DNA from: Gongronella butleri
Lineage: Eukaryota; Mucoromycota; Mucoromycetes; Mucorales; Cunninghamellaceae
Length of the DNA stretch: 64,000 nucleotides
Assembly (NCBI GenBank): GCA_025201375.1
Contig: JAIWZP010000046.1
Coordinates: forward strand, 175,126 to 239,125
Direction: 5' to 3'
The notes beneath the pieces are model-generated. The model made no database searches. It saw only the letters and a list, made by a program, of their open reading frames with translations, and was not told where the DNA came from. This document shows positions 1 to 64,000 of the stretch, piece after piece (positions within the stretch are counted from its first letter, which is position 1; each line of letters opens with the position of its first letter). Both the position numbers and the translations under genes were made by a program.

Positions 1-93
1 CATCAGTTTCACATCTTTTTTTTGGAAAAAAAAAAAAAGAAAAAAGCGTGTCAGCGTATCAATTACCCGCTCAATTCCTTATCCCATCCTTAC

Positions 94-535
94 TGCCGGC
101 TGTCACAAAGCACGAGACAAAGTATTCATTGAATCGATCTATGGATTTCAAGTACCTGACAACAAAATCCGGGTGAAAAGACGCCCAAAAACAGCCATTG
201 GACCCCACACGCGTGAACAATGGCCCCGTGTCCATTTCTACTTACATGGCTTGCGTGTTCCACTGCACCTCCTCCACGACATCCAGCGCGGCGTGCACAA
301 TAAATTGATTGAGATGCTTGTGGTCGTCGCGCTAAGGGGTCAAAATGAAGAAAAAGAAAGAAAAACGTTAACTTCTATAGACACCGAGTTTCCCGGGGCT
401 GCCCTCCTCATTTCGAAAACACTCGCTTACACGAGGGTTGCTGCTGAATGCAGATGACCGTGACGAGGGTATAATTTCAGCTTCGTAGATAGGATTGTCC
501 GTCACACCGACAATGGCAAAATAATACGTCGCCAT
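94..535 (-). CDS. TRS20: TRAPP complex subunit Trs20/TRAPPC2 (sedlin), 5' part, cut by window edge
   Basis: Small longin-fold subunit of the TRAPP tethering complexes acting in ER-Golgi traffic and autophagy. Three exons can be read: 431-535, 246-331 and 94-155; the next intron runs out of the window. The start ATG at 533-535 gives MATYYFAIVGVTDNPIYEAE, the longin first strand of the family. Exon 2 carries DDHKHLNQFIVHAALDVV and exon 3 YLKSIDRFNEYFVSCFVTAG, both near-identical in spacing to animal sedlin. All three junctions keep the frame with GT-AG ends (donors GTAAGC, GTAAGT, GTAAGG). The C-terminal third lies upstream of coordinate 1 and is not seen. The identification rests on sequence similarity I recognise; the exon limits are my reading of the splice signals. 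Confidence 0.9.
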
Positions 536-2113
536 GAGTGCAAAGATGGGAAACGAAAAGAAGAGCGTCGTGGACAGGGGCAACTCGCCCGGCTGCTTAT
601 TTCTGCGGGTCAAACCCCGCTAGGCGCGATTCATGCCCAGGTGCTTTTCCTTTTTTTTTTTTTTTTTTTTTTTTTTGCACTTTGATGTAAAATAAAAAAC
701 GATTGACCGTGCTTGTCACCATATGTGTATTTGATGGTCGTTGATGATGGCTAAAAAGGGACTGCAGGTGGCATTAAAAAGGATCAAAACCAGCAAATGG
801 TGTTATTTTCCACATTTTTACCATAAATGTCGGCGACACCGCGACACGCAGCGATGCGGTCGTCATGTGGGCACGGATGCTGGAGAATACAGGCGTGTCA
901 AATTAACGCCGCTTTCCAAAATGACAACACAGGGCGCTTCGCTGTCATTGGAGACGACGAGACACTTTTAGCTCAATTTTTTGCAAATCGTAACTCGTAT
1001 CGCAAGAATACAATGGCCGACCATCGAGAAAAAAGCTTGAATCGTTGAGGAGCACGACATGGTGACTGCATGCACCTCGCCCTGTAGACTGTTGGGCCGC
1101 AAACAGGCGGGCCACGCACACTTAGTGGATTTCAATCGCCGTGGATGGAGGGAAAAAGACTTGCGTGGATGGAGCAAAGATATGCGTGGCTGGAGCAAAC
1201 CCGTACTGTAAAAACACCTGATAATCGCACTTTTACCGCCGCCAAAGGCCAAAATCGCGTAAAATTGCGTAAAGTGTGATTATCTCGAAACTTCAAAGGC
1301 AGGACGAAATCGGCGCAAATCGCCCAAGTGCTCAAAATCCAGCAATCTGACATGCATTTCAAACTTTACCATGCGATTTAGAATCATCAATTACCCCTAC
1401 ATAGAACGTCCGTCAAAGCATCACAAATGCAAAGCTAAGTGCACTCAAAGTGCCAAGCAATGCGATTGCCCAATTCTCGATTTATGAACAGAAAATTCTA
1501 CCTAGGCAAAAATATCGCTCGGACGGGTTTGTCTTGAGCACTGGGCCGAAGTTTATGCCATGACGCATTTTTCATGAGCAGGCAAGCAGACTGTAAAAAA
1601 AATTCTGGAGGCACAACAAGCTGTCAAAATTCGAAAACGTGCATTATCGTTTTTGAAAGAGAAATGCCGGTATGTGCTTTTTTGTGCAGTGGGACGCGCT
1701 GCTTCAGGTACGACTGTAAATTAAATGACAGCGCGTGTCGAGCTTGGAATATCGACCGCCCAAACTTTGTTGTCCAACATCATCTCAAAATCGTGAAAAT
1801 CGTACTCATGTGCATTTTACGTATCGGACGCTGGATACGATTATTTTTACCGTAAGCCGAAAAAAAAAGCGCTTCAAGCATGCTTGCAGCAATACACTCA
1901 CCAAATTTTAGCCCCCTAAAATATAACAAAATCGACATTGTGAAAGAACGCGTCGTAAATTCGTGTGTTGCTCTTAAGTAGAAGAAGGATGAACCCACAC
2001 CATTCAGCAACGATACTACAGTAGTCTTGTATCATATGGAATCCGATATCATAGCTGAGGAAGAACATAAAGTTGTGATTTGGGAATTTTATGTATTACA
2101 AGAAAGCATTTTT
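536..2113. other. Intergenic stretch with a repeat relic
   Basis: Lies between TRS20 (transcribed leftwards) and the 3' end of the giant BEACH gene. It contains a run of about 27 T at 650-676 and a diverged copy of the foldback repeat at 1524-1640. Short open frames on both strands show no recognisable protein, no consistent splice sites and no family resemblance, so I call no gene here. Confidence 0.6.
1524..1640 (+). repeat. Diverged solo copy of foldback-repeat central segment
   Basis: Aligns by eye along its whole length with 21370-21490 of foldback copy A (and, inverted, with copy B). Shared blocks include GTCTTGAGCA, TTCTGGAGGCACA and CGCATTTTTC-like sequence in the same order and spacing. 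It is the only piece of that family seen left of 18 kb. Confidence 0.6.
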
Positions 2114-14797
<12,684 letters not shown>

Positions 14798-15889
14798 GCT
14801 ACAAGTTGATTCCGTAAAAAAAAAAAAAAAAAGAAGTAGGAAAGAAAAGTCGTGTGGAGCCAAGGCCCAGGGCGTGTCGATTTTCATTGACATTTAAAGC
14901 CCCGAATGCACGTAAACGGAAACTCCGCCATTACAGGGCCTTTTTCGTCCGCCTTGGCGCGCCTAGGTTTGCCCTCGCACGAGCCATCTCACACGTCAAA
15001 CATGGCGCCATGCCAAGGTTCATGGGTCCATGCTCCCCCCCCAATAGAGCATTCATTACCCTCTTTCGCGCAATATCTTAATGTTTCCTTCCTAGCCGGC
15101 GCGCCAAGTTGCGCGCATCCCAAAAGGTACTTACACTAGCCTCTACACTGTGTGTCACAGGCCTCCGCGCCATATCAATAGGCATCAATGCCATGAATGT
15201 TCACATCGATCGCGTCAAAACGCGCATTTTTGTCATTTATTGATGTCAATTGGCACATGGATCGGATCTGCCCAGCACGAAACGTGTCTACTTTACCACT
15301 TGACCATCGACGGACACGCCAAAGCAGCTAAAAGGTACAAAAGCGTTGCAAGTCTATTGAAAAAAAGGAACAAAAAGGAACAAATTTGCTAAAATGGGCG
15401 ATAGTTCTCGGCAGGACCTCAATTGATTGCCATGTTTATGGCACAGGCTCCAGCAAGTGAACATGATACCCAAAAACAGCGGTAGCGCGCTTCAGGAACC
15501 TCAAGACAAGCAAGAGCGAGCGTAAATGCATTGAAATGGCCAAAATCTAACCTATTTGAGATTTGCAGACGTTGCGGCCATCGAATCTCCATTCACTTTT
15601 GAATCAACATGTCTCTCATGACTGTGAAAAGCATCACATGTAGCCTGGGGAGGGGGTGATAAATGAACATTTTTAATAAAAGCAAGCCGAAGAAGCAAAA
15701 AAATCAAAGAGACACAAGTCACTCCTTTGACAACCGTGGATTCCTTGAGCAAAAAAAGCGTGTTGGCCAATCAGCGGCGCCCCATTGAAAACCTAAAAAA
15801 ATATATTAGGTGCCTTTTTTTTTTTTGTTTTTTTGTTTTTCTTTTGTTTTCACGTTTGTTTTTGATATTTTCTTTGTTTCTTTTACGTT
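14798..15889. other. Promoter region between two divergent genes
   Basis: Separates the start of the BEACH gene (minus) from the Gag/protease-like gene (plus), so it should hold both promoters. The last 80 bases before 15890 are a pyrimidine-rich tract (T/C runs from 15812), as also seen before other plus-strand starts in this window. No LTR-like terminal repeat or further coding region was recognised. Confidence 0.55.
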
Positions 15890-17938
15890 ATGGCCAAGCC
15901 AAACACGGACAATCCTTTGGAAAATGAGCTTCGCGCGGAGCAGCTGCGTCTTTCTCAAGAGCTGGAGGCGTATGTCGAGCATTTTCTCGGTGTCGTCGCG
16001 TCCAACAAGTATGATCTCGCCGAGGACGAGAAAGTGGTCTTGTTCACGACGAATCTTCATCCGCGGTGGAAGCGGTATCTCGAGCCGCTCGAGCCGTTTC
16101 TGTACACGCTGGACGATGCCGTGTCGGCCGCGCGGTACCATTGTGCCAAGATGAGCGCGCTGCTGGGCGTCGAACAGGTGAAATCCACCCTGTTTGCATC
16201 GGCATCGGCCAAGGCCGCGCTGCTTAGTGGCGACTTCGCGCTCCCAGGCTCCGCCGCACCGTCACCCGCTGCGAAGCCGAGAATCGCGCGGACCGTGAAA
16301 AATGTCCAAGTGAGCTCGCCCTTTTCCACGCAAGCCGCGCCAATTTCTTCATCCACGCTGGCCAAATCCGACAATGCGTCGTCCTCGACCTCGACCGCGC
16401 ATGCTCCCGCCGCCGCGGCAACGTCGTCGGCGTCGGCGTCGTCCTCGACCACCACGACCGCGACCGCCACCACGAAAACCAAGAAAAAGAGCAAATCGGC
16501 CGCCAAAAAGGAACAACAACAGCACGTCCACTCGCACGCGTGCATGCACCACGACCCCACCATCGACGATTATGACGAGTACATGGCCGATCTACTCCAC
16601 ATGGCCATGCACAATTACTATGATGAAATTGCCGCAGGCACGTCGACTCCCGTGGCACCAAAGACTTCGACAAAGCAAAAGAGCACAACCACGCAAACAT
16701 CGGCGGCTGCCAAATCATCCAATGCTTCCAGCAGCACCAACAACAACAACAAGGCATCGTCAGCGGCCACCGCATCGAGCAAATCCGCCAAGAACGCCGT
16801 CAATGGCTCGAACAAGGCCACAGTGCCAGTGGACAATTCCAACCCAGGCGCCATCCTCAGCAATCAAATGGAAAAGATCAACAATGGCACTGGCACGGGC
16901 AGCAGCGGCAGCAACAACAAGACGGCGGAGAAAAAGACACCGGCTGAGAACAAGAAGCCTGCATTGTCTTCGTCGTCATCATCGTCTTCCAACAACAACA
17001 ACAACAACAACGCGGGCCCGGCCACAACGTTCCATACGGGGATGATGTCCTTGGCCTCGATTGGGCAATTGGGGCCTGACGCGCTCAAACGCTACGCCAT
17101 GGGCAAGTCCACGGACGAGGAGATCGCCAAGATCAAGCAGATGAACCTGCCCGACAATCGCTTTGTGGAATTCCAAGGTGGAGCAAGCAACACCACCATG
17201 ACCGACGCCGAGCGATACGACTTCATAGTCACGGCAACCAATGGCAAGGTGGGCCACACATGCAGCCAACACCACGGCCAAGTGCCTCCGCAAGATAAGA
17301 CTGGAAAACTGATCAATTGGGAATACGACCCCGTCAAGGACAAGACGTACCTTTACTTTCACTCGCGCGTCCACCACATGATCCACAACTTCATGACAAA
17401 CCACGTCCGCACCAAAAAAGACATCGTCTATACCCACATCCCTCGCGCACACCAGGACGTCACACTCGCCTTTTTAAACCTCGAGATCGACGACATCCCC
17501 GTCAAGGCCCTCCTCGCCAAAAACAGGTGGCAAAAATCCGCATTGTCGCTGCGCATCGCCACACAGCTCGACCTGCAATTCGACCTGGACCGCTGGCAGG
17601 CAATCGACACGGAATTCGGCTACATTGAACAGTCCATGGGCTCCGTCACCGTCCCCATCCCCTACGGACCGAAGAACAGCAAAAAGACATTCGACACCCT
17701 CGTGCAGATCCTCCCCATCTTTTACGGAGGCACCGTCGACATGATCCTTGGCGCTGACTTTTTCGAAAATGCCAAGGCGCGCTTCTTCCCCAGCAAAAAA
17801 ATCATCGAGATCAATGGCCGCGACACAAAGTTCACAACAGGCACGCTAAAGGCCTCAGACGCAAAGAACATCCGCCTCGTCACCGATCTGTTCAATTGCG
17901 ACGATCTGCGCACCCCGCCTGACCAGCGAAGGGCTTAA
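15890..17938 (+). CDS. Gag/retropepsin-like protein with degenerate active site (possibly domesticated)
   Basis: Single intact 682-residue ORF with no intron; ATG at 15890 follows a pyrimidine tract. Residues about 1-95 resemble the capsid part of Ty3/Gypsy Gag (DEKVVLFTTNLHPRWKRYLE, then a TLDDAVSAARYHC helix). Residues about 100-370 are low-complexity A/S/T/N-rich linker. Residues about 520-640 follow the layout of a Gag-linked aspartic protease: a strand with LEIDDIPVKALL, then SALSLRIATQLDLQF, and a C-terminal TVDMILGADFFENAKARF block typical of retropepsins. Where the catalytic D-S/T-G should stand (about residue 540) the sequence reads ALLAKNRWQKSAL, so proteolysis is unlikely. No zinc knuckle, reverse transcriptase, integrase or LTR is seen nearby. 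Either an intact ORF left from a dead retroelement or a gene co-opted by the host; the long open frame favours the second, but that is inference. Confidence 0.65.
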   Translation: MAKPNTDNPLENELRAEQLRLSQELEAYVEHFLGVVASNKYDLAEDEKVVLFTTNLHPRWKRYLEPLEPFLYTLDDAVSAARYHCAKMSALLGVEQVKSTLFASASAKAALLSGDFALPGSAAPSPAAKPRIARTVKNVQVSSPFSTQAAPISSSTLAKSDNASSSTSTAHAPAAAATSSASASSSTTTTATATTKTKKKSKSAAKKEQQQHVHSHACMHHDPTIDDYDEYMADLLHMAMHNYYDEIAAGTSTPVAPKTSTKQKSTTTQTSAAAKSSNASSSTNNNNKASSAATASSKSAKNAVNGSNKATVPVDNSNPGAILSNQMEKINNGTGTGSSGSNNKTAEKKTPAENKKPALSSSSSSSSNNNNNNNAGPATTFHTGMMSLASIGQLGPDALKRYAMGKSTDEEIAKIKQMNLPDNRFVEFQGGASNTTMTDAERYDFIVTATNGKVGHTCSQHHGQVPPQDKTGKLINWEYDPVKDKTYLYFHSRVHHMIHNFMTNHVRTKKDIVYTHIPRAHQDVTLAFLNLEIDDIPVKALLAKNRWQKSALSLRIATQLDLQFDLDRWQAIDTEFGYIEQSMGSVTVPIPYGPKNSKKTFDTLVQILPIFYGGTVDMILGADFFENAKARFFPSKKIIEINGRDTKFTTGTLKASDAKNIRLVTDLFNCDDLRTPPDQRRA

Positions 17939-18889
17939 ATCCCTCCCTCTTTTTTTTTTCCGTCACTCAATGCAATAACCCCCCTCTCCCTGTATGAAAA
18001 AAATTGAATCACACCCATCAAATAAATGTTTTGAAATAAAAAATAATCGGTGGTCCATCACTTGATTTCTGATGTGAGCCAAGAAAAAGTCGCTACTGTA
18101 TCATATGATGTTTTCACCGTTTTGCCGATAGATCGCCATGTCTTGAGGCGATTGGTATGATATGATATGAAAAGTTTGCGCTTTGAAATAAACACAACCT
18201 GCTCGTGCATCACGACGAGGCACCACTGGGCTGGTCCACTACTGTATCGCATCCATTGGTGTACGTGTACAATACCATCAAAAAACATACAGTAGCAACC
18301 TCGATTTGCTTGACAACGAACCAAGCAAAGCACAGTGCTCAGCCGTAACAAGATACCGGTAGGCAGAGTTTGCCACGGCGGCGACCTGGCACCGCGCACA
18401 AAAAAAAAAAAAAAAAAAAACTACAGTAGTGTGGTCTCGATGTATTGATGACATTTGACGAAAATCGCGATTTGCTTAACGAGAAGCACCAAGACAAACG
18501 AACTCCGAAACGCGTCTAAATGTCAACCAGAGTGCTAAAAAGGGAATGGGGCTCATGGTGCAATTGTCAAACCACCTCAGGTGGGCAACACGCGCAAATA
18601 AAAAAAAAAGTGCCCTGCACGAGCTCACAAACCAAAATCAAATGAATCATTCGAAGTGCGCCAACTTCCCACGCGAGAAAATGGCCACGTCTGATCCGCG
18701 AGAAATGCGTACTGCATCAATATTATCATATGAAATTCAAAGTTATTGTGCATTTTCACAAATGCAACGCTGACTGCCTAAAAATCTTGATGGATTGCCT
18801 CCAAATAAACTTTGCCACTTTGCTTTCCAAGCGCCTCTTTTTTCAAATGAATCATCTACTGTATATACTGTATGTCACTACAACAGTAG
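17939..18889. other. Intergenic, no gene seen; left edge of repeat island
   Basis: Follows the stop of the Gag/protease-like gene. It holds AATAAA-type 3' signals near 18020-18045, an A run of about 20 at 18401-18420, and a striking density of the 7-mer TACAGTA/TACTGTA (18094, 18240, 18288, 18422, 18857, 18866). No coding region or recognisable element end was found. Confidence 0.55.
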
Positions 18890-21800
18890 GTACTGTATTG
18901 TCGAAAGCTCGAAACAACAGACAAAAATGCAACAAATCACATTTTTTGCCAAAACCAGATGGCTAGCCCTTGGTTTTTATATCATTTTTGTAGATAAACA
19001 AGGCAAGTTTACCCAGGGTGTGAGACTGTGAGTGGTGCAGCGATCCGAGGACCAAAATTTTACTGCTCGAGAATGCTGACAGACCCCCTTGGAAAATCAC
19101 TAGAAAATGTTAATTTAAGAAAATCAACAATGCTCGCTACCAAGTGCCCGCCGCTCCGCAAATCCTAATATCATTTGTGCATTTTGCATGCTTGCTTGTC
19201 GAACACAAAGTAAAAACAAGGGGCTAATCACGCCAGTGACGAGAAATTCGAGATTTTTCTAGAAATTCACAATTTCGGCCCTAACGCTCTCAATTGTGAT
19301 TCGATCATGCTGAAAATTTACAAGTAGTAAGAGACGCGCGAGAAGGTCATTTCACCTTAGTCCAGCAAAGCTGATGCGCAACCTTTTTACAGTTGCAACG
19401 CCAGATTTAAAATTTCAACTCCAATTTTCTCGACAAGGAACAAGGTACGTAACCCTCGGCAAGTTTGCAGCGACAAAAAAAGCAGAATTCGATTCACTCT
19501 GTCAAATAACACCAGTTTCACTGGCGTGCGACAAAAACTGGTCGAGAAATCCAAGTTTCTCAAATTTGACTTTGATTGCTTTTTTCTCGTGGTCCGTCAG
19601 GTCAACCCTCGAGTTTTATTACAGATTTGTTTAGAAAGACGGGGTCGATGCATGTAATGAGATGACTCTTCAAGCGCTGGTGTGTAGGGTGCCAAACTGA
19701 TTTCACTTTTCTCGGGGCACCAGCCAATCAATTGGAGGAACCTCCAGGCGCATTTTGACATGACCAAGAGATCACCTTGAGTTTTTCCAAAAATCCAAAA
19801 AAAAGATTTCACCACCAAAGACTTATCGCAACGCCACCAAACTTTCCCAGCCATAGGATTCGGCCCCTCTCTTTTCATAAAAAATTAAAACCCGGATGTC
19901 AAACAGCTGGTTCCGCGAGTAACTTGACATTGCTGAAATTTTGGCTGTGACGCATTTTTCAAAAAATCATTTCGCGGTAAAATCGTGCTTCAATCACTGC
20001 CAAACTTAACATCCGTACTGTATTTTTCAATGCCGCTCTTTTCAGAAAAAAATAAAAACGAGAGGGCACTCTGGCCGTTGTCGAGACATGCACAGATTTC
20101 ATCGATTTGCACAAATTGCAATATTGACGGCCACAAGCTCTAATTGGATCGATGCCAAAATCAGCCAAATTAGGTAATTTTGGCACGTCAATTTATAATG
20201 AAACGTTAAAATGCAGTGAATTATTAGGCAGTTGTCGACAATTTTAGAAAGTTGGCAATTTTCCCATGATTTCACAAATCTAGTCTTAAAGACCACAAAC
20301 CATAGAATGGTTGTCTCTCCAAACCTACACATATGATTACTGTATTTCTTGCCGTTCTTTCTCTACAAACTCTTAAAAACCAGAGGTCAGCTTGATCGTT
20401 GTGCAGATGAATCCAAAAGGTCGTTATTTTCACAAATTTGGCACTGGATCTCGAAATATTTTGTGGATCGCGGAGAAAACAGCAACGAACGAAAGAGACG
20501 CACTTGAGTGTCATTTCTGGATTGTTTGCTTGCCCGATGGGCGAACTCTGCACGCGTGCAAAAGTCGATCAAACATTGGATTAATTTTCAAGTTCGATCA
20601 TCTCCACAACCGGAAAAACAACCACCGGTGTTTTTAGCGTGTCGAATGAGGCTGCTTAATTGCTGTCGAATGCAGCAAGTTTCACTGCGATCTGATCAAA
20701 ACTGATGGAGAAAATAACTTTTCCTAGAGATTTCTGCAATTGCCCTTTACTCGAGAACGGTCTAATAAACTTGTGATTTTTATTCCAGTTTTACCAACAA
20801 ACCTGGGGCAAAGCACCTAATGGGATGACTTGCGGCGCGCCAGCTTGGGTTTGAACTTTCTGCATCGGTCATTTTACCAGCCTGCTGCAGCCCACTCAGT
20901 GCACAAAAATGTGCAAAATAAAAAATTAAAAAAAAGTAAAAAAAATAAAAATTCCATGCAATCCACGCACCTTAATTTGGAAGAGTCAACCCTTAAATTT
21001 TTGCAAAAACATTCGCACCAAATTAGACAATTTTACTCAGTCGATCGCCGTTCATGCGTCACTCTTTGGGCAATTTTCTTAAGTTGGGGCAACCTGCCAT
21101 TTTGCGCGTCTATCACGATTCATCGGAGTTACCGGTTTGGGATGCATTGATCACTCGGAGTTCAAAATTGGCCGTTTTAGAATTTAAAATTGTGACCCCT
21201 GAATTTTTCAAACGTGGTCGTAGCGCTCTGGGGGTTTAAGCTTTTTTGTTGCAAATTTTGCGCTGAATTCGATGCAGATATTTTTGAGCGGGGTGGGCCA
21301 TGCAGATGGCGAGATGAATGCAAAATAGAAAAAATAAAAGGTTTTTGAAATTTTCGAGCCCAAAAAAAATCAGGTAGGTTCGTCTTGAGCATTGGGCTGT
21401 AGTTTGTGCCGTGACACATTTTTCGTTGGCTGGTGAACAGGCTGTAAAAACATTTCTGGAGGCACAGCGCCGGCAAAGTCCGAAAAACATGCTTCTTGTT
21501 GTTTGATCGACTTTTTCAAGCATGCAAAGATTGTTCATCTGGCATGAAAACAACCTAAAAATGACAACCGAGTCCGTCTCTTTCGATCGTTGCTGTTTTC
21601 TCCGCGATCCACAAAATATTTCGAGATCCAGTACCAAATTTGTGAAAATAACGACCTTTTGGATTCATCTGCACAACGACCAAGCTGACCTCTGGTTTTT
21701 AAGAGCTTGTAGCGAAAAAACGCCCAGAAATAATCTAATGTGAAGGTTTGGAAAGACATTCTTTATATGGCTTTGTGGACTTGATAAAGACTAGATTGGT

Positions 21801-22690
21801 GAAAATAATGAAAAATGCCAACTTTCTAAAATTGTCGACAACTGCCTAATAATTCACTGAATTTTAATGTTTCATTATAAATTGACGTGCCAAAATTACC
21901 TAATTTGGCTGATTTTGGCATCGATCCAATTAGAGCTTGTGGCCATCAATATTGCAATTTGTGCAAATCGATGAAATCTGTGCATGTCTCGACAACGGCT
22001 ACAGCGACCTCTGGTTTTTATTTTTTCTGAAAAGAGGGCCGTTGAAAAATACGGGATGTTAAGTTTGGCAGTGATTGAAGTACGATTTTACCGCGAAATG
22101 ATTTTTGAAAAATGCGTCACAGCTAAAATTTCAGCAATGTCAAGTTACTCGCGGAACCAGCAGTTTGACATTGGTGTTTTAATTTTTTTTGAAAAGAGAG
22201 GGGCCGAATCGTATAGCTGGGAAAATTTCGTGGCGTTGCGACAAGCCTTTGGTGGTGAAATCCTTTTTTTGGATTTTTGGAAAAACTCAAGTTGTTGTCA
22301 TGGTCATGTCAAAATGCACCTGGAGGTTCCGCCAATTTGATTGGCTGGTGCCCCGAGAAAAGAGAAATCATTTTGGCACCCTACACGCCAGCGCTTGGAG
22401 AGTCATCTCATTACATGCATCGACCCCGTCTTTCTAAACAAATCTGTAATAAAACTCGGGGGTTGACTTGACGGATCACGAGAAAAAAGCAATCAAAGTC
22501 AAATTTGAGAAACTTAGATTTCTCGACCAGTTTTGGTGGCACGCCAGTGAAACTGGTGTCATTTGACAAAGAATCGAATTCTGCATTTTTTGTCGCTGCA
22601 AACTTGCCGAGGGTTACCTTGTTCATTGTCTAGAAAATTGGAGTTAAAATTTTAAATCTGGCATCGCAAGCGTACAAAGGTGTCGCGAGC
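18890..22690. repeat. Foldback repeat copy A (large imperfect palindrome, non-coding)
   Basis: Left arm about 18890-20585 and right arm about 21500-22690 are inverted, diverged versions of each other, around a spacer of about 0.9 kb (20586-21500). For example 19597-19878 read on the minus strand matches 22189-22471 on the plus strand, and 20272-20553 (minus) matches 21522-21743 (plus). The right arm lacks the outer 0.5 kb of the left arm (18890-19370), so the copy is truncated at 22690. Open frames inside are short and carry no domain. A second copy (B) lies inverted at 31312-34830. Confidence 0.8.
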
Positions 22691-22978
22691 CAGCCTTGGT
22701 TCTCGTAGATCAACGCGTCAGCGAGGCCAGCGACGCGTGTAGTGCGGCGATGGACGCACTTAGACGCGCTTAGACGCGTTTTAGACGCGCTTTTATTCAA
22801 AAAAAGGAAAAGAAAAAAAGACTTAAAAGAATCAAAATCAAAAAAGACATGAAGACTATTATTATTACATGATGCGCAGAAAACAAGTCAACTTGCCCAT
22901 TTGCCAGCCATAGACACCCGCTTTGCCCAAACACGGCTACAAGTCAAGATAGCCGTGAATACCATCATACGCCACGTG
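22691..22978. other. Unique spacer with GACGCGYTTTAG-type short tandem repeats
   Basis: Between the broken right end of foldback copy A and the TA target site of the pogo element. At 22760-22795 the motif TTAGACGCG occurs several times in tandem with small variation. Nothing coding recognised. Confidence 0.5.
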
Positions 22979-22980
22979 TA

Positions 22981-23003
22981 CAGGTAGGTTCTGGATATAT
23001 CGG
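22981..23003 (+). repeat. Left terminal inverted repeat of pogo element
   Basis: Begins with CAGG after the TA dinucleotide at 22979-22980 and ends in the palindromic-looking ATATATCGG. It pairs with 25894-25915 except for one extra G near the tip. Confidence 0.85.
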
Positions 23004-23471
23004 TTTCAAAAATTTTCATTTTTTTTGCTGCCGATATACGAAGTGCCTGCAAAATGCCGATATAGCCAGTTTCAGTCTGGGCCCATGCACTGTGCCTAAA
23101 TCATATGGGCAAGAAGGTTAATACAGTATTGCTGCGTGTCATTGATGCCAATGTCGTGCAGTACAGTATGTTCATGCGCGAGGTCTTCATTAAATTATTT
23201 CATATTTGAATCAAATGTGTCAAATGCTATCCTCTTTCATACAAATCATTTTGCAAATGCAAAAATCGATCAAAATTAGCCGTACACGCGTCATTAGCGT
23301 GCCTAGAGGCGAAATTTGTTCAAATCGCGTCAGATTTGAATCAAATGTGTCAAATAGAGCTCTCTTTCATATGAATCATTTTGAAACAGGCATTGCCTGA
23401 GCATATTTCATGGAATATACAAAAAATTCGAAACCGGCCTTGTACTACTGTATGCGTATTACAATGCAATT

Positions 23472-24552
23472 TTATTGGATTTTTTTGAAGAACAAATCAA
23501 GGGATGTTTGGGTGCTAGTGGTTGCTGCTGCACGAATTTGCGCATCTTTGGCCTCTATCTTGGCTTCAATGGCAGCATAAATCGGAAAATCGAGAGGATC
23601 GTCAAGAGGAAGGCATGCAAGCGTCGTGGTGAGAAGTTGACGTTGAAGAGCCCAAGATGCCTTGCAGTCATTGACATAATTGTCGTCCTCGAACTCAGTG
23701 GCAGGGTCAATTGGATTTGGGTCCGAATCATCCACGTCCTCGACAACTTGGAGCGCGTCCTCGTCCCTGGCCAAACGCTCCACTTCTCGGATGAGCTCCT
23801 CATTGTTCGGATCACCGAAAAGAGTTGCAAGGTCCGATTGGATCTGCGTGCTCACAGCAGCATCGCCGTCATTGTCAGTCATGGGAGCAGCAGCGGCATC
23901 ATTGTCATCCTATTAAAAAATTATAAATAATGCCTTTTAACGCTGATTTTTCACGTGTCATCTTTCAGTGCTGATGTACCTCGGTGTCAGTCACGGCCTC
24001 GTCCTCGTCCTCGTCCTCGTCCACGCAATACTTCATCAACGTCGTTGTCTTGAAGCAGTTCTTGATCGTGGTGCTCGAAATTTCATTTTTTAAAATTTGA
24101 GATGTCCAAAGCATGGCCACATCCTGGTCAATCTTAAAAAGGGACTTGCGCAAGCCTTGTCCATACAAAATTGCTGCGCGGCGATATTGTTTAGATCTAC
24201 AATAAATAAATGATGAACATCTAGCTACAATGTCAAAATGCCTGCGCATTAAAATGTCTTACCGATAACGTTTTTTGTAAGCCGCAATAATACCCGCGTC
24301 TAAAGGCTGTAATTTGGAGGTGGTGTTGGGTGGCAAAAAAATGACTTCAACATTGTCGAGCTGGGGCAATGGCTTGTGACAACTTGCATTGTCCATAAGC
24401 AAGTAGCATTTTTCACCCTTGTGCTTGGCACCGCAAGCTCTGTCAATGACCTTGAGAATCTTGCGAAAAAAACTCGTTGACCATCCACGCTTTGCTGTTA
24501 TTGAAATAGCGGTATCCTCCCTTGGGTGCCCCTACGACATGTACAGCAATGT

Positions 24553-24596
<44 letters not shown>

Positions 24597-25449
24597 GCGC
24601 TCGTTTGCCGATGAACACAGGGTCAATGAAGTGGGATCCATCTCCATTCGCGATGACACAGACAGTGATACGCGTTTTGTCAAGCCGTTGGCCCGCAAGT
24701 TGCTGAACGTGGCCGTCACCGTCGCGACCCTTCATGTTGATGGGCGCGATCGTGTACCGCGGTGCCGCGCTGTGGTAGAGGCCGGTCTCATCTATGTTGT
24801 AGACTCTCGAGAAAGGAACGCCCCGCAATGTTTCCCTGATTTCTTCAATCTGCGGCTCGATTTCTTCGAGATCAGGTGCGCTACCGGCCTCACCGTGCAT
24901 CAGCTGTCTTTTGAAGCCATGGCGCTTTGCAAAACCGTAAAACCAGCCAACGGAGAATCCAATGGGCGGCTTCGGGTACCCGAGATCCTTGCTGATGCGC
25001 CGCGCGTGCATAACCACGGCCTGGTAATTCATAGCTGTGCTTTCTTTGGCTGCACTTTCGATGAATTTGGCGAGCTTTTCCTCGATCGCGGTCAGCTCAG
25101 GCCCCTCAGTCCGCACGCGCTTAAAATCGATCTGTGTTTCAGGAACACTTTCAATTTTTTCGCGTTTGGCTAGGATGCCTTGCACAGTGGAGCGAGACAC
25201 GTGCTTTTCAAGACCAAACTCCTTGGCCGCCCAAACACCTAAGTCTGTGTGCGACATATGTGGAAATTTAAGGCTTTTGTCGATGATGTCGATCTTTTGC
25301 CCATGCGTCAAATTAGAGCGGGCGATTTTGCTACGCGGGTAATCGCTGCTGCTAGACGTGGTGGCGTGCTTTTGGACACCACCGTTGGTACCGCGTCGCG
25401 CTAAACCAGCATTTGTGTGGCGACGCGTGTTGATAGTAGGTGTAACCAT
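23472..25449 (-). pseudogene. Pogo/Tigger-family transposase (CENP-B-type HTH + DDD), one apparent frameshift
   Basis: Cut-and-paste transposase, minus strand, exons 24597-25449, 24263-24531, 23980-24196 and 23472-23909; every junction is GT-AG. N-terminal about 170 residues are Tc5/CENP-B-like DNA-binding helices (LTHGQKIDIIDKSL; then SRSTVQGILAKREKI). First catalytic Asp lies in YNIDETGLYHS, second in LLMDNASCHKP, third in LPPNTTSKLQPLDAG, the pogo arrangement. The tail is acidic and ends TSTQTSLDLFFKKIQ. The combined exon length is one base over a multiple of three: an A7 run at 24466-24472 (exon 2, between the first and second Asp) must lose one A to keep frame. So this copy is either inactivated by a single insertion or carries a homopolymer sequencing error. 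Intron 1 is almost pure poly-A after its GT donor (about 40 A). Confidence 0.8.
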
Positions 25450-25665
25450 AATTTTGACACGTGCGGCACAATTAAGTCAATAAAAAACAAGCAAGGGAAA
25501 ATATAAAGAGAGGGCAAAAAAGCGGGCAAAAATCAAAAAGAGAGAGTGAGAGAAAGAGGCGTCTAGCCAAAAAAAAAAAGAAGTAAAGATCAAAAAAAGA
25601 TTTGAAAACCAAATTGCTAAGCCGCGCGTGCGCATTCTGTAAAGGGGTCGACGTGCAAAAAAAAA

Positions 25666-25742
25666 TCCAACACCGAGTCTCGAACTCGAGTCGACACGTT
25701 AACATACACGTGTGATACCACTAAGCTATAATCACCACTTCT
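25666..25742 (-). ncRNA. tRNA-like Pol III unit (degenerate tRNA or SINE-like) inside the pogo element
   Basis: On the minus strand: an A-box match TAGCTTAGTGGT (about 25717-25728), then about 30 nt later a B-box-like GAGTTCGAGACTC (about 25675-25687) forming a good T-arm, then a T9 run that would terminate Pol III. The 5' part resembles a tRNA D-arm, but the acceptor stem does not pair and the anticodon loop is not of standard size, so it is not a working tRNA as it stands. Confidence 0.4.
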
Positions 25743-25893
25743 AAAAAGTCAAACATATGGCACTACATAGGGTATCTTTAGATGAAAAATCAAATCTGAA
25801 GGTGCCGATATAAGCTAAATCGGCATTTGGCTGTATTTTTCAAAAAAATTTCAAAATCCTGCCGATATAGCGCGAAAACCGATATAGCAGGTG

Positions 25894-25915
25894 CCGATAT
25901 ATCCAGAACCTACTG
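25894..25915 (-). repeat. Right terminal inverted repeat of pogo element
   Basis: Reverse complement starts CAGTAGGTTCTGGATATATC and matches the left end; followed by TA at 25916-25917. Confidence 0.85.
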
Positions 25916-25917
25916 TA

Positions 25918-26959
25918 CACCTTACCCATTGTACGTTTAGCGATTGCGTCTCTCCTTTATTTACGCACAATCGCGTGCACGTCCTTTTTTGTCGAAAGCC
26001 TGTGTGACATTCTTGTCAGTTGTCAACAAAACGCCCTTTTTCCCATCTACCGGTATTCTGCCTATTTTGTCTTTATTACTGCTTTGCCAATTCTGTCAAC
26101 CTGTGTCATGCCATCATTTTTGTACTTGCATTTTCTCATCTGTTAATCCATTTTTATCTTTAGAACCGTGCGCCTGTTAATCCATTTTTGTCTTTACCGT
26201 ACGCCTGTTAAGCCGACTTTGAATTTTGGGGTACGATTTATCCTTTTTTGGAGTCCTCCCTTTTTGTATGCCGTCGTTCCCCACCATATATTTTATTCTC
26301 TTTTTTTTCTTTTGTTTTTTTGCAAGTTTGCATGCACAGATCTTCCTCCTCATGGATGGAGACAGAAGTGAGCAGTCGTCATGTTTTACTTTTTTAGTTG
26401 CAAAGGTGCATTTCTTTATGTTTCTGTGAAAGCGTCCGACGTTGTTTGACCATACAGTCCACTTATCATAGAACGCATCGCACCAAAAAAACGACATGTC
26501 ACAAGAGAGAAAAGAGACGTGCGAGAGAGAGGGCTGGAAAAAAGTCGCAACTACAGTATTGAATGAGTGACGACGAGCGACTGTGCTTGTGAGAAGCCGT
26601 TCTACTGAACAAATTAGAGCAAGAGAGACAGCAGACCGTAATATCATAAAAAGATACGTAAAAATTATTGCTGTTGGTCGATCTAAGGACCGAGCACGCG
26701 GGAAAAAAAGGGGAGGACTCCAAAAAAGGATAAATCGTACCCTAAAATTCAAAATTGGCGCCTGTTAATCTCGTTTGGTCGATGTTGGAAGGAAAAAAGT
26801 ATACAGTAAATAGGACTCCTCCAACTCGCGCCCATTGCCTCGCTTTTCTTCCAACAGTGACATCTCTCTTGCTCTGGCACTCAAGTCTCTCTCCCTTGGC
26901 CATTGACCTCTCTCTGCTTATTCTTTTATTCTAATTTTCAATTACTGTAAATTCTCACT
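25918..26959. other. Non-coding stretch containing a MITE-like element
   Basis: Right of the pogo element. At 26140-26215 a short unit CTGTTAATCCATTTTT is tandemly repeated with variants, followed by the inverted-repeat element 26213-26760. The final 100 bases before 26960 are pyrimidine-rich, like the 5' regions of genes in this window, and lead into a broken gene. No conserved coding region seen. Confidence 0.5.
26213..26760. mobile_element. MITE-like element with about 55-bp inverted ends
   Basis: The left end (from about 26213) reads CGACTTTGAATTTTGGGGTA followed by CGATTTATCCTTTTTTGGAG; the same sequence recurs inverted at about 26700-26758. About 440 bp lie between, without a convincing protein. 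An open frame spans it on the minus strand but is low-complexity and matches nothing I know. Target-site duplication not resolved. Confidence 0.5.
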
Positions 26960-27405
26960 ATGGTTGGCTACTATTCAATCTTTGATCCCGAGTCGATGGA
27001 GTCCGTAGTGGAGCCCGTCGACGTGTCCTTTCAAGAGGACTTTGTAGGCCAGGCCCCCCGTGACAGCATGTCGCTGTTGTCCTCTTTGATCAGAATGAGG
27101 ATGTCCCCATGGCTATGGACAATCAGTCCTTCTTCCCGGAGCCCAAGGAGCAGGTCCCCTTTGTCTGGGACCGTGCTGCCCTGGACCAATTGTTGAACAT
27201 GTCGTTCCCAGAGGTGTACGTCAACCCCATGGACTTGAACATGGCCCCGGCGCAAGCACCGTCCCCAGTCCAAGAAGCCGCGCCTCAAGAGATGACGCCA
27301 CCACCCAGCAGTGATGACGACGAAGATGAATATGAAGGTTCCGTGGTATCCACGTCGTCAACTTTCGTTTCGACAAACAATCATCCAAAATGCCACCACA
27401 AATGA
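26960..27405 (+). pseudogene. 5' fragment of an acidic, unrecognised protein gene, frameshifted
   Basis: ATG at 26960 opens a frame (MVGYYSIFDPESMESVVEP) that runs to about 27085; the protein character then continues in another frame (FDQNEDVPMAMDNQSFFPEP onward) to a stop at 27405. The second part has a P/E-rich segment and an acidic DDDEDEYE stretch, as in many activation domains. No intron fits the join, so a small indel near 27080-27090 is likely. Right after it comes foldback fragment C. I read it as the truncated start of a gene or retroelement protein; its function is unknown. Confidence 0.4.
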
Positions 27406-27409
27406 TATT

Positions 27410-28012
27410 ATTAGTATTCATGGCGCGGCGGACACTTGGTAGCAGGCATTGTCGATTTTCTTAAATTGAGATTTTCTAGTGATTTTCCAAGGGGGTCGGT
27501 CGGCATTTTAGGGCAGTAAAATTTAGGGCCTCGGATTGCTGAGCCACTCACACCCTGGGTAAACATGCCTTGTTTGTCCACAAAAATGATATAAAAACTA
27601 AGGGCTAGCCATCTGGTTTTGGCAAAAAATGTGATTCGTTGCATTTTTGTCTGTTGTTTCGACAATAGGCGATTTTACAGTAACTCTTTTTGGTCTTATG
27701 GTGCGTCTCATCTATATCATACTGTAAATTTATGCGAAATGCATTTTCGCAGGACTGAGCGATCCGATCTCTGTAAAAACTTGACATCGTCGGACTTTTA
27801 AGTTGTAAATCCATTGGTCTTAATTTGGTACAATTCTGTCAGGTTCGCTGAGAAAAACGCGTAAAATATTATTTGGCGCTGGTTTTCATTTATAACTTAA
27901 AAGTCCGACGATGCCAAGTTTTTACAGAGATCGGATCGCTCAGTCCTGCGAAAATGCATTTCGCATAAATTTATGATATAGATGAGACGCACCATAAGAC
28001 CAAAAAGAGTTA
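27410..28012. repeat. Foldback fragment C ending in a 120-bp hairpin
   Basis: 27420-27665 matches the outer end of the foldback left arm in the same orientation as copy B (34450-34720). It is followed by an almost perfect inverted repeat: 27676-27800 and 27893-28012 pair over about 120 bp around a spacer of about 95 bp. The two hairpin arms differ mainly by a TA versus TACTGTA change (27720-27726 against 27972-27973). Confidence 0.7.
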
Positions 28013-28118
28013 CAGTAGAGTACCGCTATATCGGTTTCAAAATTTTTTGATTTTTGGGCTGCCGATATAATGATCACCCGCCAAATGCCAATATAAAAAG
28101 ACCGGGGCTGAAGTTTAC

Positions 28119-28562
28119 AATTTTTATTGTGAATAAAGAGCAAACTCTGGGCTATCAAATGAGCCCACTCTTGGGGCATTGCGATCACTGGATGGTGCGC
28201 AATGGCATTTTTAGAAATCACCAGCTTTCCAAGGGGCATATCGGCAATCGCAGTTGCATCTTGAATTTTTTTCTCAGATCGCCACGCCACTTAATCGTGT
28301 GGTATAACACGCCTCAGACATAATAAAAATGCAATAAAATTCAGGGGTCCATTGACTGGTTTTGAGGTAAAACGCATTTTTGTCAGCTTGGTGCCGTGTA
28401 CAGTATTTGGTCGAAACTCCAAAGTCATCTCGATGGGAAATTGTCACAACGCTTTGCAAAGCATATCATTCAAAAGAGCAATTTTTGGGCTTTCAAATGA
28501 ACCTACTCTGAGGGCGTTACAATCACTGGATGGTGCGCAATGGCAATTTTTGTAATTACAAC
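28119..28562 (+). repeat. Pair of diverged direct repeats of about 100 bp
   Basis: 28119-28220 and 28465-28562 share, in order, AAAGAGCAA, CAAATGA.CC, and CACTGGATGGTGCGCAATGG. They lie about 345 bp apart inside the non-coding part of the second pogo remnant. Between them sits a copy of the dispersed module that is also found in the foldback repeat and the HTH array. Confidence 0.6.
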
Positions 28563-28631
28563 GTTTACTTAATACTGTAACACTACTGCAGTACACGATG
28601 AGTCAATTTTTTCATTGTGATGCGCATTTTA

Positions 28632-29050
28632 TTACTCAAAGGAAGGTTTAAAAAAAGAACTGATTGAAGATTGGGTGCTAATGGCCCTGACTTGCTCGTC
28701 CTTGTCTTTGATTTTGGCATTCACGGCAGCCAAAATCGCAAAATCCAGATGATCGTCAAGCATGCGCGAATCACGTGTCGCAACAAGAAGCTGTCTTTGA
28801 CTAGCCCACGTGATCTTTTTCCTTGTCAATGAAGTTGTCATCTTCCATTTCGCCGGCGCTGGCATCAATTACTGTGGGCTCGTTTCCAGGTTCACAGACA
28901 ACCTGGATGGATTCCTCGTCAATTGACACGTTTGTCATTTCCTCGCTTGCCTCCATCGAGTGCTCCCCAAATACAGCCGTCAAATTCTCGTGAATCTCTC
29001 TATTCACGTCGGCGTCGTTGTCAAGTGCCGCAATTGCAGTGACACCAAGC
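28632..29050 (-). pseudogene. C-terminal exon relic of a second pogo-type transposase
   Basis: Minus-strand reading from an acceptor at 29051: an acidic segment (NREIHENLTAVFGEHSMEAS) corresponds to STQIQSDLATLFGDPNNEEL of the first transposase, then WASQRQLL and DDHLDFAILAAVNAKIKDKD correspond to its tail, ending SSISSFFKPSFE. The frame breaks at an A run near 28818 (GGAAAAAG). Only this exon survives. Confidence 0.7.
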
Positions 29051-30111
29051 TAAAAAAAAATTGAACACCACGCACCACCGCGTTTTGCGTCACCGCTGTC
29101 GCTTTTTTGTGCTTGCTAAGCACAATGTACCGGGATTTTACATCAAAAACACCCTGCTGAGCATTTGTGGCATTGTCAACGCAGAAATCAACCAATGTTG
29201 TCGCCTTTGTGGTGTCAAGCGCCAGATTGACACGCATTGGTCGCGCCAGCTGCGGCGCAAGCACTGAAATGGACCAATTGGTGCAAGAGTGAACAAATGC
29301 GTAAAAGCACTCAATGCGAGTTTCGGCAATTCGAGGCAGGCTCCCAAGCACACAGCCATTGCTTGGTCAAATGGACTTGGCAGCACAGCCAGCTGCAAGT
29401 GCCAATGCATCACAGATCCGGCTTAGGCAGGGACGCAAGCGGATGGCAGCAAAATAAAAAAAAGGGATTGTGGTCGGACACCAAAGGTCCGATATGGAAA
29501 TGATGTCATGGCGTCATTTCGGATTACCGACAATCCCGCTCAATGCGACAGCACCATCGCTGTGTCGTGCAGCCCTGAATATAAACCACAAGAAACGAAT
29601 GACCGCGCAGTGCCTTTTGTGTGCGCGGACATGTTCGCCGAGAAATATCTTTAGAATCAAAAATGAAAGAATAACAAATCCTAAATGACAATTCGAAAGA
29701 GTGCTTGGCCTTTTTAGTGATAGGCCAAGCAAAGCAAAAAAAAATTGAATGAAATGCGTCACGGGCTGTCAAGCTCAATGCCGTGGCACAATTGAATTCT
29801 GTCTTTCTGTGACACGTTGGCCCTCTCAAAGCTTAAGCGTGTCACGACAGGACACTTGGCCGTTCAGAGTAAGGCCGAAATAAAAAATGGACATTAAAGA
29901 TGACAAGGGCGCGAGAAAAGAGCGCGATCGTCATAAACCATAGCCGCGCCTCGTTTTCTAGCAATCTGTATAAATAGCCCTTTCATCCTCGTAGCTGAAA
30001 TAAAGGTCCAGACCGTTTTTAATCGTACTCCCCGTCTTTTGTTTTTATTTTTTGTTTTATCTTTTTCGAGGAGACCCCCCCACCACATCTTTTCTTTACG
30101 AATTTTCTACT
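29051..30111. other. Non-coding stretch upstream of Gag pseudogene, possible LTR remnant
   Basis: Open frames at 29004-29413 (minus) look protein-like in places but match nothing I recognise. From about 29690 the sequence has short inverted pieces (CTTGGCC/GGCCAAG), a TATAAATA box at 29969-29976 and a pyrimidine-rich leader just before the Gag ATG, an arrangement like an LTR promoter. No second LTR copy is present in the window, so limits cannot be set. Confidence 0.4.
29969..29976 (+). promoter_or_regulatory. TATA box (TATAAATA) of the Gag pseudogene
   Basis: TATAAATA about 140 bp before the Gag ATG, followed by GCCCTTTCATCCTC. Position and sequence fit a Pol II core promoter of an LTR or gene. 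Confidence 0.45.
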
Positions 30112-31314
30112 ATGGACCCCAACAACAGCGGTAATCAAGGTGAAGAGCGCCCGGTGCAAGATTCTGCTGAGACTCCAAGACTGGCTGAGGAGAAGACGAC
30201 CACGGCTGTGGACGGCGACCTCCCCATTGTGCAAGATGACGCGGAGCCCATCATGGACCAAGGAAATGAGTCGGTGACTCGGTCGCTAGTTTGGGCACGT
30301 CGCCAGTTGGATCGTGCATTGGCGCACCATCAAGAGCGCAACGCCTCCACCACGGCGCGCAAGGATGTACTCCACTTTTTGGAGCTTACAAATGGCCTGC
30401 TCAAGCTGCAAGAACTTTCGATCCCTGCCATTGCCCCCATGGAATTGTCCCCCAAGGAGGCGGCGAAAATTGGTGCTATGGCGGCAAATGACAAGACCAA
30501 CCGCCAAGCGCGCAATGTCCCCATCTTGCAACTCGACTCGGACCCAGAGAAAAAGAAAGGGAACCACGAGGCACATGCAAACATACACATTTTTGTGGAG
30601 AAGTTTGAACTTGCTCTGTTTGCGGCTGGCCTCGACATCGAAAAAAGTTGGAAGCAGCACCTCTCGATGGCAATTGTACACTCCATCCGATTGGTGACTT
30701 GGTTCAATGAACAATTGCGCTACAAAGACGCGACTTGGGCAGAGGCCAAAGCCATGATAATTAAAAAGTTCAAGGCTGAATGGCGCGAGCCAGATGCAGA
30801 AGAAAAATTGGCCAACATGGTGGCGCGTGCTGATGAACATCCCTTACACGTGATCCAAGACTTTGACTCTATCATGGTGCACCACGCTATCCCCGACTCC
30901 AAGGTCTATGGCAATTTTCTCATCAACGCATTGGCCAAGAACCATAGCGACTTTGTTGAAACAATTCGTAGCACATACGCAGCAAGCATTGGCCACTTGG
31001 ATGAAGACGAGCGGCATGCCCTGAATGTCTCATACATCAAAAAGGTTGCCCCCAATTTGATCCGCGACTCGCACCTCCCCACGCGATTTAAGAAAAAGGG
31101 AGCATCTGATGTAGCCGCGCATGACAGGCGCGCTACGACTGCGCATACCGTAGTAAGCCATATGATCGGCTGGCTGTGGCAGCAAAGAGCAGCAACAAGA
31201 AGCCCGCCGGTGGCGTCAAAACTCGCGTTCCCTCAAGCAATTCCAAGGCCCTTTCGCTCACGACCGAGCAAAGAGAAGAATACCGACGTCAAGGCAAGTG
31301 CTACATGAGCTGAC
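30112..31314 (+). pseudogene. Ty3/Gypsy-type Gag, frameshifted and cut at the zinc knuckle
   Basis: ATG at 30112 (MDPNNSGNQGEERPVQDSAE). Residues about 140-300 look like a retrotransposon capsid: IHIFVEKFELALFAAGLDIE, then WAEAKAMIIKKFKAEW, then a segment about not dispersing during passage (NFLINALAKNHSDFVETI). The open frame runs to 31308, but from about 31110 the Gag-like reading continues in another frame: YDRLAVAAKSSNKKPAGG, then LSLTTEQREEYRRQGKCY, which is the usual lead-in to a CCHC zinc knuckle. It stops two codons later where foldback copy B begins (31312). So one indel near 31100-31130 and a break by the repeat removed the knuckle and any pol region. Unrelated in sequence to the Gag-like gene at 15890. 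Confidence 0.65.
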
Positions 31315-34300
31315 AACTTGAGTTTTTCCAAAAATCCAAAAAAAAGGATTTCACCACCAAAGGCTTGTCGCAACGCCACGAAATTTTCCCAGCTATACGA
31401 TTCGGCCCCTCTCTTTTCAAAAAAAAATTAAAACACCAATGTCAAACTGCTGGTTCCGCGAGTAACTTGACATTGCTGAAATTTTAGCTGTGACGCATTT
31501 TTCAAAAATCATTTCGCGGTAAAATCGTACTTCAATCACTGCCAAACTTAACATCCCGTATTTTTCAACGGCCCTCTTTTCAGAAAAAATAAAAACCAGA
31601 GGTCGCTGTAGCCGTTGTCGAGACATGCACAGATTTCATCGATTTGCACAAATTGCAATATTGATGGCCACAAGCTCTAATTGGATCGATGCCAAAATCA
31701 GCCAAATTAGGTAATTTTGGCACGTCAATTTATAATGAAACATTAAAATTCAGTGAATTATTAGGCAGTTGTCGACAATTTTAGAAAGTTGGCATTTTTC
31801 ATTATTTTCACCAATCTAGTCTTTATCAAGTCCACAAAGCCATATAAAGAATGTCTTTCCAAACCTTCACATTAGATTATTTCTGGGCGTTTTTTCGCTA
31901 CAAGCTCTTAAAAACCAGAGGTCAGCTTGGTCGTTGTGCAGATGAATCCAAAAGGTCGTTATTTTCACAAATTTGGTACTGGATCTCGAAATATTTTGTG
32001 GATCGCGGAGAAAACAGCAACGATCGAAAGAGACGGACTCGGTTGTCATTTTTAGGTTGTTTTCATGCCAGATGAACAATCTTTGCATGCTTGAAAAAGT
32101 CGATCAAACAACAAGAAGCATGTTTTTCGGACTTTGCCGGCGCTGTGCCTCCAGAAATGTTTTTACAGCCTGTTCACCAGCCAACGAAAAATGTGTCACG
32201 GCACAAACTACAGCCCAATGCTCAAGACGAACCTACCTGATTTTTTTTGGGCTCGAAAATTTCAAAAACCTTTTATTTTTTCTATTTTGCATTCATCTCG
32301 CCATCTGCATGGCCCACCCCGCTCAAAAATATCTGCATCGAATTCAGCGCAAAATTTGCAACAAAAAAGCTTAAACCCCCAGAGCGCTACGACCACGTTT
32401 GAAAAATTCAGGGGTCACAATTTTAAATTCTAAAACGGCCAATTTTGAACTCCGAGTGATCAATGCATCCCAAACCGGTAACTCCGATGAATCGTGATAG
32501 ACGCGCAAAATGGCAGGTTGCCCCAACTTAAGAAAATTGCCCAAAGAGTGACGCATGAACGGCGATCGACTGAGTAAAATTGTCTAATTTGGTGCGAATG
32601 TTTTTGCAAAAATTTAAGGGTTGACTCTTCCAAATTAAGGTGCGTGGATTGCATGGAATTTTTATTTTTTTTACTTTTTTTTAATTTTTTATTTTGCACA
32701 TTTTTGTGCACTGAGTGGGCTGCAGGCTGGTAAAATGACCGATGCAGAAAGTTCAAACCCAAGCTGGCGCGCCGCAAGTCATCCCATTAGGTGCTTTGCC
32801 CCAGGTTTGTTGGTAAAACTGGAATAAAAATCACAAGTTTATTAGACCGTTCTCGAGTAAAGGGCAATTGCAGAAATCTCTCGGAAAAGTTATTTTCTCC
32901 ATCAGTTTTGATCAGATCGCAGTGAAACTTGTTGCATTCGACAGCAATTAAGCAGCCTCATTCGACACGCTAAAAATACCGGTGGTTGTTTTTCCGGTTG
33001 TCGAGATGATCGAACTTCAAAATTAATCCAATGTTTGATCGACTTTTGCACGCGTGCAGAGTTCGCCCATCGGGCAAGCAAACAATCCACCAGAAATGAC
33101 ACTCAAGTGCGTCTCTTTCGTTCGTTGCTGTTTTCTCCGCGATCCACAAAATATTTCGAGAACCAGTACCAAATTTGTGAAAATAACGACCTTTTGGATT
33201 CATCTGCACAACGACCAAGCTGACCTCTGGTTTTTAAGAGTTTATAGAGAAAAAACGGCAAGAAATAACCTAATGTGTAGGTTTGTTGGAGAGACAACCA
33301 ATCTATGGTTTGTGGTCTTTAAGACTAGATTTTTGAAAATCATGGAAAATTGTCAAATTTCTAAAACTGTCGACAAATGCCTAATAATTCACTGCATTTT
33401 AACGTTTCATTATTTATAAATTGACGTGCCAAAATTACCTAATGGCTGATTTTGGCATCGATCCAATTAGAGCTTGTGGCCGTCAATTTGCAATTTGTGC
33501 AAATTGATAAAATCTGTGCATATCTCGACAACGGCTACAGCGACCTCTCGTTTTTATTTTTTCTGAAAAGAGGGCCGTTGAAAAATACGGGATGTTAAGT
33601 TTGGCAGTGATTGAAGCACGATTTTATGATACCGCGAAATGATTTTTTGAAAAATGCGTCACAGCTTAAAATTTCAGCAATGTCAAATCGCTCGCGGAAC
33701 CAGCAGTTTGACATTGGTGTTTTAATTTTTTTTTTGAAAAGAGAGGGGCCGAATCGTATACTGTAGCTGGGAAAGTTTCGTGGCGTTGCGACAAGCAAGT
33801 CTTTGGTGGTGAAATATTTTTTTTGGATTTTTGGAAAAACTCAAGTTGTTATCATGGTCATGTCAAAATGCACCTGGAGGGTCCGCCAATTTGATTGGCT
33901 GGTGCCCCGAGAAAAGAGAAATCATTTTGGCACCCCACACGCCAGCGCTTGGAGAGTCATCTCATTAGATGCATCGATTCCGACTTTCTAAACAAATCTG
34001 TAATAAAACTCGGGGGTTGACGACGGATCACGAGAAAAAAGCAATCAAAGTCAAATTTTAGAAACTAAGATTTCTCGACCAGTTTTGGTGGCACGCCAGT
34101 GAAACTGGTGTCATTTGACAAAGAATCGAATTCTGCATGCATTTTTGTCGCTGCAAACCTTTTGAGGGTTACCTTTTTCATTGTCTAGAAAATCGGAGTT
34201 GAAAATTTAAATCTGGCATCACAAGTGTACAAAGGTTGCGCATCAGCTTCGCCGGACTAAGGTAAAATGACCTTCTCGCGCGTCTCTTACTACTTGTAAA

Positions 34301-34830
34301 ATTTCAGCATGATTGAATTACAATTGAGAGTGCTAGGGCCGAAATTGTGAATTTCTAGAAAAATCTCGAATTTCTCGTCACTGGCCTGATCAGCCCCCTG
34401 TTTTTACTTTGTGTTCGACAAGCGAGCGTTTAAAATGCACAAATGATATTACTGTAGGATTCGCGGAGCGGCGGGCACTTGGTAGCGAGCATTGTTGATT
34501 TTCTTCAATTGAGATTTTTTAGTGATTTTCCAAAGGGGTCGTCGGTCAGCATTTTTAGGGCAGCAGTAAAATTTAGGTCCTCGGATCGCTGCACCACTCA
34601 CACCCTGGGTAAACATGTCTTGTTTATCTACGAAAAGGATATAAAAACCAAGGGCTACGTAGCCATCTGGTTTTGGCAAAAAATGTGATTCGTTGCATTT
34701 TTGTCTGTTGTTTCGACAATAAGCGATTTTAACCCTTTTTGGGCCCTAAATTTATGCGAAATGCATTTTCTCAGGACTGCTTGATCAGATATCTGAAAAA
34801 AAACTTGACATCGTTGGTGTTTTATATTCA
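31312..34830. repeat. Foldback repeat copy B (inverted relative to copy A)
   Basis: Runs as the reverse complement of copy A: 31312-32110 is the (shortened) right arm, 32110-33030 the spacer, 33030-34830 the left arm. The spacer and right arm are almost identical to copy A (for example the translations of 31973-32374 and 21236-21637 agree throughout; 32460-32777 differs from 20830-21150 by one three-base deletion). The left arms differ at many sites. The outer end (34745-34815) contains one arm of the hairpin seen in fragment C. No gene is called inside. Confidence 0.8.
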
Positions 34831-35832
34831 GCATTCTCTAGCTCAAATATTGAGCCCGATGAACAAGAACCGGAGGACGCGCCCTGCAAAAAGCAGGTAA
34901 GGTCTTTTCCATTCTGGCAGCGTACAGTACATTAGTATGGTAGCACTCGCATATCGTCGAAGCAAACGACAAAACTGCAGCCAATCATTTGTTCTATTAT
35001 TAAGCACTGCACGCTCTCTTGTGAACGGGTTCCGGTGAAAAGGGCATACAAAACGCAAAATCGCATTTTAGAAGTAAAATGATACCGATACCATATGTGC
35101 TTTTGACGTGTCCATTTACTGTATTTTGAGCAGCAGAAACTACATTATGATATTTTACATGCAACCCCGAATTGACAACCTGATCTTGCAAAATAATCGA
35201 GATTTTGGCGGTTTTGTATGATATCATCGTCATAAGGCTTTCTGCCTGCCCGACTCCCCATGAATCGTCGGCAGGCGACAGCAAGTTCGTCAGCCGAGGT
35301 CGCCTCTTGCACATGTGCAAGAATCAAAAAATAGGATGGGGAGCATCAAAATCTATGAAATCGACAAAAGGGTGCCTTTCCAGTCGACAAGTCCGTGCCA
35401 TCTTTTCTGGGACTCGCCGCGGTGGGACTGCGGCGCGCGTTGGCTAATTAAAGAGCAAATCGAGTCTGGTCGGGCGTCTTTTTTTTTTTTTTTTTTTGTG
35501 TTTTGATGGTTTTTGTCACGCTGCAGGCTGTCCTGTCAGGCACAGAAGGTTATGTGTGGTTCGTGATTTACAGTATGCAAAAAATAAATAATGGCATGAT
35601 AATATAAAAAAGGAGATGAGCATTCATACAAATAGAAATCAAGGGGAAGGATCTGATTTTGTTCGCTCCAGACCGCAAGGGGAAGATGAATAATCAGAAG
35701 TTGGACGCATACAGGTGACACAAGAGCCCGATTGGCCAAGTTTTCTGAGCTCAACCTTTTTTTTTTCTTCGCTCCTTTTCCAATGCTTTCCTCTCTTTTC
35801 CGTTCCAATTCACTTTTTTCTTTTTACCGGCC
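34831..35832. other. Intergenic; upstream region of the bZIP gene
   Basis: Begins where foldback copy B ends. It contains several TACAGTA/TACTGTA 7-mers (34923, 35117, 35569), a T run at 35479-35495, and a pyrimidine-rich tract just before the ATG at 35833. No conserved coding region was seen. Confidence 0.5.
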
Positions 35833-37375
35833 ATGAGCCCTCCCAGCAACAACAACAAGGTGCCGTCCGCGGGTCTCGATCTGTCCGCACTAAAGGACAA
35901 TGCACAATTACAGCAACTTCTCTTGATGACGCTAGCGACACTGAACAGCAACAACAGCAACACACTTGGCCAGCAACCACCACAGCCGTCTGCCAACCAC
36001 GACAACAGCAGCAGCAGCAGCAATGCCAGCAGCCCCGAGTCGACCACCGGGGTCGACCTCGAGAAGCGCAAGCACGATCAAGTCGAGGAAGGTAGTGTGG
36101 CTCGCCTTTTTTTATCTGCTTTTGTTCTTGATTGGGTGCCAAATTGACGTTTTTTTTTTTTTTTTTTCCCAGTCGACTCGAATACCCTGGGTAGGCACCA
36201 TGCATTCACTGTACGCCAACCGCAACATCTAAACTCACACACTCTTTAGATAAACCGACAAAATCTGGAAGAAAGCCCTTGACAGAGGACGAAATCCGGG
36301 CGCAGGTAACAAAAACAAAAAAAGCTCGCCCTGGGTGATCGTCCCACGTTTCGCAATCGACTCATTTTTGTTATTTAGAACGAGTCCGACCCCAAATCCA
36401 AGCGCAAATTGCAGAATCGACAGGCTCAGCGCGCATTCCGGTAAAAATAAGCACTTTTTTTTTTCTTTTTCGAGACGACGGCCCTCCCCTTTTCTAACCT
36501 CTATTTTTTTTTCCTTGTTATTTGGCAGTGAGCGACGTCTGAATTATGTAAAGGAGCTGGAAGATCGCATCAAAGAGCTCGAATCGAACCAGGGTCAGCA
36601 ATCTGATAAGCTTGTGGAGGAGAACAAGCGTCTTCGTGATGTGATTCAGCAATTGCAAGTGGAAAATGCGATCCTTGGCGGTGCCGCGTCGTCATTTGAT
36701 GTGCCATTGTCACATATGTCGACGGAGCGGCCACAGAAGCTGCAGCGGTCCATTGCAACGGACAATCACCAAAAGAACAACATCAACAACAACAACAATA
36801 AGCATACCTCCAGCACGACCACGCCCCCTGCATTCACATCCTCTCCCGACGACCATCTGTCGCTTGCATTGTCGGATTCGCCGCCGTCCGTAAGCAGCGG
36901 CAGCAACAAGAGCATGTCGCACACACCCGACACGACCGTCGACGATCTTTTTGCATCCACAGTGCCCACCGACATCTTTTCCAATTTTGAGTCGCATCGC
37001 CTGTTTGACCAGCCGATCTTTGACGCACTGGATGCTGCGCAGATCCCATTGCCCAAGCTGGAAGACACAAGTGACATTTTTGCGTCGGTCGTGAATGTCG
37101 ACGGCGCCGACGCCGTGCCACAGCCACAGCCGCAGCTTCAATTGGCACTCCAACAAAACACCACGTGCCAGCAGACAGACCCGCACGAAAAGCTGCCGTG
37201 CCAAATGACAGTGTCCGAGGTGTGGGACAAGGTCACGGCGCATCCTCAATTCGAGGAATTCGACATTGATTTGCTATGCTCCGAGATGAAAAACAAGGCC
37301 GTCTGCTCAGAAACACAAAATGACAAGATGATGGAATCCATCAACAAGTACTACCCCACCACTAACATGAGATAA
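35833..37375 (+). CDS. AP-1-like bZIP transcription factor, Pap1/Yap1 family (oxidative-stress regulator)
   Basis: Predicted 413 residues from five exons: 35833-36091, 36173-36190 (18-nt microexon), 36250-36305, 36379-36440, 36529-37375. The basic region KSKRKLQNRQAQRAFRERR has the fungal Pap1/Yap1 signature (QxxAQRAFR), followed by a leucine zipper (LEDRIKELE..., residues about 130-180). The middle is Q/N/S/T-rich. The C-terminus (SEVWDKVTAHPQFEEFDIDL followed by LCSEMKNKAVCSE) matches the C-terminal cysteine-rich domain of Pap1, which overlaps the nuclear export signal and senses oxidants. Only about four cysteines are present, all near the C-terminus; an N-terminal cysteine cluster is not evident. 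The protein is nuclear/cytosolic in the family. Introns split the basic region just after RAFR. Start chosen because it follows a pyrimidine tract and opens the first exon. Confidence 0.85.
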
Positions 37376-37501
37376 AAATGAAAGTTATGAATAAAAACAG
37401 GATTTTTTTATAAAAACAAAAAGATGGGGCGTTAATAAAAGGGGAGGGATATCATGATGCGTGAGAAGAGGCGCAGCGATTTTTTTTTTTTTTTTTTTTT
37501 T

Positions 37502-37906
37502 TTAGGAGATGAGGATGCTGAGGGCCATGATGAAGCAGGCAAGTGACACGTAGGGACTTAGCCGCTCGCCAATGCGCGCAGCCTTCCAGAACAAGCCAAG
37601 AGGACTATCAAAAAAATGGGAATTTGTGTACAAAAAAAGGGGGGGGGGTGTGAGCTGCGGAGAGACGGAGTATGTGTGTGTGCCAAGACGCGTCTTACCC
37701 AGTTTTGTTGCGGTCGATCAACGAGGGTGCCTGTGCGCGGACATACGTACAGGTGCAAATCAAAAGTAAGATGACCAGCACAAGTGACTGAAAGTTGAAG
37801 ATAGCCGACTAGAGCGGGTTGAAAAAGAAAACGAAAAAGCAAGGAAAGCCAAAAATGAGCGTGTTTCCGTGCGAACAAGGTAAAATAAACCCAAGTTGCT
37901 TACCAT
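37502..37906 (-). CDS. KSH1: Ksh1/TMEM167 (kish), early-Golgi membrane protein
   Basis: 71 residues, the family length (72 in human). Exons: 37904-37906 (the ATG alone), 37699-37808, 37502-37604. Protein begins [20 protein letters not shown], then [11 protein letters not shown], then [20 protein letters not shown] and a second hydrophobic helix ([11 protein letters not shown]). Two transmembrane segments flank the conserved ARIGER loop. Kish proteins are needed for constitutive secretion at the early Golgi. Both junctions have GT-AG ends and keep frame. The TAA stop is directly followed on the sense strand by a genomic run of about 22 A. It is divergent from EDE1, with 174 bp between the two ATGs. 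Confidence 0.92.
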
Positions 37907-38080
37907 AAAATAGTGTGTTGGATGGGGAAAGAACAAAAAACGAGGAGAAAGAAGAGCGGGGCCTAATTTGGGGGGAAACGATGAAGCGCAGCCGAAATAT
38001 AAAGATCGGCCTCGTCCAATAATGGCGGTCTTTATCTCTTTTTTCTTTTTTTCTCTCACACCACCCACCCTTTTTACACC
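37907..38080. promoter_or_regulatory. Short shared intergenic region between KSH1 and EDE1
   Basis: Only 174 bp separate the divergent start codons. It holds a GGAAGGAAA-poor, T/C-rich tract before the EDE1 ATG and a CACTATTTT block before the KSH1 ATG. No clear TATA box. Divergent co-regulation is possible but not shown. Confidence 0.4.
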
Positions 38081-41000
38081 ATGTCTGGTCCAGGTAAGTG
38101 GGTCTTTTGGTTGTGTTTTTAGCTTATTCACGACGCCTTTTATTAAAGAGCCGTGGGCTGCCGAGCTGACTGACGGCGAGCAAGAGTATTATGGCCTCTT
38201 GTACAAGTACGTCGCCGAGGACAAGCCTGTGGACACCGTGTTCGAGGCCTTGGCAACGGCCCAGCGGTTGTCCCCCACACAGAGCGTCCAGGTAAAACAA
38301 GGGTGACAAACAGGTGGTGGGGCAATTCATTGTCAAACTCATGTTTTTGTGTGTTTATTTTTTTTTTTTTTTGCACAGCTCCTCCGTGCCGCATATCAAA
38401 ACGACACATCGGTCAACAACAAGCGAGCGTTTTTTGTGGCCCTCAAGCTGATTGCCTGTACACAAAACAACCAGAGCCCCTCGTCTCCTATTTTAGCAAC
38501 CAGTAAGAAGGCCCTTTATTGTACCACCCTTTTTTTTTTGTAGAGTTGCTCACTTTATGAACATGTTAGAAACCCCACTGCCCGTGTTGGATGGCTACGA
38601 TGTTGTCACGGCATCCAATCGGCAAAAGTATCTGCGCATTTTCCACGCGTCAGGCCCTGTGCAAGACAAATTGGCCGCTGACAAGGCCATGAACGTGCTG
38701 ATGCGCTCCAAGCTGCCCGTCCCATTGTTGAGCCATATCTGGTAAATGCACAGCATGGACTTTTGCCGTTTTATTTTCATGGCGGGTTTATTTTAATTTT
38801 GATTTTCATTGTTTTTCCAAAAGGAATTTGGCCGACACGCAACAACAAGGCGCCTTGGATCGTACGGCGTTTGTGGTGGCCATGCACTATGTTGCCAAGG
38901 CAATGGCCGGCAATTCGTCGTTGCCGCAGCGCGTGCCCGACAGCTTGCTCCAATCTATCCATGCTGCCGCCGCCGCATCCACGCCCGCCTCTCCGGCAAC
39001 AACACCTGCCCAGGTCACAAAATCAACGCCGCCACCTCCCCCACCCGCGTTGACTCGCTCACGCCCGCCTCCCCCACCCGTGCCGGCCACACGCGCAGCA
39101 CGAAATGCACCACCACCACCCGCCAATGCGCAACCAAAGCAACAGACGCACGCCCAGCGCTTCTTTTCACCCCTGCGCTACCCGGCTGGCCAGTGGGCAT
39201 TGGATGCCGCGGAACGCATCGCCTACAAGGAAGCATTCACCTCGTTCCCGCATCAAAACAAGGACTACATTGAAGGTAAAAACAATTTTTTTTTAAAAAA
39301 AAAAATTAGCCCCCTTTCGTCGTGTTTACAAGATTTTTTTTTGTGCAGGCTCTGAGGCTGTGTCGTTCTTTGTGCATTCGACCCTGCCGCCTGAGCAGCT
39401 GGCGACCGTGTGGGATTTGGCTGACACCAAAAACAAGGGTGTGTTGTCATACGAGGAATTCGCCGTTGCCATGCATTTGATTCGTCGTGTGCGCGGCGGC
39501 ACGCCCCTACCCGCCACGCTACCACCAACATTGCTTCCCTCAGTCCTGGAACAACCACAAGGTAAGTGTGAAAAACGAGAAAATGAGCGTATCTTTCCTC
39601 TGTCGTTCATTGATGGTGAGTTTAACCTCCTTTTTTTTTTACGCGCTCCAGTGGCTGCTCCTGTGCCTGCGGCGGCCCCGGTGGTTTCTGCACCTCAGCC
39701 GCAGCGCGATCCTGAGCAATTGAAACAAAAAGTGGCCGAGACACAGCAAAAGCTTGACGAAGAAGAGGCGGCCGTAGCGGATTTGAAGCAATTGGCGTCT
39801 CAGCAGGCGCCCGTAGTTGCTGACCTGGAGGCACAGCTTGCGACGCTGCAGGCATCCGTGCAGCGGGCGACCGAGGAGCGTCAAGAGTGGCAGACCAAGC
39901 TGGACACGTTGAAACAAACGGAAACGGAAAAACGACACAAAATTGCGCAGCTTGAGCGTGAATACAATGCGACGCAGGCCCAGGTTGCCCAGTTAAAGGC
40001 ACAACACCAGCAAAAGGCCGCACTCGCCACCATTGCCGATCGCCAGCTCGATGCCGCCCAAAACGCACGCGACAAGGCGGAAAACGACCTCAAACTCGCA
40101 CAAACCGCCCAATTGGAGACCCCTCCAGGTAAACCATTGAAAATGAGCTACAAAAATGAAAAAAAACACGTGTGGACAACCCAATCTGACCTGTTCCCCC
40201 ATTTTTCCTTTTTTTTTTCTCCCTTTTTTCTTTTCAGCGCCACCCCCACCTTCCAGCCGCCACGGTCGCTCACCAAGCTCGGCGTCGCCAAGCAGCACCG
40301 CGTCGTCCACGCGTGCCAAGTCGACGCGCCGTCCGCCGGCCCCACCTCCCTCCAAGAAGCGCACGTCGACAATCGAGCCATCGCCCGTGGCCAATGCAGC
40401 AGCGCCACGTGCGGCCTTGGCAACGGAGCCCGCGCTGTCTGCGTCGCCCGAGCACGTGGATGAGGAGCCGCAGCAAGAAACGGCCAAGTCGACCGCCGCC
40501 TTGGCAGCCGCAGGCGTCGGTGCCACAGCCGTGGCCGCTGCTACTGCTGCTGCTGCTGCTGCTGCGGCCGTTGCCATTGACACAACCACATCCGACGACA
40601 GCATGCCTGCAATTGCTGAGCAGCCTCTCGATACCAAGCAAGCGGATTTGCTGCCCGAACAGGCACCCGAAGAGACACCCGCAACAGAACAAGAGTCTCC
40701 AGCCATTGTGGAAGCACCTGCTGGGCCCGAGGAGCCCGTTGTCGAAGAGAAGCCTGTGCAAGAAGAGCCCCTTGTCGAGGAAAAGGAGGAAAAGGAGCCA
40801 AAGGAGTTCACTGAGCCTGTTGCACCAGTGAATCCATCCATGGGTGACCAATTGGAGATATTGCCATCGATTGACAAGCCCCTGGTCCAGGATGATGCGA
40901 TTGTCGCGGTCGACGCGCTTGCCCAGGCACCGCTCACTATGGAAACCGCCAATGTGGAAGAACCCGCCAAGGAGGAAGAACCCGCCAAGGAGGAAGAACC

Positions 41001-43077
41001 CGCCAAGGAGGAAGAACCCGCCAATGTGGAAGAATCCGCCAATGACGCGTCTTTTGCCGAGCACGACGCGATTGCTGCGGTTGATGCGCTTGCCAAGGAG
41101 CCCCTGACGATGCAAGATGCGCAAGACACCACCGTTGCTGCAGAGGAAGAGGCAGAACCTGCTGTGGACGCCAAGGAAGTCACCCCGGTCACGGAATCTG
41201 CCATTGAACCGGTGATCGCCAAAGAAGAGCCCGCCATCGAGGAACAAGCCGCCATTGACGCGCAGGATGACGTGTCGGTCCACGAAGAAACGACCACGGA
41301 CAAGCCTGCCGAGGAAGAGCCCACTGTCGATCAAGAAGAAACGACCAAGGATGAGCCTGTCGAAGAAAACCCCGCTGTGGATCAAGAAGAAACGACTACG
41401 GACAAGCTAGTCGAGGAAGGACCCACTGTAGATGACGAGCAAACCGCCATTGCGTTCGAAAAGGATGAAAAGGACGCCATTCCTGCTTCTCCCCCTGTTG
41501 TTGCTACCGATTCCGTGTCGTCCCTGGATAAATTGTCCACGACGGTCGCTGCGGCATCCACCACCACGGCAAGCATCACGACGGCGACGAGCCAAGACGA
41601 GGAGGACGCCACCTCCGATGACGACGACGACGCGACATCGAGCGAAGACGACGACGACGATAAGACGGCCTCGGAAGCTGAGGAGGAGGAAGAAAAACAA
41701 GAGGAAGAACAAGAAAAACACGAAAAACAAAAAGAAATCATTGAAAACGACGAAAACGAAAAAGCCGAATTGGACAATTCAGACGATTCGGACGATTCGG
41801 ATGACAATGCACCACTGGCCACGGTTGTTGCTGGCGGTCCAGCGGGCGATTCGCCAGAAATGCACGATTTCGAGGTGGTTGAGCACGAAGCGTCCATGTC
41901 GTCGTCATTCATGTCTGCTGGGATGGGGCAAACCGATCTGATGGATGAATTCGACGCCGCATTCTCGGAATCGTTGCCCGATGCGCAAGCAGCCACAGCC
42001 ACCACGGCCCCGGTGACAGATACCGAGTTCTCAGAGGCCTTTGACGACGCGTTTGACGCGGCATTCCAACCACACACCGCTGCCAATGCCAATGCCAACG
42101 CCAATGCCAACGTGGCTGCGCCTAAATCGACGGAATTCTCCTCGGCCTCATCCTCGGGCTTTGACGACGCCTTTGACACCTTGCCCGCTTTGCAAACCTC
42201 CTCCGAGGCACAGGACACGGGCTTCCAAGACGCCTTCACGGCCGCGCCAGAACCATTCACGGCCCACCGCGACCCGCCCGCACCGCCCATCGCCCAATTC
42301 GCCCAAATGGCCCCCGTCGCCGCCAAATCCACGTCCGAACCCCTCGAATTCAATCCATTTGACGACACCATGGCATCGCCGCCTGCCCCTCCTCCCGTCG
42401 CCGTTGCTGCGCCACCCGCTCCATCGGTGGTGACGCCCATGCCCATCGATGAAGAGCCAAAAACGACAACAACGACCACGCACACTACCCCACCACCTGC
42501 GGCACCCCTCCTCCAGCAGCTGGATACAACCCCTTCGCCCATCCCGGCTTCCGCAGCACCTGCTGTCGCCGCCATGGACGAGTCGCACGCGCTCAATGTG
42601 CCCAAGGGATCCAATGAAGCGCCGCGGTCCGCGCCTGTTGCCTCCACAAAGCCCGACGAGCCCGCCACCAAGAAAAAGGGCGGCCTGTTCTCCCTGCGTC
42701 TTGGTAAAAAGGACAAAAAGGATAAAAAGGACAAGGATAAGGGCAAGAAAAAGGAAAAGAGCGGCAAAAAGTCGTCGGTCGGCAGCTCCATGGCCGCCGC
42801 AGCCACCAGCTACTCGCCAGCAGACGAACATGCAGCACCCTCTTCGCATCATGCCCAGCCCCCACAGTTGCAGCTCTCGGAACAAGAGGCTTTCAACGTC
42901 AATCTGTCTGCCATGACCGACCAGGAAATCATGGCCAATCTGCGTGAATTCGGCGTCGACGCCGATTCCGTACGCACACTGACCAACATGGGCTTCACCG
43001 TGGAACAGGCAAAAGAGGCCCTAGAGCGCTACGACTATGACATTCAAAAGGCAACCAACTTTTTGCTCGATCAATAA
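38081..43077 (+). CDS. EDE1: Ede1/Eps15-like endocytic scaffold: three EH domains, coiled coil, UBA
   Basis: Early-arriving scaffold of clathrin-mediated endocytosis at the plasma membrane. Eight exons: 38081-38093, 38149-38291, 38379-38502, 38546-38741, 38824-39275, 39349-39561, 39652-40128, 40238-43077; total 1,485 residues. EH1 (about 1-95) is divergent; EH2 (about 110-185) ends HIWNLADTQQQGALDRTAFV; EH3 (about 290-370) has TVWDLADTKNKGVLSYEEF with a calcium-loop-like segment. A coiled coil (about 395-535) begins EQLKQKVAETQQKLDEEEAA. A long acidic, Pro/Ala-rich tail follows, with tandem PAKEEE repeats (40960-41030), an NPFDD motif that could bind EH domains, and a lysine cluster (42690-42770). 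The last 45 residues are a UBA domain (LTNMGFTVEQAKEALERYDY). This order is that of yeast Ede1. Exon 4's acceptor is a TAGAG choice, resolved by frame. Confidence 0.9.
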
Positions 43078-43639
43078 TAGATCAACGGCCATTGTCTGCC
43101 TTTTTTTTTTATTGTGTGTGTGTTTACCCCGGATGCTCCCCACCTCCTCCCCATTGTACTTGTCCCATTCTCCTTTTAGCCCCAATCAATCAATACAGTG
43201 TGTTTTTTTAATCTCTTTTTTTCAATTTTGCCGCCTCGGCTTGACTCAGCGAGCTTAATTTCCACATCGTACTCTCCATTTCCATGATGCATTACCGTGC
43301 GTACTTTTGCCCTTGATTGGATCGCAGCAGCATGAGCAAACCGCACTTTTTATGTCTTTTAATATTTTATGGCCATTGTGCGGAGGACATCCGCCAAACG
43401 TGCCACCGGCTTCATACAAAGGTTCAACGCTGCTGTTAAAAGTTGAATGACCTGCGTCAAAAACAGGGATGGATCGCGAAGCGAACGAGAAAAAGTGCGA
43501 CAAGAGGCTATTTTGTAGTGTTTTGGTCATTTGCCAACGAAAAGACAATCGACGAGGTCATGAGCTCTGAAGCTGGGTTAATCCACGTTTTCTGACTCCC
43601 ATACACGAGTTGCTGCGGCCACCAGGTGGCGTGCTACAA
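43078..43639. other. Intergenic, 3' side of EDE1
   Basis: Follows the EDE1 stop (TAA TAG). Contains T-rich stretches and an untranslated region; the minus-strand open frame at 43255-43548 has no family resemblance. The first unit of the HTH tandem array begins near its right end. Confidence 0.5.
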
Positions 43640-44163
43640 CAATTTTTCAAAACCAGGATTTTTCCTAAGGGGTCTGTGAATTTGAAAAGGAGAGAATTTA
43701 GGTCCACAAATCGCCATGCCCTACAACTACATGGTACAGTAAATCGCGTCTCAGAACCGAGAAGAATGCAATAAAAGGCAAGCGTCCATTAACTGGTTTC
43801 CGTTTAAAACGCGAAAAGGTGCGATTTTTCAACTCAAGGCAAACTCAACGAGGATTGGCCGCAGCGCTTTCAAAGTCATAAAAGAGCCTGGCTCGCAGCG
43901 TACGTGAACATGGGTGATCACTGACAAGAGTGATTTTTTGACAACTTTTTCACAGTTTTAAAACCATATACATTTTTCGACGCGTGATTAACCGCGTCAA
44001 ACGTCGAGTTCCATGCGTCTGTTATTTTTCAAATTTATGCATCCGACGTACCTCTTGCTAATGGACGCGTCAGCGCGGCTCTTTGGATGCGTTTTTCGTG
44101 TGTCATTCGCGATTAAAGTTTAAACCAAAATCTGCCATTGCTCGTGAGCCGTCATGGACCACA

Positions 44164-44199
<36 letters not shown>

Positions 44200-44743
44200 C
44201 TTTTTCGCGGTTTGTTCATGCAGCGCATCTTATGGGTAAGTTTGGCGTCATTCTGGAGACCTAATTTTTCAAGTTTGGTTTTGGGGTCTCGCGACAGCTG
44301 GTTTTTTGGATTTGGGCATTGGCGTGCCCGCAAAGATGTTTGATCCACATGAATGGAGTCCTACTCAATTTTTCCTGCTTTCCCGCTTTTCAGGTCACAA
44401 GAAACGTGTTTAGGCGGTGGTTGAGTTGCGATGGTCCCTCGAGCAATTTTCAGTTCTGCCCAATCTTCTTAAAATCAGCGCTTTGACATCAATTCTACGT
44501 CAAATCATAAGGACTCAAATACGAACCAAATGATGCGCGAGAACGTCTCTTCAGAAAAAAAAAAAGTCGCTTTGCGTGGTCTACACACCTGGCAAGCTAA
44601 TGAAACATGACCAAATTTGCAAAATACTGGCATTTTCGCGACGGGTGTCTCATCGCATTGGGAGTATTAAAATAAAACAGATTGAAGTGCATGAATTTAT
44701 GGATCCAGTAGAAAAGTAAAAGAAAAGCAAAGACGACGATGCA

Positions 44744-46078
44744 TCAAATTAGAATACAAAAAGGAATTTCGTCTAAAAATTCGATGCGCGCCATTGTTTC
44801 CGCGGCAGATGAGCAGCGAGGTGCAATTTCTTCGCATAGTGCCGGCGAGTCGACTTGCTCCTCCTTGATAATGAGCTGTGTCTGGGCATTGGTCTTGTAG
44901 TTCACGCGTTTGACATTGGCAATGCTTGTTCTGTGCTGTTCCTCTATCTTGACCGAGTCTTTGCTCTCTTCATGGAGCTTTTTGAGCCCTTCCATAGAGG
45001 CCATAGATGGATGAGCAGGTCGTCCATCTACCTTCATTTCGCTTTTTATCCTCATCACTGTTCTTAGAGAGCGGCCACAAGCGTTCGCCATGTCGGCTAT
45101 TGTCATCTCGCAGAGAAGGAGGCGTCTGATCTTTTGTCTTTCGCACTCTGTCAAGCGTGTGTACTTGCATGGCAAACGACGAATTTTAGACCTTTTCAAA
45201 GGTGGTTGGATGATATTGGCTGCTCTTTTGACCTTTTGTACGTTGGATATACAGAAGCCGCATGCTTTAGCCACATCCTCGCAAGTCTCGCCTTGCTCAA
45301 GGCGTCTTTTCATTTCTTCCTTTATGGCTGGCGTAAGGCGTTTTGCGTACGAGGACGTCAGATTGCGGGCCTTGCAGAACCTTCGTATTGAGGAAGCGCT
45401 GACGCCACACAATTTGGCTGTCGTGAGTGTCGACATCCCCTCGCCTATGCACTTGATGATCTTGTCATTATTGTCGCCGCCAGTTTTACGATACTGTGTG
45501 CTGATTCCGAATTTCTTTTTCACCAATTGGACGAAAGGGATCGAGACACCGCAATCTACTGCAATATCTTTCTGTGCTTTACCAGCGCGGAGCTGCTTTT
45601 CAATCTTTTCGACCGTGTCTTTATGGTACTTCTTTCTGTCACCAGGGGACGGGATATTGTTCATGAATTTCACGAGTTTGACTTTTTTTGCTGTCAACTT
45701 GCAGATGCGAGCTGTTTCTGCTTCGGAAACGCCGTCCAGCGCAAGCTGTGTAATCTGTTGTAGTTGGGCATCGCTGACTAGTGGAGGGGCAGGCCGTTTC
45801 AATCGATAACGCGAAACCGTCGACGGACTTACATTGCATGCTGCAGCCACATGAACTTGTGGCTTGCCTTGATCTAATAGTTTTTGGAATTTTTTGATCG
45901 TTGATGCGCTGCATCTTTCGGGGGCCATGTGCGTCTTGGGAAGGTTGTGCTTGCGTTGCTCTCTGGACACCAGGCCGATACTCACACCACATTGGCGCGC
46001 CGTTTGATTATATGACAGACCACTCAACAAACACGCCTTAATTTCGTCGCGTGTGGCTTGCTTAACTAGTCTGCTCAT
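44744..46078 (-). CDS. Multi-helix-turn-helix protein, array copy 1 (eight HTH-like repeats)
   Basis: Intronless, 444 residues from ATG 46076-46078. The upstream open frame is pyrimidine-tract sequence and not conserved as protein, while the chosen Met is conserved in all three copies just before V-x-QA-x-R-x-E(I/V)KACLL. Nearly the whole protein is a series of about eight repeats of about 45-50 residues with the pattern I...L..G.S...(I/T)A..CGVS...V....: roughly residues 5-47, 56-99, 102-145, 154-196, 204-247, 254-297, 312-355, 365-405. Examples are LSYNQTARQCGVSIGLVSRE and MSTLTTAKLCGVSASSIRRF. These look like resolvase/homeodomain-like HTH units. No catalytic (DDE, Tyr or Ser) domain is present. 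The end is a conserved short tail (RIEFLDEIPFCILI). Likely a DNA-binding protein reading a long site; function unknown. Confidence 0.75.
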   Translation of the reverse strand: MSRLVKQATRDEIKACLLSGLSYNQTARQCGVSIGLVSREQRKHNLPKTHMAPERCSASTIKKFQKLLDQGKPQVHVAAACNVSPSTVSRYRLKRPAPPLVSDAQLQQITQLALDGVSEAETARICKLTAKKVKLVKFMNNIPSPGDRKKYHKDTVEKIEKQLRAGKAQKDIAVDCGVSIPFVQLVKKKFGISTQYRKTGGDNNDKIIKCIGEGMSTLTTAKLCGVSASSIRRFCKARNLTSSYAKRLTPAIKEEMKRRLEQGETCEDVAKACGFCISNVQKVKRAANIIQPPLKRSKIRRLPCKYTRLTECERQKIRRLLLCEMTIADMANACGRSLRTVMRIKSEMKVDGRPAHPSMASMEGLKKLHEESKDSVKIEEQHRTSIANVKRVNYKTNAQTQLIIKEEQVDSPALCEEIAPRCSSAAETMARIEFLDEIPFCILI

Positions 46079-47677
46079 GAATTTGAAATCGCAAGATCGC
46101 GACAAGAAAGAAAAAGAAATGAAACGAAAAAAAGGGGAGGGGAGCATTGAGTGTAGCGACGGAGTTTTTGTTTCACAGAGCGCCACGCGCCACCCCAATT
46201 CATGTCCAATTTCACATGTAACAATCCATCACATACGCGTCCATTTCAGGTCGACTCTCGGGCAGAGTCACTCAGATCAATGGCGATCTCATTCAAGAAA
46301 ATCGCGATTTTTTTGTTTGTTTTGCGTTGTCACTCCGTTGACACATGGTGTCTTTCACGTACTCAAAAAAAAAAAAAAAGCGTACAACATCTGGCATCGT
46401 TTTGCCTACTTGGCGCGAAGCGCTGCAATAGCTAACATGGCCTGTTCGCTTTGAAATTGTGAAAATAGTTGATTTTTTGAACTGGGATTACCAACGGGTC
46501 AGATTAATATCGTGTTTCTATTGCTTTTTTTGAGAAAAGAGCGGCCAAACTAAGTATAACCACGAAAAGTCAGGACATTACGGATCTCGATCGCGCGTAA
46601 CGATAATTTTCAGAATTGCCAATTTTTCAAGGGGTACAGTCGATTTGTTGAAAAGCCCAACGTTTAGGTCCTTAGATCGCCATGTCATTCAACTACATGA
46701 TAAAGCACCTCTCAGAACCGATGAGCATGCAATAAAAAGCAAGCGTCCGTTGACTGGTTGCCGAGAAAACGCGAAAGCTGCAAATTTTCATCACAAGGCA
46801 AACTGAACGAGGATTGGCCGCAGCGCCATCAAAATCATATCATCAAAACGAGCCTGGCTGGCAGCGTAAGGAGCATTGATGATTAATGAAAAAAAGGTGA
46901 TTTTTGGTATTTTATCACGGTTTTAAAAACATATATATTTTTCGACGCGTGATAAAGCGCGTCAAATGTGGAGTTCCACGCGCCTGTTACTAATCAAATC
47001 CATGTATCTGGAGCATATCTTGCTAATGCACGCGTCGGCGCGGTGCTATGGACGCGTTTATTGTGTTTTAATTGCAATTGAAATTTAAAGCCAAATCCGC
47101 CATTGCTCGTGAGTCGTTATATGGATCACGCTCTTTTTTGACATTTTTCGCGGTTCGTCCGTACAGTGCATCTTGTGGGCAAGTTTGGCGTCATTCAGGG
47201 GACCTGATTTTTCAGTTTTGGTTTTGGGGCCTCGCAAGAGCTGATTTTTGATTTGCGCATTGGCGCACGCGCTAAGGTTTCTGACACGGTTCCAAGAGAG
47301 TCCCACTCCATTTTCCAGCTTTCTAGCTCACAGACAGACAAGTTTTGGTGGTGATTGAGTTGTGGTTGTCCCTCAAGCCATATGGAATTGAGTCCAATCT
47401 TCTTAAATCAGCGCTTTGACATCAATTCCACGTCGAATCACGATCACCCAAATACGAGCAAATGATGCACAACAACATCTCTTCCTTAATAAAAAAAAGT
47501 CACTTTGCATAGGCTAAACTCGGCGGGTTGATGAAAAATGACCAATATAGCAAAATTGTTGCATTTTCGCGACGGATATCTTATCGTATTTGGGGGTAAA
47601 GTCAAACGAGGGATAGGATGTGAAGTGCACGATTTTATGAATAAAAATGTAAAACAAAAAGCGAAGACGGCAATGAA

Positions 47678-49024
47678 TCAAATAAGAATACAAAAAGGGA
47701 TTTCGTCTAAAAACTCAATGCGCATTATTGTTCTTGGGGCAGACGTGATGCCAGGTGCAATTTCTGCGCATGGTGCCAGCGAGTCGACTTTTTCTTTCTT
47801 GACAGCAGGCTGTGCTTGGGCATTGGCCCCGCAGTTCACGCGTTTGGCGATGGCAATGCTAGCTCCGCGCCGTTTCACCACTTTGGACGTGTCCTTGCCC
47901 GCTTCATGGAGCTTTTTGACCTCTTCCATACTGGCCACAGATGGATGTGCTGGTTGTCTGGATAGCTGCAGGTTGTTTTTTAACGCCATCACAGTCGATA
48001 CACAGCGGCCACAGGTAATCGCCACATCAGAAACCGACATCCCGCTGACTAGGAGCTGTTTCATCTTTTGTGTTGTGCAATCTGTCTTTTTTGAGCGGCT
48101 GTGCGTGACAAAACGAACTTCTTTGTACTTTTTGGAAGGCCATGCAATGACGTTGGCTGCTTTTTTGATCTTTTGCACGCAGAATAAAGAGACGCCGTGT
48201 GCTTTAGCCGCTGTCTCCCAAGTGTCACCTTGCTCAACGCGTCTTTTCAGTTTTTGTTTTATGCCTGGCGCGATGCGACGTGGGTACAAGGGCGTGAGGT
48301 CGCGTGCTTTGCACACCTTTCGTACAGTACTAGTGCTGACGCCACACACGTTGGCTGTCTTGGAAATCGACATCCCCTCGCCGATGCACTTTGTGATCTT
48401 GTCAATTGTATCGTCGCTAATTTCAGGACAGCGGCTGTCGATCCTGAATTCCTTTTTTATCATTTCGACCAAACAGACAGAGACACCGCAATCAGCTGCA
48501 ATTTTTTTGAGTGGATCACCAGTGGTCCGGAGCTTGTCGTAAATTTTTTCAACCGTACCCATGTTGCGCGTCGTTTTTTTGCCAGCAGAGTGAATATCGT
48601 TGAGGAATTTCACGATGTTGACGGTGCTTTCCCTCAATTTGCAGATGCGAGCTGTTGCCGCCTCAGAAACACCCTCCAGTGCAAGCTTTATAATCTGTTG
48701 TTTGTGGGTATCGCTGACTTTCGGAAAGGAGAGGGGCCGCTTCAATAGATGATTTGAGACCGTCGCCCTACACACATTGCATTCTGCTGCCACCTGGGCT
48801 ACTGTCTTGCCTTGCGCATAAAGTTTTCGAATTTTTTTGATCTTCGACGCACTGCAATATCTAGGGTTCTTGCCCGTTGACTTGGGAAGGTTGTGCTTTT
48901 GTTGCTCATTGGCAACAAATCTATAGCCCACCCCACATCGACGCGCCGTTTTACGCATTGACAGGCCGTTCAACAAACATGCCTTAATCTCGTTGCGTTT
49001 GGCTTGCTCGACTAGCTTGCCCAT
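47678..49024 (-). CDS. Multi-helix-turn-helix protein, array copy 2
   Basis: Intronless, 448 residues from ATG 49022-49024 (MGKLVEQAKRNEIKACLLNG). Same architecture as the gene at 44744: about eight HTH-like repeats, for example LSMRKTARRCGVGYRFVANE, KTVAQVAAECNVCRATVSNH and MSISKTANVCGVSTSTVRKV, followed by a charged linker and the conserved tail RIEFLDEIPFCILI. Diverged from copy 1 by many substitutions, yet the frame is fully open, which suggests selection since duplication. The promoter side shares the pyrimidine leader (AAACGAAATGAAAAAGAAAT on the plus strand) with the other copies. Confidence 0.75.
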   Translation of the reverse strand: MGKLVEQAKRNEIKACLLNGLSMRKTARRCGVGYRFVANEQQKHNLPKSTGKNPRYCSASKIKKIRKLYAQGKTVAQVAAECNVCRATVSNHLLKRPLSFPKVSDTHKQQIIKLALEGVSEAATARICKLRESTVNIVKFLNDIHSAGKKTTRNMGTVEKIYDKLRTTGDPLKKIAADCGVSVCLVEMIKKEFRIDSRCPEISDDTIDKITKCIGEGMSISKTANVCGVSTSTVRKVCKARDLTPLYPRRIAPGIKQKLKRRVEQGDTWETAAKAHGVSLFCVQKIKKAANVIAWPSKKYKEVRFVTHSRSKKTDCTTQKMKQLLVSGMSVSDVAITCGRCVSTVMALKNNLQLSRQPAHPSVASMEEVKKLHEAGKDTSKVVKRRGASIAIAKRVNCGANAQAQPAVKKEKVDSLAPCAEIAPGITSAPRTIMRIEFLDEIPFCILI

Positions 49025-50308
49025 GAATATGATTCGGCTAGTTACCGACAGGGAGGAAAAAGAAATGAAACGAAAAAAAAGGGGGTGTAATCGGAAACGG
49101 CGACGGCGTTTTTGTTTCAAAGAGCGCCACGCGCCACCCCAATTCATATCCAATTCCACATGAAACAATCAAGCGCATACGCGTCCATTTTAAATCTACT
49201 CTTGAGCAGAGTCACTCGGATCATTGCGATCTCATTCAAGAAAATAGTGAATTTGAATTTTTTCGATTTGCGTTGCCAGTCCGTTGATACAATGGTGTCC
49301 ATCGCATATTCAAAAAAAAAAATTAGCATCTGGCATCGTTTTGTCCACTTGGCGCGAAGCGCTACGGTACATACATGGCCTGTTCGCTTTGAAATTTTGA
49401 AAATAGGTGATTTTTTTTGAACAGGGATCACTAATGATCAGATTAACCTTTTGCTTTATTGTTTTTCCCGAGAAGAGAGCCACTAAATTAGGTATAAATC
49501 GAAAAAGTCAGGACAATCAAGATGCTCGATCGCTCATAAAGACGACTTTCAACAAATTGCCAATTTTCCAAGGGGAACATCAAGGATTGGAAAATCACAA
49601 ATTTAGGTCCTTATATTGCTATCCCATTTAAACATGGTACACCGCGTCTCTGAACCGATGAAAAGAAAAGAAAAGCTTAGCGTCCATTGCCTGGTTTCCG
49701 TGCAAAACGCAAAAACTGCAATTTTCATCCCAAGGCAAAGTCATCGAGGATTGGCCGCAGCGCCAAAGTTATTTCATCAAAAAGAGCCTGGCTTGCTGCG
49801 TACTTGAATATTGGTGATCAATGAAAAAAAGGCATTTTTTGCCAGTTTTCCCACCGTTTAAAACCATATCTGCTTTTCGACGCGTAATAAAGCGCGTCAG
49901 ACGTCGAGTTCCACGCGATTGTTGCTATTCAAATCTGTGAGAGTAGTGTACGTCTTGCTAATGCACGCGTTGGCACAGCTCTATGGACGCGTTTTTTGTG
50001 TGTTATTCTCGAGAAATATGGAATTCAGCCCATCTTCTCAAATTGGTGTTTTGACATCAATTCTACGTCAAATCACAAGCACCCAAACACGAACAAAATG
50101 ATGCACAAGAACGTCTGTTCAGAAAAAAAATCGCATTGAATGGTCTACCCATAGCAGGTTGATGAAACATGACCAAAATAGTAAAATAGCAGCATTTTCG
50201 CGACGCATGTCCCATTGCATCGGGAGTATTACAATATTAAAAAGGGGACAGAATGTGAAGTGCACGTATTTATGGAAAAAAAAAGTGAAAAGCAAAGTCA
50301 CTGATGAA

Positions 50309-51656
50309 TCAAATAAGAACGCAAAAAGGAATTTCGTTTAAAATTTTGACGCTCGCCATTGATTCGACGGCAGACGTGCTGCCAGGTGCAATTTCTGTGA
50401 ATAGTGCTAGCGATTCGACTTGTTCCTGCTTGACAATGGGTTGCGTTTGAGCATTGGACTCGTAGTTTACGTGTTTGACGGTGGTAATGCTTGCTCCGGG
50501 CGATTCCGCCAACTTGGTCGAATCCTTTCTTTCTTCACGGGGGACCTCGACCTGTTCACGAGGCACTTCAATTTCTTCCAGATTGGCCACAGGTGGACGA
50601 GCGGGTTGCCGGTATAGATGCATTTTGCTCTTTATCTTGAACACAGTGGATTTCGAGCGGTTGGAAGCAATTGCCACTTGTAATAATGACATCCCGCTGC
50701 GTAGTAGGTCCTGGATTTTTTGTATTTCGCTCTCTGTCACGAGTGGGCTCAAACAATGCTCTTTGGCGCTTTCGGAAGGTGCTTGGAGCCTGTTGGCGGC
50801 CTGTTGGAAGCATCGCACGCTGAATAAAGAAAAGCCGTACGCTTTGGCCACTTCCTCGCAAGTCTCGCCTTGGTCAAGGCGCCTTTTCATTTCCTCTTTT
50901 ATGGCCGGCGTCAGGCGTTTCGCGTACGAGGACGTGAGATTGCGTGATTTGCACACCTTTCGTATCGTAAACGTGCTGACGCCACACATTTTGGCTGTCA
51001 TGAGTGCCGACATCCCCCCGCCAATGCACTTTGCGATCTTGTCCATTTTGTCGTCGCTTGTTTTATGGTAATAGTTGATGCCGAACTTTAGCTTCACCAT
51101 TTCGACCAAACGGGCCGAGACACCGCAATCGGCTGCAATTTTTTTGAATGGTTCACCCGCGCGGAGCTGCTTTTGAATCTTTTCGACCGTGTCTTGGTCG
51201 CACATTGCTTTTTCGCCGGGAGAGTGGACATCATTGAGAAATTTCACGAATTTGACGTTCCCTTGTTGTCGATTTGCAGATGCGGGCTGTTTCCGCATCG
51301 GAGGCACCGCCCAGCGCAAGCTGTATCATCTGTTGCTTTTGGGCATCGCCGACTCCTCGTAGGGGGATGGGCTGTTTCAATCGATAGTTTGTGACCGTCG
51401 TCAAGCTCACATTGCATGCTGCTGCTATTTGAGATCTTGTTTTGCCTTGCGCATAAAGGTTTTGGATATTTTGGATCGTTGATGCGCTGCACTTTTCGGA
51501 GTGCGTGTGTGACTTTGGGAGGTTGTGCGTGCGCTGCACCTTGGCAACAAATTTGAAGGTCACGCCACATTGGCGCATTGTTTCACGCATTGACAGACCA
51601 CGCAACAAGCATGCCTTAACCTCGTCGCGTGTGGCTTGCTCGACAGGCTTGTACAT
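50309..51656 (-). pseudogene. Multi-helix-turn-helix gene, array copy 3, one frameshift
   Basis: ATG at 51654-51656 (MYKPVEQATRDEVKACLLRG) opens repeats 1-3; the frame then breaks between ASDAETARICKSTTR and NVKFVKFLNDVHSP (near 51255-51270), where copies 1 and 2 read straight through. The second frame continues through repeats 4-7 to the conserved tail (ASVKILNEIPFCVLI) and a stop at 50309. The segment between the last HTH repeat and the tail is expanded with EVPREQVEVPREE. One indel explains the break, so it is a young pseudogene or a sequencing error. Confidence 0.7.
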
Positions 51657-52840
51657 GAAAATAATACCACAAAATAGAGACAGGAAAGAAAAAGAAATGA
51701 AACGAAAAAAAAAAAAAAGGTGAGCAAGGGGGAGCGGTGATGGCGTTTTTTTCAATGAGCGCCGTCGCGCCACCCCAATTCATGTCCAATTTCGCACGAA
51801 AAATTCATCACCATACGCGTCCATTTCAGATATGCTCTGGAGAAGAACTGTTCAGATCGACGGTAATCTCATTCAAGAAATTGGCGAATTTGGATTTTTT
51901 TGCATTTTGCGTCGCCACTCTGTTAATACGGGTGACATATAATAAAAAATGAGAGTACACCAGTTGGTATCGTTTTGCCCGCTTGGCGCAAAGCGCTACA
52001 ATACCTGCATATCCTGTTCGCCGTAAATTGTAAAAATGGCTGTTTTTTGACCAGGGATCACCAATGATCAGATTAATCTCTTGATTTTATTGTTTTAATT
52101 GAGAAGAGAGCTCTCAAATTGTGTATAAACACGAAACAGGCTTGTAATATTGATGCTCGATCGCGCGTCATGACGAGGTTGAAAATTGCCAATTTTCCAA
52201 GGGGTGCAGTCGAGGATTTGAAAAGCACAAAGTTTTTGTCCTCAGATCGCCATGCCATTCAAATACATTGTAAAGCACCTTTCAGAATCGATGAGAATAC
52301 AATAAAAAACAAGCGTCCATTGACTGATTTCCGAGAAAAACGCGAAAAGCTGCGAGTTTTCATCACAAGGTAAACTCAACGAGGATTGGCCGTATCGCCA
52401 TCAAAGTGGTGTCATCAAAAATAGTCTGTTTCGCGGCCTACGTACACATTGGTGATCAATGAAAAAAGTGACTTTAAACAACTTTTTCACTGTTTTAAAA
52501 CCATATACATTTTTCGACGCGTGATAAACCGCGTCAGACGTCGAGTGCCACGAGCTGCTATTATTCAAATTCATGGATCTAGAGTGTCTTTTGCTGATGG
52601 ACGCGTCGGCGCGGCTCTATGGAAGTGTTTTTCGCGTGTCATTCGCGATTGAAATTTAAAGCAAAATCTGCCATTGCTCGTCATTCACCAATTGGATCGC
52701 TCTGTTTTTTGGCATTTTTGTTGGTTTCGCAATGTGATGCTTCTTTTGTGCAAGTTTGGCGTCATTCTGGGAACCTGATTTTTTTGATTTTTGATTTGGC
52801 AGCCGGTCATGATATATTTTTGATTTGCGCATGCGGCGCC

Positions 52841-53875
52841 TCCACGACCTTTTACAATAGCAAATGGTGCTCTACATGGCGTTTTGAGCTCGTTATTTCA
52901 CATGAGGCTGTGCTTCGGCGTACTAAAATATTTTGGATTGGCAAGTTGTAATCGAAGCAATACTAAAATGATAGTCTAATATGTTATTTTCTGAGTGAGC
53001 AGTTGTTGGTGTCTCAAAATTCGAATTGGATGGAAAGCAAGGTATTAAGATCCAACCATTTCAAGTTCTCTTGGCTAGCTGCTCCTTTAAATACGCGTTG
53101 TCCGTGGAATTCAAGGCAAAATTTCTTCTCGACGGCCAGCTCGCCAAATTCCAAAAGAGCCCTGAGAATGGGACTTTTGCAAAAAAAAGACATTTAATGC
53201 CAATGAGGGGACGGTCCGACAAAATTTGAAACAGATTGGGTGGTCTCAACGCCAGCAATCTTGAATTTTCTGCGCTTTTTTGACATATTTGTATTGCTTT
53301 TTTGCAAACTTTGTTGATCTCAAGGGGGTGGCAAGTCGCCTACAGAATGCGCAAGCCTTCAAGTTATAGCTAGCCCTCGGTCATCACACTGCGACGTCTA
53401 AACAAGTATTTGCAAAGTAATATCCGCAAAAAAGTTCAAAGTTTGCCAAAAATGAGACTGGAAAAAAATAATTTGACAAGCATTACAGCTTTTCCTTGGA
53501 TGCTGGTTGTTCATCCAGTTCGAATGAGCTCTGGACCAAGACAATGCAATCGAGTTTAAAAAAGCACGAGCTATCATATAGGTCTAAAACCAAAAGCTGA
53601 GGTTTTGACGCCGAAACGATAGAAAATATTGCCCCATCTCACTTTGTTCTATAGAACTTCACATTTCTGCTAAAAGTGTACTTGACAGTGTATTTTAATT
53701 CATTTGATTGTTAATTTTTTTTCAAAAATGGGGGAAAATGGTCCTTAAAACGAGGAGAGGGGTAAGAGAATGGGGGATTTGCAATGAGAAGCAACGGGGG
53801 GTGGGGTATAAAGATTTTTTTTTTTAAAAAAAAAGCCGGTCCAGCGGAACCAAATAAAAAAAAAACATGGCGACA
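52841..53875. other. Intergenic between HTH array and kinase gene
   Basis: AT-rich DNA with no recognised gene. The last fragment of the tandem array ends near 52840. Frames at 53003-53258 are short and unlike known proteins. AATAAA-like signals for the kinase (minus strand) may lie at 53840-53870. Confidence 0.5.
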
Positions 53876-56240
53876 TCATGTGCGTCGACGCGTCAGGATG
53901 GATGCATTGGCCATATCGAGTGTGAATCCCGTCGCATTGGGTGGCGTCGAAGTGACTTTTGGGCCCTGTGACACGGTGGTAGGTTGCAGCGGTGGTGATG
54001 TGGTGGCGGGATCGTAGAGCAATGCAGGTTTGAACGAGGCGGACAATGGCGTGGATGCCATTGTTTCTGTTGTGGTTGATGAACAGGAATGGCTGGACAG
54101 ACAAAGCGCGTCTGTCATTTGCTCTTGCAGCCGAAGGATCAAATGATCATCTTCCTGTTGCGTGCTTGTGGAACTTGGCGACAGACTGTCTGTTTCAGCA
54201 GCAACCAGGCCAAGTCGATGGCGCTGTAACACATCTAGAGCATCGTCCATGCCACTGCGCCCATCGTCGTCAATGTCCGAGGTTGTTGTGACCAGTGAGC
54301 TTGGAGTATCAATGCCATTGGTATGGATGCTGCCATACGGCGTGAAATACGACGATGACAGCTCGTGTCGACGCATTTGGCCTTCCTCGCGGTGCCGATG
54401 AATATCATACATGGCCACATCCATACACCGGTTCAATGCCTTTTTGCCGCCACCATTTGCCATTGCACCGGGGATCTGCAGCGGCTGAGATGACGTTTGG
54501 ATTGTTTCGCAGGCAATGGACGTCGTCGTCGATGCAGGCGCCAACACGTTCTCGACTGCTGGATGGGACTGGTCCTTCTTGATGGTATTTAAAAAAAAAA
54601 AAGATGACGTCGGACTTTATGCACTTTCTGGTCTTTTTTTATTTCTTACCTGCTGCAGGATCCAAGGGTGCTGCATGAATTGATGAATGTCGATGCGTTT
54701 GAGAGGGTCGACGCACAAAAGCTGCGCGACGAGATCCTTTGCGTCGTCGGAGATCGAATCCCACCACGGCGACATGAACGTATAATCGCCCCTAGCGACT
54801 TTGTCGGTCAAAATGTCAATATCGTCGTCATCGTAGAACGGCGGAAACCCGCAAAGCATCGTGTACAATACACACCCAAGCGCCCACATGTCCACAGATT
54901 TTGAGTACCCGCGACGCAACACAATCTCCGGTGCCGTGTAGCCCTAGAATCATCCAAAAAAAAAAAAAAAAGGCATTGGTGTGCGTGTCCTGCTTTTTTT
55001 TTTTTTATTTATTTTTTTTTTTTTTTACCATGGTGCCACAGGGCGTGTGTGTGGTCTCGTCCCACACAATCTTGGACAGGCCAAAATCGGCAATTTTAAC
55101 CTTGCCAATGCCGCCACCTCCATAATTCTCGATGAACGCACCCTCATCCACTTTTGGCTCGTCGTCGTCAGCGTCGGCGGCTGCCGTGGGCGGCTGGGTA
55201 TCATCGGTGCGGGGCAGGAATGGAATTGACTCGAACAGCAGGTTCTCTGGCTTGATGTCTCTGTCATAAAGTACGCATAAAATAAAAAAAAAGAGGGGTT
55301 GAGCAAGCCAAGGAAAAATCGAGAACCTTAAAATTCCTCTTTTGTATACCTGTGGACGACACCCTTGACCTCGTGCAGGTAGTAAATGCCATCGGCCACT
55401 TGCCTAATGCAGTGCCGTGCAAGGTCCTCGCTGAAATAGGTCAGGTGAACAATCTGCTGGAACAATTCACCACCTTGACAGAGCTCCATCACAATGAAAT
55501 AATGCTAGAATCGTCAAAAAAAACGTGTGGGTGGTCGCGTTTGCCCGTCGCGTCATGCAGAGCCAATAGACGCCTCAATTGTAACGCATGGCGTGGATTT
55601 TGCTTTGTTCTCCTGATCTTTTTTTTTCTTACCTCGGCTGTCTCTACAAAGCGCCGCAAAGAGACAATGGCGTCGTGGTCCACAGCCTGCATCAATTGCA
55701 CTTCCTTGAGAATGCTGATGCGCTGCCAAATTTAAAAAAAAAAAAAATGGGGCGTAAAAATAAGCGTGGGTCATGCGAGTTCATTGTCTTTGCAAAGCCC
55801 ATTTGGGGGGTCTTCCCTCTCTTTTTTTTTTTTCGTCTGTCATGCGCATCATTGCATACCTGTCTGGGCTTTAGGTTCGTTTTTTGGATGATTTTGATGG
55901 CAACAAGGTCGTTGGAAACCACGTCCTGCGCCTTGTACACGACGGAGAACGCTCCACTGCGATTTTTTTTTAAAAAAAAAAAATCAGGGGTCAGCTCCCT
56001 TTTTTTTTTTTTTTTTGTCCTCGTTGCTTCCTCGGGATGGAGGAAAGTCCGTTGTAAAACTTACTCGCCGAGCTTGCAAAGCAGCCGGTAGTCGTGCAAA
56101 TCATTGTAATTGGGCAGACTGCTTGGTGTCACGTCGTTCTCGATCCCCGTGTCCATGGTCGCACCGGATGATTTGCGCTCAGGGTGCTCTGACGATGATG
56201 CAGGAAGCACCAGCTCACTTAATCGATAAAGCCAATTCAT
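53876..56240 (-). CDS. srk1: Srk1/Rck2-type MAPK-activated protein kinase (CaMK group)
   Basis: Serine/threonine kinase acting downstream of the Sty1/Hog1 stress MAPK in fungi. Seven exons: 56065-56240, 55860-55956, 55633-55722, 55350-55504, 55029-55260, 54650-54943, 53876-54577; 581 residues. The glycine loop is [14 protein letters not shown] (about 57-70), the lysine in VAIKII, HRDIKPEN at about 172, DFG at about 230, then [20 protein letters not shown]. Between HRD and DFG lies the insert VDEGAFI...[14 protein letters not shown], a hallmark of the Srk1/Rck subgroup, here lengthened by Asp/Pro/Ala residues. [20 protein letters not shown] and the C-lobe follow; the tail (about 350-581) is S/T-rich with TP/SP sites. 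The start ATG 56238-56240 lies just after an acceptor-like TTACAG, so a 5' UTR intron or an upstream exon is possible. Confidence 0.9.
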
Positions 56241-56594
56241 AAAAGACACTGTAAGAAAAAAAAAGAGAGAAAAAAATGCGCGTGAAAAAGTAAAAAAAAA
56301 AAAAAAAAAAAAAGAGAATGAGCGACCGCCAGGTTTTTATTTCATTTTGCCCTGGTGCTGTCCCCAAGCAGGTCGCGGCGAGGACAGGGGACGTGAGCGA
56401 AACGAGGAGGGGGGGCATGGGCAATAGAGCATGAGGGTGTGGGTGGGACCTTACATGTAATACAAAAAGAGCGTGTCTCTGTGTGTCCATCAATCAGCCC
56501 AATGACAAGGGCCTTGCAGATAAAACAAAATTAAGGAGAAAGAAAGAGAGGAAAAAAAAGAGCGAAGGAAAAGGAAAGAAATAGAAAAAAAAAA
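56241..56594. other. Region between kinase start and HIT gene end
   Basis: Upstream of the kinase ATG: an A run at 56291-56313 and a T/C-rich (minus-strand) leader with a TTTTTTTTCTTACAG acceptor-like end at about 56247-56261, which hints at a 5' UTR intron. No coding region recognised. Confidence 0.45.
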
Positions 56595-57348
56595 TCATGC
56601 ACCCAATCCTTGGAGGACTCGCGCTGCATCCCAGTACCATGGCCTGCCAGATTGGTATTTGAAGGCTCGAAATCGATTTTTAAAGGGCAGGCCAATCACA
56701 TGGAGATGAAGGTGCTGGACAGAGTTGAAGGGCGGCCGATGGAAGCCCAGTCTTTTTATGTTTTCAGGGGTGGCGGTGGGCCAGCCAATTTCATCATGAG
56801 CCCATCCGTGCTTTTCACGTCCCCTCTCTCCCTCCCTTTTTTTTCCTCTCCCCCCCTCTTTTTTTTTATCTTTTACCTGTATTGCTCATCATCGGTGGTA
56901 TCATGGCCGTGCTCTTGGAGCAATTGTTTGCCCAGCGCCATCATCGATTGCACTAGGAAAAGTCAAAAAAAAAAAGAAAAACAACAAACAATCAGCATCA
57001 GATTAAGAAAAAACAAATGAGGGCAGCCTTGGTGCTGTCTTGTTTTTTTCTGCGCATACGCAAGGGCACATCAGCTTTTGTCAATTGATTCACCGTCTTG
57101 ATATGTTTCCGAGGCACAATGAGCAAATGCAGCTTGCCGGCCGGGGACCGATCATGAAAGGCAATCAAATCATCTGTCTATGGGTGCGTCCAGTGATCAG
57201 CGGGTCATCTGTCAAGCACATAAAGCACACCAGGCGATGCCCCTCTGACGCCTTTTTTTTTATTTTTTACCTGATGCACAATGTGGAAGCCATTGTCCTG
57301 CGTGACGTGACAAAAGGGGCACTCGCGCTTCCCGAAACAGTTGAACAT
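56595..57348 (-). CDS. HIT-domain protein, HINT3/aprataxin-like branch
   Basis: Nucleotide-binding hydrolase of the histidine-triad superfamily, acting on AMP conjugates. Four exons: 57271-57348, 57060-57177, 56877-56952, 56595-56751; 142 residues, normal for the family. The N-terminus MFNCFGKRECPFCHVTQD carries a CxxC pair seen in several HIT proteins; AFHDRSPAGKLHLLIVPRKH follows; the triad is SVQHLHLHVIGLPF (HxHxH), preceded by RLGFHRPPF as in HINT3. All three introns are GT-AG and keep phase (for example AG|A across TACAG...ACTGGGC). It ends RVLQGLGA, TGA. Confidence 0.85.
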
Positions 57349-57804
57349 GAAGCACGAAATAGAAAAAGAGAAAAAAAAAACAACAACAATTGATCAAACA
57401 TTGATGGGCGCACCTTGCCTTCCCTTTTTTTTTGCCATGTGTAAGCAAAAAGATTCCGCCCGCGTGCCTGCGTGTCACCATCAATTCCTTGCCCGCGGCG
57501 GCCCAGCTCCCTTTTTTTTTTTCTATCTCTCTCTCTCCCAATCCAGGGGCACCACGGCCAGATGGCCGGCGGCGGCCCCCAATGCTCAAACCAAGGGCGC
57601 AAAACGGGCCCCACCTGGCCTGTTTCACTGATGACTCGCTGATTCGCGCAGCAAACACGGGTCATCGTAGAGCGAGAAGGGTGTGCAGATCACGCCCAAT
57701 TTCCCGTCTCCCCCCATTCTATCAATATCTTTTTGCACTTTTATTGTGTTTCCCTCTATTTATGGGCCATGATGAAAAATCAAGTCCTTGTTGCCAATGG
57801 CTTG
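57349..57804. other. Intergenic between HIT and ZNF706-like genes
   Basis: About 455 bp upstream of the HIT gene. It contains T runs and short GC-rich tracts. The open frames here overlap on all strands and look like composition effects; no gene called. Confidence 0.45.
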
Positions 57805-58218
57805 TCACTGTTGGTTAAACGACTCTTCTGCAGGCACCGTTTCCTTGGGGTGCTTCGCCTAAAAGGAAAGAAAGAAAAAAAAAAAAGGGTCAAAGGTGCC
57901 TAAAAGTCGTGCTTTTTGGTCACTTTACCTCCATATGCGTCACAAGCACCTTGTAGTGGGTCACTCGCAGCATACAGGTGGGGCACTTGATCTACAGAAT
58001 AGTCAGTGGCGGTCAAGGGCGCGCTGTTTGGGGTGGAGGGGGGCTTACCGGCAGGCCAGCCTCGCGTGCTTGCAGCTGGGACCCAGACTTGTTCTTCTTG
58101 GCAGCTTCCTTTTGCGCTTTTTGGCTATCCAAACGCGGTTGTGAGTGCGTTGACCCTCTTTTTCACACCACGGACCACCGCCTTACCGGGCTTGCTCCTT
58201 TTGCGCACCGCGGGCCAT
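57805..58218 (-). CDS. ZNF706-like small zinc-finger protein (4F5/zf-C2H2 family)
   Basis: 74 residues in four exons: 58187-58218, 58049-58124, 57929-57991, 57805-57858. Begins MARGAQKEQARQKAQKEAAK, the basic N-terminus shared with SERF/4F5 and ZNF706 proteins; then one C2H2 finger CPTCMLRVTHYKVLVTHMEA followed by KHPKETVPAEE. Human ZNF706 is 76 residues with the same order. In animals the family acts as a translational or transcriptional repressor; the fungal role is not established. All splice junctions keep frame and are GT-AG. Confidence 0.88.
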
Positions 58219-58542
58219 AGTGAAAAAGAGAAAAAGAGAGAGAAAAAGAGAGAAAACGAGTGAAAGAAGCGGGGAAAAGGGGAATTGAAAAAAAAAAAAA
58301 GGCGGGGGACACACTCTCCTGGCTTGCCGTATTTGAATGGCTTCTTGACGACAAAAGTGCGCTGCGGGGCATGTGAAATTGAGAACCAATGAAAAATCTG
58401 GATGAAGGACGATGATTTTTTTTAAAAAAAATTTCAATATGATACACGCTATTTCTTTTTTTTTTTTGATTTCTAGTCTATGGAATTGGTACACAGAGGG
58501 GGGGGGGCAGGGAGTGAGAGAGAGAGAGAAAAAAGAGCAATT

Positions 58543-59931
58543 CTAGTTGCTGGTATAAGTTTTGAGTGCTTGTCTGACGCGGTCGTCGATTTGGATGGGT
58601 GTATCGTTGTTTCTTGCGTCCTTTGCCTCGTCGTCGCCGATCCAGTATTTCATCTCGTGCTTTCCAACATCCAAGTCGCCGATTTCAAGAGGGCGTGTCT
58701 CGTTGAGGACGGCAGCCACAGCGTAATTGCCAAAGCGCTCAATGCGCTGATAATCCATGACCCACATGTAGATGCGATACGGGATGTTTGTCCAGCCAAT
58801 GATGTTTTCTTGAGGCACGTAAATCACGGGTGACAACTTGGCAGGCAGGCCAAACGCGTCGCGCGCGTCCAATGGCGCGGAAACATCGTCGGTGGTGGCC
58901 ATTTCGTCGGACATCAATGACGCGTCCGTCGAAGGAGGCGCAGGATCCTCTTCTTGCTGTTGCAAAGGCATCTCTTGTTCATTGTTGCTGCTTTCTTCGA
59001 CGACGGCCTCCATGGTGCCCTCCATGGTTTCCGTGGTCACCGTTTCCTTGGCTTCCTTGACTTCCTTGGCTTCCTTGGCCTTGGCATCGTCCAATGCCTT
59101 TTGTTTCGCTGCCGCCTCACGCTCGGCCTCCTCCTTGGCCGCCTGCGCAAGACTGACGGTGCAGCCTTTGCTAATGCCCGTGACAACTTCGCGCCATGCA
59201 GGGCGCCCAATGGCAATCATGCCATCAAACACCCCTTGTTGCTGCTTTTGCGCTTCAAGCACCGGCTTCATCGGCTCTGCAAATGGATTGGCGCCCATGG
59301 ACGCAGAATTGCTGTCGTTGGTCTCGGAAACAGGCGCATTTTCGTTCTTGTCGGCCGCGCCATCCTGTTGCTCGCCCAAAGCCGCCTCGCGTCGCTGATC
59401 AATCATGCGTTGGCGCAACATCGCTTCAATCTGTCCAGGCTCACGCGCCTCCTGCACTTCGTAGTCTACCGCGCCAGCAACAAGAATAGGCTAGACGCAT
59501 CAAAAAAAGAAAGAAAGAAAAAAAGAGTGTGAGATCAGAAAAAAATTGGGGAAAAAAAAAAGAGTTTCTGCACTCTTACCTTGACATAACTGGCAAACCA
59601 GATCCGGCTCTTTTCGAGGCTGTCGCCAGGCGGTGCCGAGATAAACACCTGCACCTTGCGAGGACGTTCCTATAAAACAAATAATAAAAGAAAAAAAAAA
59701 AGAAAGAAAGAAAAAATGTGAGTAAAACAACAACACACCCGAAAAAAAAGGCATTATTACATGGACACCACAGGGTCGATCGGCCAAAAAGGCCACTCGA
59801 TCACACATAGCCTTCTCAGACTGCTGTGCATAATATTTGCTGGCAAAGAACCCGCCAGACAGAGAGCCCACAATGCTTGTAAAGATAACAGTGCCGCGCG
59901 ACGGCGCTTTCAAGCCAAAGGGCAGCGCCAT
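58543..59931 (-). CDS. TIM54: Mitochondrial inner-membrane translocase subunit Tim54
   Basis: Fungal component of the TIM22 complex that inserts carrier proteins into the inner membrane; also needed for Yme1 assembly. Three exons: 59761-59931, 59580-59669, 58543-59490; 402 residues. Start MALPFGLKAPSRGTVIFTSI with a hydrophobic inner-membrane segment at about 14-35 (TVIFTSIVGSLSGGFFASKY). KVQVFISAPPGDSLEKSRIW and YVKPILVAGAVDYEV are conserved Tim54 blocks, as is VIYVPQENIIGWTNIPYRIY near the C-terminus. The middle has an E/K/A-rich charged stretch with EVKEAKE repeats. Its fungal restriction supports the assignment of the host. Divergent from the gene at 60696. Confidence 0.9.
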
Positions 59932-60695
59932 GTGTAAATTAAAAAAAAAAAATAGAGAGGAGGGAAGAACAAGCTCAAGCGCCCCGAAAGAAAAAAAAAC
60001 ACTCATCATGCTGGCCTGTCAGCGAGCGGAGATTCAATTCCCCTGGCCAAGGCGCATACTTTTTTGAGCAACGGACGCCAAAAAGCATGAATGGACATCA
60101 AAAGATCAAACACAATGGCAAAAATGCAACAGAGGAACAGAGGAACAAAAAAAAACACAAATCACTGCCGTGTCAATCGATTTTTTTCTTTTTTTTTTTT
60201 TTTTGCGCGACGCGCCACAAGCACGCGCGAGACAGCTTGTGGATGCGCGTGGTTGTATTTGTGCATGCCCAAAAGCGGGCGACCCGGCAAGATCGTAAAA
60301 GGCTAAATGGCCCCTTTCACGTGTATTTGTGTGTATCTCCGTGCCTGTCGGATAAAGCAACAACAATTGAGACATGGCTTGCGTGTGTGTGTGGATGTTG
60401 TCGTGCGAGTGTGTGGGTGTTGTTGTGTGACGCTACCCACAGGCACTCGTCATATGAAAATTAGGGCGCAGAACAGTGTCCTGTGACGTGAAAGGGAGAA
60501 GAGCAAGCGCAACCTCGTTTTTTTCAGTGTTTCAGGCTTTGCCTGGGCTTGAATTCCCGCGTTTCGCACAAAAAGGAGTTGGTTTGTTCACGCGATCCGT
60601 CTCTCTCTCTCTTTTTTTTTTTCTTCTTCTTTTTTTATCGTTTTCCATTTTTTTTTTTTTTTTTGCATCCCACTTTTTTTTTATTTTCCTTTATC
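59932..60695. other. Divergent promoter region between TIM54 and the plus-strand gene
   Basis: Holds T runs (60180-60204 and 60610-60690), GT-rich repeats (TGTGTGTGTG-like, 60385-60430) and a pyrimidine-rich leader directly before ATG 60696. A TTCAATTCCC block near 60030 is B-box-like but has no A-box partner. Confidence 0.5.
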
Positions 60696-62531
60696 ATGGC
60701 CAACGTGGACGTGATTGCTCCCAACGACCTATTGTCGTGCATGCTTAATGAGCGGCAAGAATTCAACAATGAGCCGACTGACGCGGCCATGTCCAAGGAG
60801 GAATTGATTCAGAAAGCGACGTTGCGCCTGCGCGGCAAGATACTCCACGAGGGCCTTTCTGCCATGACGACACGCGTATCGGCGCTGCAAAAGTCGTTGG
60901 AGGACCTGCATATCGAGGCGGACACGACGACCAATGTGCTGACGAAATTTGATCCGCCGGATGAGCGGCAGCTTGCGGCCCTCGAGCGCCGCTTTCACGT
61001 GCACGAGCAGCAATGGATGCAGATTCTGATGCAGGCACAACAGCAACAAGAGAGCAGCGACAATGCGCTCTCTCCTTGTGCCAGCAACAACAACAACAAC
61101 AACAACAACAGAAAGCCCATCCTCCCTGCCAATGCCGTCAGCGCATCCACCTCCTTCTCATCCACACTCTCGCGCATGTCTTCCATCTTTAGCCGTGCGT
61201 CAGCATCATCCTCGTACGAGAAAAAGAAGAAAAAGAAACCAATAACACGCACCAAGCCCGAAAAGCCCACGTCAACCTCGCCAACCCGCCAATGGCACGA
61301 AGAAAAAGACGACGATGAAGACGACGATGACGACATTCAGACCGACTTGACCAGTGAAGATGACGCGCTTGCCGACGCCAGTGCCTCTGTGCAAGAAGCC
61401 CATGAGCGTCGACGCCGACGACGTCGCCGCGTGCAACATTTGAGACGCGAGTACCAGGAACGTCTGCGCTTGTACGATCCCACATGGAATGTCGACGACT
61501 GGCAAAGTGCAAAGAGCCCCTCTTCCTCCTCCTCCATCGTCCATGCCATTCGACCAGCCACGTCGCCGCAGCAACAACGTCACCAACAGCACGCAATTCG
61601 CCACAGATCGCCTTCGGCCCAATTGTCCTCATCGTCATCTTCAAATTCTTCAACCTGCTCTTCATCCGCAACAGAGTCCAGCGCCACAGAGCACCCATCC
61701 ACAGCCACAGCCATTCGCCAGCCTCCAATGGCCTCTCATCAGGTCCTTGTGCGTGGCATGGATTCAAAAAAAAAAAAAAAAAAAAAAAGCGCGCAAAACT
61801 CATTTTTTTTTTATTTTTTTTTATTTTTATTTTTATTTTTTTTTTAGCCATTCCGCCGCACGCGGTCGCAAGATGACAGTCCAATGATGGCGCCATCGGC
61901 TGTACCCACGACAATGACGAGTTCGCAGCAACATATCAGATCGTGGGTGTTGGACCAGCAGCAAGCCTTCCAGCCTTGTGCAAACACCGCCCCTGCCGCC
62001 GCAGCTGATATGCAAACGTTCCATGATGTGATGCAGCGGCTCAACACGGCGCAGAGCGAAATCAACAGCCACGTTGGCCACGATTTGTCACAATTGCTCT
62101 TCCCGGCCGCCCACTTGTCGCCCGACCAGCACCTGTTTTTGCAGCAGCAATGGCGCCACCATCAACAAGCAGCCTCGGCATCGCCGCTGTCCGCATCCAT
62201 GGCATCGTCCGCCGCTTATGCCAATCCCCTCTTGTATCAAGAATACGCGTATCAGCCTTCTTACCATCAACAGCACGCTTATGCGCGTGGCCCATCCTCC
62301 GCCGCGTTTGACCCGCGACTGTATCAGCTGCCCTACCTGGTGCTCATGCTCAAACAAGGCATCGAAAAGACCCTGCAGCTTGTTTTTTTGATCATCGACA
62401 AGGGCCTCTCCTGGGTAAAGTTCCTCAGCGTCATTTCCATCTCACTGCTCATCAGCCTTGGCCACGGACCTGAGCACATGCTACTCTCTATGGACGAGTG
62501 GGACGACGACGTAGACGTCGACACTTTTTAA
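60696..62531 (+). CDS. Unrecognised protein: N-terminal coiled coil, disordered middle, C-terminal membrane segment
   Basis: Two exons (60696-61748 and 61848-62531) give 578 residues; both splice ends are in phase 0, donor GTGCGT and acceptor TTTTTTAG. The intron carries long A and T runs. Residues about 30-110 are predicted helical/coiled coil (LSAMTTRVSALQKSLEDLHI). The middle is poly-N, poly-S, acidic (DDDEDDDDD) and then poly-R (RRRRRRRR), so it is probably disordered. The second exon has Q/A/Y-rich sequence and ends with two hydrophobic stretches (LVLMLKQGIEKTLQLVFLII, then VKFLSVISISLLISL) before an acidic DDDVDVDTF tail. The N-terminal helix faintly recalls KxDL/BLOC-type coiled coils; I do not assign a family. 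The upstream in-frame extension is pyrimidine leader. Confidence 0.6.
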
Positions 62532-62969
62532 ATGGCCCCTTTAGCTCCCATACCCTGATATTTTTTTAAAACTATTGTAATAAAGCGCATGATTTCATAT
62601 ACTCAGCATAAAGGACGCATACCAAAATGTCAGTAGCGCCATCCACACCATCGCGTCGCGGGCTTTGAATGAGGACGCGTCGCTGCTTTATCAGCCTGGC
62701 TAAAAACAGAAATATTTCGCGCGCCAAGGGCTCATCGCAGTGCCGCAAGGCTTTTCCACGTACAGAATTTGCCCTTTTCTTCTCAAAAGAAAAAACTGCA
62801 AGTCAATCAGGATTTTTTTTCCGCTAAATAAGCAACAAAAATGATCACTTTCGATAAAAATAGGATAGAAATAGAGTAGGGAACGAGCGCACATCGTACG
62901 CACATTTATTTGGCATGGATAATGGATTCATCAAAAAGCACCAACGGGGCCGAATGCGGGACACCGGTT
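62532..62969. other. Intergenic, AT-rich
   Basis: Contains AATAAAG-type 3' signals for the plus-strand gene near 62578. A stretch at about 62700-62820 weakly recalls the repeat module (CAAGGGCTCATCGCAGTGCC...AAACTGCAAGTCAATCAGG) of the repeat island. No gene seen. Confidence 0.45.
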
Positions 62970-63164
62970 TTAGAGGCATTTGCCAAAAGGAGGGACAAGG
63001 ACAAGAGGCTCGATCCAACAATGGCCTTCACAGCAGTCGCTATTCATGCTGCAGCCGTCGTTAATCTTTGCTGTGCACTGCGCCGACGCAATTGCTGCAC
63101 ACAGAGCTACAAGGATGCAAGCATAAATTGTGACGCGAATAATGGGTGTGTTGTAGGTGAACAT
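62970..63164 (-). CDS. Small secreted six-cysteine peptide 1 (knottin-like pattern)
   Basis: 64 residues, single exon, ATG 63162-63164, stop TAA. A hydrophobic signal peptide (IYACILVALCAAIASA) is followed by a mature part of about 35 residues with cysteine spacing C-x7-C-x5-CC-x3-C-x13-C, the framework of inhibitor-cystine-knot peptides. Similar in length, signal and spacing to the gene at 63677, so they are probably tandem paralogs. Role unknown; such peptides in fungi include effectors and antimicrobial peptides. No claim of activity is made. Confidence 0.6.
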   Translation of the reverse strand: MFTYNTPIIRVTIYACILVALCAAIASAQCTAKINDGCSMNSDCCEGHCWIEPLVLVPPFGKCL

Positions 63165-63504
63165 TTAACAAAAACGCCAAAAATTTTGTGTATAAAAGCG
63201 AAAACAAGTAGAAAGAGAGACAAGAGCAGCATCTTCATTTTTATCCAAAGCAAAGAGATTCATAAAAAGAGGAAAATCGGGGGGTTGCCAATGACAGAGC
63301 CTTCATTGGCAACAAAGGGACCACAAAATCAAAAGATATGCAGCGTGGAATGACGCAATGAGTGCTTGGATTGACCAAGAAAATTGCTTTTACGCACATT
63401 TCCTCACTCAAAAAAAAAAAAAATGGAGGAAGAGCCGGGACCCGCGCATGATCGCATGACTGACGCGCCAAGCACGACACGATGCTGCAATAGCGTCACC
63501 TCCT

Positions 63505-63540
<36 letters not shown>

Positions 63541-63676
63541 GCTCAAGACAGGAAATAGGTCCCCTTGTGATACTATGATATCAAAGGGTGGTGTGATACT
63601 AATAAAGAAATGGAGGGTCAAATTGCGTGCAGGGACAATAAACAAATTTTATTTTATTGTAAACAGAACAACGCAG
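63165..63676. other. Spacer between the two cysteine-rich peptide genes
   Basis: Upstream region of peptide 1. Contains a TATAAAAG-type box at about 63190 on the plus strand, a run of about 13 A near 63410 and a run of about 27 T at 63510-63536. Frames on the minus strand (63241-63480) show no cysteine pattern. No gene called. Confidence 0.45.
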
Positions 63677-63877
63677 CTAATTGTTTGGCAACATGCATTG
63701 TCCCCAAGGGCCAATTCCAGGTATGGCAAAGGTTGTGCAGATGCCTTGGCAGCAGTCAGCAGAGATTTCACAATAATCATTGAGTTCGATGCATTTGAAA
63801 GGGAGTGGCACCTGGGCAGCACAAAAGAAAGCAAGAGAGCTGGTAACAAGAACAATACGCAGTCCAAGAAGAACCAT
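63677..63877 (-). CDS. Small secreted six-cysteine peptide 2 (knottin-like pattern)
   Basis: 66 residues, single exon, ATG 63875-63877, stop TAG. Signal peptide (VLLGLRIVLVTSSLAFFCAA), then mature part with C-x6-C-x5-CC-x3-C-x13-C, nearly the same spacing as the peptide at 62970, and a G-P-W-G-Q-C end matching the P-F-G-K-C end there. An A run of about 20 lies right upstream of the ATG (63880-63901). Function unknown. Confidence 0.6.
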   Translation of the reverse strand: MVLLGLRIVLVTSSLAFFCAAQVPLPFKCIELNDYCEISADCCQGICTTFAIPGIGPWGQCMLPNN

Positions 63878-64000
63878 GGCAAAAAAAAAAAAAAAAAAAA
63901 AGGATGGATGAATTGAGACAAAGCAAAAGAAATTGGAAAAGTGCCTTATGATATTTATATTTTAAAAAGGGGGTCACGAAGCGCCCTGGCCCTTTATTTT

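What the first reader, a model, noticed from the sequence alone, without database searches (positions are those of the whole stretch)
44744..51656. Tandem family of proteins built of about eight helix-turn-helix repeats and nothing else
Seen: three neighbouring minus-strand genes encode proteins of about 445 residues in which the pattern I...L..G.S...A..CGVS...V repeats about eight times, with a conserved tail ending EIPFC(I/V)LI. Known: single HTH motifs of this type occur in resolvases, Tc1/pogo transposases and sigma factors, usually one or two per protein. Inferred: a chain of eight could read a long DNA site or repeat. There is no catalytic domain, so they may be co-opted transposase DNA-binding parts, repeat-binding regulators or silencers. 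I know of no described family with this architecture.
Basis: partly seen in the sequence, partly recalled or inferred. Interest (0 to 1): 0.88.

Follow-up and report, generated by a model that had tools for sequence, protein, structure and literature searches.

The report
Fast-evolving multi-HTH DNA-reading protein family
A soil fungus carries a large family, seen so far only in this species, of proteins made of about five to eleven DNA-binding modules in a row plus one nearly unchanging tail, and the amino acids expected to touch DNA change fastest, as if the proteins were repeatedly re-aimed at new DNA targets.

Summary
Genes A (44744-46078) and B (47678-49024) are intact single frames; the third (50309-51656) is broken by a frame change near 51267. 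A has eight helix-turn-helix (HTH) units by motif register, repeat HMM and AlphaFold2 (24 helices = 8 x 3; unit 8 poorly supported). No catalytic domain was seen.

The genome is that of Gongronella butleri (Mucorales). I count about 32 related genes or relics on 15 contigs. Searches of 5.8 billion proteins found relatives only there, plus one weak, different metagenome protein. The most constant part is the C-terminal tail, (F)LDEIPFxxLI.

Codon fits give dN/dS 2.0 (p=5e-5) at four recognition-helix positions, 2.5 (p=8e-5) in a held-out set; core 0.35, tail 0-0.26. In a third set these positions are again fastest but not above 1. Genes sit in tandem with a ~730-bp repeat (R) whose core has 933 matches.

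Best reading: modular DNA readers with diversifying specificity and a constant tail, evolving like KRAB zinc fingers and built like a longer archaeal Cbp1. Target and silencing role are inference.

The parts
44744..46078 (-). Gene A: intact 444-aa protein of eight HTH units plus constant tail
47678..49024 (-). Gene B: intact 448-aa protein of eight HTH units plus constant tail
51231..51656 (-). Gene C, N-terminal part of a broken copy (match to B ends near 51267)
50309..51319 (-). Gene C, frame that carries the C-terminal part of the broken copy (match to B runs about 50312-51268)
44747..44785 (-). Constant tail of gene A (IEFLDEIPFCILI)
47681..47719 (-). Constant tail of gene B (IEFLDEIPFCILI)
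50312..50350 (-). Tail of gene C (VKILNEIPFCVLI)
43598..44329 (+). Dispersed repeat R, copy 1 (3' side of gene A)
   Evidence: nhmmer 8e-165
46585..47268 (+). Dispersed repeat R, copy 2 (between A and B)
   Evidence: (1.8e-175)
49524..50045 (+). Dispersed repeat R, copy 3, shorter (between B and C)
   Evidence: 6.7e-112
52155..52843 (+). Dispersed repeat R, copy 4 (5' side of gene C)
   Evidence: 2.1e-175

Best explanation
These are modular, sequence-specific DNA-binding proteins. Shown by computation: a row of three-helix HTH units joined by low-confidence linkers, a C-terminal region predicted disordered, a nearly constant terminal 13-mer; about 32 genes or relics in one genome; many open frames under constraint; diversifying selection focused on four outward positions of the recognition helix in two of three gene sets. 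Inferred: the units lie along the major groove and together read a long site; gene duplication, internal unit duplication and replacement of contact residues re-aim the array; the constant tail docks one common partner. Most likely use (inferred): recognition of repeated or transposon-like DNA (R, or elements like it) in order to repress or organise it, so that turnover of the target drives the change.
For: Eight units. Tail: a DNA pattern for F-L-(D/E)-(E/A/D)-I-P-F has 24 matches in the genome, reversed control 0, and 21 of 24 lie in family genes or relics. Selection: contact positions omega 2.01 (p=4.9e-5) in set 1 and 2.53 (p=8.4e-5) in held-out set 2, against core 0.36 and 0.35 and tail 0.26 and 0.0; the four-position pattern ranks first of 32 registers in all three sets. 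Open frames are kept where neutral change would leave 6.7 to 11.6 stops on average. Array growth inside a gene: C1 member, 141-bp unit x 6.6. Precedents: KRAB zinc-finger proteins (PMC5363842, passages) and Cbp1, three HTHs along a DNA repeat recruiting a chromatin protein (PMC10883916, passages). R within 1.5 kb of 13 of 17 family loci scanned.
Against: No binding, expression or knock-out data. Set 3 (C67) contact omega is 0.94, not above 1. With six canonical contact positions the signal is weaker: 1.47 (p=0.011), 1.39 (p=0.061), 0.83 (p=0.24). The four positions were picked after looking at set 1. The degenerate unit 8 of the set 1 genes gives 0.32. AlphaFold pTM 0.28, unit 8 pLDDT about 50. 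Adjacency of R lacks a matched control, and R may simply be carried along by duplication. A target in transposons is not shown.
Confidence: 0.5

Rival explanations
1. The R + gene unit is itself a selfish or once-mobile element, and the poly-HTH protein is its accessory DNA-binding protein, or a co-opted transposase part, that binds the element's own repeats. Contact residues then change because protein and its own site co-evolve, not because of host defence.
For: Gene and R recur together on several contigs, with R on both sides in C52 and C94; R core 933 matches; frames without introns; single units resemble transposase and resolvase HTHs.
Against: No catalytic domain in the Pfam rows shown; no clean ends or terminal repeats of R found; the copies compared are old, pS 0.275 to 0.507 over 16 pairs, with no recent near-identical dispersed pair among the matches to B (best 54%); the window array sits between a UBA-domain gene and a kinase gene.
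Confidence: 0.25
2. An ordinary lineage-specific family of transcription factors that regulate host genes (development, mating, metabolism), diversified after duplication.
For: DNA-binding arrays with a constant tail, in ordinary gene surroundings; ACGCGT in 14 of 20 upstream stretches, weak because the motif is common in the window.
Against: Omega above 1 at contact sites in two sets of old paralogues, and many relics, are more than I would expect of a few stable regulators.
Confidence: 0.15
3. Centromere, telomere or meiotic-drive proteins that chase fast-changing satellite DNA.
For: Same selection signature would be expected; many copies lie on short contigs of the assembly (one search lists contig lengths).
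Against: No satellite array was looked for or found at the loci; many dispersed copies rather than one or two genes.
Confidence: 0.07
4. A decaying family under relaxed selection, with the apparent pattern due to low constraint.
For: Pairwise dN/dS 0.48-0.84; several copies carry stops or breaks.
Against: Omega above 1 at positions fixed beforehand in a held-out set, strong constraint in core and tail, open frames at a divergence where neutral sequence carried a stop in 1,499 of 1,500 simulated runs.
Confidence: 0.03

Closest known systems
Cbp1 / Cbp2, archaeal CRISPR-repeat-binding proteins (NCBIfam NF040595; PDB 2lvs)
   Same: Only consecutive HTH units; Cbp1's three HTHs lie in order along a DNA repeat and recruit a chromatin protein (PMC10883916, passages). 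Best NCBIfam match in 5 of 5 proteins scanned, 42-68 bits; 2lvs is the best PDB sequence match of the family profile, E 1.4e-4.
   Different: Three (Cbp2: two) units against 5-11 here; archaeal; all 5 scores are far below the curated cut-off of 140 bits; no such tail or diversification is described in the passages I saw.
KRAB zinc-finger proteins (vertebrates)
   Same: Tandemly duplicated gene family, long array of DNA-binding modules with positive selection on the array, constant effector part, many pseudogenes (PMC5363842, passages).
   Different: HTH units instead of C2H2 fingers, tail at the C-terminus instead of a KRAB domain, a fungus; effector and targets unknown.
Pipsqueak / Psq and CENP-B-type HTH proteins
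   Same: Tandem Hin-type HTH units in a eukaryotic DNA-binding protein (Pipsqueak's four units are recalled, not from a call; one search found no held paper).
   Different: Psq model only once over cut-off, in B (21.2 against 20.4 bits); no other Pipsqueak domain seen; more units here.
HTH of serine resolvases/invertases and of Tc1/mariner, IS21, IS630 transposases
   Same: Unit fold: resolvase-type HTHs superpose at 1.2 A over 39-42 residues; HTH_7 and transposase HTH models match.
   Different: Those proteins have one or two HTHs with a catalytic domain; here 5-11 detected units and no catalytic domain seen.

Membership tests
Cbp1 (NF040595) | Score over the curated family cut-off (140 bits) | tested here: not met
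   42.3, 67.9, 51.8, 60.9, 47.0 bits in the 5 proteins scanned
Cbp1 (NF040595) | Protein made of tandem HTH units only | tested here: met
Cbp1 (NF040595) | Binds a repeated DNA sequence | not testable with these tools
   needs a binding assay
KRAB zinc-finger proteins | C2H2 fingers and KRAB domain | tested here: not met
   neither is among the Pfam rows shown
KRAB zinc-finger proteins (as a way of working) | Positive selection on DNA-contact positions of the array | tested here: met
   two of three sets above 1, all three fastest at these positions
KRAB zinc-finger proteins (as a way of working) | Binds and silences transposable elements through a common cofactor | not testable with these tools
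   no binding or expression data
Transposase (Tc1/mariner, IS21, IS630, IS1) | Catalytic domain with the HTH | tested here: not met
   only HTH-type or unrelated weak matches among the Pfam rows shown (25 of 34 for B, 25 of 30 for A; all rows for the two pieces of C); NCBIfam transposase models match in HTH stretches, below cut-off
Serine resolvase / invertase | Catalytic resolvase domain | tested here: not met
   not among Pfam rows shown
Pipsqueak / Psq | Psq-type HTH over the curated cut-off in each unit | tested here: inconclusive
   one stretch in B, 21.2 against 20.4 bits; not in the rows shown for A (25 of 30) nor for the pieces of C

The most novel reading that the evidence does not exclude
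A fungal counterpart of the vertebrate KRAB zinc-finger system built from HTH modules: each protein carries a long, evolvable DNA address and one constant tail that recruits a silencing or chromatin partner, and the family is in a continuing contest with dispersed repeats such as R. If the units follow a regular module-to-base rule, this would be a new class of modular DNA reader.
Probability: 0.4. Interest if true: 0.92.

Novelty: new variant of a known kind. Interest (0 to 1): 0.77.

Why it matters
Poly-zinc-finger families are the best-known case of DNA-binding arrays re-aimed by positive selection. A fungal family that does the same with helix-turn-helix units would show that the strategy arises from another fold. 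It offers a testable system (21 tail-bearing open frames in one genome, one constant tail, a repeat with 933 core matches as a candidate target) and perhaps a new modular DNA-binding scaffold.

Full report
SETTING. The window is G000:C52:175126-239125 of a 33.0 Mb assembly in 110 contigs. Family proteins on contigs of the same lengths are named hypothetical proteins of Gongronella butleri (BC940DRAFT), and PMC9117579 (passages) quotes 33.01 Mb for the JGI genome of this species. I take the organism to be G. butleri (Mucorales).

FAMILY. B matches 45 stretches of the genome. Grouping neighbouring stretches of one gene, and adding a member found by its tail at C34:708913, I count about 32 genes or relics on 15 contigs. 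Of these, 21 are open frames with HTH units and the tail (A, B, C94, C99, three on C44, C46, C52:94, C22, C31, C54, C67:727, five at C67:93-100, C1, C45:956, C34:708); P0011 (C45:617) is open with HTH units but has another C-terminus. Broken or fragmentary places include gene C, C78, C93:56, C93:74, C100 and C44:108. The C1 member (612 aa) has a 141-bp unit repeated 6.6 times at 87% matches, so arrays grow by internal duplication. Other gene arrays lie on C67, C44 and C46. A DNA pattern for F-L-(D/E)-(E/A/D)-I-P-F matches 24 places, reversed control 0; 21 of 24 lie in family genes or relics, 3 show no HTH in the stretch read (C33, C34:12452, C45:968335). The tail ends of 24 sequences are listed; the most deviant is YLDEKPFIILI (C45:956). 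The protein searches gave 7, 8 and 2 hits: all are the window's own or G. butleri proteins except P0012 (E 3.3e-4). The candidate choice is by exact words, and only about 8,000 candidates were scored. A viral scan gave none. Genomes of other Mucorales could not be searched, so restriction to this species is provisional.

SELECTION. Coding DNA of A and B is 72% identical (protein 53%) and the noncoding flanks and R copies are 73-81% identical: the proteins change about as fast as their flanks. Pairwise dN/dS is 0.48-0.84 over 16 comparisons. Positions 14, 15, 18, 19 after the motif G (HTH positions 12, 13, 16, 17 in the usual numbering; in Hin recombinase the base contacts S174 and R178 fall on 15 and 19; both recalled, not from a call) stand out for replacement in set 1; over 136 units of the family, 14, 15 and 18 are among the four most variable positions, with position 3, while 19 is less so. 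I fitted a GY94 codon model with shared branch lengths and one omega per class. Set 1 {A, B, C94, C-terminal piece of C}: contact 2.01 (against 1, p=4.9e-5), start of helix 2 2.08, linker 1.12, other repeat positions 0.68, core 0.36, tail 0.26. As the positions were picked, set 2 {C99, C44a, C44b} is the held-out test: contact 2.53 (p=8.4e-5), other 0.53, core 0.35, tail 0.0. Set 3 {five C67 genes}: contact 0.94 against other 0.40 (p=3e-5), not above 1 (p=0.71). Sliding the pattern {k,k+1,k+4,k+5} over 32 registers, k=14 ranks first in all three sets. With six canonical positions the signal is weaker: 1.47 (p=0.011), 1.39 (p=0.061), 0.83 (p=0.24). Unit 8 of set 1 gives 0.32. Synonymous differences at the contact positions are not raised (pS 0.20-0.42). 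Under neutral simulation at comparable divergence the mean number of stops is 6.7-11.6, and 1 of 1,500 runs had none.

REPEAT R. The flanks contain a dispersed noncoding repeat of about 730 bp (four copies in the array). The 23 dispersed copies fetched are about 70-73% alike with fading ends. A 20-base core with up to 3 mismatches has 933 matches in the genome, 484 and 449 by strand, reversed control 0. Among 17 family loci scanned with 1.5-kb flanks, 13 have an R match and 10 have one of at least 300 bp; in 7 of these 10 R is on the strand opposite to the gene. The loci at C1, C34, C45:617 and C45:956 were not scanned so. From the core density about 2 of 17 would be expected (my arithmetic), but gene and R duplicate together, shorter R pieces are common (four places elsewhere in the window), and no matched control could be made. 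R is a candidate target, not a shown one.

MECHANISM. Best reading: a chain of HTHs reads a long DNA site; specificity is re-aimed by replacing contact residues and by gaining or losing units; the constant tail binds a common partner. This is how KRAB zinc-finger genes are described to evolve (PMC5363842, passages), and archaeal Cbp1 shows that consecutive HTHs can lie in order along a DNA repeat and recruit a chromatin protein (PMC10883916, passages). Cbp1 is also the best NCBIfam match in 5 of 5 proteins scanned, far below its cut-off. Membership in either family is not met; the likeness is in working principle.

VERDICT. The selection pattern is the main new evidence. Function, target and partner remain untested.

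Noticed in passing
43598-52843 and genome-wide: Dispersed noncoding repeat R (~730 bp, fading ends, 70-73% alike among fetched copies, 933 matches of its 20-base core), class unknown.
   Followed up: partly
18923-19160, 27420-27648, 28155-28557, 34462-34702: Shorter R-like pieces elsewhere in the window, nearly all covering about model positions 10-314.
   Followed up: no
46235, 49179, 51815: ACGCGT about 160 bp upstream of A, B and C and in 14 of 20 upstream stretches of family genes; it resembles the MluI cell-cycle box (recalled). Common in the window, so weak.
   Followed up: partly
gene A near residues 414-422 and the same place in others: A psi-K-x-E motif (IKEE, VKKE, VKQE and the like), as in SUMO sites, before the tail in 12 of 24 sequences.
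   Followed up: partly
L065 342-2180 (G000:C1): Family member of 612 aa with 11 detected units, grown by near-identical internal tandem repeats of 141 bp.
   Followed up: partly
L066 564-1955 (G000:C45, P0011): Single protein with HTH units but a proline-rich C-terminal part and no such tail; perhaps an outgroup of the family.
   Followed up: no
40156-43077 and 54617-54922: The array lies between a gene for a UBA-domain protein and a protein kinase gene.
   Followed up: no
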